From contig JANXMY010000039.1 of NCBI GenBank assembly GCA_025354405.1, positions 1 to 44,663 on the forward strand: DNA of 44,663 nucleotides. Direction: 5' to 3'. This DNA is from Armatimonadota bacterium. GTDB taxonomy: Bacteria > Armatimonadota > Armatimonadia > Armatimonadales > Capsulimonadaceae. Made by a program: the position numbers and the translations under genes. Shown piece by piece: positions 1 through 44,663 of the stretch (its first letter is position 1; each line of letters begins with the position of its first letter). Below the pieces are notes generated by a model. That model searched no databases and was not told the DNA's origin. It saw nothing but the letters and a program-made list of their open reading frames with translations.

Positions 1-119
1 GGTCAGAGAGATAAGAGAGGCATCAGCCACAGCTCAGATAATGCACAGGACAAGGAAACTGCAAGCGGCGGGTGCGGCGCATTGTTAAGTCGCACGCTTG
101 ATAGGCTTCGGCCACAGGA

Positions 120-416
120 CTACTCGTAAGGTGTCCACATCCTGAGTACCTTGACTGCCCGTGGGCTTTCATCTACCTCGTAAACAAGCCGATGCCGAAT
201 GCTGAACCGGCGCGAATATGCTCCAGCAAGATCACCCACGAATTTCTCGTACGGGAGCGGCGTTTGAAATGGGTGGAGGCGCAGGACAGCCAGCAGAGCC
301 TCAGCTTTAGGACGCAAGCCTGCCGAAGCAAGATTGATCGAGTCCTTTTGCGCCTGACGAGTGAAGACAACTTGCCACACGGAAGGCTCGGCTTCCTCTG
401 CGGGTTCCACTATCAC
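120..416 (-). CDS. YoeB/Txe-family toxin, probably inactivated
   Basis: This is the second gene of a type II toxin-antitoxin pair. The core matches the YoeB/Txe mRNA-interferase family: a WQVVFT strand, then SRRFSIRHRLVYEVD, the part of the fold that carries catalytic Arg. Family members act on ribosome-bound mRNA and are held inactive by YefM-type antitoxins. Here the protein ends RMWTPYE, whereas the family normally has His before the final Tyr (HY or HYE); CCT (Pro) sits at that position, so activity is doubtful. The start is uncertain. GTG at 416 overlaps the antitoxin stop as GTGA and has GGAG eight bases upstream. An upstream GTG at 437 and a downstream GTG at 380 are alternatives; the latter gives the usual family length of about 86 residues. 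Confidence 0.75.
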   Translation of the reverse strand: MIVEPAEEAEPSVWQVVFTRQAQKDSINLASAGLRPKAEALLAVLRLHPFQTPLPYEKFVGDLAGAYSRRFSIRHRLVYEVDESPRAVKVLRMWTPYE

Positions 417-655
417 CAGGGTAGCTCCGGCGAGCACTGCCCCAGCGGAGTTCGCATCCCCTCGTGAATGGACGCACGCATCCCCGGAACGGACAATAAA
501 TAGAGGGTTGCCTCAATAGAGCGCCAATCTTCTTCCGAAACAAGAACGGCACTTGCCGTCGTTCCATTGATTTGGATTGGCTCATGTGAGATTGCGGTTT
601 GCTCAGGCAACTGAGGAAGGATGGCTTGCGCTTGCTCTCCTGTAATGGTTTTCAT
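413..655 (-). CDS. Phd/YefM-family antitoxin
   Basis: An 80-residue protein with the Phd/YefM layout: N-terminal MKTITGEQAQ, a central strand-turn region ending SAVLVSEEDWRSIEATLYLL, and an acidic C-terminal tail ending PELPW that would wrap the toxin. In this family the N-terminus binds operator DNA and represses the pair, and the tail neutralises the toxin. The ATG at 655 is chosen because AGGGA lies about ten bases upstream; a GTG two codons earlier is possible. It lies immediately upstream of the YoeB-like gene, and the stop overlaps a candidate toxin GTG start, so translation is probably coupled. Confidence 0.8.
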   Translation of the reverse strand: MKTITGEQAQAILPQLPEQTAISHEPIQINGTTASAVLVSEEDWRSIEATLYLLSVPGMRASIHEGMRTPLGQCSPELPW

Positions 656-772
656 AGACACAGTTTCCCTGATTGCCCATTGATTGCTGACGGATACACT
701 ACTGCCTGCGCTCCAGCGTATTGATTAGAACACACCATGGTTTGCTTTGGATGATATCTGCCATGAGGGGCG

Positions 773-1036
773 CTAAGAAGACCTCTCGGTTTTCCTGTGC
801 CACTCCCAATACTTCGACTCAATTTCGCGCCATAGCTTTACTTTGTTCTGCCTGGGTGGAGTAAAAGCCTTGCCCATATTCTGCATCGGCAGGCGACATT
901 CGGGACATTCTGGCACATACGACTTGCGAATTGCCTCTGGCAAGTCCTGACTCGGAGGCTTCCGAAACATCTTCCTGCATCCGAAACAAGCGAAGTGGTT
1001 TTTATAAGGCAAAGCTCGCGTCCAACGCATTCCCAT
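773..1036 (-). CDS. Small zinc-ribbon protein of unknown function
   Basis: An 87-residue protein with two Cys pairs, CFGC near residue 18 and CPEC near residue 43, spaced as in a zinc ribbon. A basic, aromatic C-terminal half follows (MGKAFTPPRQNKVKLW, then a Trp/Glu-rich helix). Proteins of this shape usually bind nucleic acid or protein, but I do not recognise a function. The start at 1036 (MGMRW) is preferred over one ten codons earlier because a GGGGGA ribosome-binding site sits at the right distance. It stands alone on the minus strand, upstream of the toxin-antitoxin pair but separated from it by more than 100 bases. Confidence 0.65.
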   Translation of the reverse strand: MGMRWTRALPYKNHFACFGCRKMFRKPPSQDLPEAIRKSYVPECPECRLPMQNMGKAFTPPRQNKVKLWREIESKYWEWHRKTERSS

Positions 1037-1245
1037 TCTGTTCCCCCTTCGATTTCTAGCAGACACCCGCTAAACAAGCATTCCAACAACGACTAGGCAA
1101 CCGAGCGGGTGGCACCGGGTTCAGCGCAATATTATGCCGCAGGGAGTCAAAGACTTTGTGGCAGGGATCAATGCGACATGTCTGCGTTTGCCAGTAACCA
1201 CCCAGCACACTTGGGCAGCTGCGTGAGGGCCTCAGCGTATGTCAA

Positions 1246-1373
1246 TAGACCTCTTGCGTAAGTCGCCTTGCCCTGCCCGGATTAGAAATCCGGGTCTTCT
1301 GCAAAGCGATTGTCTGCCTTCGCACCTCAAAAGCCCTGCACTTCCAGTGCAGGGTACTTACGCAAGAGGTCTA
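1246..1373. mobile_element. MITE-like element with 18-bp perfect inverted ends
   Basis: The ends 1246-1263 (TAGACCTCTTGCGTAAGT) and 1356-1373 are exact reverse complements. If the outer TA is a target duplication, the element proper is 1248-1371, which would fit a Tc1/IS630-type target; an IS5-type origin is also possible. It has no coding capacity. It holds two further hairpins: 1276-1294 (CCCGGATT, loop AGA, AATCCGGG) and 1334-1354 (CCCTGCACT, loop TCC, AGTGCAGGG). No transposase is present in the window. Confidence 0.75.
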
Positions 1374-1523
1374 ATGAGTGCTGCTGCTGTTCATCATACC
1401 TAGCAACCCGGTGGCAGCCGTCTTCACCCACGTCGCTTTGGAAAATGTATTGAGGGCCTCATGCGTTTGAATCAGTGCCTTCAAGAACTCTGCGACGGTT
1501 TTGCTTTTGGTATCGGTATTCAT
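1371..1523 (-). CDS. Possible 50-residue small protein ending in the repeat element
   Basis: Reading the minus strand from ATG at 1523 gives a 50-residue peptide starting MNTDTKSKTVAEFLKALI and ending NSSSTH. It looks like an amphipathic helical protein with a hydrophobic C-terminal patch (GLLGMM). The stop TAG lies in the terminal TAGACC of the repeat element at 1246-1373. If the element were excised at a TA target, the reading frame would continue only one codon (Tyr) before TGA. I see no strong ribosome-binding site, and an overlapping frame at 1459-1689 is also open, so this call is tentative. No family is recognised. Confidence 0.35.
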   Translation of the reverse strand: MNTDTKSKTVAEFLKALIQTHEALNTFSKATWVKTAATGLLGMMNSSSTH

Positions 1524-1741
1524 CCACTGTCTTTACTCTGTGATGTCTTTTTATTTTCGGTAATAGCGCTATGCTTGCCGATATTTTCTTTTGCTTTGAT
1601 GCTATCTCAATCGAAATGGAGTTCAACAGCAACAGCATAGCAGATGGCGTGCGCTCTCGTATTCGCACAGGCCAGAAGCGGTCTAGCACCCTATCTCACT
1701 TTACCGTTTTTTGAAAAGAAGCTAACTGCAATCGAAAGCCC

Positions 1742-1770
1742 TTGCCCCTTTCCCGAAACTGCGGTAAAAT
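1742..1770 (+). promoter_or_regulatory. Promoter of the dipeptide epimerase gene, probably leaderless
   Basis: TTGCCC (1742-1747), a 17-base spacer and TAAAAT (1765-1770) stand only six bases before the ATG at 1777, so the transcript would start at or next to the start codon. Confidence 0.5.
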
Positions 1771-1776
1771 AGAGGC

Positions 1777-2859
1777 ATGCGTATTGTCTCCGTCACGGCC
1801 CGGCCCTGGACCCTGCCCCTGGTCGCGCCGTTTGTCATCGCCGCGCGGACGGCGACGGAGGCGCGGAACGTCCGCATCGAAGTCAGCACTGAGGGCGCAA
1901 TTGTCGGCCACGGGGCATCAGCTCCCGTGGGATATGTGACCGGAGAAAGTGTCAAGTCGGTTCAGGCCGCAATCGAGGATATAGCGCCGGGTTTTGAGGG
2001 CCACTGCCTGAATCGTCTTGGGCCGCTGCTTGGGCTGGTGAATAAGCGGCTGGTGGAAGCACCGGCTGCCCGGGCGGGCCTGGAAATGGCTCTCTACGAT
2101 GCCTGGGCACAGCACTGGAACCAGCCCCTCTGGCAGCATTTCGGCGGGTCATCGGCCGCGCTGACCACGGATATGACCGTGCCGCTGGTGACTCCCGAAG
2201 AAGCCGCGGCCCTGGCGGTCAGCTCCTGGCACGAGGGCTTTCGGGCACTCAAAATCAAGGTCGGCGACCCGCAAGGCCCGGAGGCGGACCTGGCCCGGAT
2301 TGAAGCGATTGTCCAGGCAGTTCCAGCCGTGCGGCTGCGAATCGATGCCAACCAGGCCTTTGCGCCGGACAGTGCCGTCCGGTTCGCTCAAAGCCTGGTT
2401 AGTTTGGGAGCTGTGATCGAGCTTTTAGAACAGCCCGTCCCGAAAGAAGACGTCGCCGGGCTAAAGTATGTGAGAGAGCGCACGACGCTTCCCGTCTTTG
2501 CCGATGAGTCCGCCCGCAGCGTCGCCGAGGTAGTCCATTTGCTGCGCGAAGAGGCCGTGGACGGAATCAATGTCAAGCTGATGAAATCGGGAATCACGGG
2601 CGCCCTGCAGATCATTGCCCTTTGCCGAGCCTCGGGCACGAAACTCATGCTCGGCTGCATGCTGGAAACAGGCCTTGGCATCGCAGCAGCGGCGCAGATT
2701 GCAGGCGGCACGGGGGCATTTGATTTTCTGGATTTAGATTCGCATCGCCTGCTGCGTCCTGTTCCCGGCCTGTCGGGAGGGTTCAGGTGCGCCGGAGAGC
2801 AGATTTTGCTGGGGGAGATCCGCGAAGCGGGCTGGGGTGTGACAATCCCTGAAGAATGA
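1777..2859 (+). CDS. L-Ala-D/L-Glu-type dipeptide epimerase (enolase superfamily)
   Basis: A 360-residue member of the muconate-lactonizing subgroup of the enolase superfamily, most like YkfB/YcjG dipeptide epimerases, which invert the Glu centre of L-Ala-D-Glu from peptidoglycan turnover. The capping domain covers residues 1-125 and the barrel follows. Visible catalytic elements are the KIK pair (Lys159 and Lys161), metal ligands Asp190 (RIDANQ), Glu218 (LLEQP) and Asp243 (FADES), and Lys267 on the opposite face (INVKLMK). A C-terminal DLD (319-321) is the substrate-amine motif seen in dipeptide epimerases. The exact substrate cannot be read from sequence. Start at the ATG after the promoter at 1742-1770. 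A role in recycling cell-wall peptides fits the nearby dcw cluster, but this gene lies outside it. Confidence 0.88.
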   Translation: MRIVSVTARPWTLPLVAPFVIAARTATEARNVRIEVSTEGAIVGHGASAPVGYVTGESVKSVQAAIEDIAPGFEGHCLNRLGPLLGLVNKRLVEAPAARAGLEMALYDAWAQHWNQPLWQHFGGSSAALTTDMTVPLVTPEEAAALAVSSWHEGFRALKIKVGDPQGPEADLARIEAIVQAVPAVRLRIDANQAFAPDSAVRFAQSLVSLGAVIELLEQPVPKEDVAGLKYVRERTTLPVFADESARSVAEVVHLLREEAVDGINVKLMKSGITGALQIIALCRASGTKLMLGCMLETGLGIAAAAQIAGGTGAFDFLDLDSHRLLRPVPGLSGGFRCAGEQILLGEIREAGWGVTIPEE

Positions 2860-2917
2860 CCGGGAACATTTCGGCCGATTCTGCCGACTAAAGAAGAGTG
2901 ATAGGAGATACTGCAAA

Positions 2918-3091
2918 ATGAAACGAAAAACACGGTACATTCTGCCGGCCGCTTTGATGCTGGCCCTGGTGAGTGGCCTGCTGGTGCCGCATACGGCTTA
3001 TGCGGATGGTGACAGAGATAAGACCGTCGTGATCGGCCCAATTGTCGTGACACCTGACCCGGCGCCCGCCCCACATCCGAAGAAGAGATAG
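2918..3091 (+). CDS. Small secreted protein, 57 residues
   Basis: A short gene with a good ribosome-binding site (AGGAGA, nine bases before ATG). The product has a basic N-terminus MKRKTRY, a hydrophobic core (ILPAALMLALVSGLLV) and a likely signal-peptidase site after AYA near residue 29. The mature part is only about 28 residues: acidic DGDRDK, a short strand VVIGPIVV, and a Pro-rich basic tail ending HPKKR. No family recognised. It follows the epimerase by 58 bases on the same strand and could share its transcript. It converges on the glycosyltransferase gene, whose stop is ten bases away, with no terminator hairpin between them. Confidence 0.6.
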   Translation: MKRKTRYILPAALMLALVSGLLVPHTAYADGDRDKTVVIGPIVVTPDPAPAPHPKKR

Positions 3092-3101
3092 TCTGACGCT
3101 C

Positions 3102-3836
3102 TCAGGATGCGCCCCCTAGCTTCTGGCGCAGAGCCAGCAGGGCGAATTTCGGCAAAGTCATCACTTTGCCAATTTTTCTCGGGTTCTTGCTGAGCCGATA
3201 GAGCCATTCCAGGCTGCTGCGCTGCATCCAGACCGGGGCGCGGCTGACGCGTCCCGAAAACACATCAAACGACCCGCCAATTCCGATGAGTACTGCCGCC
3301 CCGAGCGCCGCCTTGTGCGCCTCGATCCACTTTTCCTGACGCGGGATTCCAAAGGCCACCAGCAGGATATTCGGCGAAGCGTTCTGAATTTCCGCCAGCA
3401 CCTCCGCTTCCTCCTCAGGCTTGAAATATCCGTCCCGTGTCCCCACGATCTGCGCTTCTGGATACCGTGCCCGAAGTTTTCCGGCGGCCTCCTCCGCGAC
3501 ACCCGGCGCAGCCCCGAGAAAAAATATCCGGTACGCTTTCGCACCCGAGAGGCGGCACAGCTCGCCGACCAGATCCACGCCCGAGACTTTATGCGGGACC
3601 GGGATGCCGAGCAGCCGCGAGGCCCACAAAATCCCTGCCCCGTCCGGAGTCACGAGGGCCGCCTTATCCACAATCGCCCGTAAAGCCGGGTCGCGCCGGG
3701 CCAGCACGGCCATCGACGCGTCCGCCGTCACGATATGGTGGGGAGTGCCGTCGGCGATAAACCCATCAATCGCCGCCAGCGTCTCCTCGGGAGAGACCCG
3801 GTCCACGCGCAAACCTAAAATCGTGATACTGTCCAT
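3102..3836 (-). CDS. WecG/TagA/CpsF-family glycosyltransferase
   Basis: A GT26-family enzyme that moves a sugar (ManNAc-type in characterised members) onto a polyprenyl-diphosphate-linked sugar at the inner membrane face during cell-surface polysaccharide synthesis. Diagnostic blocks, counted from the upstream Met at 3893, are the HHIVTADAS region near 52-60, TPDGAGILWASRLLG (82-96), FGIPRQEKW (181-189), GIGGSFDVFSG (204-214) and the C-terminal EWLYRL (229-234). The open frame reaches back to 3893. I place the start at ATG 3836 (MDSITILG) because family proteins begin just before the ITILG strand; ATG 3851 is an alternative. No other polysaccharide genes are adjacent. Confidence 0.88.
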   Translation of the reverse strand: MDSITILGLRVDRVSPEETLAAIDGFIADGTPHHIVTADASMAVLARRDPALRAIVDKAALVTPDGAGILWASRLLGIPVPHKVSGVDLVGELCRLSGAKAYRIFFLGAAPGVAEEAAGKLRARYPEAQIVGTRDGYFKPEEEAEVLAEIQNASPNILLVAFGIPRQEKWIEAHKAALGAAVLIGIGGSFDVFSGRVSRAPVWMQRSSLEWLYRLSKNPRKIGKVMTLPKFALLALRQKLGGAS

Positions 3837-3973
3837 ACGTATTCGTTCCATGCCGAGTAAGAGTGACCCGACCATGCCGTTTTTCCGCCACATTCAGTCA
3901 ATGCAAACAGCAGTATGGGCGGTCGAGTCAGAAAAACAACCAGGGACCAGAGCTGGCCGCCGGCTAGTTTGCC

Positions 3974-4387
3974 TCAGTCTTTCTTTTTATCTTCGCCGTC
4001 GGTCAACAATTTCGGCACTGCATTTCCTGTTAGGAAAGCAACGATGAACAAGACCATTTTTTCCGCAAATTGCCTTCGGCTCTCATCTATGGGAGCCAGG
4101 AAGATCACATAAAGGCAGAGGAAAAAGACGGAAACCATTACCCCAAGGATAATGTAGCTTTGGATGCGTTTGGAACCCGCCTCCGCAGCTTTCTGACCGG
4201 CCGTGATCTTCTTTTCGTCGATGACGGCAAGACGTTCTTCCTGGCTGGCAAGATTAATTTTTACCTCATAGGACACGTTTTTAGCACTAATCGGCAGATT
4301 GATGGTCGAAGGCAAAGGATTTTCTTTGCCTTCGACCGCGACAAGAGTGTTTGGTTCCGCGGTTCCATCTTCAGGGTGAGGAGTCAA
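3974..4387 (-). CDS. Small two-helix membrane protein, partner of the RHH gene
   Basis: A 137-residue protein of unrecognised family. Residues 1-75 are soluble, with a strand-like section (VSYEVKINL) and a charged helix (QEERLAVIDEKK). Two hydrophobic segments follow: about 78-98 (YIILGVMVSVFFLCLYVIFL) and 112-125 (VLFIVAFLTGNAV), separated by a charged loop. The C-terminus is DGEDKKKD. The start is TTG at 4387, three bases after the stop of the upstream RHH gene; an ATG overlapping that stop runs out of frame after seven codons. The tight spacing says the two genes are one transcript. Confidence 0.6.
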   Translation of the reverse strand: MTPHPEDGTAEPNTLVAVEGKENPLPSTINLPISAKNVSYEVKINLASQEERLAVIDEKKITAGQKAAEAGSKRIQSYIILGVMVSVFFLCLYVIFLAPIDESRRQFAEKMVLFIVAFLTGNAVPKLLTDGEDKKKD

Positions 4388-4390
4388 AAT

Positions 4391-4639
4391 TCATATTCCG
4401 ACGATTTCAGTCAAAAGAGGCTGGTTTTTGTCCACGACGCCAAGCTTGTGGCCTTCATCGCGTGCCCTAACTGCGACATCCATCAGTACCAGCGCACGCC
4501 GCAGAACGTCGCTACGACTCCCTTGAATTTTAAGTGACAGCTCATCGAGTTTCATATTCAGCTCGGGGGAGACATCCAGGCTAAGACGCACTTTTTCACG
4601 TTTGACTTTCGGCTGAGTTATTTTAGGTGTTTCCAGCAT
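4391..4639 (-). CDS. Ribbon-helix-helix protein
   Basis: An 82-residue protein with a MetJ/Arc-type fold. A basic linker (KVKREK) leads into the DNA-contacting strand VRLSLDVSPEL (about 17-27). Helix 1 is MKLDELSLKIQGS, and helix 2 follows the GSRSDVLRRALVLMDVAV turn. Such proteins bind operators as dimers and often autoregulate; a dyad lies in its own leader at 4670-4686. The C-terminal 20 residues (VDKNQPLLTEIVGI) are outside the fold and may contact a partner. It is co-transcribed with the membrane protein gene that follows. It is not an obvious antitoxin, as no toxin is next to it. Confidence 0.7.
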   Translation of the reverse strand: MLETPKITQPKVKREKVRLSLDVSPELNMKLDELSLKIQGSRSDVLRRALVLMDVAVRARDEGHKLGVVDKNQPLLTEIVGI

Positions 4640-4669
4640 AGCTTACGATTCCTTACTTACATAGTATCA

Positions 4670-4686
4670 TACACAAAAAATGTGTA
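4670..4686. promoter_or_regulatory. Dyad in the leader of the RHH gene, candidate operator
   Basis: TACACA (4670-4675), five A residues, TGTGTA (4681-4686). It lies between the promoter at 4709-4717 and the RHH start, the position of an autoregulatory operator. Confidence 0.35.
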
Positions 4687-4708
4687 GATTTTGCGTATCA
4701 CTAATGTT

Positions 4709-4717
4709 ACTATAGCA
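4709..4717 (-). promoter_or_regulatory. Extended -10 promoter of the RHH operon
   Basis: On the minus strand the sequence reads TGCTATAGT, an extended -10 without a good -35. The stretch around it is far more A+T-rich than the genes on either side. Confidence 0.45.
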
Positions 4718-4734
4718 TAATTTGCAAGAAAGTC

Positions 4735-5835
4735 CTACTCCGCCCGCCACAGAAAATAGACCCCCACCACCGCAAACAGCAGAGCAGGCGACCAGGCGGC
4801 CAGCGAGGGCGGCATTTTACCGGTGATGCCTAAGATTTTGGTCAGCAGCAGTGTGTTCCAGGCCACCCAGACCATGATGATCGAGAGGAAAATCCCCATG
4901 TACGCCCCCGCACGGGCGAAGCGCAGGGCCAGAGGCGGAGCGCAGAGGGCGAAGGCCAGGCACAGAAATGGCAGGCCCAGTTTGGCGTAGTAGTTAAACG
5001 CCACGACCGTGTTGTCCTGCCCGGTGCGGGCCAGGGCAGTCATCTGTGCCCCGAGCTGGGCCATGGTCAGCTCGTCGGGCGTTTCGGTTGCACTCTGCGC
5101 GATACTCGCCAGCGGCACCTGCAGGTTCAGTGTGACTGTTTTGGCCGACGATTCCACCTTCACAAATCCATCGGCGTCGAAAGTTACGATGTGGGCGTCG
5201 TTAAGGGTCCAGACATCCCGGTCGTAATTCGCGCTTTTGGCCGTCATCAGGGTCGGATACGCCCCGGCATCGGTAGGGTTTTCATAGATAGTCAGGCCCA
5301 CCAGCTTCAGGCGATTGCTGTTACCGCCAGGGTCTTTTTGGATCTGGCTGATATGAAACGAATAGTCTTCGAACGTAAAGACTTTGTTGGCCGCTACCGT
5401 CGGCGACGCCTGGAGGGCATAAGCAAACATCTGGCCCTGCGTCTTCTGAAACTCGCGCATTGCGACCGGCACCACGCGGTCCCCGACCAGAAACGACGCA
5501 ATACTCGACAGCAGGCCCACGATGAAGATCGGCAGAAATAGACGCCGAAGGGGAACCCCCGCCATGCGGATCGCCGTGATCTCCGAATCCCGTGCCAGGC
5601 GGTTGACGGCCCAGGCCGACGCCAGCGCCACCCCGGGCGGCAGGGTCAGTGGAATGAGAATAGGCAGGTTGAAGGCGACCAGCTTCGCCACGACCAGTGG
5701 CGGAATGCCGTTGCGAACGATCTGTTCGATCAGTGGAAAGAGCGTATTTCCCACCAGCATGACGACGATCAGCAAAATGCCGCCGACAAACGGCAGCACC
5801 ATTTCGCCCAGCAGGTAGCGGTCCATGTGTTTCAT
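4735..5835 (-). CDS. LptF/LptG-family (YjgP/YjgQ) permease
   Basis: A 366-residue membrane protein of the LptF/LptG family, the permease half of the LptB2FG transporter that extracts lipopolysaccharide from the inner membrane. It starts MKHMDRYLLGEM, the usual family opening. About three transmembrane helices lie in residues 12-120, including PILIPLTLPPGVALA and the coupling-helix region around RLARDSEITAIRMAG. A periplasmic beta-jellyroll runs about 125-275, and three C-terminal helices end at RAE. Only one such gene is present here; the second permease and the LptB ATPase must lie elsewhere. Whether it is F or G cannot be decided. It implies a diderm envelope. Confidence 0.88.
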   Translation of the reverse strand: MKHMDRYLLGEMVLPFVGGILLIVVMLVGNTLFPLIEQIVRNGIPPLVVAKLVAFNLPILIPLTLPPGVALASAWAVNRLARDSEITAIRMAGVPLRRLFLPIFIVGLLSSIASFLVGDRVVPVAMREFQKTQGQMFAYALQASPTVAANKVFTFEDYSFHISQIQKDPGGNSNRLKLVGLTIYENPTDAGAYPTLMTAKSANYDRDVWTLNDAHIVTFDADGFVKVESSAKTVTLNLQVPLASIAQSATETPDELTMAQLGAQMTALARTGQDNTVVAFNYYAKLGLPFLCLAFALCAPPLALRFARAGAYMGIFLSIIMVWVAWNTLLLTKILGITGKMPPSLAAWSPALLFAVVGVYFLWRAE

Positions 5836-5878
5836 TGTAAAAAAGGTATAATCCGAAGGTTAAATGCGGTGCGAAGAC

Positions 5879-6655
5879 CTAGCTGCTGACCCGCACGCTC
5901 CAGTCGGTGATATCCAGCGACCCAACATCGGGAAGCTGACTTGGTGTCACCGTGATCGGGAAGCCGTTGACATACTGCGAAACGTCCCCACTCGGCTCCA
6001 GATTCTGGTCACTGTTCTGGTAAATACCCGACTGCGTGGTCGGAATGATGATGAACCGATTGAGGCTGCCGGGATCGTTGGTCGGATACAGGGAGTCGAC
6101 ATATTTCGCGGTCAGCGTGTCTCCCGGCGGCGGCACGATATTGGTCGCGATGAAGTTGACTTCGATGTTCTGAATCGCGGCGGTCGGCGTGCTGGCAGTG
6201 GCGAGTGCAGCCAGTGGAATCTGCACCGTGAAGGTGCTGCTCCCGGCCCGCGACTGGATCAGGTAAGGAGACGAGGAGCCTAAATACGACGGTGTCAGCA
6301 GGTCGGAGCTGATGGTCCAGAAGCCGAAGTTCGTCCCGCCCGGCTGTCCGTTATGGTACTCGACATAATTGGTGAATGCCCCCGCTGCGAAGCCGTTGCC
6401 ATAAGGCGCGGCGACCACAGGCACCGGCCCGGTGATGCCGGTGCCTGGGCCCTTGGCTTCATTGACGTTAAAGAGCACAAAGTAGTAATAATTGGGGTTC
6501 AAGTTTCCGGCCACCGTCATCGTCACGAAGACTTGCGGGCCGGAGGAGCTGTTACTGGGCACTCCGTCAGGCGATTTGGCGCAGCCCGTCGGAAGCAGCA
6601 GAAGACAGGCCAGCAGGGGCAGTCGGCGGAGAAGGCATGGGAGAGAGACTTGCAT
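5879..6655 (-). CDS. Predicted lipoprotein of unknown function
   Basis: A 258-residue exported protein. The start is ATG 6655: MQVSLPCLLRRLPLLACLLLLPTGCAKSP is a textbook lipoprotein signal with lipobox LPTGC, so Cys near residue 25 would be lipidated. The open frame extends 25 codons further upstream without signal-peptide character. The mature part is rich in Ser, Thr, Gly, Pro and Tyr (NPNYYYFVLFNVNEAKGPG, FGFWTISSD, LIQSRAGSSTFTVQIPL), suggesting a beta-sandwich surface domain. No family recognised. It is divergent from lnt, the enzyme that adds the third acyl chain to such proteins, with 29 bases between the two start codons. Confidence 0.72.
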   Translation of the reverse strand: MQVSLPCLLRRLPLLACLLLLPTGCAKSPDGVPSNSSSGPQVFVTMTVAGNLNPNYYYFVLFNVNEAKGPGTGITGPVPVVAAPYGNGFAAGAFTNYVEYHNGQPGGTNFGFWTISSDLLTPSYLGSSSPYLIQSRAGSSTFTVQIPLAALATASTPTAAIQNIEVNFIATNIVPPPGDTLTAKYVDSLYPTNDPGSLNRFIIIPTTQSGIYQNSDQNLEPSGDVSQYVNGFPITVTPSQLPDVGSLDITDWSVRVSS

Positions 6656-6661
6656 TCCGGT

Positions 6662-6670
6662 AGTATAGCA
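6662..6670 (-). promoter_or_regulatory. Extended -10 promoter of the lipoprotein gene, probably leaderless
   Basis: The minus strand reads TGCTATACT followed by only six bases before the ATG at 6655. Transcription would start at or beside the start codon. The box lies within the 29 bases separating this gene from lnt. Confidence 0.5.
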
Positions 6671-6684
6671 GGATTGACGGCTCA

Positions 6685-8214
6685 ATGACAACTCTTGCCC
6701 GCTCCTGGACCACCTTCGCCTGGACCGCATTTGCGGGATTGATGCTCGCCGGGGCCTTGCCGCATCTGGACTGGGGCTGGCTGGCCTGGGTCGGTTTAGT
6801 ACCGTTTCTGCGGCTGCTTCCGCTGAAAAATAAGCGTACCGCCTTCGCGTATGGCCTGGTTCTCGGCGTGTTTTACCTGGGAGTTATGGCCTACTGGGTC
6901 GCGGTCTTCGCGGCCCCGATTATCGGCCCCGGCCTGAGCATCCTCGGCTGGGCTTTAGTCACAGCGTATCAGGCTTTTTACCTGGGAGTCTGGGCGGTCG
7001 GAGCGCAGTGGCTGCGCACACGTGAAAGCCCCTGGGCCTTCCGGCTGGGCGTTCCCGCGCTATGGGCAATTGTCGAGTGGTGGCGGCAGTCGGGGCCGCT
7101 GGGGCTGAGCTGGGGCGACCTGGCTTACACCCAGCATTTGGCCCTGCCGATTTTGCAAATTACGAAGCTCACGGGCATCTGGGGCCTAGCGTTTTTGATC
7201 GTTCTGGTAAATGTGGCGATAACCGAAGTAAGCCAGATCAGGAGGGCGGGGGCAGATAAGAAGAGAGGAGCCTTTCTGATCTTGACCTCCGTGCTTGTCG
7301 CCGCGGCGCTCCTGTTCGGCAGTGTGACGATCCGTACCGAGCACTTGCATCCGACTTTTGTGGCGGCGGCACTACAGGGAAATATCAACCAGAATGTCAC
7401 GCAGAATGCGGCGTACGAGAGGCGCGTTCAGAAGACCTTCAGCGCGCAGACCCAGGCGGCGGTCTCGCAAGGTGCGATGCTGACGGTCTGGCCGGAAACC
7501 GCCTATCCGGGCTATTTGCAGAGCAGCTTGAATACGCAAAACCTAACAGCTGCGATTATCGGGGGAATAGATTACGACTGGAAATCTCGCAAAAACGCCA
7601 ACTCGTTGTTTCTGCGAAACACGCGGGGGCAAGTAACGGGGAGTTATCGCAAGCGGCAGCTGGTTCCCTTTGGAGAGTTCGTGCCGGGGCGACGCTGGCT
7701 GCCGTTTTTAGAGGCGCTGCATGTCACCGTGTTCGATATGCAGGCGGGGGCGAGCACGCAGCCACTGCTCGACGGTGGGCCGGGGATCGGCAGGATCGGC
7801 ACGGTGATCTGTTTCGAGTCCTCTTACCCGAGGCTGACACGGGAACAGGTCGCACGCGGAGCGGGCCTGCTGGTGATCTCCACCGATGACACCTGGTTCG
7901 GACGCACCGCCGCCGCGCGGCAGCATTCGGCGATGGCGGCGGTCCGGGCAGCGGAGACGGATCGATACCTGGTCCGCAGCGCGGCAACCGGTGTCTCCCA
8001 GGTGGTAGACCCAACCGGTCGGGTGTTAACGGAGGCGGGCTTATTCCGGCCCGCTGTCGTGGCTGCCCCAGTCGAGGCACGCACCACACGCACTCTGTAC
8101 GTGCGCTGGGGAGACTGGTTCATCGGCTTCTGCGGGCTGTTTCTCGTCGGGCTTGGCGTTTTTAGTGCTCGTGTTAGTGCTCGTGGTCGCCGCGCAGGAA
8201 CTTCTCGTAGTTAG
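6685..8214 (+). CDS. lnt: Apolipoprotein N-acyltransferase
   Basis: A 509-residue inner-membrane enzyme that N-acylates the diacylglyceryl-Cys of apolipoproteins. Residues 1-215 hold about six transmembrane helices. The periplasmic nitrilase-like domain spans about 225-475, with all three catalytic residues in place: Glu271 (VWPET), Lys323 (YRKRQLVPFGE) and Cys376 (GTVICFESS). A final transmembrane helix (WGDWFIGFCGLFLVGLG) precedes a basic tail. It has normal family length. The 3' end runs 41 bases into the opposing gene at 8174-8629. Its presence supports a diderm cell with mature triacylated lipoproteins. Confidence 0.95.
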   Translation: MTTLARSWTTFAWTAFAGLMLAGALPHLDWGWLAWVGLVPFLRLLPLKNKRTAFAYGLVLGVFYLGVMAYWVAVFAAPIIGPGLSILGWALVTAYQAFYLGVWAVGAQWLRTRESPWAFRLGVPALWAIVEWWRQSGPLGLSWGDLAYTQHLALPILQITKLTGIWGLAFLIVLVNVAITEVSQIRRAGADKKRGAFLILTSVLVAAALLFGSVTIRTEHLHPTFVAAALQGNINQNVTQNAAYERRVQKTFSAQTQAAVSQGAMLTVWPETAYPGYLQSSLNTQNLTAAIIGGIDYDWKSRKNANSLFLRNTRGQVTGSYRKRQLVPFGEFVPGRRWLPFLEALHVTVFDMQAGASTQPLLDGGPGIGRIGTVICFESSYPRLTREQVARGAGLLVISTDDTWFGRTAAARQHSAMAAVRAAETDRYLVRSAATGVSQVVDPTGRVLTEAGLFRPAVVAAPVEARTTRTLYVRWGDWFIGFCGLFLVGLGVFSARVSARGRRAGTSRS

Positions 8215-8629
8215 GTCCGGTGACACCGCAGTCCCAGTGTTCCTTCCCCCGGTGGAGTTCCAGTCCGGCCCGCAGGCCGCCGGGCGGGAAAAACGACACG
8301 AAGCGAAACATACCCTGCGTCCCAGGCATCAGCGTTCCGGTTGAGACTAGATAGGTCGGTGCCTCGGGTTCGTCGAGAGCGACTTCCCAGTGCAGGCGTG
8401 ACCAGCCGCGCGGGGCAGATTTATGCATCCAGAACCCAGGCTCCGGGCCGCCGGAGGTCAGGCCCAGAAACAGGGGTTTCGGCTGGTAATCCGGTCGAAA
8501 GAGATAGGGACCAATACGAATTTTCGTAATCGCGGGCTTGCCTTCATCGGCACGCAGCAAAAGTTCGAAAACGAAGCCGTCGTTGCCCGCCACACAGGTG
8601 AGCTGAGGGGCGACTTCCGGGATAATCAT
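8174..8629 (-). CDS. Hypothetical protein
   Basis: A 151-residue protein that I cannot assign. It begins MIIPEVAPQLTCVAGNDGFVFELLLR and contains several Pro/Gly-rich aromatic stretches (GPYLFRPDYQPKPLFLGL, EPGFWMHKSAPRGWSRLHWEVAL). It ends with a short basic and acidic tail, RGDHEH. There is no signal peptide or membrane segment, so it is probably a cytosolic beta-rich protein. The start at ATG 8629 has a strong site (TTTGGAGGA, six bases upstream), and the promoter lies at 8671-8679. Its 3' end overlaps lnt tail to tail by 41 bases. Confidence 0.65.
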   Translation of the reverse strand: MIIPEVAPQLTCVAGNDGFVFELLLRADEGKPAITKIRIGPYLFRPDYQPKPLFLGLTSGGPEPGFWMHKSAPRGWSRLHWEVALDEPEAPTYLVSTGTLMPGTQGMFRFVSFFPPGGLRAGLELHRGKEHWDCGVTGPNYEKFLRGDHEH

Positions 8630-8670
8630 GCAATCCTCCAAAAAAAGCGAGAAGATATTCTACGCCCTTT

Positions 8671-8679
8671 ATTATAGCA
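8671..8679 (-). promoter_or_regulatory. Extended -10 promoter of the 8174-8629 gene
   Basis: The minus strand reads TGCTATAAT, a perfect -10 with the TG extension. The surrounding 15 bases (GTGTGCTATAATAAA) are identical to the promoter at 35338-35346. Confidence 0.55.
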
Positions 8680-8709
8680 CACTTGGGCACAGACTCAAAG
8701 GAGAAAACG

Positions 8710-9441
8710 ATGGAACCGATTGAAATCTGGGGTATGGTCTTTGAAATCGTACGAAAACAGCTGCCTACCCCCGCCGTCTGGCTGGCGATGCAGGCCGTCA
8801 AGCCGCTGGCGATCGACGGCAATTACTTCGTTGCCGCTCTGCCTCCGCAGGAACAGTATCTTTCCAGCAACCTGCAGGACGATCAGACCGCAACTGCGAT
8901 TGAAGACGCTCTGAAGGAGATTACCGGCCGAATACTCGCCTTCCGCCTGATCGAAGGAGCAACACTGGCGGATTGGGAACAGGAGAAAGCGAGAGAATTC
9001 GCTCCGATTCCTGAGCCAGCACCCGCCGCTGTCCCCGGCCATGCCGTGATGGGCAAAGCCGCACCGACGGGCAAAGCCGAACCGGCGGCTCAGCCCATTT
9101 CTTCCTCGGCACACTTAACGTCGGCAGATTCGACGCGCAGCGTTAGCCCCACCTGGGAAAAGCTGAATGAACGGCTGATGCAAGGCTACAAATCTGCCCC
9201 TTTCATTAAATATCCGCACGGACAGGCACAATTTGTGTTAGCAGCCGTCCAGTGCATCTCCGACACGATGGATCTTCTTATGCCCCCGACGGGCGCAGTG
9301 CGTGAAGATCAGCAGGAACGTGCTCTCGCCAAAGTCATCGAGCGTCTTGGCAGTGTCATCAACCTCGACCCCATGTTTTTATCATTGGAGCTGCTGCGCT
9401 TTCGAGGTGGGCAGGGGAAATGGCCCCACAACACATTGTAG
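8710..9441 (+). CDS. Protein with DnaA domain-I-like N-terminus, function unknown
   Basis: A 243-residue protein. Residues 1-85 resemble the N-terminal protein-interaction domain of DnaA: the pattern IWGMVFEIVRKQLPTPAVWL, a strand pair (VKPLAIDGNYFVAALP), then a helix and a last strand (IEDALKEITGRILAFRLI). There is no AAA+ or DNA-binding domain. A Pro/Ala-rich linker (about 100-145) leads to a helical C-terminal domain (FVLAAVQCISDTMDLLM). The start is ATG 8710, preceded by AAAGGAG seven bases away. The stop TAG belongs to the arm of the repeat at 9437-9539. I infer that it binds a replication or DNA-repair partner; this is not shown by the sequence. Confidence 0.6.
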   Translation: MEPIEIWGMVFEIVRKQLPTPAVWLAMQAVKPLAIDGNYFVAALPPQEQYLSSNLQDDQTATAIEDALKEITGRILAFRLIEGATLADWEQEKAREFAPIPEPAPAAVPGHAVMGKAAPTGKAEPAAQPISSSAHLTSADSTRSVSPTWEKLNERLMQGYKSAPFIKYPHGQAQFVLAAVQCISDTMDLLMPPTGAVREDQQERALAKVIERLGSVINLDPMFLSLELLRFRGGQGKWPHNTL

Positions 9442-9539
9442 GGGCGCTGCTTGCTGCGCCCTCTTTCCTATCCTAAACTCATTTTTAAGATAAGAAATGA
9501 AGAGAGGGCAAAGAGGGCGCAGCAAGCAGCGCCCCTACA
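9437..9539. repeat. GTAGGGGCG-family palindrome, non-coding copy
   Basis: The arms 9437-9466 and 9510-9539 are exact 30-bp reverse complements, beginning TGTAGGGGCGCTGCTTGCTG. The spacer is about 43 bases and carries a partial second copy of AGAGGGC beside the right arm. The left arm contains the stop codon of the preceding gene. Related copies are at 20416-20600, 34687-34889 and, in part, 26323-26528. Confidence 0.85.
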
Positions 9540-9571
9540 GGTAGGACGGAAGTGTGGCTCACATATAAGTC

Positions 9572-9601
9572 TTGACTTTGACGAACGCCCTGTGCTAAAA
9601 T
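9572..9601 (+). promoter_or_regulatory. Promoter of tRNA-Ala
   Basis: TTGACT (9572-9577), an 18-base spacer ending TGC, and TAAAAT (9596-9601), giving an extended -10. The mature tRNA begins 13 bases further on. Confidence 0.6.
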
Positions 9602-9613
9602 AATTCTGCCTGT

Positions 9614-9686
9614 GGGGCTATAGCGCAGTTGGTAGCGCGCTTCATTCGCATTGAAGAGGTCAGGGGTTCGAATCCCCTTAGCTCCA
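9614..9686 (+). tRNA. tRNA-Ala, anticodon CGC
   Basis: The 73 bases fold as a full cloverleaf. The acceptor is GGGGCTA/TAGCTCC with discriminator A, and includes the G3:U70 pair that is the alanine identity element. The D stem is GCGC/GCGC, the anticodon stem CTTCA/TGAAG with loop TTCGCAT (anticodon CGC at 9647-9649, reading GCG), and the T stem AGGGG/CCCCT with TTCGAAT. CCA is not encoded. It has its own promoter and terminator. Confidence 0.97.
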
Positions 9687-9707
9687 TATCAAATTTGCTT
9701 CCAAATC

Positions 9708-9739
9708 AGAAAAGCCACTCTTCACGGAGTGGCTTTTCT
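9708..9739. terminator. Bidirectional terminator between tRNA-Ala and holA
   Basis: The 13-bp stem AGAAAAGCCACTC / GAGTGGCTTTTCT has a TTCACG loop and T-runs on both strands. It would end the tRNA transcript on the plus strand and the holA operon on the minus strand (holA stop at 9744). Confidence 0.85.
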
Positions 9740-9743
9740 GGTT

Positions 9744-10943
9744 TTACAGCTTGGGCGAAAGCTCCGGCACCGGGCGGCACAGCTCGACTACCAGCAAACG
9801 CAAATTCGAGGCCGGGTCTTCAGCGGGGGCGGTAGCGGCGAGGGCCGCACCGGGAGGAATACTCTTCATTGCCAAATCGCTTGCGAGAACACGCTTCAGC
9901 CCCCCACGCAGGGCAGGCCAAGTCCAGCCCCGGGCCTGTTCCTGCAAGTTCTTGAGAAGAAACGACTGCCGCTGGGTCATGCCAAGCATTTCGCCTGACA
10001 GCACCGCCTGAACCTCCGGCGGCAGACCTCCCTTGATGTTGAAGCCATTCAAGCGGTGGTCCGACAGATACTTAGCGCCCCAGAGATGACGCAGATGCCG
10101 GGCCAGCATGACAAAGGTCCGGGCAGCGACCGCGTCGGGCTTGTCTCCTGCTTCCAGCAAGGCGTCGGCCTCCGCCAGAGCGCGGCGCGGGTCGCGGCTG
10201 CCAACCGCATCCAGCAGGGCGAAAATATTGTCGTGGGCGGAGTGCAGCCCCACGGCGGCGGCGTCTTCCGACGTAATCTGGGGACGATCTCCGGAGTAAG
10301 CAACCACTTTCTCCAGCTCGTGTATCAGGACATTGATATCTCCCGTGCGTCCTCCCCCACCCCGCTCCGCCGCCGTCGCTTTCGCACGCTCCGTAATCAG
10401 CGTCAGGGCAGCCGGTTCGATTGTTTTCCCGCAGCCTTTTAAGAAAGAGCTGGCACGCGCCTTGAGGTCCGACTCAACCGGGGCATCGCACAGCACCGTC
10501 GCACCGTTTTTGCCGGCTGCGTTGACCAGCTTCGCCCCGAGCGTTTTCCCTTTGACTTTCCCGGCATCATACTCCGTCGCCCCGGCCACCAGCACCAGGC
10601 AGGTCAGCTCGCCGAGTTTCGCAAGGCCTTGGGCCAGTGACTCTTGATCGTCTTTGCCCAGGCGCTGGATATTTGTGACGATCACCACCCGCCGCTCAGA
10701 GGCGATCGGTACGCCTCCGGCCGATGCCAGAATCGCGCGGGCCGCCTCTCCGGCCTCCCCCGCTCCCGTCGGCGGAATATCGCGCTCCTCGCGGTCAAAA
10801 TCCGCAAATGACGCATCGAGCAGCGGCTCCGTTAGTTTCTGCACGGCTTCCCGCTTGAGTGCATCGTCGCTGCCGGTCAGCAGATAGACCCGTTCGGCAG
10901 GCTGAGGAAAGCCTTTAGCGAGTTTGGCGTAATCGAGTTCCAT
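9744..10943 (-). CDS. holA: DNA polymerase III, delta subunit
   Basis: The clamp-loader delta subunit (399 residues), which opens the beta clamp. Domain I begins with RVYLLTGSDDALKREAVQKL, the degenerate nucleotide-site region typical of delta. RRVVIVTNIQRL and LVLVAGATEYDAGK follow, then the helical lid domain and the collar (RHLRHLWGAKYL, GMTQRQSFLLKNLQEQARGW). It is somewhat longer than the usual 330-350 residues. The start ATG 10943 (MELDYAKL) has GGGAG upstream; the frame is open four codons further. It overlaps the end of the transglutaminase gene by 29 bases and is last in that operon, so it is probably translationally coupled to unrelated envelope genes. Confidence 0.9.
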   Translation of the reverse strand: MELDYAKLAKGFPQPAERVYLLTGSDDALKREAVQKLTEPLLDASFADFDREERDIPPTGAGEAGEAARAILASAGGVPIASERRVVIVTNIQRLGKDDQESLAQGLAKLGELTCLVLVAGATEYDAGKVKGKTLGAKLVNAAGKNGATVLCDAPVESDLKARASSFLKGCGKTIEPAALTLITERAKATAAERGGGGRTGDINVLIHELEKVVAYSGDRPQITSEDAAAVGLHSAHDNIFALLDAVGSRDPRRALAEADALLEAGDKPDAVAARTFVMLARHLRHLWGAKYLSDHRLNGFNIKGGLPPEVQAVLSGEMLGMTQRQSFLLKNLQEQARGWTWPALRGGLKRVLASDLAMKSIPPGAALAATAPAEDPASNLRLLVVELCRPVPELSPKL

Positions 10944-13209
10944 CAAGGCTCCCATTTCTTCGGTTTTTATTGCTTCGGTTTTCAGTGCGTCGAAGCAGCC
11001 GGTTCCACCACGCGTATCGCGCGGTGGCCTCTAGCTGCGCCAGGCCGCGGCTCCAGTCAGCAGCGCTCTGGTCAACTGCCTCGGGGTTTCCATAACATAT
11101 TCGGGTGAATGCCTCCGTCAGCGGAGTAACCAGTGCCGGCGGAATGGCCAGACCGAATTCTTGTGACTGTGCGTTCAAATAAGAGGTGGCGCGGACCGCG
11201 TACTCGGCGGGCGTTTCCGACAGGCGGCGCGGCAAGCCGAGGCGAGTCAGAGCGCGGGAGAGACGAACATACTGCTGTCCCAGAGCCGTTTGCTGCGCAC
11301 TGGAGCTGCTAATGGGCTGGATTAGTGCCTTTCGGGCACGGTACCGATCGAAGACTTCCGTTTTGACGACAAATACGAGGATGAGCGAAATTGCCCCGGC
11401 CAGCAGCAGAATCGGCATCAAATCTTCAGCCGGTGGCAGGCGCAGGTGAGACAGCCAGGTCATCAGGCCGTTTCGATGCGTGGCGGAGGTGCTGGGTACG
11501 GAGCCGTCGGTCCGCGACCCCGCTGTCGGGTCGAAGGCCGCCCAGCCAGCCCCGGGAAAGTAGACCTCTGTCCAGGCATGCTTATCTTCACCGCGCAGAT
11601 TGTAGCCGTCCGTGGAAGCTTCTCCGGGAGCGAAGCCGGTTGCCAGCCGGGCAGGGATGCCCGCCGTCCGGCACAGAACTGCCATCGACGACGCAAACAT
11701 ATCGCAGTAGCCAAGCCGAGTTTCCCCGAGGAACGCATGGACATGGTCGGTGTCGGCAGAGATCGGACGGACGGTGAGCGAGTAGATACAGCGCTGCGAG
11801 ACCCAGCTGCGGATCGCCAAAGCTTTATCCAGCGGAGTCTGCCGATCGGAGGGCAGGCTCTGCAGGGCTTCGGTCAGCATGGCCCGGTAAAATGCCACGT
11901 CCGCCTCGGTGGTCAGTGGGCTCCTCTCCTGCGGCAGATATAACCGACTGACTTCGGCGGGATAGTCCGTTCCTGCTTGCCGCAGACGTCCCTGGTCGGA
12001 GAGCTGCATCGGATCCGGGGCCACCTGCGACGTAACCGAATAGGAAAAATTGACACGGCTTGCCTCGACGAGGTCCAGGCGGCCGTCACGGCAGCGACGG
12101 GGGGTGCGCTGCGCCCTACCCTCCATCTCGAGGCGGCGCGGCGCGGCGGCATAGTAAAACTGCCCCGTATCACCCAGGACTTTGAAAGTTGCCGTCACCT
12201 CGGGGGAAACGGGAGAGGCCTCATCGCCGGGAGTCAGGTCGGGGGGCAGCGGATACCCACCCTGAATATCGGGGCCTTCCACCGGCACGCTCTGGTTTTC
12301 CAGCGAGCTTTGCCAGCCACTGCCCGTGTAAACGTCATAAGTGCGTCCACGCCACAGATGTTCCTGATGGTCGGAAACCGTGACCCGCATAACCACTTCC
12401 GGACTGGAAGTCCAGGCATCGCCCGTGCCGATCTGAAGGTTATCGTCGTCGGAGAAGTGCAGGACAGTACTGGTCTGCACCAAGTTAGATTTCCCCAGGG
12501 CCAATCGCCGGATTGCCTGCCCCACCGAAAAGCGCGCAAACACCGCCTGGGCCGGAACGATTACGATCAGCCCTAGCAGCAGCACGATCAGGCCGCACAA
12601 TCCTGCCTGCACAAATTGAGCAGTCAGCAGACGCGGAGGCATTGCACTCCGCGCCGCAAGCGGCGCACGAGCACGGTTCTGCAGATAGTTAAGATGGATC
12701 AGCAGAAAGACGACCGTGAGGATAAAGATGCCGAAATAGATCAGCAGATAGTCGTTCGGATTATTCTCCACCGACAGTCCCAGAGCCGCCATGGCCGGAA
12801 CCATGCAGCCCATCACCCGGTTGTCGTTTCGGAGTGCCCAGGTCCAGGCAGTCGCCCCCCAGACCAGCGTACAGAGCAGACGCATCTGCGGCGTATCCGC
12901 ACCCTCAGGCATAAACTGCTGCGGGGCGATCTGCCCCCCGGCGAACGCCGCGATGACCAGCAGCACCAAGGCCGCAAACCCGGCGTCAACCCAGTTCGCA
13001 TTGATTCCCAGACGCCGGCTGCCGTACGAAAATATGAAGCCGAGGCCCGAGAGCAGAATTGTTCCCAGCAGCCAATTCGGGTCCGGTGTGGAGAGGGTCG
13101 AATACGCCGCCAGCGTGCCGCACAGCGTGATCACCACCCCAGCCAGATACAGAGGCAAACTGGGCACCTCCGCTTTTTTGCTTTCCAAAGTACTAACCGT
13201 TCCAGCCAT
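10915..13209 (-). CDS. TgpA-like transglutaminase-domain membrane protein
   Basis: A 764-residue protein of the DUF3488/transglutaminase/DUF4129 architecture. An N-terminal bundle of about six transmembrane helices is followed by a periplasmic region with a transglutaminase-like domain whose triad is intact: Cys near 502 (LGYCDMFASS), His near 544 (DKHAWTEVYF) and Asp near 560 (AFDPTAG). Next come another helix (LMPILLLAGAISLILVFVV) and a C-terminal DUF4129-like segment (TPAEYAVRATSYL). The start is ATG 13209 (MAGTVSTLES), with GGAGAGGAG upstream. It overlaps the DUF58 gene by 17 bases; this pairing, often with a MoxR ATPase, is widespread. The substrate is unknown. Confidence 0.88.
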   Translation of the reverse strand: MAGTVSTLESKKAEVPSLPLYLAGVVITLCGTLAAYSTLSTPDPNWLLGTILLSGLGFIFSYGSRRLGINANWVDAGFAALVLLVIAAFAGGQIAPQQFMPEGADTPQMRLLCTLVWGATAWTWALRNDNRVMGCMVPAMAALGLSVENNPNDYLLIYFGIFILTVVFLLIHLNYLQNRARAPLAARSAMPPRLLTAQFVQAGLCGLIVLLLGLIVIVPAQAVFARFSVGQAIRRLALGKSNLVQTSTVLHFSDDDNLQIGTGDAWTSSPEVVMRVTVSDHQEHLWRGRTYDVYTGSGWQSSLENQSVPVEGPDIQGGYPLPPDLTPGDEASPVSPEVTATFKVLGDTGQFYYAAAPRRLEMEGRAQRTPRRCRDGRLDLVEASRVNFSYSVTSQVAPDPMQLSDQGRLRQAGTDYPAEVSRLYLPQERSPLTTEADVAFYRAMLTEALQSLPSDRQTPLDKALAIRSWVSQRCIYSLTVRPISADTDHVHAFLGETRLGYCDMFASSMAVLCRTAGIPARLATGFAPGEASTDGYNLRGEDKHAWTEVYFPGAGWAAFDPTAGSRTDGSVPSTSATHRNGLMTWLSHLRLPPAEDLMPILLLAGAISLILVFVVKTEVFDRYRARKALIQPISSSSAQQTALGQQYVRLSRALTRLGLPRRLSETPAEYAVRATSYLNAQSQEFGLAIPPALVTPLTEAFTRICYGNPEAVDQSAADWSRGLAQLEATARYAWWNRLLRRTENRSNKNRRNGSLDGTRLRQTR

Positions 13210-14404
13210 AGTCACTCCTCTCCAGAAGCGATTGTAAATCGTCACCACGCCGTACTTGCCGCACAAACGGATCATCGCGGAAGGGGGCCTGCCCGGCCGG
13301 ATCACGTCTGAAGGAAGCGGAGTCCAGTGCAAATCCAAAGTGCTGACCGCCGCGCGCATTCCATTCGCCGAGAAAGGCCGCCAGGCGGGAGCTCTCGAAG
13401 TCCGGCGTGATTAAGACAAGGGTCGCCGCCGCCGCACCTTCCGCACGGTCGGCTTCCAGGGAGGCGGCCAGCGGCTCAGCGGCATCCGACGATGCCCGGG
13501 CGAGACACTCCAAAAGTCGCGGCATATCGTTCAGATTGGAGGCCGGGGCAGAATCTTCGGGGGAAATGGTCTGTGTCAGCAGCCGCACCGTATGTCCATA
13601 GCGCAGCAGATCGTCGAGAAGGGTCGCGGTCAGGCTGATCGCCGTTTCCAGAGCACTGCCCTCTCCTTCGCCGGTTCCTCGATAGGCGTCGAGGGAAAGG
13701 TCCAGCGCGACTACCACATCGAGTGTCACGCCCTGGGCATACTCGGTCACGGCCAGCCGCCCGGTCCGGGCCGTCGTTCGCCAATGGACACGGCGCATTT
13801 CATCACCCGGCTGGTACTCCCGAACTCCGTAGAAATCGTCTCCTTCGCCCCGAATCAGCGCACTAGCCGAGCCGCGCCATCCTTGGGAAGCTGCGCCGCG
13901 CAGCCACGATGTCCGCAGGGGAATCAGCGCGGGGGTGACCACCAGCTCGGTCACCACCGGCAGGTTCTGCGTAAAAGTTTGCAGTCCCAGTGGGTCGGTC
14001 GAATAGACCTGTGCCGGACCAATAGAGAATACGCCTCGGCTCGGTGTTTCCAGTTGGGCGTGCGTTTCCCCGCTTTCGCCTGGCCAGAGGGTCATTACCA
14101 GGGGTGGGCCGCTCTGGGAAAATGTCACCCCGCGCGGCAGGGTGTCTCGGACCAGCAGGTAAAATTTCGGCAGCCGACTGCTGTTAGCCAGCGTATAAGT
14201 CAGCGAAACCGTCTCCCCCGCCGTCGCCGAAACCGGCAAGAAGCGCTCGCACGACAGCCCTCCCAGCATCAGCCAGCCCATCATGTACGAAACCGCAGGA
14301 ATCAGCCACAAAATCGCTGCCATCAAGTACAAACTTGGCAGCGTAAACAGCACCGCCACAATCATGACAAACAGGCCCGCAACATTAAATATCAGACGTT
14401 TCAT
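13193..14404 (-). CDS. DUF58-domain protein
   Basis: A 403-residue protein with two N-terminal transmembrane helices (about 5-45), then an Ig-like section (SATAGETVSLTYTLANSSRLPKFYLL). The DUF58 signature YQPGDEMRRVHWRTTARTGRL lies around 200-220, followed by a von Willebrand A-like fold (VVVALDLSLDAYRG). DUF58 proteins occur next to TgpA-like transglutaminases and MoxR ATPases and are thought to assist maturation of envelope complexes. No MoxR gene is found here. It is the first gene of the DUF58-TgpA-holA overlap group; the small secreted protein gene ends 39 bases after the window position of its start. Confidence 0.88.
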   Translation of the reverse strand: MKRLIFNVAGLFVMIVAVLFTLPSLYLMAAILWLIPAVSYMMGWLMLGGLSCERFLPVSATAGETVSLTYTLANSSRLPKFYLLVRDTLPRGVTFSQSGPPLVMTLWPGESGETHAQLETPSRGVFSIGPAQVYSTDPLGLQTFTQNLPVVTELVVTPALIPLRTSWLRGAASQGWRGSASALIRGEGDDFYGVREYQPGDEMRRVHWRTTARTGRLAVTEYAQGVTLDVVVALDLSLDAYRGTGEGEGSALETAISLTATLLDDLLRYGHTVRLLTQTISPEDSAPASNLNDMPRLLECLARASSDAAEPLAASLEADRAEGAAAATLVLITPDFESSRLAAFLGEWNARGGQHFGFALDSASFRRDPAGQAPFRDDPFVRQVRRGDDLQSLLERSDYGWNG

Positions 14405-14443
14405 AAGCTGCTGAAATTATACCTGATGCGGCACAGGTGTGGT

Positions 14444-14734
14444 TTAGTGCCGCCCCGCTCCCCAGAGCACTTTCTTAACCACACTATTGACCGCAGGTGG
14501 GCCGATACTGGGAACCAGGCCCAGCTTGTCGGCCACCTCCCCCACTTTCAGCACCATCTTCCCGCCATTGACCACCGATTTAGTCACGGGATATGCCAGC
14601 GCAGCCAGCCCCTTGCCGAGATTGATCTTCGGCATCCGAACGCGCGGCAGCAGATGCATCCCACCCATCGCGGGAGGGGCCGTTAGCAGGGTCGCAAGAA
14701 GGACAAAAAGACCGAATGAAAGCAGACGTTTCAT
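14444..14734 (-). CDS. Small secreted protein of unknown function
   Basis: A 96-residue protein. MKRLLSFGLFVLLATLLTAPPAMGG is a clear Sec signal peptide with likely cleavage after AMG near residue 24. The mature 70 residues are basic with alternating Gly, Val and Lys (INLGKGLAALAYPVTKSVV, GGKMVLKVGEVADKLGLV) and no Cys. No family recognised. It lies 39 bases upstream of DUF58 on the same strand and may lead that operon. The end of ftsZ is 158 bases further upstream, with a strong terminator between. Confidence 0.6.
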   Translation of the reverse strand: MKRLLSFGLFVLLATLLTAPPAMGGMHLLPRVRMPKINLGKGLAALAYPVTKSVVNGGKMVLKVGEVADKLGLVPSIGPPAVNSVVKKVLWGAGRH

Positions 14735-14842
14735 GTAAGTTGTCCATTTCCGAGAACCTTCCCAGGGCTAAACGGCTGGGTGCTCAAGCTCATCCCTTGG
14801 GCCGGGCATCCCACAGGATTTTAAGAAGCGGCTCACCCTAAC

Positions 14843-14882
14843 AAAAAACGGCCCCGGCGCTTACACGCCGGGGCCGTTTTTT
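14843..14882 (-). terminator. Terminator after ftsZ
   Basis: The perfect 17-bp stem AAAAAACGGCCCCGGCG with loop CTTACA has a T6 run on the reading strand. It lies ten bases beyond the ftsZ stop and closes the dcw cluster. Confidence 0.9.
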
Positions 14883-14892
14883 CACTTACTTA

Positions 14893-16041
14893 TTAGCGAC
14901 GCCGCAGGAACGCAGGGATGTCGACGTCATTGTCAGCGGGCTGACGCTGAATCACCGGATCGGGTGCGGTCTGGGTCGCCGTCCCACCAGTGGTTGTGCC
15001 GCTGCCGCTGCCGCTGCCACCGTCGGAGCGGGTGCTGGTGGCCATCACCGCGCGGGCTGCCGGAAGCGGGGCGGGTGGTTTCTTCTGGTCGAAGCCGGTG
15101 GCGAGGACCGTGATCCGCACTTCGTCCTTCATATTCGGGTCCTGAACGATGCCAAAGATGATGTTGGCATCCTCCGCATCGGTGGCCTGCTGGATCAGCT
15201 CGGTGGCCTCATGCACTTCGGCCAGGGTCATGTCCGGGCCGCCGGTAATATTGATCAGCGCGGCACGGGCACCTTCGATGCTGGTTTCCAGCAGAGGCGA
15301 GGCAATGGCGGCCTGGGCGGCGTCGACAGCCCGGTGGTCGCCGCTGGCGATGCCGATTCCCATCAGAGCCGTTCCGGCGTTCAGCATGATCGCGCGGACA
15401 TCCGCAAAGTCTACATTGATGATACCGGGGATCGTGATGATGTCAGAGATGCCCTGCACGCCCTGACGAAGAACGTCATCCGCTTCGCGGAAGGCTTCCA
15501 CCAGCGTGGCACGCTTCTCGACGACCCCAAGCAGGCGGTCATTCGGAATGATGATTACCGTGTCCACTTTGTCTTTGAGGTTGTCCACGCCCTCATCGGC
15601 CAGGCGGGAGCGGCGTGGCCCTTCGAATTTAAACGGCTTGGTCACGACGGCGACTGTCAGGATACCCAAATCTTTGGCGATCTCCGCGATCACGGGTGCG
15701 GAGCCGGTTCCAGTTCCGCCGCCCATGCCAGCCGTGATGAAGACCATGTCCGCGCCTTCCAGCGACTTCTTAATATCGCTTTTAGACTCTTCAGCGGCGT
15801 TGCGGCCCACTTCCGGATTTCCGCCCGCGCCAAGGCCGCGTGTCAGGTTCTCCCCGAGCTGCAGCTTGTAGTCGGCAGCGGAGATATCCAGGACCTGGAT
15901 GTCGGTGTTCATCGCAATGAACTCGACTCCGGTCAGACCGGCCTCGATCATGCGGTTGACGGCATTTGTGCCGCCGCCGCCGCACCCGATCACTTTGATC
16001 TTGGCGAACGGCGTCAATTCTTCTCGAAATCCGAGTGCCAT
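14893..16041 (-). CDS. ftsZ: Cell division protein FtsZ
   Basis: A 382-residue tubulin-like GTPase that forms the division ring. The glycine-rich start ([16 protein letters not shown], 16-31), the tubulin signature GGGTGTGS (107-114) and the T7 catalytic loop NVDFADV (209-215, Asp211 and Asp214) are all present. A short Gly/Ser/Thr-rich linker (about 325-365) leads to the C-terminal peptide [11 protein letters not shown], which in other bacteria binds FtsA. Start ATG 16041 with GGGAG upstream. It is the last gene of the dcw cluster, with a 152-base gap from ftsA that holds its own candidate promoter. Confidence 0.97.
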
Positions 16042-16121
16042 GAGAAATTGGTCTCCCTTAAAACTGTCCCAAAGTTGTCTGTTGGTCTATATTTTGAAGC
16101 GTTGTTTTAGCTGACGGTGCG

Positions 16122-16150
16122 ATAAGTGCGTGATTAGGCGACTTTGTCAA
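16122..16150 (-). promoter_or_regulatory. Candidate promoter in the ftsA-ftsZ gap
   Basis: The minus strand reads TTGACA (16145-16150), a 17-base spacer, then ACTTAT (16122-16127). The -35 is perfect but the -10 is weak. It would allow ftsZ to be made in excess of ftsA. Confidence 0.45.
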
Positions 16151-16193
16151 GCCCTTAAACACAGTATACTCTTTTTCGGCCTGTAATTCATCG

Positions 16194-17426
16194 TTACAGA
16201 TTTCGCGACATGATGCGGGTAAAAAAACGTTGGATGCGGCCGATCATTGAGTTCTGGTGTACGGACTGCTGAGATTGATGGTGATGCAGCGCCCCGTATT
16301 GAACCAGCCCCAGAGCAGTTGAGTAGACCGGGGAGCGAAGATCATCTGAGATGCCTTCGAAATCGCGCGGGCTGCCGATACGGGTCGGCATCCCCGTCAC
16401 GATCTGGCACAGATCCGCCGACCCAACAAGCTGCGAACCACCGCCCGAAAGCACAATTCCCGCCGGCAGTAAGTTATAGTAGCCTGACTTGAGAATTTCC
16501 TGCCGTACCATCAAAAACAGCTCGTGCATCCGTGGTTCGACGATCTCGGCCAGAATGCGTTTCGGCAGCAGACGCGGCACATCGGCCCCCAGGCTCAGGA
16601 CTTCGAAGAGTTCTTCCGGGTCCCGCAGACCGGCCATCGCCGCCGCCGCCCTCCCACGCTTGACTCGCTCCGACTCTTCCTGCGAGGCTCTTAGGCCCAC
16701 ACTGATATCGTGGGTCACGTGCGTGCCGCCTACGGGAATGGCCGACGAGTAGCAGATATCGCCATTTACAAAGATCGCAATATCGGTCGTGCCGCCGCCG
16801 ATATCGGCGATACAGACGCCTAAATTCTTTTCGTCCTGCAGCAGCACTGCTTCCGCCGTCGCAATCGGCTCCAGCACCGTCGCTTCGATGGTTAAGCCGG
16901 CTTTGTGGACGCACTTCGCGACATTCTGCAAAAATGTCACCGCCCCAGTCACGATGTGTGTCTCGACTTCCAATCGCGTCCCGGACATCCCGACAGGGTA
17001 GCGTATTCCCCCCTGACCGTCAATCGAGTACGAGCGGGGAATGGCATGGATAATCTCGCGGTCCGGCGGGAGGACGATCACCCGGCTCTGGTCCTGAACA
17101 CGGGTCACATCGTCTTCCGTGATCTCCCGGCTGGCATGGGTGATCGCAATTACGCCGCGTGAGTTCAGCGACGCCACATGTTCCCCGGTCACGCCGACAA
17201 TCACCCGGTGTATCTCGTAGCCGGACATCGCACGGGCCTTGTCGACACTCTCCACGATCGCCTGAGCCGCGCTGTCGATATCGATCACGACACCCTTGCG
17301 GATACCACTGGACAGACTGTTGCCAACCCCGGCAATTCGCAGCCGCCCTGGCTCCTCGATCTCCGCAACCACCGTACACACTTTGGTCGTTCCAATATCT
17401 AACCCGACAACACAGTCCCTGGCCAC
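16194..17426 (-). CDS. ftsA: Cell division protein FtsA
   Basis: A 410-residue actin-like ATPase that tethers FtsZ to the membrane. Phosphate-1 motif GLDIGTTKVCTVV is at 8-20. The 1C subdomain replaces the usual actin domain (HRVIVGVTGEHV to VLPPDREIIHAIP). Phosphate-2 is IADIGGGTTDIAIF (206-219), and an adenosine-binding GGGS follows (VLSGGGSQL). The C-terminal RIQRFFTRIMSRNL is an amphipathic membrane-targeting helix. The start is GTG 17426, preceded by GAGGAGG. It lies between sbp and ftsZ. Confidence 0.96.
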   Translation of the reverse strand: MARDCVVGLDIGTTKVCTVVAEIEEPGRLRIAGVGNSLSSGIRKGVVIDIDSAAQAIVESVDKARAMSGYEIHRVIVGVTGEHVASLNSRGVIAITHASREITEDDVTRVQDQSRVIVLPPDREIIHAIPRSYSIDGQGGIRYPVGMSGTRLEVETHIVTGAVTFLQNVAKCVHKAGLTIEATVLEPIATAEAVLLQDEKNLGVCIADIGGGTTDIAIFVNGDICYSSAIPVGGTHVTHDISVGLRASQEESERVKRGRAAAAMAGLRDPEELFEVLSLGADVPRLLPKRILAEIVEPRMHELFLMVRQEILKSGYYNLLPAGIVLSGGGSQLVGSADLCQIVTGMPTRIGSPRDFEGISDDLRSPVYSTALGLVQYGALHHHQSQQSVHQNSMIGRIQRFFTRIMSRNL

Positions 17427-17454
17427 CTCCTCGTTCCCCCTGCACCGCGCGGCC

Positions 17455-17847
17455 TTAAGGCTGCGTGGGTATCTGCCCTTCTTTGACTTTAATACTTTTG
17501 TCCGAACTGCGCTCGTGGCCTTCCATCCAGTGCCGACGGATAATTGAGAGATTCACAAAAATCCGTCCGCCCAAAGCGACCAGTGCGGCCAGCCCCAGCG
17601 GCTGCCCCATCAAGTCCCCCAGATAGGCAAGGAGTGCGGCCAGCAGCGCATTGGTCAGAAACCCGGAGATAAAGACATCACTCTTGAACTTGCCTTCCGT
17701 CCCGGCCCGGACCCCGCCGATCAGCGAGTCAAGACCCGCCAGTGCCGCGAGCGAGAGGTACTGCGCGTACTGCGCCGGATACGCCGCCCCCGAGAAATAA
17801 ACCAGGCCGAAGCCCAGCGCTCCAGCCAGCAATGCAAACCAGGCCAT
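17455..17847 (-). CDS. sbp: Small basic protein, DUF1290 (Sbp)
   Basis: A 130-residue membrane protein of the DUF1290 family, called Sbp in Bacillus, where the gene also precedes ftsA. It has three to four hydrophobic segments (FALLAGALGFGLVYFSG, YLSLAALAGLDSLIGGVRA, FLTNALLAALLAYLG, LAALVALGGRIFVNL) and the conserved GGVRA and FKSDVFISGF blocks. The C-terminus is a charged tail longer than usual (HWMEGHERSSDKSIKVKEG). The function is unknown even in model bacteria. The start ATG lies three bases after the DUF881 stop. Confidence 0.88.
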   Translation of the reverse strand: MAWFALLAGALGFGLVYFSGAAYPAQYAQYLSLAALAGLDSLIGGVRAGTEGKFKSDVFISGFLTNALLAALLAYLGDLMGQPLGLAALVALGGRIFVNLSIIRRHWMEGHERSSDKSIKVKEGQIPTQP

Positions 17848-17849
17848 CG

Positions 17850-18620
17850 TTACGCTCCCTGGCTTTTCTCTGGTGCCGTAGTAGTCGGCATCGCATACTT
17901 GGAGGGAATCGCACCGCTGTAAGCAGGGATTATCAGATGCTTGACAGCCTCACTCTTTACCATGGCCGGATCGAAGTGGAGGAACGCATCCGTCACTCCT
18001 CCAGGCAAATTCAGTGCAGGGAGAAGCGTCTTAGGATCCCCGATTGCTCGAATGACAAAGGGCGGGGCCGCCTGCGTATTATTTACATAGACTGTCGGCC
18101 CGGCGCAGCGCACAGCGCTGACCGCCACCAGTCGCTGATCGTTGACTGAGACCGCCTCAGCCCCGGCCTGCTTGAGTTCATTGATGATCTGGTTGATATC
18201 CGTATCATGAATGATATTGGGCGGCGGGAAGTTCGAGGGCAGCATGTTCGTATATGGCTTCTTGCTGTCATTCAAAGTCACGACGATCCCTGGCCCTTTG
18301 ACCGACGTAAGGCCAGCCAGAAACTTGGCGGATTTCAAATCTTCCAGCAGCAGCATAGTGTGGCTGGAGCCGCTGGCAATCGCCTGCTCCATCTTGGCGA
18401 TATGTTCCTGCTGAGATTTAATCGTCCGCTGCTGCTCCAGCACCTGTGTCTGGTCGATTTTCGTGGCTGTGGAATCCACCGTGCTGCGAATCTTCTGCTG
18501 CGTTCGAACCGAGAGGCCCAGCATGGCCCCCAGAATGCTGCAGAGCAACAGCAGGGTCGCCCACCATTTTCGGCGGTCTTGCGTCGGCAGATTCTCAATC
18601 GGTGCGGGGTTCAGGTCCAT
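17850..18620 (-). CDS. DUF881 protein (YlxW/YlxX-like)
   Basis: A 256-residue single-pass membrane protein. ATG 18620 (MDLNPAPIENL) with GAGAAGAG upstream is the start; the frame is open 59 codons further, inside ftsQ. A transmembrane helix lies at about 20-40 (WWATLLLLCSILGAMLGLSV). A coiled coil (QVLEQQRTIKSQQEHIAKMEQAI) is followed by the DUF881 domain with GPGIVVTLNDS, DINQIINELKQAGAEAVSVNDQRLV and PFVIRAIGDPKTL. In Bacillus and Actinobacteria such genes sit between ftsQ/divIB and sbp, as here; their exact role is not settled. Confidence 0.87.
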   Translation of the reverse strand: MDLNPAPIENLPTQDRRKWWATLLLLCSILGAMLGLSVRTQQKIRSTVDSTATKIDQTQVLEQQRTIKSQQEHIAKMEQAIASGSSHTMLLLEDLKSAKFLAGLTSVKGPGIVVTLNDSKKPYTNMLPSNFPPPNIIHDTDINQIINELKQAGAEAVSVNDQRLVAVSAVRCAGPTVYVNNTQAAPPFVIRAIGDPKTLLPALNLPGGVTDAFLHFDPAMVKSEAVKHLIIPAYSGAIPSKYAMPTTTAPEKSQGA

Positions 18621-18627
18621 ACTCTTC

Positions 18628-19464
18628 TCAATTGACTTGGTCTTCCCGTTGGTGCGGGCGAGGCATTCGAACCATCTGTTCGGGACTGCTGACATCAATA
18701 TATGCCGACTCCCAGCCATGCGCAGCCACCGCCGCTTCGGCGAGGACCATCTTCTGCGGAAGGTTCTCCGGCTGGCCGAGTCGGATCTGCAGCCCATCCT
18801 TCCTATTTAAGCACAAATTCGAGCTTTGGTCAACCACTATTTTCAGGCCGGAGAGATTCGAGTTGACGGGAAGCAAATTTAGCAGCGAAAACGCATCGGA
18901 GAGCCAGGGCGCACGCAGTGATTGTCCCGGCGTGACCTCCAGGGGCATCCCGGCGGAAGCGGCCTGCACCAGCGGTATCCCAGGCAGTGGCCCATCTACC
19001 CGGCGATAGGCCACAGACTTCGCATCCACCAGCCAGAACTGCCCACCCCCCGCCACAACTGCCTTCGGCTGACGCTCTTTCACCGTCAGAACCAGCAGGT
19101 TCGGCAGATGGATGGAGCACGAGGCCTGCTCGACTATCGGATCCGCCGTCAGACGCTTCCCGAAGGGCTGACGCAGGATCCAGAGGATATTCGTGCGACG
19201 AGGCACCCTGGCTTCGTCGAAGATCTGCTCCGCCGAAAGCGTCTGCGCCCCATCGACTCGTACCCTCGTCACGTGCAGATAGGGATTGGCAAAGAGCAGA
19301 AAACCAGCCTCCACCAGTGCCAAGCCCAGAGCGATTCGACGCAGGGGCTGGTTCCAGTCGCGCCGCCGCCGATTGCTGCGCCGCTTTGGGACTCCTTTGC
19401 GAACCTGCCGCGACTTTTCCCCGGAAAGGTTTTCGCTAAGTGTGAGATGTGTCCGCTTGTGCAT
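18628..19464 (-). CDS. ftsQ: Cell division protein FtsQ/DivIB
   Basis: A 278-residue bitopic divisome protein. A highly basic cytoplasmic N-terminus (KKGVPKRRSNRRRR type) is followed by one transmembrane helix (RIALGLALVEAGFLLFANPYL, about 44-64). The POTRA domain opens with VTRVRVDGAQTLSAEQIFDEA and continues with the FtsQ beta domain (VLTVKERQPKAVV, WLVDAKSVAYRR). FtsQ/DivIB scaffolds the FtsL/FtsB complex and regulates septal synthesis. The start is ATG 19464; TTG two codons earlier is possible. The ddl stop is 15 bases upstream. Confidence 0.88.
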   Translation of the reverse strand: MHKRTHLTLSENLSGEKSRQVRKGVPKRRSNRRRRDWNQPLRRIALGLALVEAGFLLFANPYLHVTRVRVDGAQTLSAEQIFDEARVPRRTNILWILRQPFGKRLTADPIVEQASCSIHLPNLLVLTVKERQPKAVVAGGGQFWLVDAKSVAYRRVDGPLPGIPLVQAASAGMPLEVTPGQSLRAPWLSDAFSLLNLLPVNSNLSGLKIVVDQSSNLCLNRKDGLQIRLGQPENLPQKMVLAEAAVAAHGWESAYIDVSSPEQMVRMPRPHQREDQVN

Positions 19465-19479
19465 GGTCAATTCCAGTCT

Positions 19480-20394
19480 CTAGTCTCGTGCCAGAGCGAT
19501 CAGGCGATCCAGAAGCTGTGCGAAGGTGTACCCTGCCGCTTCCGCCGAACGCGGCAGCAGACTTGTGGGTGTCATGCCCGGAATGGTATTCACTTCCAGC
19601 GTATAAATCTGGCCTTCGGGCGTGATAATCATGTCCGTGCGGGACATTCCCCGGCAGCCGAGTGTTTGGTGGCAAAGCTGCGCGATGCGCCGGGCTTCCG
19701 CCGCTAAGGTCTCGGAAATACGCGCCGGAACGATCTCATCGGTCGCTCCGGCTGTATATTTCGCTTCGTAGTCATAAAAGCCGCCGTTTGGCACAATCTC
19801 GACTATCGGCAGCACTTCCAGATCGGCGTTCCCCAGAATTGGCACGGTGATTTCCGTCCCCGTGATGAACTGCTCGATCAGCACCGTGTCGTCGTACCCG
19901 AATGCCGCTTCAACAGCGGGAGAAATCTCTGCACTTGTGCGCGCGATCGCCATGCCGATGGTCGACCCCAGCGCATTCGGCTTGACGATGCAGGGCAGTA
20001 CAATCTCGCCCGCCAGCGTTTCGCCGCGCCGCAAGGTCGTATCCTGCGGCATCAAGACGCCCGCCGCCGTCAAAACACGCTTGGACATCGCCTTGTCCAT
20101 CGCCAGCGCACTCGCCAGAACACCGCTCCCGGTGTAGCGAATGCCGAGCAGGTCCAGCAGGCCCTGCAAAGTTCCGTCCTCGCCGCCCTTGCCATGCAGA
20201 GCAATCACGGCAACATCGGGCCGGTCTTCAGCTAACGATTTAAGCAGTGCCGGCATCTGCGCTGTATCCAGCGAGGTGAAGGCGTAGCGAGACTCGTCGA
20301 GCGCCCCTAAGATCTGCTTGCCGGTGGAGAGAGAGACGTCGCGCTCGGCACTGGTCCCCCCCATCAGGACGGCGATTTTTTGCTTGGCGATCAC
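19480..20394 (-). CDS. ddl: D-alanine--D-alanine ligase
   Basis: A 304-residue ATP-grasp enzyme that makes D-Ala-D-Ala for MurF. The N-terminal loop is VLMGGTSAERDVSLSTG with the D-Ala-binding Glu. ALHGKGGEDGTLQGLLDLLGI and GSGVLASALAMDKAMSK follow. The ATP-binding core is ALGSTIGMAIA with EQFITGTEITV, and the C-terminal metal site is LEVNTIPGMTPTSLLP. It has normal length. The GTG start at 20394 overlaps the murC stop as GTGA, so translation is coupled to the unusual repeat-derived end of murC, which also contains the ribosome-binding region (AGAAGGTAGAGG). Confidence 0.95.
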   Translation of the reverse strand: MIAKQKIAVLMGGTSAERDVSLSTGKQILGALDESRYAFTSLDTAQMPALLKSLAEDRPDVAVIALHGKGGEDGTLQGLLDLLGIRYTGSGVLASALAMDKAMSKRVLTAAGVLMPQDTTLRRGETLAGEIVLPCIVKPNALGSTIGMAIARTSAEISPAVEAAFGYDDTVLIEQFITGTEITVPILGNADLEVLPIVEIVPNGGFYDYEAKYTAGATDEIVPARISETLAAEARRIAQLCHQTLGCRGMSRTDMIITPEGQIYTLEVNTIPGMTPTSLLPRSAEAAGYTFAQLLDRLIALARD

Positions 20395-22001
20395 GAGGCC
20401 TCTACCTTCTGCGAGGTAGGGGCGCCGCTTGCCGCGCCCTCTTGGTTTGCCGCGCCCTCTTGGTTTGCCGCGCCCTCTTGGTTTGCCGCGCCCTCCTGGT
20501 TTGCCGCGCCCTCCTGGTTTGCCGCGCCCTCCTGGTTTGCCGCGCCCTCCTGGTTTGCCAGAACGCCACGAGAAGAGGGCGCGGCAAGCGGCGCCCCTAC
20601 AATTTTGGGGAAGGCCGCAGATCCTCCCAGTGCCAGCAGGCCCTCTCCCGCCGCACGGATATCTCCCGCACCGAGAGTCAGGAGCAGGTCGCCGGGGCGG
20701 ACGATCTCGGCCAGCCTGGCTGGAAGTGCGGCTTTATCCGCAATATAAGTCACATGGTTCGCCCCGCGCCGGTCAGCGGTGAGCGCGGCCAGACTTGCCC
20801 CGGTGACACCTTCGATCGGCTGTTCGCGGGCCAGATAGATGTCGGTCAGCACCACATGGTCGGCTTCGGCGAAGCTCTCAGCAAAGTCGGTTTTGAAGTC
20901 GCGTGTGCGGCTGGGCAGGTGCGGCTGGAACACAGCGACGATGCGCCGCTCCGGGTAGGCACTCCGTGCGGCGGAGAGGGTCGCACGAATTGCAGTCGGG
21001 TGGTGGGCATAGTCGTCGATCACCAGAACCCCCGACGGCGTCTCGCCCAGCCGCTCGAAGCGACGGCCAGTTCCAGTAAATGCGTTCAGGCCTTGGGCAA
21101 TCTTCGCGAACGGAACTCCCAAAGTCAGACCGACTGCCAGAGCCGCAAGTGAGTTCGAGACATTGTGCATCCCGGGAACATTTAGCGTAATCCGTCCCAG
21201 CGTCTCCCCGTGCCAAACGGCAGTATAGCTCGGGGAGGCGCTCCCGGCTTCGATTTCGATGGCGTGCAGGTGAGCCGTACCACAAAGGCCATAGGTGACC
21301 ATCTCCGGGCCATCCGTCTTTTCCATCAGAGCCGCAATCAATGTCCGCACATTTTCGTCGCACTCATTCATAATTACCGTGCCCGTGACTTGGGACAGGA
21401 ACTTTCGAAACGAGCGCAGTACATTGTTTAAATCGCCGTAATAGTCCAGATGGTCGGCCTCAACATTCGTGACCACAGCGATTTTTGGGTCCAGGTCCAG
21501 AAATGAGTCGTAGGCCTCGCAGGCTTCGGCCAGGAAAACGTCGCTGCCCCCCAGCCGGGCATTCCCGCCGTAGACCGGCAAGTCTCCGCCAATCAGAGTC
21601 GTGGGATCCAGCGCTCCGGCTTCCAGCACCATCGCCGTCATGCCGGTCGTCGTCGTCTTGCCATGCGTTCCAGTGATCGCGACTGAGCGAGGGTACTTCG
21701 CCATTAGGCGCCCCAGCATCTCCGCACGCGAGATAATCGGAATGCCCTGGGCCTTCGCCCCAACGATCTCCGGGTTATCTTTCTTGACGGCAGCAGTCGC
21801 CACCACCAGAGTCACACCGGCCAGATGGGCCGCATCGTGCCCGGCATAGGCCGTGATTCCCGACTCGCGCCGCAGCGACTCCAAAGTCGCCGACTCCTGC
21901 GCATCCGAGCCGGAAACGTGCACATCCTGACGCGCCAGAATCCGGGCGAGACCGCTCATTCCCGACCCGCCAATCCCCACAAAATGTAACCATTCGCTCA
22001 C
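20391..22001 (-). CDS. murC: UDP-N-acetylmuramate--L-alanine ligase with repeat-derived C-terminal tail
   Basis: MurC adds L-Ala to UDP-MurNAc. Using GTG 22001 (VSEWLHFVGIGGSG, with AGGGG upstream), the protein is 536 residues. TTG 22040 is an alternative. The Rossmann start HFVGIGGSGMSGLA, P-loop TGTHGKTTTT and central EACEAYDSFLDL are present, and the normal enzyme ends near GDIRAAGEGLLAL. Beyond that about 70 residues are encoded by a palindromic repeat: the arms give GAPLAAPSS and GAASGAPTS, and between them seven copies of NQEGAA come from a 7 x 18-bp tandem array. The tail is Ala/Gly-rich, probably disordered and outside the catalytic core. The reading frame stays open through the repeat to the GTGA overlap with ddl. 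Confidence 0.93.
   Translation of the reverse strand: MSEWLHFVGIGGSGMSGLARILARQDVHVSGSDAQESATLESLRRESGITAYAGHDAAHLAGVTLVVATAAVKKDNPEIVGAKAQGIPIISRAEMLGRLMAKYPRSVAITGTHGKTTTTGMTAMVLEAGALDPTTLIGGDLPVYGGNARLGGSDVFLAEACEAYDSFLDLDPKIAVVTNVEADHLDYYGDLNNVLRSFRKFLSQVTGTVIMNECDENVRTLIAALMEKTDGPEMVTYGLCGTAHLHAIEIEAGSASPSYTAVWHGETLGRITLNVPGMHNVSNSLAALAVGLTLGVPFAKIAQGLNAFTGTGRRFERLGETPSGVLVIDDYAHHPTAIRATLSAARSAYPERRIVAVFQPHLPSRTRDFKTDFAESFAEADHVVLTDIYLAREQPIEGVTGASLAALTADRRGANHVTYIADKAALPARLAEIVRPGDLLLTLGAGDIRAAGEGLLALGGSAAFPKIVGAPLAAPSSRGVLANQEGAANQEGAANQEGAANQEGAANQEGAANQEGAANQEGAASGAPTSQKVEAS
20416..20600. repeat. GTAGGGGCG-family palindrome inside murC with 7 x 18-bp array
   Basis: The arms 20416-20443 and 20573-20600 are exact 28-bp reverse complements (GTAGGGGCGCCGCTTGCCGC at the left end). 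From 20431 to 20556 the unit GCCGCGCCCTCYTGGTTT is repeated seven times without interruption, with T in three copies and C in four. The first 13 bases of the unit are the inner end of the arm, so the array probably grew from it by slippage. Confidence 0.95.
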
Positions 22002-22101
22002 GGAATGCTGCCCCTGTTCTCTCACGTAGTTGCTGTCCAAGAATCTGTTACTTGAGTGACAAAGCTCCCCGTTATTTTACCATAGATTCACCGGGATCGG
22101 C

Positions 22102-23262
22102 TCAGCGCGGTTTTGCCAGCCCCAGCACAGCCTCTGCCAGATCACGCGCGGCATTCGGGGTCGCCAGAGTCAGAGCCGCCGCCCCCATTTCTTGTCGGCG
22201 TGCAGGATCAGAAAGCAGGCGGCGGACTTCCGTCACGAGGCGCGATCCGCTCAGCTCAGAACTCGGCAGGATCACTGCCGCACCGGCATCGACGAGGCGC
22301 TGGGCATTGCGTGTCTGCTCATCGCCGCCAGTGGGAACTAGGGGGATAAAGAGCGCAGGTTTGCCCACCGCCGCCGCTTCTGTTACCGTACCCGCTCCGC
22401 TGCGCCCGACGATCAAATCCGCCAGGGCAAAGATATCAGCGATCTCCGCACCGACGATTGGCAGCAGGATGTAGCGCTGCTTCTGCATTTCGTCCAGACA
22501 CTCGCGCTGAGCAATGCTATGTTCCCCATCCGCTTTGCCGCATTGATGCACGACCCGGCAAAATTGCAGCAGCTCCGGCAGGGCCTCTTCCACGGCACGG
22601 TTGATGCTCTGTGCCCCGAGAGCACCCCCCGTGACATAGATCGTCGGTAAAGCGTTCTCGGCAGGGTCGAAGCCAAGCCGCCCCACAGCCCGCAATTTAT
22701 CGCCGCCAAAGATCGCCGCACGGACCGGGTTCCCCGTCACGAACACTTTTTTTCGGTCCTGTGTGGGAAGCTCAGAGGCCGCCCCCTCGAGTGTCAGCGC
22801 GATCCGGGTCGCAAAGCGGGCGGCAATTTTATTCGCCAGACCGATCTGCACCGTCTGCTCATGGATCAGCACCGGAATACGCAGCAGCCCTGCCGCGATC
22901 ACCGGCGGAACGGAGACATAGCCGCCGGTCGCCAGCACCACATCGGGCCGGAAGCGCCTGACCTCATTCCAGGCCTGCACAATTCCCACGGGGACACGGA
23001 AGGCGTCCCCTAGATTTTTCAGCGTCAGCATCCCGGCCAGACTCGACGCCCGCCGGAGCTTCCCGCTCTCAACTCCGACAAACGGAAGGCCAATTGCCTC
23101 CACCAACCCCTGCTCGACTCCGCTGCGGCTGCCGACATACCGAAAAACGGGAGCCCAATCGGCGCCTTTTGCCATCTCCTGGAGCGCTTGAATCACGGCC
23201 AATGCCGGGCTGACATGCCCCCCGGTGCCACCACCGGTGACTAAAATTCGAATGGTTTTCAT
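22102..23262 (-). CDS. murG: UDP-GlcNAc:lipid I GlcNAc transferase
   Basis: A 386-residue GT28 glycosyltransferase that converts lipid I to lipid II at the inner membrane. The first G-loop is RILVTGGGTGGHVSPALAV, and ATGGYVSVPPVIAAGLL is conserved with the lipid-acceptor site. The second G-loop is YVTGGALGAQSINRAV. The C-terminal nucleotide site includes ADLIVGRSGAGTVTEAAAVGKPALFIPL. There is a small insertion relative to E. coli MurG (355 residues). It lies 100 bases upstream of the murC GTG. Upstream, a hairpin mosaic separates it from ftsW. Confidence 0.96.
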   Translation of the reverse strand: MKTIRILVTGGGTGGHVSPALAVIQALQEMAKGADWAPVFRYVGSRSGVEQGLVEAIGLPFVGVESGKLRRASSLAGMLTLKNLGDAFRVPVGIVQAWNEVRRFRPDVVLATGGYVSVPPVIAAGLLRIPVLIHEQTVQIGLANKIAARFATRIALTLEGAASELPTQDRKKVFVTGNPVRAAIFGGDKLRAVGRLGFDPAENALPTIYVTGGALGAQSINRAVEEALPELLQFCRVVHQCGKADGEHSIAQRECLDEMQKQRYILLPIVGAEIADIFALADLIVGRSGAGTVTEAAAVGKPALFIPLVPTGGDEQTRNAQRLVDAGAAVILPSSELSGSRLVTEVRRLLSDPARRQEMGAAALTLATPNAARDLAEAVLGLAKPR

Positions 23263-23289
23263 GGCGTCGGAACCAGGTTAATCTTTGCC

Positions 23290-23423
23290 GACCCGGATTG
23301 GAAATCCGGGGCTGTAGAAGTGCGAATGTCCGCAGAGCGGACAAAGACACGGTTCCTGTGGGCTTCTCAAATGTCTACGCAGTAGACAATCGCTCTCCCA
23401 AAGACCCGGATTTCCAATCCGGG
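23290..23423. repeat. Hairpin mosaic between ftsW and murG
   Basis: The outer units 23290-23310 and about 23404-23423 (GACCCGGATTGGAAATCCGG type) are each hairpins and also pair with each other. Between them are TGTCCGC-AGA-GCGGACA and GTCTAC-GCA-GTAGAC. The outer hairpin matches the one inside the element at 1276-1294 apart from the loop. Confidence 0.75.
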
Positions 23424-23484
23424 TATCCGATAGCCATAGATGACGCTGGGCCACTGACTTATTTCTCGGAATCGGGGGCAGTTC

Positions 23485-24780
23485 TTAATCCCGCAGCACC
23501 CCAGTGTCTCGCCGGGCGCGGTCCAGCCGCCGCACCGTTGCGGAGGGACGCGGAGCAGCAGCGGTGCGAAGAAGATTTTTGTCCCAGCGGCGGTTCCAGT
23601 CGTCTTCGTTCGGATCGACCGTATGTTTCGTCTTGCCCTGCGGCCCATCCGGGTAGCTGGAGATGTTCAGCAATATCCCGATTCCCAGCAGCATCAGCAC
23701 CAGTGACGAGCCGCCATAGGAAATAAACGGCAGCGGCACGCCCGTGTCAGGAATCGACGCTGTCGCGACCGCCATGTTCACGAGTGCCTGGATACTGATC
23801 AGCGTCGTAATCCCCGCCGCCAGCAGGGCCCCAAACGGGTCCTTCGTCCGGTAAGCGATCGCATAGCCGCGCATGGCGACGAACACGAACAGTGTCACCA
23901 AGGCAAGCGTCCCAATCAGCCCCCACTCCTCGGCGATCACCGGGAAGATAAAGTCCGTGCGCGGCTCTGGAATAAACAGCTTCTCCCGGCCTTCCCCCAG
24001 CCCCATCCCCCCCACTCCGCCGGAACCCAGCGCAATGAGTGCATGCCAGACTTGGTATCCCGTATGATACTGGTCAGCCCGCGGGTCTAAGAAGGCGGTC
24101 AGCCGGTGCATTCGGTATGGTTTCGAGACGGCAAACAGCCCTCCGGCCACCACCACCGCCGCCAAAATCCCGCCCATATGCCGATGCTGCGCCCCGGCAA
24201 TGTACAGCATGACCAGGCCAGTTCCGCCCAGCACCATCGCCGTGCCAAGGTCCTGTTCGATTGCGATCAGTCCGGCCATCAGTGCCACCATCGCCAGCGG
24301 CGGAAGCAAGCCTTCCTTGGGACGCCGCTTGATCGCCAGCCGCCCCGCCAGTGTCCGGGCCAGGTACAGGACCATCACCATTTTCGCCAGCTCTGATGGC
24401 TGGAACCGAAACTGTCCATGCCCCAGCCAGCGACGTGCGCCGTTCACGTAGATACCGACATGGGGAATCAGGACCGCCACCAGCAAAATCACCGACAGCG
24501 AGACACCGATCAGTGCCACATTTTTCCATTTCCAGTAAGGCAGCCGCGAGGCCCACCAAAGTGCCAGCAGGCCGCCGACCGCCCACAGCCCCTGCATTTT
24601 GACGAAGTGGAACGAATCCCCGTGCAGCTTTTCAACCGCCATGGCATAGGAAGCATCATACACCGAAACGATACCGATGCCCAGGAGCAGAAAAGTCAGC
24701 CACAGCAGCAGCCGGTCCATCGGCTGCCGCTCGGCAACGGCCGTCTTCAGAATTGCCGCTTTCGTGATTTTCGTGCTCAT
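23485..24780 (-). CDS. ftsW: Lipid II polymerase FtsW
   Basis: A 431-residue SEDS-family peptidoglycan glycosyltransferase. About ten transmembrane helices are visible. Signature blocks include YDASYAMAVEKLHGDSFHFVKMQ, NGARRWLGHGQFRFQPSELAKM, IAIEQDLGTAMVLGGTGLVMLYIAG, the conserved RTDFIFPVIAEEWGLIG, and IPDTGVPLPFISYGGSSL near the end. The C-terminal 60 residues are cytoplasmic and Arg-rich (TVRRLDRARRDTGVLRD). It works with the class B PBP encoded upstream. RodA of the same family is possible on sequence alone, but the dcw context supports FtsW. Confidence 0.94.
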   Translation of the reverse strand: MSTKITKAAILKTAVAERQPMDRLLLWLTFLLLGIGIVSVYDASYAMAVEKLHGDSFHFVKMQGLWAVGGLLALWWASRLPYWKWKNVALIGVSLSVILLVAVLIPHVGIYVNGARRWLGHGQFRFQPSELAKMVMVLYLARTLAGRLAIKRRPKEGLLPPLAMVALMAGLIAIEQDLGTAMVLGGTGLVMLYIAGAQHRHMGGILAAVVVAGGLFAVSKPYRMHRLTAFLDPRADQYHTGYQVWHALIALGSGGVGGMGLGEGREKLFIPEPRTDFIFPVIAEEWGLIGTLALVTLFVFVAMRGYAIAYRTKDPFGALLAAGITTLISIQALVNMAVATASIPDTGVPLPFISYGGSSLVLMLLGIGILLNISSYPDGPQGKTKHTVDPNEDDWNRRWDKNLLRTAAAPRPSATVRRLDRARRDTGVLRD

Positions 24781-24821
24781 AAATATTTACATCCTAAAAT
24801 AGCAAACGAACCTGAGTGTAC

Positions 24822-24949
24822 AGAACCTAACCCCGACGCTTCGCGCCGCCACTTCCCGGTTAGGGAAGGGTAAGAATGAGGACCAGGCTTTTCCCTCTTC
24901 ACCCTCCCTTAACAGGGGAGGGGCGCAGCTTGCTGCGGGGAGAGGTTCT
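24822..24949. repeat. Imperfect palindromic element between murD and ftsW
   Basis: The ends AGAACCT (24822-24828) and AGGTTCT (24943-24949) frame diverged arms of about 49 bases, each with a C-rich run, a GC hairpin (GCTTCGCG or GCAGCTTGCTGC) and AGGGAAGGG-like ends. The right edge lies five bases from the murD stop. A related half-copy occurs at 44521-44578. Confidence 0.6.
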
Positions 24950-24954
24950 TAGCC

Positions 24955-26259
24955 TCAGGCCCGCCCACTCACCGCCGCCTTGAACTGATCGCCGCGATCC
25001 TCAAAATCCTGGAACATGTCAAACGACGCACACGCCGGAGCCAGCAGCACCGTATCCCCCGCCTGTGCCAACCCCCGTGCCTGAGCTACGGCGCCCAGCA
25101 AAGTCGCCGCTCGGTGTATGTTCAGGAACCCCGCCGCCCGCGCCGAAGCCTCGATCTCCGGGGCGGACCGTCCGATCAGCACCAGTGCCCGCACGGTATT
25201 TGCCGCGACCGCTTTACCTAGCTCCGCCACATCGTCGCCTTTGTACACCCCACCGGCGATCACCACCTTCGGCTCCGGCAAGGCCTCCAGCGATTTTGCG
25301 AACGCATCTGCATTGGTGCACATGGAGTTGTTGACGTACTTCACACCGTCAATCGTGTCCACATACTCCAGCCGATGCACCACCCCGGTAAAAGTCGTCG
25401 CTACTTGGCGGATAGGTTCAACCCCGATACCGAACGCCGTTGCCATCGCCGCCGCGGCGAGTATGTTTTCCCGATTGTGCAAACCGGGCAGTTTGCTTTG
25501 CGATAGGTCCAGGCCTAATTCATTTCCACCGAAACAGTCCAATCGGATAGGTATATCAGCCGCGGCAGTGCTTTGCAGAAGCGGCTCCGACACGACAGCC
25601 GTGTCACCACCATCCTGAAACTCAAATATCCGCCACTTCGCCGCCACGTACTCGTCCCAGGACTGCCGATCCGCGTGATCGGGTGTGATATTCAGCAGCG
25701 CGGCGACTTTCGGCTTGAAGGTCGAGATCCATTCCAATTGGAACGACGAAATCTCCGCCACAATTGCGGCTTCGGGCGGGGCCAGAAACGCCGCTTTGAT
25801 CAACGGCATCGCGATCTCTCCCGCCGCGATATTGCCTGCGATAAACGTCTCAATCCCGGCGGCTTTGAGCATCTCCGCCAGCAGCACCGTCGTGGTCGTT
25901 TTGCCGTTGGTACCCGTGATCGCTAGGATCGGCGCGCGTGCGATGCGATAGGCCGCTTCGATCTCGCCTAGTACGGGAACACCCGCCGCGACCGCCCTTT
26001 GCAGGACCGGAGCATCTTTCCGAACACCGGGGCTAGTCACTAAATAGTCAAGAACGGAATAGTCCAGCTCCGCCCCACCGACCACCGGCGTCAAGCCCAA
26101 CGCCTGCGCCGCCGCGACCGCTTCGGCCACCTCGGACAACGGCTTGCCGTCATACGGAATGACATGCGCTCCCAGTGCCGTCAGCACCTCGCAGCAGGCC
26201 ATTCCGCTGCGGGCCAGCCCCACCACCGCGACGGTTTTGTTTTCAAATTCCGTATGCAT
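24955..26259 (-). CDS. murD: UDP-MurNAc-L-Ala--D-glutamate ligase
   Basis: A 434-residue Mur ligase that adds D-Glu. The start is ATG 26259 (MHTEFENKTVAVVGLARSG); the frame is open 13 codons further without family similarity. An N-terminal Rossmann-like domain precedes the P-loop ITGTNGKTTTTVLL. EISSFQLEWISTFKPKVAALLNITPDHADR is the conserved central block, followed by GLHNRENILAAAAMA and HRLEYV. The C-terminal domain has NSMCTNADAFAKSLEAL (where S/T-K-T-N usually stands) and LLAPACASFDMFQDFEDRG. Normal length. The 226-base gap from mraY is filled by repeats. Confidence 0.95.
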   Translation of the reverse strand: MHTEFENKTVAVVGLARSGMACCEVLTALGAHVIPYDGKPLSEVAEAVAAAQALGLTPVVGGAELDYSVLDYLVTSPGVRKDAPVLQRAVAAGVPVLGEIEAAYRIARAPILAITGTNGKTTTTVLLAEMLKAAGIETFIAGNIAAGEIAMPLIKAAFLAPPEAAIVAEISSFQLEWISTFKPKVAALLNITPDHADRQSWDEYVAAKWRIFEFQDGGDTAVVSEPLLQSTAAADIPIRLDCFGGNELGLDLSQSKLPGLHNRENILAAAAMATAFGIGVEPIRQVATTFTGVVHRLEYVDTIDGVKYVNNSMCTNADAFAKSLEALPEPKVVIAGGVYKGDDVAELGKAVAANTVRALVLIGRSAPEIEASARAAGFLNIHRAATLLGAVAQARGLAQAGDTVLLAPACASFDMFQDFEDRGDQFKAAVSGRA

Positions 26260-26322
26260 AAGATTATTTTCCGATGCGGGCAAGTCGGATGACCTCACCC
26301 CGGCATAACCGCTAACAAGAAC

Positions 26323-26528
26323 GTAGGGGCGCTGCTTGCTGCGGGGGGCCTTGGAGACCTACCTGCTGCTCCGCAGCTTCCTTCCTAAAGGAAGGATTAT
26401 GATAAGCGAAACCGGCTTACGCTATTATCCGGGTCCTTCCTTTAGGAAGGAAGCTGCGGAGCAACAGGTAGGTCTCTTTTCATGGAGCCTATTCGGATAA
26501 GCTTTTACCCTAGCATAACCGCCCCTAC
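26323..26528. repeat. Composite element: partial GTAGGGGCG palindrome enclosing a 43-bp-arm palindrome
   Basis: Outer GTAGGGGCG (26323-26331) and CGCCCCTAC (26520-26528) frame an inner inverted repeat with arms 26354-26396 and 26434-26476 (GAGACCTACCTG at the start; one mismatch in 43). Each inner arm ends in its own hairpin TCCTTCC-TAAA-GGAAGGA. The outer right end contains the mraY stop codon. Confidence 0.85.
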
Positions 26529-27544
26529 AGCCAGACATACATCAGCGGCGCAAGAACCAACCCCAGGACCAGTGCCAGGACGCCAATGATCCAGAAGCGG
26601 GCGACCACCTGCGTCTCCGCCCAGCCCAGCTTCTCGAAATGGTGGTGGATCGGGGTCATCAAAAACACCCGCCGGCCACCGTTCAATTTGCCGCCCGTGC
26701 TCTGAAAGACGCTGACCTGGATCAAAACGCTTACAGTTTCCAGAATAAACACGAGGGCGTACAGCAGCACTAAAACTTCCTGCTTGCCGATGATCGCCAT
26801 CGCCGCAAACGAGGACCCCAGGGCCAGCGATCCCGTGTCGCCCATGAAGACCTTCGCCGGGTGGGCATTGAACCAGAGAAATCCCAGACATGCTCCCGCC
26901 AGTGCGAACCCGAACAGCGGGAGCTGCGGAAAGTTCAGATGCATCGTCAGCGACAGGCCCAGCAGCGTGAAGATCGAAAGCCCCCCGGCCAGGCCGTCCA
27001 GGCCATCCGTCAGATTGGCCGAGTTCGACAGACCGATCATCAGTATAAACGCCAGCGGGTAGTAAAACCAGCCCAGATCGCAGTGCTGATCGTGCCAGAG
27101 CCAGACCTGGGTCGTGAAGTTCGGCTGCGCCGTCAGACACAGCCAGCCGACGAACGCCAGCGCGATCACGACCTGTCCGGCCAGCTTTTCCCGAGCCTTC
27201 AGCCCCAGCGACTTGCCCGACTTGATCTTGCGAAAATCATCTGCGAAGCCCAGCGCGGCATGGGCGAGAAACACCAGCACAACCGCCGCCAGTGCTCCGC
27301 TGAAAGGGCGCAGAGCGGGCGCTGCAAGGACACCAATCGTCAGCGTCACCAGCAGGCTCAGCACCAGCAGAACGCCGCCCATGGTCGGAGTCCCCTGCTT
27401 CTTGCGGTGGCCTTCCGGGGCGTCTTCGTTGATGTTCTGGCCGAATTTCAGCCGGTGCAGCGCCGAAATCACACGCGGCCCCAAAACCACCGCGACACCG
27501 AAGGCGATCAGGAACGCGCCCAGGGCTAAAGGATCGAGTCTCAT
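26525..27544 (-). CDS. mraY: Phospho-MurNAc-pentapeptide transferase
   Basis: A 339-residue polytopic enzyme that makes lipid I from UDP-MurNAc-pentapeptide and undecaprenyl phosphate. Hallmarks are GHRKKQGTPTMGGVLL near the start, the catalytic Asp pair region ALGFADDFRKI, LSNSANLTDGLDGLAGGL with metal-binding Asp, FNAHPAKVFMGDTGSLALG, and the late MTPIHHHFEKLGWAETQVV. About ten transmembrane helices. The ATG at 27544 overlaps the murF stop as ATGA. The final codons MYVWL are followed by TAG, which lies in the edge of the repeat at 26323-26528. Confidence 0.97.
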   Translation of the reverse strand: MRLDPLALGAFLIAFGVAVVLGPRVISALHRLKFGQNINEDAPEGHRKKQGTPTMGGVLLVLSLLVTLTIGVLAAPALRPFSGALAAVVLVFLAHAALGFADDFRKIKSGKSLGLKAREKLAGQVVIALAFVGWLCLTAQPNFTTQVWLWHDQHCDLGWFYYPLAFILMIGLSNSANLTDGLDGLAGGLSIFTLLGLSLTMHLNFPQLPLFGFALAGACLGFLWFNAHPAKVFMGDTGSLALGSSFAAMAIIGKQEVLVLLYALVFILETVSVLIQVSVFQSTGGKLNGGRRVFLMTPIHHHFEKLGWAETQVVARFWIIGVLALVLGLVLAPLMYVWL

Positions 27545-28869
27545 AGAGCCAGGGCCTCCGCGATCTTTTCCATGGCCATCGCCCGCGAGCCTTTCACCAG
27601 CACCACGTCGCCCGTCTTCTTGGGAAACGCCTGCCGGGCAAACCGTGCCGCATCCTCACTATCAGCGAACCGCTGCGCCGCTCCGGGAATCTGTGCGGCC
27701 AGGCCGCCTACGGTGTACAAGAGGTCCAAGCCGCCCAGGCCCGCAATCACTGCCCCCAGCTCCCGATGCGCCGCTTCCGCCCGAGCTCCCAGCTCACGCA
27801 TATCGCCCAGAAACGCGATCTTGCGGCCGCCGATTTGCGTCGCCAGAGTCTCCAGCGCACTACCCACCGAGGCCGGCGCGGCATTGTAGGCGTCGTTTAA
27901 AACCGTCCCACCCCATGACGTCTTGACGCTCTGCATCCGCATCGGCGGCGGTACATAGGCTTGCAGAGCTTCGGCCGCGTCGGCGAGCGACACACCCAGT
28001 GCCTCGGCAGCGGTCAGCGCGGCCAGTGCATTGCAAATATCGTGCCGGGACAGTGCGTTCAGCGTCACAGAGACGCCGCGCACGGTGAACGACCAGCCGC
28101 ACTCCGTACGCGTGATGCTGTCGGCCTGCATCTCTCCGCCGGAGCCATAGGCGAGGACACGGGCCTTCGTTTTCGAAAGCAAGCGCGGCAGATACACATC
28201 CTCCGCATTCAAAACAGCCAGTCCATCCTCCGGCAGAGCTTCCAGCAGCTCCCCTTTGGCATCCGCAATCGCATCACGCGACCCCAGCAGCTCCAGGTGG
28301 TTGTCGGCAATGACCGTGATCACGCCCACGGTGGGACGGGCAATCCCGCAGAGGTAAGCGATCTGGCCGGAGCCGCGCATACCCATTTCGATAACCGCCG
28401 ACTTGTGTTCCGGCGTCATCTGCAGAAGGGCTTTCGGAACCCCGGTCTCGTTGTTCTGACTGGCCGCCGTCTTCAGCACCGGGCCTCTGGGCGATAGCGT
28501 AAGGGCCAGCATCTCTTTGACCGTTGTTTTGCCGATGCTTCCCGTCACCCCGATCACCGGGATATCGAAGCGGTCCCGCCAGTGGCGTGCCAGCAGGCCG
28601 TAGGCGACTTCCGTATCGGGAACGCGCAGCACCGGCGTGTCCAGCGATGCCACCACCGGCTGAGAAACGATCAGCCCGCCCGCCCCGGCCCGCAGCGCCT
28701 GCGGAATAAACTGGTGACCGTCGGCCTCCGTGCCGACCAGTGCGACGAAGAGGTCCCCCGGCTGCAGCGTCCGCGTATCCGTGGAGACATGAGGAAACAC
28801 GATTCCTCCCCCACCCGCCGGGCTGCCATAGTCAAGTGCCTGAAAAACGTCGCGCAGGGTCACGGACAT
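27541..28869 (-). CDS. murF: UDP-MurNAc-tripeptide--D-Ala-D-Ala ligase
   Basis: A 442-residue Mur ligase that adds the D-Ala-D-Ala dipeptide. The N-terminal substrate domain contains VSTDTRTLQPGDLFVALVG. The P-loop is IGVTGSIGKTTVKEML, which has the Ser-Ile variant typical of MurF. SQNNETGVPKALLQM and VIEMGMRGSGQIAYL follow, then NDAYNAAPASVGSALETL and the C-terminal KIAFLGDMRELG. It overlaps murE by ten bases and mraY by four, so the three are translationally coupled. Confidence 0.96.
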   Translation of the reverse strand: MSVTLRDVFQALDYGSPAGGGGIVFPHVSTDTRTLQPGDLFVALVGTEADGHQFIPQALRAGAGGLIVSQPVVASLDTPVLRVPDTEVAYGLLARHWRDRFDIPVIGVTGSIGKTTVKEMLALTLSPRGPVLKTAASQNNETGVPKALLQMTPEHKSAVIEMGMRGSGQIAYLCGIARPTVGVITVIADNHLELLGSRDAIADAKGELLEALPEDGLAVLNAEDVYLPRLLSKTKARVLAYGSGGEMQADSITRTECGWSFTVRGVSVTLNALSRHDICNALAALTAAEALGVSLADAAEALQAYVPPPMRMQSVKTSWGGTVLNDAYNAAPASVGSALETLATQIGGRKIAFLGDMRELGARAEAAHRELGAVIAGLGGLDLLYTVGGLAAQIPGAAQRFADSEDAARFARQAFPKKTGDVVLVKGSRAMAMEKIAEALAL

Positions 28870-30377
28870 GAAGCCAGTGCCTCCCGCGCTACGGTGCGGT
28901 CATCGAACGGCAGGGTTACTCCCAGCGCCGTCTGACCCGACTCGTGGCCTTTACCCGCAATGACGATCAAATCCCCCGGCCTTGCCCACTCGCAGAGTGC
29001 GATCTCGATGGCCCGCCGTCGATCCGCTTCTACCGTAATCGATGGATTCTTCGCGCCGCCCTCAATACCGGCCGCGATCTCAGCCAGAATAGCCTCGGGA
29101 TTCTCCGAGCGCGGGTTGTCACTGGTCAAAATCGACAGATCGGCCAGCTCCGCGGAGATGCGGCCCATGAGGGGGCGTTTTTTGGCATCCCGGTCCCCGC
29201 CGCAGCCGAAGACGCAGATCAGCCGGGTCGGGTTCAGAGCACGGGCGGATTTCAGGACATTTTCTAACCCATCCGGGCTGTGCGCATAATCCACCACGAC
29301 CGTGAACCCCCGCTCTCCCGTCGGCACCAGCTCAAAGCGGCCGGGGACGCCGGACAGGGCTTCCAGACCATTTTTGATCGCCATCGGCGGAACGCGCCGG
29401 AGCAGAGCGACTCCAATCGCCGCGAGGGCATTGGACACTTGAAACAGGCCGCCTAAACGCAGATTGATCGAAAAAGAGACCACACTGCCCTGCGGGGGCT
29501 GATAGCTGACCGTAAACCGTGTCCCCTCGGGGCGAGCCTCTTCGACCACCGCCTTCAGCACAGCTTCCGAATTTTGCAGGCCGTAGCGCAGAACAGGCCG
29601 CCCCGCCGCTTCCAGCACTTCGGCAAAGCGGCGGCCATAGGTGTCATCCACATTGATGACGGCATTGAACGGCTTTTCCGCGAAGGCCGTGGGATATTCC
29701 GTGAACAGGCGCAGCTTTTCTGCGGCATAGTTCTCCATCGTGCCGTGCGCATCTAAGTGGTCCTGGGTCAAATTCGTAAAAACACCCGTATCGAACGCAC
29801 ATTCCGACGTTCGATTCATGGTGATTCCCTGGGACGAGACCTCCATGACGCAGCGCCTGACCCCTGCCTGCACCATCTCGGCAAACAGCTTCTGCAGGTC
29901 CGGAGCTTCGGGAGTCGTGCGCTCCAGGGAAACGGATTTCCCAGCGATCATCGCCCCGATGGTACCAATCAGGCCAGCCCGTTCCCCTAGAGTCCGAAAG
30001 ATGCTCTCGATCATATACGCCGTGGTCGTTTTGCCGTTGGTTCCGGTGACGCCGATCAAATCGAGATTGCGCGAGGGATCTCCGTAAAAGACCGCCGCCA
30101 GCGACGGCAGGATCGCCCGCGTGTCCGGGACGATCACAGTCGGCAGGCTGAGTGCCCCGTACCAGCCCGCTCGTTCGCTGTGAAGCATCAAAGCCGCCGC
30201 GCCTTTATTCATTGCCTGGGCGATAAAATCGTGACCGTCGGAAGTGGCACCGCGCAGGGCGACAAAAAGCGAGCCGGGCGTCACCTGCCGCGAATCGTAG
30301 GCCAGCCCGGTAATCTCAATATCGTCCCCGGTGCGCTGCGCTCCCGGAATATGCTGTGTCAGTTCGCTGAGTTTCAT
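28860..30377 (-). CDS. murE: UDP-MurNAc-L-Ala-D-Glu--meso-diaminopimelate ligase
   Basis: A 505-residue Mur ligase that adds the third stem residue. N-terminal ITGLAYDSRQVTPGSLFVAL, P-loop IGVTGTNGKTTTAYM, MEVSSQGITMNRTSECAFDTGVFTNLTQDHLDAHG, and GRFELVPTGERGFTVVVDYAHSPDGLENVL are all standard. The C-terminal SDNPRSENP contains DNPR, the motif that selects meso-diaminopimelate rather than lysine; this predicts A1gamma-type peptidoglycan. Normal length and ATG start. A hairpin mosaic of 140 bases separates it from ftsI upstream. Confidence 0.96.
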   Translation of the reverse strand: MKLSELTQHIPGAQRTGDDIEITGLAYDSRQVTPGSLFVALRGATSDGHDFIAQAMNKGAAALMLHSERAGWYGALSLPTVIVPDTRAILPSLAAVFYGDPSRNLDLIGVTGTNGKTTTAYMIESIFRTLGERAGLIGTIGAMIAGKSVSLERTTPEAPDLQKLFAEMVQAGVRRCVMEVSSQGITMNRTSECAFDTGVFTNLTQDHLDAHGTMENYAAEKLRLFTEYPTAFAEKPFNAVINVDDTYGRRFAEVLEAAGRPVLRYGLQNSEAVLKAVVEEARPEGTRFTVSYQPPQGSVVSFSINLRLGGLFQVSNALAAIGVALLRRVPPMAIKNGLEALSGVPGRFELVPTGERGFTVVVDYAHSPDGLENVLKSARALNPTRLICVFGCGGDRDAKKRPLMGRISAELADLSILTSDNPRSENPEAILAEIAAGIEGGAKNPSITVEADRRRAIEIALCEWARPGDLIVIAGKGHESGQTALGVTLPFDDRTVAREALASCP

Positions 30378-30417
30378 AAAAAGTGATTGTCTGTCGTCAG
30401 GATCGGGCGGGATCAGA

Positions 30418-30542
30418 CGAGTGGTTCCAAACCACTCGCTAGGTTAAGCACCCTTCGGGTGTCGGAGAGGACCACAAATTGTGGGGCCCTGTTCCGAACG
30501 TCCGCAGGACGCCTCACCTAGCGAGTGGTTTGGAACCGCTCG
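30418..30542. repeat. Hairpin mosaic with 27-bp arms between murE and ftsI
   Basis: The arms 30418-30444 and 30516-30542 are near-perfect reverse complements (CGAGTGGTTCCAAACCACTC at the left; one mismatch), and each arm is itself a hairpin. Between them are short hairpins CACCC-TTC-GGGTG, CCACAA-ATTGTGG and CGTCC-GCA-GGACG. The right arm encodes the last residues and stop of ftsI. Confidence 0.85.
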
Positions 30543-32428
30543 TTCGGCTCATTCGGCCTTATCTTTGTACCACTCCGCTTCACCTTCAAATGGTCGTCCC
30601 AGTCGACCACCCCCGGCGCATCGGGCGTGATCTGCATCTGAAGCATGGCGGCCCGTGCGATATTATGCACGACCGGAGCGGCGACCGCGGCCCCCCAGTG
30701 TATTCCCTGCGGCTCATACACCGCGCAGAGAATGACCAGGCGCGGATGCGAAAGCGGATACATACCGACGAACGAGGCCACAAAATGCCCGTTCTCGTAG
30801 CCATGCCGCCCGGATACCTGGGCCGAACCGGTCTTGCCGCCAACACTGAAATCCGCAATCTGGGCGGGCTTTCCGGTACCGGACTGCACGACCGTTCCCA
30901 GCATCGAACGAACCGCCGCCGCTACCGGCGGATCCAGCACGCGCCGGATGATTTCCGGTGGGTTCGGTGTCTCCTGGCCGTTTCGGCGCACGGCACGCAC
31001 GATATGCGGGCGCAACAGATTTCCACCGTTCGCCACGGCGCAGTAGGCGGTCGCGAGCTGCAGAGGAGTGACCGAGATGCCCTGACCGAACGCAATATTC
31101 GCCAGCTGGATTTTCGACCAGCCGACTCCGCCGGTAAAGCGGTTTGGGCTGTTGGGAGCAGAAAGCGTCGATTTCGTCTCTCCGGGCAGGCCGCTGCCGG
31201 GCAGGTCGAGGAAACCGAACTTCTGTTCATAATCATACAGCTTGTCCGCCCCAAGCCGCAGGCCGAACTGAGCCATGCCGACATTTGACGAAACCCGCAG
31301 AATGCCGCGCAGGTTCTGGCTGCCCAGGTTCTTTGTCAGCTCATCCGCCGCTTCGTGGATGACCCGGTTGCCAATCTGCAGAGTGGGGCTGCAATAGACT
31401 TCCGTATTCATCATACCCAGACCCTGTTCCTGCAGGACGGCAGAGGCAGTAATTGTCTTCAAAGTCGACCCGGGTTCGTACAGGTCGGATACCGCCCCAT
31501 CGCGCCAGCGGGAAGCAACTCCTAAAGCTGCCTCTCGGGACAAGCGCTGTGCGGGGCGCGGGAGGTTCGGATTGTACGTCGGAGCCTGGGAAAGGGCCAT
31601 GATTTCGCCGGTGGACGGATCCATAATGATGACGATGCCGTGGTGGGCATGGTGCCCGGTCACAGCTTTCGACAGCTCGCTATCCGCGACGTGCTGAAGC
31701 CGCTCATCGAGAGTCGTCACGATATCCGCGCCATTTTCCGGCTCGCTTTGGTGCCGGGTAGTTCCGGGCAGGAAACGTCCATCCCGGTCCGTCTCGGCGA
31801 CGATTTTACCGTCTTTTCCGTGCAGCAGGCTTTCCTGGCTGCGCTCCAGCCCTTCGATGCCCATGCCATCGCGGTCGGTGAAGCCCAGGACCTGAGCCGC
31901 CAGTGTGCCATCGGGATAGGAGCGGCTGGTATCGGGAACTGCATACACGCCCACGATACCTGCCTGTTTCAGCGCCGAGGTGATCGCCGTCACTGGAAGC
32001 ATCCCGGAATCCAGGCGGGGGACCGTCAGGTGGCGCTTGAGGGAAACGTAGTGAACATGAGTCGAGCGGGGAGTGAGCAGACGCAGAAGCCGGGCCGGAT
32101 CGTCGTGCAGAAGAGGAGCGAGGAGAGCGGACGTGGCGGCGGGATCGGCCACTTCCTGCGGGTCGGCGTAGACAGAGGCCGCCGGAATATTTCCTGCCAG
32201 CGTGCCGCCATCCCGATCCAGGATCTGGCCGCGCCGGGCAGGCAGTATATTGGTATTGACTCGGTGCGCATCGGCTTCCTTCTGAAAATACGTATGCCGG
32301 GCAGCCTGGAGATAGACCAAGCGCCCGGCCAGCATCAGATAGAGGCCTGCCACAAAGGCAAACACCCACGTCGCCCGCGGTTTAATGATGGAGAGATGCT
32401 GCTGTGCTGCCGTCTGCTGTCGTGCCAC
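30518..32428 (-). CDS. ftsI: Septal class B penicillin-binding protein (FtsI/PBP2-type)
   Basis: A transpeptidase that cross-links septal peptidoglycan. The start is GTG 32428 (VARQQTAAQQ) with AGGGA eight bases upstream; TTG 32458 also stays open. A short cytoplasmic part, one transmembrane helix (WVFAFVAGLYLMLAGRLVYL) and the pedestal (RRGQILDRDGGTLA) precede the catalytic domain. Motifs counted from the TTG are STLK (331-334, nucleophile Ser), SSN (390-392) and KTG (542-544). I see no clear PASTA domain. The C-terminus ERFQTTR and its TAG stop are encoded by the arm of the repeat at 30418-30542. Overlaps ftsL by 47 bases. Confidence 0.93.
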   Translation of the reverse strand: MARQQTAAQQHLSIIKPRATWVFAFVAGLYLMLAGRLVYLQAARHTYFQKEADAHRVNTNILPARRGQILDRDGGTLAGNIPAASVYADPQEVADPAATSALLAPLLHDDPARLLRLLTPRSTHVHYVSLKRHLTVPRLDSGMLPVTAITSALKQAGIVGVYAVPDTSRSYPDGTLAAQVLGFTDRDGMGIEGLERSQESLLHGKDGKIVAETDRDGRFLPGTTRHQSEPENGADIVTTLDERLQHVADSELSKAVTGHHAHHGIVIIMDPSTGEIMALSQAPTYNPNLPRPAQRLSREAALGVASRWRDGAVSDLYEPGSTLKTITASAVLQEQGLGMMNTEVYCSPTLQIGNRVIHEAADELTKNLGSQNLRGILRVSSNVGMAQFGLRLGADKLYDYEQKFGFLDLPGSGLPGETKSTLSAPNSPNRFTGGVGWSKIQLANIAFGQGISVTPLQLATAYCAVANGGNLLRPHIVRAVRRNGQETPNPPEIIRRVLDPPVAAAVRSMLGTVVQSGTGKPAQIADFSVGGKTGSAQVSGRHGYENGHFVASFVGMYPLSHPRLVILCAVYEPQGIHWGAAVAAPVVHNIARAAMLQMQITPDAPGVVDWDDHLKVKRSGTKIRPNEPNERFQTTR

Positions 32429-33035
32429 CGTATGTTCCCTGATCTGCGCCGCCGCCAAAACTCGCGAAACGGGCGGCGCCCCCGTTTTCCTCAGACTTTA
32501 CCGCAAGTACTTCAGACTTTATCTCGGGCAGGGAAGCCGTGTGTGAGAGATATTCGATTGGAACAGAGCCACGCTCCGTCATCCCCAGTGCCATCGCCGC
32601 GGCGACCACACGAGGAGGGCTTTGCAGGCGGTCACGCTCAGCCTGCAGCATTTCGTTCTGCATCAAATTTCGGCGCAGCTGCCCCCGGGCATTTGCCTGG
32701 TCGATCCCCAGACGGGTCACATGGGCATACGCTGCAAGATACAGCAGCAGCAGACCGCAGACTATGGCCGTACAGGCACTTGCCAGGCCCATCAGACGCA
32801 TCTCCGAGCGGCCTAATCGGTTCGGACGCACCGCGGCGGCGGGGCGACGCGCCGTATCCGTCTGGCGCCGGTCAGACTGACGGCGATCAACGCGGCTGCG
32901 CTCCGTCTGACTGCGTTCCGTCTGGGCGCGAAGCACCGCATTGCCCGAGGTTCGGGACGGAGACACAATCGGGCGACGCGAAACGTCTGCAGGACGAATC
33001 CGGGGGGAAGCCGGGGGTTTTCGGGTTTCCAGCAT
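32382..33035 (-). CDS. ftsL: FtsL-like divisome protein
   Basis: A 217-residue protein identified by position (between rsmH and ftsI) and topology, not by strong sequence identity. Residues 1-78 are cytoplasmic and very basic, with a short repeated section QTERSQTERSRVDRRQSDRR (about 39-58). One transmembrane helix follows (about 83-106, GLASACTAIVCGLLLLYLAAY). A heptad-like helix continues (IDQANARGQLRRNLMQNEMLQAERDRL), and MALGMTERGSVPIEYL matches the FtsL C-terminal pattern. It is longer than usual (about 120), with a Gly/Ser/Thr-rich tail. ATG 33035 has AGGAAA upstream. Confidence 0.8.
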   Translation of the reverse strand: MLETRKPPASPRIRPADVSRRPIVSPSRTSGNAVLRAQTERSQTERSRVDRRQSDRRQTDTARRPAAAVRPNRLGRSEMRLMGLASACTAIVCGLLLLYLAAYAHVTRLGIDQANARGQLRRNLMQNEMLQAERDRLQSPPRVVAAAMALGMTERGSVPIEYLSHTASLPEIKSEVLAVKSEENGGAARFASFGGGADQGTYGGTTADGSTAASLHH

Positions 33036-33059
33036 CGCTTTTCCTTCGTGTGAACTTTC

Positions 33060-34007
33060 TTACAGTTTACGGACGGCACGCAGCCGTGCCGATCGGGCAC
33101 GCGGATTTGCCGCCACTTCCGAGGCTGCCGGTTCCACCGGCTTACGTGTCAGCAGCTCGACGCTCGCGGGAGGCGGTTTCCCGTAGATCAGGTCGCCGGG
33201 GCCATGCCCCGATCGGTGGGCAAACAGCTGTTTCACGATCCGATCTTCCAAAGAGTGATAGGAGAGCACGATCAAAGTGCCGCCTTTTGCGAGGCGATCT
33301 GCCGCACTCTCCAGCGCGTGTCCGAGAATGGTCAATTCGTCGTTGACGGCGATCCGCAGGGCCTGAAAGGTCCGGGTCGCCGCATGCTTGTCTTCCGGAC
33401 GGGCGCGGGCGGGCATCGCCGCGTGAACCGTTTCAATCAGCTGCCCGACTGTCCGGTACGGTGTTTCCACCCGCCTCTCCGCGGCAAAGCGGGCGATTCG
33501 CGCTGCCCAGTGCTCATCCGAGTTCTCGCGGATCATCGTGGAAAGCTCACGCTCCGTGAGGGTGTTCAGCAGATCTGCCGCCGTAAGACCGCCGCCGGCC
33601 GGGTTCATTCGCATGTCCAGAGGTGCCTCCGGATCTTTGAACGAAAATCCGCGATCGGGGGTGTCAAGCTGATAAGACGATACACCTAAATCGAATAAAA
33701 TACCGTCGACCGCTTCAATGTCCAGATCGTCCAGCACCGTGCTCAGCGAATCAAACCGGGCCTGCCGCAGAATAATCGCGTCGCCAAAGGAGGCTAGTGT
33801 TGTCCCAGCTTCCGTCAGTGCCTCCGGGTCCTGATCCAGTCCGATCAGTTTCCCGCCGGGTACCAGGCGCTCCGCCAGCAAGGCTGCATGCCCCCCCCCG
33901 CCTAGAGTGCAGTCAAGCATGATGCCCCCGGGCTGAGGGTTCATCAGCGCGAGGACTTCCTCGCGCATCACCGGAACATGGTAGGGCAGCTCTGTCGTCA
34001 TCACCAT
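33060..34007 (-). CDS. rsmH: 16S rRNA (cytosine(1402)-N(4))-methyltransferase
   Basis: RsmH/MraW methylates N4 of C1402 in 16S rRNA. The start is ATG 34007 (MVMTTELPYHVPVMREEVL), with ATG 34001 as alternative. A TTG at 34019 is open but unlikely. Motifs include HVPVMREEVLAL, the SAM site MLDCTLGGGGHAALLAERL, GLDQDPEAL, ILFDLGVSSYQLD, RGFSFKDPEAPLDMRM, and near the end LIVLSYHSLEDRIVK. About 315 residues, normal length. It follows mraZ with a gap of four bases. RsmI, which modifies the same nucleotide, is encoded 1.3 kb away at 35339-36229. Confidence 0.96.
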   Translation of the reverse strand: MVMTTELPYHVPVMREEVLALMNPQPGGIMLDCTLGGGGHAALLAERLVPGGKLIGLDQDPEALTEAGTTLASFGDAIILRQARFDSLSTVLDDLDIEAVDGILFDLGVSSYQLDTPDRGFSFKDPEAPLDMRMNPAGGGLTAADLLNTLTERELSTMIRENSDEHWAARIARFAAERRVETPYRTVGQLIETVHAAMPARARPEDKHAATRTFQALRIAVNDELTILGHALESAADRLAKGGTLIVLSYHSLEDRIVKQLFAHRSGHGPGDLIYGKPPPASVELLTRKPVEPAASEVAANPRARSARLRAVRKL

Positions 34008-34011
34008 CGGC

Positions 34012-34443
34012 TTAAGCAAAACCCAGCTCGCGCGCGGACTCGCTGATCATGTCGGCGGTCAGTGCGTCGTTGTAGCGCTCCCAGGACTGGCTGCTCCAGA
34101 TCTCGATCCGGCTGCCCGTGCCCACAATGACCACATCGCCCTGGTCCTCGATCTTCGCATACTCGCGCAGCTTGCTTGGGATCGCGACCCGACCCTGCCC
34201 ATCTACGGCCAGCTCGGTGGAGGTGAAAAACCGCTGCAGGCGCATCGTGTGCTCATCCAGCTGACGCTGACTCGAGAGCGTCTCGCTGAGACTCTTGTAG
34301 GAGTTCTCCGTATACACAAATATGCATCCGCCAAGACCTTTAGTCATGTAGAAGCGTTCGCCAAGCGACGATCGGAAGCGTGTGGGGATGATAACTCTCC
34401 CTTTATCGTCCACACTATGATCAAACTCGCCCTGAAACACCAC
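34012..34443 (-). CDS. mraZ: Transcriptional regulator MraZ
   Basis: A 143-residue protein with two AbrB-like halves: FQGEFDHSVDDKGRVIIPTRFRSSL and, after a helix, STELAVDGQGRVAIPSKLREYAKI. The DGKGR-type motif is present in both. MraZ forms rings and binds repeats in front of its own operon, repressing dcw transcription in E. coli. The start is one of two adjacent GTG codons (34443 or 34440), with GGAGGA upstream. It is the first gene of the cluster. Confidence 0.96.
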   Translation of the reverse strand: MVFQGEFDHSVDDKGRVIIPTRFRSSLGERFYMTKGLGGCIFVYTENSYKSLSETLSSQRQLDEHTMRLQRFFTSTELAVDGQGRVAIPSKLREYAKIEDQGDVVIVGTGSRIEIWSSQSWERYNDALTADMISESARELGFA

Positions 34444-34450
34444 TAATCCT

Positions 34451-34472
34451 CCACATTGTCTCCACTCGCCAC
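34451..34472 (-). promoter_or_regulatory. Three GTGG boxes, candidate MraZ operator
   Basis: On the minus strand GTGGCG, GTGGAG and GTGGAG follow the -10 element; their GTGG cores are at 34469-34472, 34462-34465 and 34451-34454. Known MraZ operators are direct G-rich repeats before mraZ, but the 7- and 11-base spacing here is irregular, and the last box doubles as the ribosome-binding site. Confidence 0.3.
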
Positions 34473-34483
34473 CCTATTTAACA

Positions 34484-34513
34484 ACTATACGGCATGACAC
34501 GTACATTTGTCAA
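34484..34513 (-). promoter_or_regulatory. Main promoter of the dcw cluster
   Basis: TTGACA (34508-34513), an 18-base spacer and TATAGT (34484-34489) on the minus strand. The predicted leader to the mraZ GTG is about 35 bases. It is the strongest sigma-70-type promoter I can see in the window. Confidence 0.75.
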
Positions 34514-34686
34514 GGAAGTTTGAATAATTCTTTTTCTTTATTTTTACGGGGTTTGACGCTAGATGTAGGGGTCGAAAAGTGCAAAACCCAAAATATAGGG
34601 ATTATGTGTCTACTACAGAGGAAATTTAGCAAAGTAAATTGCCGGGGGAATATTGGGAGATGGCCCCACTTTGGGATTGGGGGATG
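34514..34686. other. A+T-rich intergenic section upstream of the dcw promoter
   Basis: No gene is seen. The section is clearly richer in A and T than its surroundings and holds GGGTTT (near 34550) and AAACCC (near 34585) as a loose dyad. It could be an upstream activating region, but nothing specific can be claimed. Confidence 0.4.
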
Positions 34687-34889
34687 GTAGGGGCGCTGCT
34701 TGCTGCGCCCTCTTATCCTGCCCCCGCGCTCTTATCCTGCCACCGCGCTCTTATCCTACCCCCGCGCTCTTATCCTACCCCCGCCCTCTTCACTGTCCTG
34801 AGCTTTGCTCCGGCACAAGCAGATGAAGAAGAGGAAAAGAGAGGAGAGGAAAAGAGAGGAGAGGAGGGCGCAGCAAGCAGCGCCCCTAC
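34687..34889. repeat. GTAGGGGCG-family palindrome with 19-bp and 15-bp tandem arrays
   Basis: The arms 34687-34712 and 34864-34889 are exact 26-bp reverse complements. Next to the left arm, CTCTTATCCT recurs every 19 bases, with TCTTATCCT at 34711, 34730, 34749 and 34768. Next to the right arm is GAGGAAAAGAGAGGA, twice plus a part. The right end stops 17 bases before the stop of the 34907-35281 gene. Confidence 0.9.
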
Positions 34890-34906
34890 GGGAGTAGCGA
34901 CACCCC

Positions 34907-35281
34907 TCAGTGATGCCCCACCGTCTCCGCCTGAGCCCGCTCGATCTGGCGGCGGCGCTGACGCTGAATTTGCAGGGGCTGCAAGTCGACGCACATCACC
35001 ATCTCGGCGAGGCCGCGGGCATGGATGACCTCGCGGACCTGCGGAATCAATTTCTGCTCGATAAAGTCGGCGTAGATCTCGTTATAGTTGAATGTCTCTA
35101 CCGCAACGGTCCACTTGACGCCCTGCTGACGCTGGCCTGCGGGATAATAAAACAAGTTTGGACCTGTTCCTGTGCTCCACTCGATGACGACTTTCGACGC
35201 CTCATGGCTCTTCCAGGCATCGCATTTCTGGCGCAGCGTTTCTAAATCGAACTGGGGTTCTTGATGCAGCTTTCGCTCCAT
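34907..35281 (-). CDS. Hypothetical protein
   Basis: A 124-residue protein that I do not recognise. It starts MERKLHQEPQFDLETLRQKC and contains a strand-rich centre (SKVVIEWSTGTGPNLFYYP, VKWTVAVETFNYNEIYADF) and an amphipathic helix (FIEQKLIPQVREVIHARGL). A final strand (EMVMCVDLQPL) leads to a very basic Gln/Arg-rich tail (QRQRRRQIERAQ). No signal peptide or membrane helix. ATG 35281 has a GAGGAGA site. It has its own promoter at 35338-35346, while also lying 57 bases after rsmI on the same strand. Confidence 0.65.
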   Translation of the reverse strand: MERKLHQEPQFDLETLRQKCDAWKSHEASKVVIEWSTGTGPNLFYYPAGQRQQGVKWTVAVETFNYNEIYADFIEQKLIPQVREVIHARGLAEMVMCVDLQPLQIQRQRRRQIERAQAETVGHH

Positions 35282-35337
35282 AGGGAATTGTCTCTCCTCG
35301 TAAAACTATTTCGGGATTTATCTTTATTTCGGGATTT

Positions 35338-35346
35338 ATTATAGCA
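35338..35346 (-). promoter_or_regulatory. Extended -10 promoter of the 34907-35281 gene, followed by a direct repeat
   Basis: TGCTATAAT on the minus strand overlaps the end of rsmI. Downstream in the leader, AAATCCCGAAATA occurs twice (between about 35308 and 35338), a possible regulator site. Confidence 0.5.
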
Positions 35347-36229
35347 CACGCGGCGGCGGAATAGACGGATCGCTCTTCAGCTCCAGCATTGCCGTGTAGA
35401 CATCTCGCCGGGACAGCTTTTGATCTGCGCTGACCTGACGCACCGCATCCCGCTCGCTGAGTCCCGAAGCCAGTGCGGCCCGCAGGGCTTCGGGAAGTGT
35501 CAGCGGCTCCGGCGCAGTGGCGGATTCTTCCTCATCATCACTGTCGCCCGCCAGACCCTGCACGACCACCGTGATCTCGCCACGGGCGGCCGTCTCCTCG
35601 AAATGCGCCGCGACCTCAGCCAGCGTGCCGCGCACAAATTCTTCGAATTTCTTGGTCAGCTCCCGCCCCACAGCGACCGGACGCTCTGGTCCGAACGCGG
35701 CGGCCATTTCTTTCAAAGTCTCCGCGATCCGCTGCGGCGACTCGTAAAAGATTAAGGTGCGCGTCTCTCCCCGGGCCAGTGCAGCTAGCTTGTTCCGCCG
35801 GGAAGATTTTGTACGGGGAAGAAAGCCCTCAAACGCAAACCGGGCCGGAGGCAGCCCGCTGCCGACCAGGGCGCAGAGCACCGCACTTGCTCCGGGGATC
35901 GGAACCACGGTCACCCCTGCCGCCAGAGCCGCTCGGACCAGCTCCACACCCGGGTCGGACACGCTCGGCGTTCCCGCATCCGTGACCAGCGCGATACTCT
36001 GGCCTTCTTCGGCCAGGCGGCGGATCAAATTCTCTGTCCGGCCCGCCTCGCTGTGCTGATGGTAAGCGATCAGCGGTGTCTCGATCTCGAAGTGGGACAG
36101 CAGGTTGCGCGTGTGGCGCGTGTCTTCCGCCGCCACCAGATCGGCTTCCTTTAAGATACGCAGAGCACGCAGGGTGATGTCTTCCAGGTTGCCGATCGGT
36201 GTTGCGACGAGGTAAAGGGTTCCAGGCAT
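35339..36229 (-). CDS. rsmI: 16S rRNA (cytidine(1402)-2'-O)-methyltransferase
   Basis: A 296-residue tetrapyrrole-methylase-fold enzyme that 2'-O-methylates C1402 of 16S rRNA. Signature blocks are LYLVATPIGNLEDITLRAL at the N-terminus, AAEDTRHTRNLLSHF, VTDAGTPSVSDPGVELV, PIPGASAVLCALVGSGLP, FEGFLPR and YESPQRIAETL. A C-terminal extension (about 225-296) is rich in Glu and Ala. It follows the PpiC foldase gene with a seven-base gap. ATG 36229 has AGAGGG upstream. With RsmH from 33060-34007 it completes the m4Cm1402 modification. Confidence 0.96.
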   Translation of the reverse strand: MPGTLYLVATPIGNLEDITLRALRILKEADLVAAEDTRHTRNLLSHFEIETPLIAYHQHSEAGRTENLIRRLAEEGQSIALVTDAGTPSVSDPGVELVRAALAAGVTVVPIPGASAVLCALVGSGLPPARFAFEGFLPRTKSSRRNKLAALARGETRTLIFYESPQRIAETLKEMAAAFGPERPVAVGRELTKKFEEFVRGTLAEVAAHFEETAARGEITVVVQGLAGDSDDEEESATAPEPLTLPEALRAALASGLSERDAVRQVSADQKLSRRDVYTAMLELKSDPSIPPPRVL

Positions 36230-36236
36230 ATTCCCT

Positions 36237-37886
36237 CTACTGCCCCGGCTTACTCACAGGAGCGGGGGGGCCGACGTGGATAGACCCGGCGGGACGTGCC
36301 GGACCGGCACCAGGCGGCAGCGTGATGCTGCTGTTGGGGCCGCCAGGACCGCCGCTGGGCGCGGGATGCTGCAGGCTGTAGGCCTGGAGCCACTTGACTT
36401 CTTTCGTCGCCAGATCATTGCGGCCCAGCTGACGGAAGTTTGTGAGTAGGCTGAGATGCGTCCCCTGATCGTTCCAGGCGAGCTGCGACGCCTGCTCGAA
36501 CTGCTTCACCGCATTGTCTTTGTCTTTGGTCTGCATGTAGAGCTGACCAAGCGTCATCCGCAGGGACGCATCGTCGCGGGCCGTCACTGCGGCTTCGTAG
36601 GCCTTGATCGCTTCGGGCATCTGATGCAGAGAGATATCAGCCTGGGCCAGAGCCGCATTGATCGTGCCTTTTTCCTGGGCCGAGTCTGTTCCCTGAAGGG
36701 CTTTCAGGTAGCTCGCCTGGGCCTCTTTGAACTTCGGCTGAGAGAGGGCCGGGTTGCCGCCGCGCATGGCCGCAGTCAAAGCACGGTCTCCGGCTAGTGC
36801 CGGGTCGGAGACATCGATCTTGGCACTGTCTTTGAGGCTGGTCAGCATCGCTTCGGACTTTGCCTGAGCACGCTGCTGCTGCACCTGCGAAATATAGCGC
36901 GGGATGTTCTTGTCAAAATCTGGTGGCACGCTGCTCTTGATTTCGTCCAGCTTGATAATAAAGTACCCGAACTTGGGCGAGACGACAAGGTCGGGTGCCA
37001 CCTGCTTCGGCTTGAGGCTGAACGCCGCATTTTTGAACTCCGGGACATACCCCGTGCTTTCGTCGATAAAGCCGTCGTCCCCGCCTTTGGCCTTCGTGCC
37101 GGGGTCATCCGAATACTGCTTTGCCAGAGCCGCGAAGTCCGCACCCGGGGCTTTTGCTTTGGCGAGAATCTGCTCGGCCAGAGCCTTGGCCTGGACATCC
37201 GATTTAGACTTGTTATCTACCAGAATATGACGTGTATGGTACTGCGTGTAGAACTGGCGCGCAATGTCCGCCGTCACCGGCTCAGCAGCGGCCTGAGCAC
37301 TGCCCAGCTTGCCAGGGACACCCATCTGAGGGTCGCCGATCAGGATCAGCTGACGGATAGCATCGTCGGAGAGCGGCTGACCGCCGTTTTTCGTGAGTGC
37401 ACTGTTGACATCGTCCATCGTTGCCGTCGCAGGGAGGCTCAGACGCTGCCGGAGGCCCAGCTTATCCACGAGCATCTCACGCTCTTTCTGCAGCTCAGCA
37501 TCCGTCACCGTGATCTTCATCAGCTTAGCCTGCTGCAGCTGCAGCTTCGTGTTGATCAACTGGTCCAGCACAGTGTTGTTAAGGAGCGGGGTCTCGGAGA
37601 CTGCGATCGGTCGGCCCATCTGCTGAATCTGGCTGACGAAGCCCGACCGCGCCGTGTCATAGTCCCGGCGCGTGATCCCATCCCCGTTGACCGTGGCGAT
37701 AACGTCGTCCCCGGACCGAGCGGCGGCACTTCCCGTACCGGCTCCGGCGTGGCTGCCCAGATTGTTTCCCAGCCCCGAGTAGACCAGGCTAAAGACCAGC
37801 AGGCCGCCAACGCCCAGCAGCACAAACTTCCCGGCAGGATTGGTGCTGAGATTTCCCAGCCCGCTCCGAAACGAATTCAATGACAT
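36237..37886 (-). CDS. Membrane-anchored PpiC-type peptidyl-prolyl isomerase with TPR tail
   Basis: A 549-residue envelope foldase of SurA/PrsA type. A single transmembrane helix lies at about 19-40 (GKFVLLGVGGLLVFSLVYSGL). The SurA-N chaperone part follows (ATVNGDGITRRDYDTAR to INTKLQLQQAKLMK). The parvulin domain runs about 220-325, with TRHILVDNKSKSD, FAALAKQYSDDPGTKAKGGDDGFI and FGYFIIKLDEIK. From about 385 to 505 there are TPR-like helix pairs (AEAQASYLKAL-type, AIKAYEAAVTARDD, NAVKQFEQASQLAW). The last 40 residues are Pro/Gly-rich. It begins only six bases after the stop of the TIM-barrel gene, so they share a transcript. Confidence 0.87.
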   Translation of the reverse strand: MSLNSFRSGLGNLSTNPAGKFVLLGVGGLLVFSLVYSGLGNNLGSHAGAGTGSAAARSGDDVIATVNGDGITRRDYDTARSGFVSQIQQMGRPIAVSETPLLNNTVLDQLINTKLQLQQAKLMKITVTDAELQKEREMLVDKLGLRQRLSLPATATMDDVNSALTKNGGQPLSDDAIRQLILIGDPQMGVPGKLGSAQAAAEPVTADIARQFYTQYHTRHILVDNKSKSDVQAKALAEQILAKAKAPGADFAALAKQYSDDPGTKAKGGDDGFIDESTGYVPEFKNAAFSLKPKQVAPDLVVSPKFGYFIIKLDEIKSSVPPDFDKNIPRYISQVQQQRAQAKSEAMLTSLKDSAKIDVSDPALAGDRALTAAMRGGNPALSQPKFKEAQASYLKALQGTDSAQEKGTINAALAQADISLHQMPEAIKAYEAAVTARDDASLRMTLGQLYMQTKDKDNAVKQFEQASQLAWNDQGTHLSLLTNFRQLGRNDLATKEVKWLQAYSLQHPAPSGGPGGPNSSITLPPGAGPARPAGSIHVGPPAPVSKPGQ

Positions 37887-37892
37887 CGTGGT

Positions 37893-38792
37893 CTAATTTC
37901 CCTTTGATGATAGCTGCGAATTTGATGATAGCTGCGAATTTGGTGGCAGCTGCAAAAGCCGCGACAAGCCTTCAAGGCAGGCACGCGACGACGCTTCTTT
38001 GGTCGGATGCCCGCTGTAATGCGTCTCCAGCGAAAGCCAGCCGGTGTAACCGTCGCGCCGCAAAGCCGCGAACTGGCCCGCGTAATCGATCTCCCCTTCG
38101 CCGACGACTGTCCAGACCGGCGCGGCCGCTCCCGGCGGCACAGCGGCATCTTTGATGTGGACATGCACCACAAATTCCCGAATGGCCTCATAGCCGGTCG
38201 GATATGGGTGCTCGCCGTCCATCAGCGCATTGCCGGGATCCCAGATCGCACAGACGAACGGCGACGCAATCTGCGCCAGCACCCGCGCCGTCTGCGCCCC
38301 GGTGCCAAGGCAGCAGGCGTGTTCGTTCTCGATCCCCAGAATGACTCCTGCCCGCTCCGCCATCGCCGCCGGCTCCGCGTACGCATCCGCAATGGTCTCT
38401 TCCTGAGTGGGTGTCAGCAGGCCATGCTTCCAGAACGAGAACGTCCGCACCAGAGTGGTCCCGAAAAACTCGGCGGCTTCCAGGCTGCGCTCCAGGATGG
38501 CGATCTGGTCTCCAAGCCCGCGGGCCGACGCACTATGCAGCGGGCCAGCCGGCCCCTCCGGCTCCACTCCCGGCAGAGCGCACTTGTAAAACGGCGACGC
38601 GATCCCCGCCACGACCATGCCCCGGGCATCCAGCTCTTTTTTGGCCCGCTGCCAATACTCGCGCGGCGCCTCGGCGATGTTCTTATCCCAGAGCTGCCGC
38701 AGCTCTGCGCCTTGAACACCGTACTCAGCCATGACGTCGAGCGCATGGCCCAGATCGGAATCGATTTCGTCGGTGATGACTGCCAGCTTCAT
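37893..38792 (-). CDS. Sugar phosphate isomerase/epimerase-like TIM barrel
   Basis: A 299-residue protein of the xylose-isomerase-like/AP-endonuclease-2 barrel family. The start is ATG 38792 (MKLAVITDEIDSDLGHALDVM) with GAGGG upstream. Barrel strands and metal-ligand regions include VQGAELRQLW, GMVVAGIASPFYKC, FGTTLVRTFSFW, GVILGIENEHACCLGTG (metal Glu), PFVCAIWDPGNAL (Asp), VVHVHIKDA (His) and YTGWLSLETHYSG (Glu). All four metal positions look intact. The substrate is unknown. The last 20 residues (QLPPNSQLSSNSQLSSKGN) are encoded by an 18-bp tandem repeat and extend beyond the normal barrel end. Confidence 0.82.
   Translation of the reverse strand: MKLAVITDEIDSDLGHALDVMAEYGVQGAELRQLWDKNIAEAPREYWQRAKKELDARGMVVAGIASPFYKCALPGVEPEGPAGPLHSASARGLGDQIAILERSLEAAEFFGTTLVRTFSFWKHGLLTPTQEETIADAYAEPAAMAERAGVILGIENEHACCLGTGAQTARVLAQIASPFVCAIWDPGNALMDGEHPYPTGYEAIREFVVHVHIKDAAVPPGAAAPVWTVVGEGEIDYAGQFAALRRDGYTGWLSLETHYSGHPTKEASSRACLEGLSRLLQLPPNSQLSSNSQLSSKGN
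37903..37956. repeat. Three 18-bp tandem units at the 3' end of the TIM-barrel gene
   Basis: TTTGATGATAGCTGCGAA occurs at 37903-37920 and 37921-37938 exactly, and at 37939-37956 with four changes. The array is in frame and ends ten bases from the stop codon. Confidence 0.9.
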
Positions 38793-38870
38793 AAAATCGC
38801 CCTCAAAGTCTCTGCTTAGAATCTTCATACGCAAAAAGAAGCAGGTTCATTCTAGCCGAAACAGACGGGT

Positions 38871-38898
38871 TTGTCAACAATCGCGCCGTGGGTACACT
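38871..38898 (+). promoter_or_regulatory. Promoter of the acidic-protein gene, nearly leaderless
   Basis: TTGTCA (38871-38876), 16 bases, TACACT (38893-38898). The ATG follows nine bases later, leaving no room for a ribosome-binding site. Confidence 0.45.
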
Positions 38899-38907
38899 CT
38901 TGGTATT

Positions 38908-39498
38908 ATGTCAAATGAGCGATTAGATAAACACGACGCCATACATCACGCCCTTTTCGATGAAGACACCGCCCAGGTCGGCAGCCTAGGAGACCTCGTG
39001 GAAAAGCACGCGGGAGATGCGGAATTCCTTGCCACCCCCCAGAAAAGCCCGAATGGAGTCGATGGCGGTGAGGCGGACTTCGAGGCGGAAATGCTGATGG
39101 CCGACCCAGCAGACCGTGAAGATCGGGACCCGGCAGACATGTATTCTCCTGACAACGAAACAGGAAGTCTGTCTGTGGACCAGACCGGCACAGTTGAGGG
39201 AATTGCCCGGGGATTTGGAACCCATCTGCCTCAGGACATCGGCGCGGAAGGCTTTCAGGTCGAGACGCTGCCGAACTCCGCACTATACTCCCCCCGCCCT
39301 CCCTTGGCCGACGGCGAAGAGCTGGACGATTACGATGACGACAAGGCCGATCTCGGCAGCGGCTCCAACTCCCAGCCTTTTGCCCACATGGTTTCCGACA
39401 CCGAGCACACCGAGCCAACCCCGGACCGTATTCCGATCAAAGCCCGTCGCCCGGCCACCGCAGATGAAGAGCTGGATGCCACGCAGCAGCTGAAATAA
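38908..39498 (+). CDS. Acidic, probably disordered hypothetical protein
   Basis: A 196-residue protein with very high Asp and Glu content and few hydrophobic stretches (HALFDEDTAQVGSLGDLVEKH, ADFEAEMLMADPADREDRDP, GEELDDYDDDKADLGSGS). It has no Cys, no signal peptide and no recognisable domain. The start is ATG 38908 (MSNERLDKHDAIHH); the frame is open 59 codons upstream but there opposes another gene and is very basic, so it is not coding. It is the only plus-strand gene of this section and converges on the acyltransferase, with a palindromic element between them. No family recognised. Confidence 0.65.
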   Translation: MSNERLDKHDAIHHALFDEDTAQVGSLGDLVEKHAGDAEFLATPQKSPNGVDGGEADFEAEMLMADPADREDRDPADMYSPDNETGSLSVDQTGTVEGIARGFGTHLPQDIGAEGFQVETLPNSALYSPRPPLADGEELDDYDDDKADLGSGSNSQPFAHMVSDTEHTEPTPDRIPIKARRPATADEELDATQQLK

Positions 39499-39538
39499 AA
39501 TTTGTGGGGACCGAGAAGAGCAGGCCATTAGGTGATTC

Positions 39539-39605
39539 GGGGGAAGAAGTAGACCCGGTCATTAGGCAGCCCGGCCTTTTAAGGCCGGGTCGACCTATTT
39601 CCCCC
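39539..39605. repeat. Palindromic element between two convergent genes
   Basis: The arms GGGGGAAGAAGTAGACCCGG (39539-39558) and 39585-39605 pair imperfectly. Inside is the perfect hairpin 39570-39589 (CCCGGCC, TTTTAA, GGCCGGG). The right arm holds the last two codons and the stop of the acyltransferase gene. The hairpin could also terminate both transcripts. Confidence 0.75.
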
Positions 39606-40698
39606 GGATCTCGCTCTTCCCCCGCAAAGAAATCAGTCCAGCCTTCCCAAAACCCCACACCCAGGCGGCCGCCAGCGGCAGAGCAAGGCAGGCGGCGTAG
39701 TACAGCGTCAGCCCCGCCCCGGCTCCAAGCCGGTGGTTGATACCCAGTTTGTCCAGCGCAAGGATCGCCAGGGGGTGCATGACGTAAATCGCCAGAGACT
39801 GCGCGCCGAAATAGGCCAGGAGGCGGCTGAGGCGAGTATGGCCCAGAGCAAATGCGAGGGCCAGCACGAGAACACTCATCCCCGCCGTATACCCCCACTG
39901 CCCGACTTGATATAAAAACGTGTTGATGTGCTGCTTTGGAAATACCAGCAGGTGCAGTGCCAGCGGCTCGTAGACCAGCAGGGCAGCGACAGTCACCCCA
40001 GCCGCACCCCAGCACCAGACACGCTGAATCTTCGTCCCGATTTCTGCCGATTGACCGTACAGCCACAGGCCCAGAGCGACCGGCAGAGTGTCCCAGAAGA
40101 TAGTCGTCTGAAAGCGATGCGGCAGGACGAAGCGGTTTAATCCATAGATGGCAAGCTGCAGCAGCACTGCTCCGAGGGCGACCGCCCAGAACGGCGGGCG
40201 GCGCCGAAACAGTGGGACCAGCAGCGGCAGCAGTAGATACAGCTCCAAAACAAGCACGAAAAAGTACAGGTGAAAGTATGCGGTACCCGTGAGCAGCAGC
40301 TTCGCGAGATGCCCCAGGCTCAGGTGATGCAGCGTCCCCAAAGCGCAGCTAACGGCAACATACAGCGCACTCCACAAGAGATAGGGCAGCAGCGCCGTCT
40401 GCACCCGCCGGGCGGCGTATTTCTGGAGGTTCGGATTCCGTGCCAAACTCTGCGCATTGACCAGCGTACTCAGCATCAAGAAGCAGGGGACCGCCCACTG
40501 GAGGCACTGGTTCGGCACGGCCAGCACGTCCCAGGCCCAGCCCGGCGGGGTCAGGGACTTGGCCGGGTGCAGAATCGGCAGAAAGTGCCCGGAGACATGG
40601 ATAAAGAGGACGGCCAAAATCGCGATCCCCCGGCAAATGTCAAGTTGCCCCAGGCGGGACGGCGGGGAAATCGGTGTGGCGGCGGAAGTTAGGCTCAT
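39595..40698 (-). CDS. Acyltransferase-3 family membrane protein
   Basis: A 367-residue polytopic protein of the acyltransferase 3 family, which O-acetylates or O-acylates surface sugars or lipids. The opening block LGQLDICRGIAILAVLFIHVSGHF includes the conserved Arg and the family His. About ten transmembrane helices follow (for example LYFFVLVLELYLLLPLLVPLF, WGYTAGMSVLVLALAFALG). The start is ATG 40698 (MSLTSAATP); nine more codons upstream are open. The C-terminus SEIRGK and TAG stop lie in the repeat at 39539-39605. The substrate is unknown and no glycan genes are adjacent. Confidence 0.85.
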   Translation of the reverse strand: MSLTSAATPISPPSRLGQLDICRGIAILAVLFIHVSGHFLPILHPAKSLTPPGWAWDVLAVPNQCLQWAVPCFLMLSTLVNAQSLARNPNLQKYAARRVQTALLPYLLWSALYVAVSCALGTLHHLSLGHLAKLLLTGTAYFHLYFFVLVLELYLLLPLLVPLFRRRPPFWAVALGAVLLQLAIYGLNRFVLPHRFQTTIFWDTLPVALGLWLYGQSAEIGTKIQRVWCWGAAGVTVAALLVYEPLALHLLVFPKQHINTFLYQVGQWGYTAGMSVLVLALAFALGHTRLSRLLAYFGAQSLAIYVMHPLAILALDKLGINHRLGAGAGLTLYYAACLALPLAAAWVWGFGKAGLISLRGKSEIRGK

Positions 40699-41149
40699 TG
40701 CGGCGTGTTGTTCGCCGCGCCCCACCTGAAATCCTGCCGGACATGTCCATGAGAGGTCCAGAGTAGTCCAAAGCTTGGCTTGAGTCGCCCAGTCGCTCCC
40801 AATGTGTGCTAAGTACTTGTGAACAAGTAACCTAGGATTTTCCTCAGCCCCGCCCGTAGTCGCGCCGCTCCATAGCCGGGTGGTAGAGGGGCTTTCTCCG
40901 AATAGCCCGGCCTTTCAAGGCCGGGTCTAAATCCCAGGAAACATAGGCGCGTGTGCTAAAGCCCGGGCAGGGGCAGCACCGGTCGGTGGGCACGGTTAAG
41001 GTACCGTCCACTTCGCACTGAGTATCATCCCTGCCCGTGCGACGATGTTCAGTGCCCGCGAAGAAGCTGAGAAGAGCAGCCAATCCGCAGCGCGGTTCCC
41101 AGGGAAACGTGAGTAGGCCCCCCTTTGCATGCTCCGCCAGCAGGCCTTT
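40699..41149. other. Intergenic stretch with hairpins, no gene seen
   Basis: Between the GH3 gene and the acyltransferase I see only the hairpin at 40906-40925 (CCCGGCC, TTTCAA, GGCCGGG), another GC-rich palindrome CCCGGG near 40966, and no convincing promoter or ORF. Confidence 0.5.
40906..40925. repeat. Stand-alone hairpin of the CCCGGCC family
   Basis: CCCGGCCTT, TC, AAGGCCGGG. It is the same stem as in 39570-39589 with one loop change, followed by TCTA as in the edges of the other elements. Confidence 0.7.
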
Positions 41150-43933
41150 TCAACTCCCTTTTTTGATCGAGCCTACAGAGATACGCTGTGAAAGGAAACC
41201 TGCCTGCGAAGCCAACAGCGGGCTTGGCTGCATTCCTCCCACATAGACCTGCCAGCTTCCCGGCTGAAGCGAGCGGGCTCCCTGCTTGTTCACGAGCAGC
41301 CACTGCTGCGGAGAGATCGAAAACTTTACCGTTTTCGACTGACCTACCGCAAGCTGGACCCGCTGGAAGCCGGCCAGACACAGGCGAGGCATCGGCTGCC
41401 CTGGGTAGACCTCCCGCAGCGGTGTGCTGGGGGCAGGTCTAAGATAAAGCTGCACGACCTCATCACCTGCACGCAGCCCAATGTTGGTCACCGTCGCCTG
41501 AACTGAAACTGATCTCCCTGCCTGCACCGTCGCCGGGATGCTGAGATGAGTGTATTTAAACTTTGTGTAACTCAAACCATATCCGAATGGATACAGCGGA
41601 TTCCCGCCGAAGTAGCGGTAGGTGCGGCTCTTCATGGCATAGTCGGTAAACGCCGGCAGATCGTTGGCAGACCGGTAAAATGTCAGCGGCAGACGCCCAG
41701 AGGGGTTAAAGTCGCCAAATAATGTGTCGGCGATGGCGGCCCCGCCTTCCTCCCCAGGATACCAGGCCTCGAGGATCGCCGGGATATGCACATCGGCCCA
41801 GTTGATCGCAAGTGCGCTCCCGTTCAGCAGGACAAGCACGATGGGTTTTCCAGTCGCCGCGAGGGCCTCCAATAAATCCTCCTGCACGCCCGGGAGGTTC
41901 AGATCGGTGCGGTCCCCCCCGCCGCTGCCCTCTTCTCCTTCAGCCGACTGGTTCAGGCCCAGCACAGCGACCACGACGTCTGATTTTTGTGCCAGGGCGA
42001 GGGCGGCGGCAAACCCGTCTTTTGAGCCGCCTTTGATGTCGCAGCCCTGAGCATAGCTCACGGTCGCGCTGGCTCCCAGCTTGTTTTGAATGCCCTCAAG
42101 TATCGTCACGCCATGGGAGGTATCACCGTTGTAGTTCCCGAGCAGGACACCTGAGTCATTTCCATTCGGGCCGATCACCGCGACAGATCTGACGGATTTC
42201 GACAGCGGCAGCACCTCATGCTCATTTTTAAGAAGCACAAGACTTTCCCGAGCCACCTTTCCGGCCAGGGCACGGTGCGTTGGGCTGTCATTGACGGACA
42301 GCGGAATTGAGGCATAGTGAACCATCGCCGGCGGATCGAACATCCCTAGCTGGAACCGGGCGGTGAACAGACGCTTCACTGCCCGGTCGAGCTCGAGCTC
42401 GCTGATCAATTTGCGATTGACAGCGTCCATGAGTGCTCCATAGGCGTCGTCACAGGCGAGATCGCAGCCCGCTTTGACGGCATCTGCGGATGCTTCGGCG
42501 GCGTCTTTAGCATAGTGATGATTGTAGGCAATGTCGCTGATCGCCCCGCAGTCGGAAACGACGTAGCCGTCGAAGCCCCATTTGTCCCGCAGCGTCTGCT
42601 GCAGCAGAAACGGGGAGGCACAGGCGGGAACGCCATCGACGCTGTTGTAGGACCCCATTACGCTGCGGACATGACCTTCCTTGACCGCCGCTTCAAAAGC
42701 GGGCAAATACGTGTCGTTCAAATCATAGGCCGACGGCTGTGCGTCAAAGACGTGCCGCAGCGCTTCAGGACCGCTATGAACGGCAAAATGCTTGGCGGTT
42801 GCCACGACCTTGAGATATTTCGGGTCGCTGCCCTGCATTCCCTGGATAAAAGCCACACCGAAACGCCCAGTAAGGTAGGGGTCTTCGCCGTAGGTCTCCT
42901 GCCCGCGCCCCCAGCGAGGATCTCGAAAGATATTGATGTTGGGCGACCAGAAATCGAGACCGTAGTAAATCGCATGATTATCGTGAGCGATCGCATCGTT
43001 ATACTTCGCCCGCGCCTCATCGGAAATCGCTGTTGCCACCTGGAAATGCAGAGCTGTATCCCAGGTTCCAGCAAGGCCGATCGCCTGCGGGAACACGGTG
43101 GCAACCCCTGCCCGCGCAACTCCGTGCAGGGCCTCATTCCACCAGTTGTAAGAGGGAATTCCAAGACGAGTGATGCCGGGAGCGGTATAACGCATCTGGC
43201 CGACCTTCTCACGCAGAGTCAGGTGTGACACCAGGTCTTCGACACGCGCTGCCGTCGGCAGGGAGGGATCTTGGAAGGGGTAATGCTTGATGCGCACCGA
43301 GGCTGCTGTCGGCACAAAGCCATTTCCCAGCACTTCGATGCCATTGATCGCCGCATAGGCGTCGTCATGGCCTGGCACAGCTGCAAATTCGATCTCGATA
43401 GTTTTGTCAGGACCAGGAACAATTCCTTCGAACTCCTTGATCAGGGCCTTGTCTTTGCCTCCAGCTTCGGCAAAAACGTCCAGGTTCGGGAGCATGGTTT
43501 TGCCGTTGATGATCACATTCTGTATTCGCTTGCCCGCGCCATCGTCATACAGCTCGGCGAAGTGCAGACGGACCGTATAGCTTTTTCCGGCAGGCGGGGC
43601 TGATGCAGCAAAGGAATACGCGATATTGGTGCCATACCGCTCATGCTGATAGACTGATTCTGGCGCGGCGTCGGCTGCCGAGCGGACGATTGGCTCGGTC
43701 ACGGCATAAATATGTTCATCGCTGGCCAGCGTGTCCGCCGCAAATTTCCCCGCCGCCGCCCCGCCGCAGCTGATACGAATGAGGGCCTGCTGACCTTGAG
43801 CTTCGGCGCGCACCCCGCAAACAAGCAGCGCGGTGCAGGCTGCACTGATCGCAAAGGCGATCCTGTTCCCTATCGCGCAGTCTCTCAAAAACGTCCTTCG
43901 CAGCCGGCTGACTTGGTCTTCTCTGAAATACAT
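41150..43933 (-). CDS. Secreted glycoside hydrolase family 3 enzyme with N-terminal malectin domain
   Basis: A 927-residue exo-glycosidase, probably a beta-xylosidase or beta-glucosidase. The start is ATG 43933 (MYFREDQ) with GGAGAG upstream. A signal peptide (IAFAISAACTALLVCGVRAEAQ) covers about 25-46. The malectin carbohydrate-binding domain runs about 50-205 (LIRISCGG, YSFAASAPPAGKSYTVRLHFAELYDD, INGIEVLG). GH3 domain 1 has AKHF and VVSDCGAI, with nucleophile Asp near 461. Domain 2 has the EGEEGSGGGDRTDLNLPG acid/base region near 665, and the FnIII-like domain ends near 900. The preceding gene is a BlaI-type repressor 60 bases upstream, which suggests shared control. Confidence 0.92.
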   Translation of the reverse strand: MYFREDQVSRLRRTFLRDCAIGNRIAFAISAACTALLVCGVRAEAQGQQALIRISCGGAAAGKFAADTLASDEHIYAVTEPIVRSAADAAPESVYQHERYGTNIAYSFAASAPPAGKSYTVRLHFAELYDDGAGKRIQNVIINGKTMLPNLDVFAEAGGKDKALIKEFEGIVPGPDKTIEIEFAAVPGHDDAYAAINGIEVLGNGFVPTAASVRIKHYPFQDPSLPTAARVEDLVSHLTLREKVGQMRYTAPGITRLGIPSYNWWNEALHGVARAGVATVFPQAIGLAGTWDTALHFQVATAISDEARAKYNDAIAHDNHAIYYGLDFWSPNINIFRDPRWGRGQETYGEDPYLTGRFGVAFIQGMQGSDPKYLKVVATAKHFAVHSGPEALRHVFDAQPSAYDLNDTYLPAFEAAVKEGHVRSVMGSYNSVDGVPACASPFLLQQTLRDKWGFDGYVVSDCGAISDIAYNHHYAKDAAEASADAVKAGCDLACDDAYGALMDAVNRKLISELELDRAVKRLFTARFQLGMFDPPAMVHYASIPLSVNDSPTHRALAGKVARESLVLLKNEHEVLPLSKSVRSVAVIGPNGNDSGVLLGNYNGDTSHGVTILEGIQNKLGASATVSYAQGCDIKGGSKDGFAAALALAQKSDVVVAVLGLNQSAEGEEGSGGGDRTDLNLPGVQEDLLEALAATGKPIVLVLLNGSALAINWADVHIPAILEAWYPGEEGGAAIADTLFGDFNPSGRLPLTFYRSANDLPAFTDYAMKSRTYRYFGGNPLYPFGYGLSYTKFKYTHLSIPATVQAGRSVSVQATVTNIGLRAGDEVVQLYLRPAPSTPLREVYPGQPMPRLCLAGFQRVQLAVGQSKTVKFSISPQQWLLVNKQGARSLQPGSWQVYVGGMQPSPLLASQAGFLSQRISVGSIKKGS

Positions 43934-43993
43934 TTTATGACTCTCCAATTATGACTCTCCAGCTATATCTTTCCAATTCTCTGCGCTCATCGC

Positions 43994-44380
43994 CTACGAT
44001 TTCATTTCGGCATCCTTCAAATCAAGGAGGCGACGAAGGTCAGACAGCTCTCGCTCGGACAGGCCCTGCGCCTCGGTCAGATAAGCGACAATTGGAGAGA
44101 GCGAACCGCCCAGAGACTTTTCGACGAAATCATGGATGAGGCCCTGCATCAGCTCTTTCTTTGCCACGACGGGCCGGTATTCAAAGGCTCCGGCGTCTTT
44201 TACGCGCGTCAGATAACCTTTGCTGCGCAGCCGCTCCATCATCGTCAAAATGGTCGTGCGGGCCAGGCAGTGAGACTCTCCGAATTTGGCCGCGGCTTCT
44301 CGCACGGTGACCGGCGCATGGTCGGTGACATAGCGCAGCAGGGTCAGCTCCTGGTCGCCCAGAGAAACGGGCTTGTTCAT
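43994..44380 (-). CDS. BlaI/MecI/CopY-family repressor
   Basis: A 128-residue winged-helix repressor. It starts LGDQELTLLRYVTDHAPVTVREAAAKFG, followed by the recognition-helix region CLARTTILTMMERLRSKGYL and the wing TRVKDAGAFEYRPVVAKKEL. The C-terminal dimerisation helices (IVAYLTEAQGLSERELSDLRRLLD) are present. In the BlaI family, derepression usually requires cleavage by a BlaR1-type membrane protease. None is encoded here: the next gene is the malectin-GH3 glycosidase. ATG 44380 has a GGAGG site. A dyad in its own promoter (44438-44454) suggests autoregulation. Confidence 0.9.
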   Translation of the reverse strand: MNKPVSLGDQELTLLRYVTDHAPVTVREAAAKFGESHCLARTTILTMMERLRSKGYLTRVKDAGAFEYRPVVAKKELMQGLIHDFVEKSLGGSLSPIVAYLTEAQGLSERELSDLRRLLDLKDAEMKS

Positions 44381-44427
44381 AGCAATGGCCTCCAGGCCTT
44401 GAAAATCTCCAAACAGTTACTTGGAAG

Positions 44428-44457
44428 AGTATAGCATACGACTACACAGGTCGTCAA
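44428..44457 (-). promoter_or_regulatory. Promoter of the BlaI-type gene with operator in the spacer
   Basis: TTGACG (44452-44457), 18 bases and TATACT (44428-44433) with the TGC extension. The dyad ACGAC-N7-GTCGT (44438-44454) fills the spacer, where bound repressor would block polymerase. Confidence 0.65.
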
Positions 44458-44520
44458 GTGGAATCTGGGTCAATTCTCAGGTAAAATCTCTCTTAAGTAA
44501 CTAATGTTACGCAGGGCTCT

Positions 44521-44578
44521 GGGAACCCACCCCGCAGCAAGCTGCGACCCTCCCGGAACGAGAGGGTTTGCGGGAGGG
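44521..44578. repeat. Half-element related to the 24822-24949 repeat
   Basis: GGGAACCCACCCCGCAGCAAGC and the hairpin CCCTCCCG (44548-44555) with CGGGAGGG (44571-44578) resemble one arm of the element between murD and ftsW. The other arm would lie beyond the window. Confidence 0.45.
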
Positions 44579-44663
44579 CAGTCGCAGAGTTTTATCTTCT
44601 GGATAAGGCATCCAGACTATAGGCAGAACTTCATTCCCACCACAGGCTCACCCTCCCGTATCG

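Follow-up and report, generated by a model that had tools for sequence, protein, structure and literature searches.

Hairpin-ended repeats in the dcw cluster of an Armatimonadota genome: a probable family of non-autonomous IS200/IS605-type transposons

REPIN or BIME elements, associated with RAYT proteins, consist of two inverted hairpins around a short core and are dispersed and Y1-linked (PMC3116915, PMC6006769). In TIRtrons a Y1 gene lies between long repeats that are unrelated to GTAG REPs and in some cases double palindromic; such repeats also form moderately abundant families without the gene (PMC3733652). IS200/IS605 elements such as IS608 have a Y1 enzyme and subterminal hairpins, one at each end (PMC6006769). 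A text search of PMC3733652 found no mention of Armatimonadetes, and nothing relevant was found in the literature on palindromes of this group.

The window (contig C192, 44,663 nucleotides) is part of an Armatimonadota MAG of 3.6 Mb in 233 contigs, here called G000. Pfam matches of the neighbouring genes place the repeat described below in a dcw cluster, where the gap between ftsI and murE holds a 125-bp element of a family designated A. An earlier note, made from the window alone, had described this gap as a mosaic of five hairpins with stems of 5-9 bp and 27-nt arms; the positions and fold statistics obtained here agree with that description. The features are as follows.

30418-30542, no strand assigned: family A element, 125 bp, in the ftsI/murE gap; dispersed in the genome and missing from the orthologous position in the sister species.
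30418-30438, plus strand: outer hairpin of one end, CGAGTGGTT.CCA.AACCACTCG, 9 bp; recurs at about 45 places and covaries as a local hairpin.
30439-30444, plus strand: spacer CTAGGT, pairing with ACCTAG; near-invariant in 51 copies.
30449-30461, plus strand: inner hairpin A, CACCC.TTC.GGGTG, 5 bp; T-N-C loop read inward, with a GGA/GAA loop on the other strand in 51 of 51 copies.
30472-30484, plus strand: core hairpin CCACA.AAT.TGTGG, 5 bp; part of the variable core, whose length and sequence differ among copies, and not a feature of the family.
30499-30511, plus strand: inner hairpin B, CGTCC.GCA.GGACG, 5 bp; GNA loop in 47 of 51 copies.
30516-30521, plus strand: spacer ACCTAG; its minus-strand CTAG is the source of the FtsI stop codon (30518-30520).
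30522-30542, plus strand: outer hairpin of the other end, CGAGTGGTT.TGG.AACCGCTCG, 9 bp with one G-T pair; read on the minus strand, it codes for the final FtsI residues, ERFQTTR.

All five hairpins have loops of three bases, and the spacers CTAGGT and ACCTAG lengthen the inverted arms to 27 nt. The family layout is outer hairpin, CTAGGT, inner hairpin A, variable core, inner hairpin B, ACCTAG and outer hairpin. Compared with shuffles, the copy folds to -48.5 kcal/mol as single-stranded DNA (z -9.85) and to -86.7 as RNA (z -10.6). The reading of the right arm as ERFQTTR at the FtsI end was borne out, and the TAG stop codon of ftsI falls in the CTAG that copies of the element conserve. Insertion at this site would have separated the two genes, replaced the last residues of FtsI and supplied its stop codon.

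BLAST with 30417-30543 located about 45 separate matching sites in the genome. Full copies were aligned from G000 (36), which was searched and sampled in stretches, and from the sister species G001 (15). The 51-copy consensus is CGAGTGGTT-GAA-AACCACTCG-CTAGGTGAGG-CACCC-TCC-GGGTG-core-CGTCC-GNA-GGACGC-ACCTAG-CGAGTGGTT-TTC-AACCACTCG. Since the inner hairpins differ between ends, the element has two distinguishable ends. Arms were conserved and cores variable among copies, and the outer-hairpin loop was GAA in 89 of 102 cases. CGAG/CTCG forms the outer base of the hairpin and CTAG(G) its inner-side foot. The left and right arms of a copy often differ in subtype, with mixed pairs formed among GTGGTT.GAA.AACCAC, GTGACT.GAA.AGTCAC and GTAGTT.GAA.AACTAC. 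When the exact arm was searched in 84,980 named genomes, a set from which the window's own genome is possibly omitted, the sole match was the sister MAG, Armatimonadetes bacterium 341R_concoct_144 (G001).

Within arms, 98% of the pairs were standard and 37 cells carried compensating changes, a level reached by 0 of 500 shuffles, the cells not being independent events. An arm-to-arm cruciform as the selected structure was ruled out by covariation: between left and right arms only 8 cells had compensating changes, and 107 of 500 shuffles reached that number. The covariation supports the single arm hairpin, each arm folding alone, as the selected unit, which fits what would be expected for a protein reading hairpins on single-stranded DNA.

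In G001 the ftsI-murE gap is without the element and measures 8 bp, against 140 bp in G000 (lengths read from the sequence). The window sequences 23283-23486, 24782-24971 and 26263-26529 were also lacking there. Five further family A sites (L002, L019, L021, L022 and L026) were empty in G001 with both flanks found, and no recognisable arm was found at the G001 counterparts of L004 and L144. Diverged intergenic DNA blurred the precise insertion points at most empty sites. L002, the sole empty site with flanks conserved enough for target reading, carries CACTCG, which may represent either a target or the trace of an excision; from it comes the one candidate target, CTCG/CGAG. Family A is thus multi-copy and short, with inverted ends, no coding capacity and positions that vary between related genomes, the properties of a MITE.

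The very stable RNA fold, together with flanking genes that are co-directional and probably co-transcribed, would suit an element that regulates the operon or acts in it as a structured RNA, for instance by attenuation or by stabilising the ftsI/murE mRNA, and that is retained because of its RNA fold. Rfam matched only tRNA in the window and nothing in the element, which is also absent from the same operon of the sister and whose copies sit in many unrelated flanks. A primary role of this kind is judged quite unlikely; the element may have a secondary effect on expression.

Among stretches fetched around copies, and so not in a random sample, family A copies were found in both species at four sites (L155/L171, L015/L170, L027/L166 and L007/L169) and abutted in both at two more (C208/L164 and C48/L174). 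With six sites occupied in, or abutting a copy in, both species, some of the family is old. Core lengths differed at three of the four shared sites (elements of 136 or 142 bp against 106 or 110 bp), and therefore replacement or gene conversion also occurs. Such unequal cores, as gene conversion would give, and the failure to find a cognate transposase in the assembly would agree with a domesticated REP-like family that owes its distribution to past transposition and gene conversion, is now immobile and has roles at the DNA level (supercoiling, nucleoid binding). At least six sites, however, are occupied in G000 only, and we consider this explanation very improbable. At one shared site (L169 1-250, at the start of contig C163 of G001) the sequences on either side of the element are near-identical and inverted relative to each other, as would result from an inverted duplication or from a contig-end fold-back.

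Mosaics of similar construction had been proposed at 23290-23423 and within 1246-1373. Both exist, at 23291-23424 and 1246-1373, with limits that were read correctly, and share the construction of the ftsI/murE copy with different stems. They were assigned to two further families, B and C.

23292-23423, no strand assigned: family B element in the murG/ftsW gap, CCCGGATT.GGA.AATCCGGG ... TGTCCGC.AGA.GCGGACA ... TGTCTAC.GCA.GTAGACA ... CCCGGATT.TCC.AATCCGGG; more than 20 full copies, the sister being without the element.
1246-1373, no strand assigned: family C element, TAGACCTCTTGCGTAAGT terminal repeats enclosing CCCGGATT (B-type) and a CCCTGCACT hairpin; about 20 copies.

Each family C element has one B-type hairpin and one of the CCCTGCACT type. 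Family C differs in kind from the others: another sort of terminal repeat bounds it and encloses this hybrid, and the whole is dispersed as a unit. Stems of at least 8 bp with three-base loops numbered 6 in the window against 0.2 in shuffles, and 115 in 560 kb of G000 against 12-18; this sample was taken around known copies, so that densities are inflated while the recurrence is real. Most of the 115 fall into the stem families GAGTGGTT, CCCGGATT, CCCTCCCG, CCTGCACT and GAGTGACT. The stem CCCTCCCG alone occurred 12 times in the sampled G000 loci.

The earlier note had suggested a modular class assembled from interchangeable hairpins, to be judged by whether the same hairpins recur elsewhere in the genome. 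They do recur, at dozens of places, and appear in differing combinations. Arms also swap, as seen in the mixed pairs of family A, the hybrids of family C and the outer hairpins of a relative described below. Free assembly from a pool is not supported. Each family keeps to one order, with an outer hairpin, then a CTAGG spacer, then an inner hairpin that is not the same at the two ends; its copies share descent and disperse as whole units. The three mosaics represent three separate mobile families.

Family C also bears on whether family A is a MITE of a DDE transposase, with long terminal inverted repeats in which the arm hairpins are incidental. The arms of family A are indeed inverted repeats, and family C, which the window also contains, lacks arm hairpins and ends in simple terminal repeats (TAGACCTCTTGCGTAAGT). 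Left and right arms of family A, however, diverge while each retains its own hairpin, no target duplication was seen by eye around the 51 copies, and Y1 genes with repeats of the same build are present in the taxonomic order. We regard a DDE-type element as unlikely.

Other repeats were recorded in and near the window. A palindromic family (GTAGGGGCGC-NGCTTGCNG-CGCCC) with the GTAG tag of REPs lies at 9437-9539, 20416-20600, 26322-26346 and 34687-34889. Its units at 20429-20559 and 34706-34790 are expanded into tandem arrays of 18-19 bp, and arrays of similar unit sequence are present in the sister (L132, 6448-6511 and 19834-19918). The array at 20429-20559 falls inside a minus-strand Mur ligase gene (ORF 20391-22040), at its 3' end, where it would encode the C-terminal tail of the protein. 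Between murD-like and mraY-like genes, 26354-26476 is an inverted repeat with 52-bp arms (GAGACCTACCTGCTGCTCCGCAGC...) that the sister lacks.

G000 contains four Y1_Tnp genes. One (C208:423-764) has family B repeats on both sides, those on C51 and C20 are flanked by further multi-hairpin repeats, and that on C168 has no long flanking repeat. Among 34 Y1 genes from G000 and eight relatives, long flanking inverted repeats (IR score above 25, with a background 95th percentile of 13) accompanied 21 of the 26 with Pfam scores below 100 bits, many of them built like the ends of family A, against 0 of the 8 above; one of 60 random placements scored as high as the real flanks. Some of these 21 repeat sets have no perfect hairpins with three-base loops. 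Where such hairpins occur, 14 of 22 have a T-N-C loop in the inward reading, against 5 of 44 in control DNA, with unrelated stems (Fisher tests treated the ends as independent). At L030 (250-350) a GTAG-type unit was noted between GGCTTTGTTGCATAAAT and its inverted near-copy, beside the left half of a family B element and a Y1 gene.

No Y1 gene with family A ends, nor any other transposase-bearing element with such ends, was found in G000 or G001, both incomplete MAGs. A near match is the Y1 gene L212 of G007, from another family of the same order, which has CGAGGAGTTGAAAATTCCTCG-CTG ends and related inner hairpins. In the G007 copies L231, L233 and L234 a CGAGGAGTTGAAAATTCCTCG-type outer hairpin is paired with a family A outer hairpin. 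From these resemblances, L212 is the closest candidate mobiliser of family A. Seven Y1 proteins were scanned; none exceeded the RAYT cut-off, scoring 22-36 bits, where they matched at all, against the REP_Tyr_transpos cut-off of 80. They pass the cut-off of NF033573, the IS200/IS605 family of Y1 enzymes.

Family A is probably a non-autonomous transposon of IS200/IS605 type, a MITE of 100-142 bp with an outer and a smaller inner hairpin at each end. This reading is preferred because of the dispersal of the copies, their absence from the sister here and elsewhere, the covariation within local arms and the same-build repeats that flank Y1 genes in the order. We infer that a Y1 enzyme moves it by way of single-stranded DNA and that the sites targeted or cleaved are CGAG/CTCG. 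In this scheme a Y1 transposase (HUH, single-tyrosine) acting in trans would recognise the hairpins in their single-stranded form, probably at the fork during replication, and cut the element ends, and the excised single strand would be joined into a new site.

In G000, 28 of 71 copy ends had a short tandem repeat within 60 bp; the figure was 2 of 67 for positions 200 bp away and 1 of 29 for ends in G001. CGAG, oriented as in the adjacent end, occurred 18 times per kb near the ends and 5 times per kb far from them. At sites occupied in both species (L007, L015, L027, C208 and C48), again in stretches fetched around copies, the arrays were confined to G000, and they therefore grew after insertion. 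They could have arisen by slippage at the hairpin base or by repeated cutting at CGAG-like sites. Tentatively, and with considerable doubt on our part, the Y1 transposons of this order may share a stem-independent end code, an outer hairpin (G-R-A loop in A and B) followed by an inner T-N-C hairpin. The transposase would read loop and geometry, and the G000 arrays would start from its cuts at CGAG-like sites next to the ends. Stems would then be free to drift and families to diversify.

These repeats provide a natural series of ends for Y1 transposons, with stems that vary between families and a constant hairpin geometry and inner-loop type, which would make enzyme recognition directly testable. 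Several gaps of one essential operon are filled in G000 but not in G001, so that expression of the division genes can be compared. The arrays at copy ends suggest that minisatellites start from hairpin ends.

Compared with IS608, the repeats share the Y1 enzyme family and subterminal hairpins and differ in having two hairpins per end. They resemble REPINs and BIMEs in overall plan, dispersal and link to Y1 genes. Unlike those, family A has two hairpins per end and no GTAG/GTGG at the hairpin foot, and no cognate RAYT is among the Y1 genes found in G000. Long inverted repeats flanking Y1 genes, and families of repeats alone, recall TIRtrons; of the families here, B itself flanks a Y1 gene (C208), and A has only the near match in G007. 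The two ends with different inner hairpins, the T-N-C loops and the end arrays in one species set them apart from TIRtrons; the inner-loop rule and the short tandem arrays grown at copy ends after insertion are apparently new. Family A fits as a variant close to the published REPIN and TIRtron elements, distinguished by the missing GTAG tag, two unlike inner hairpins and proteins below the RAYT cut-off.
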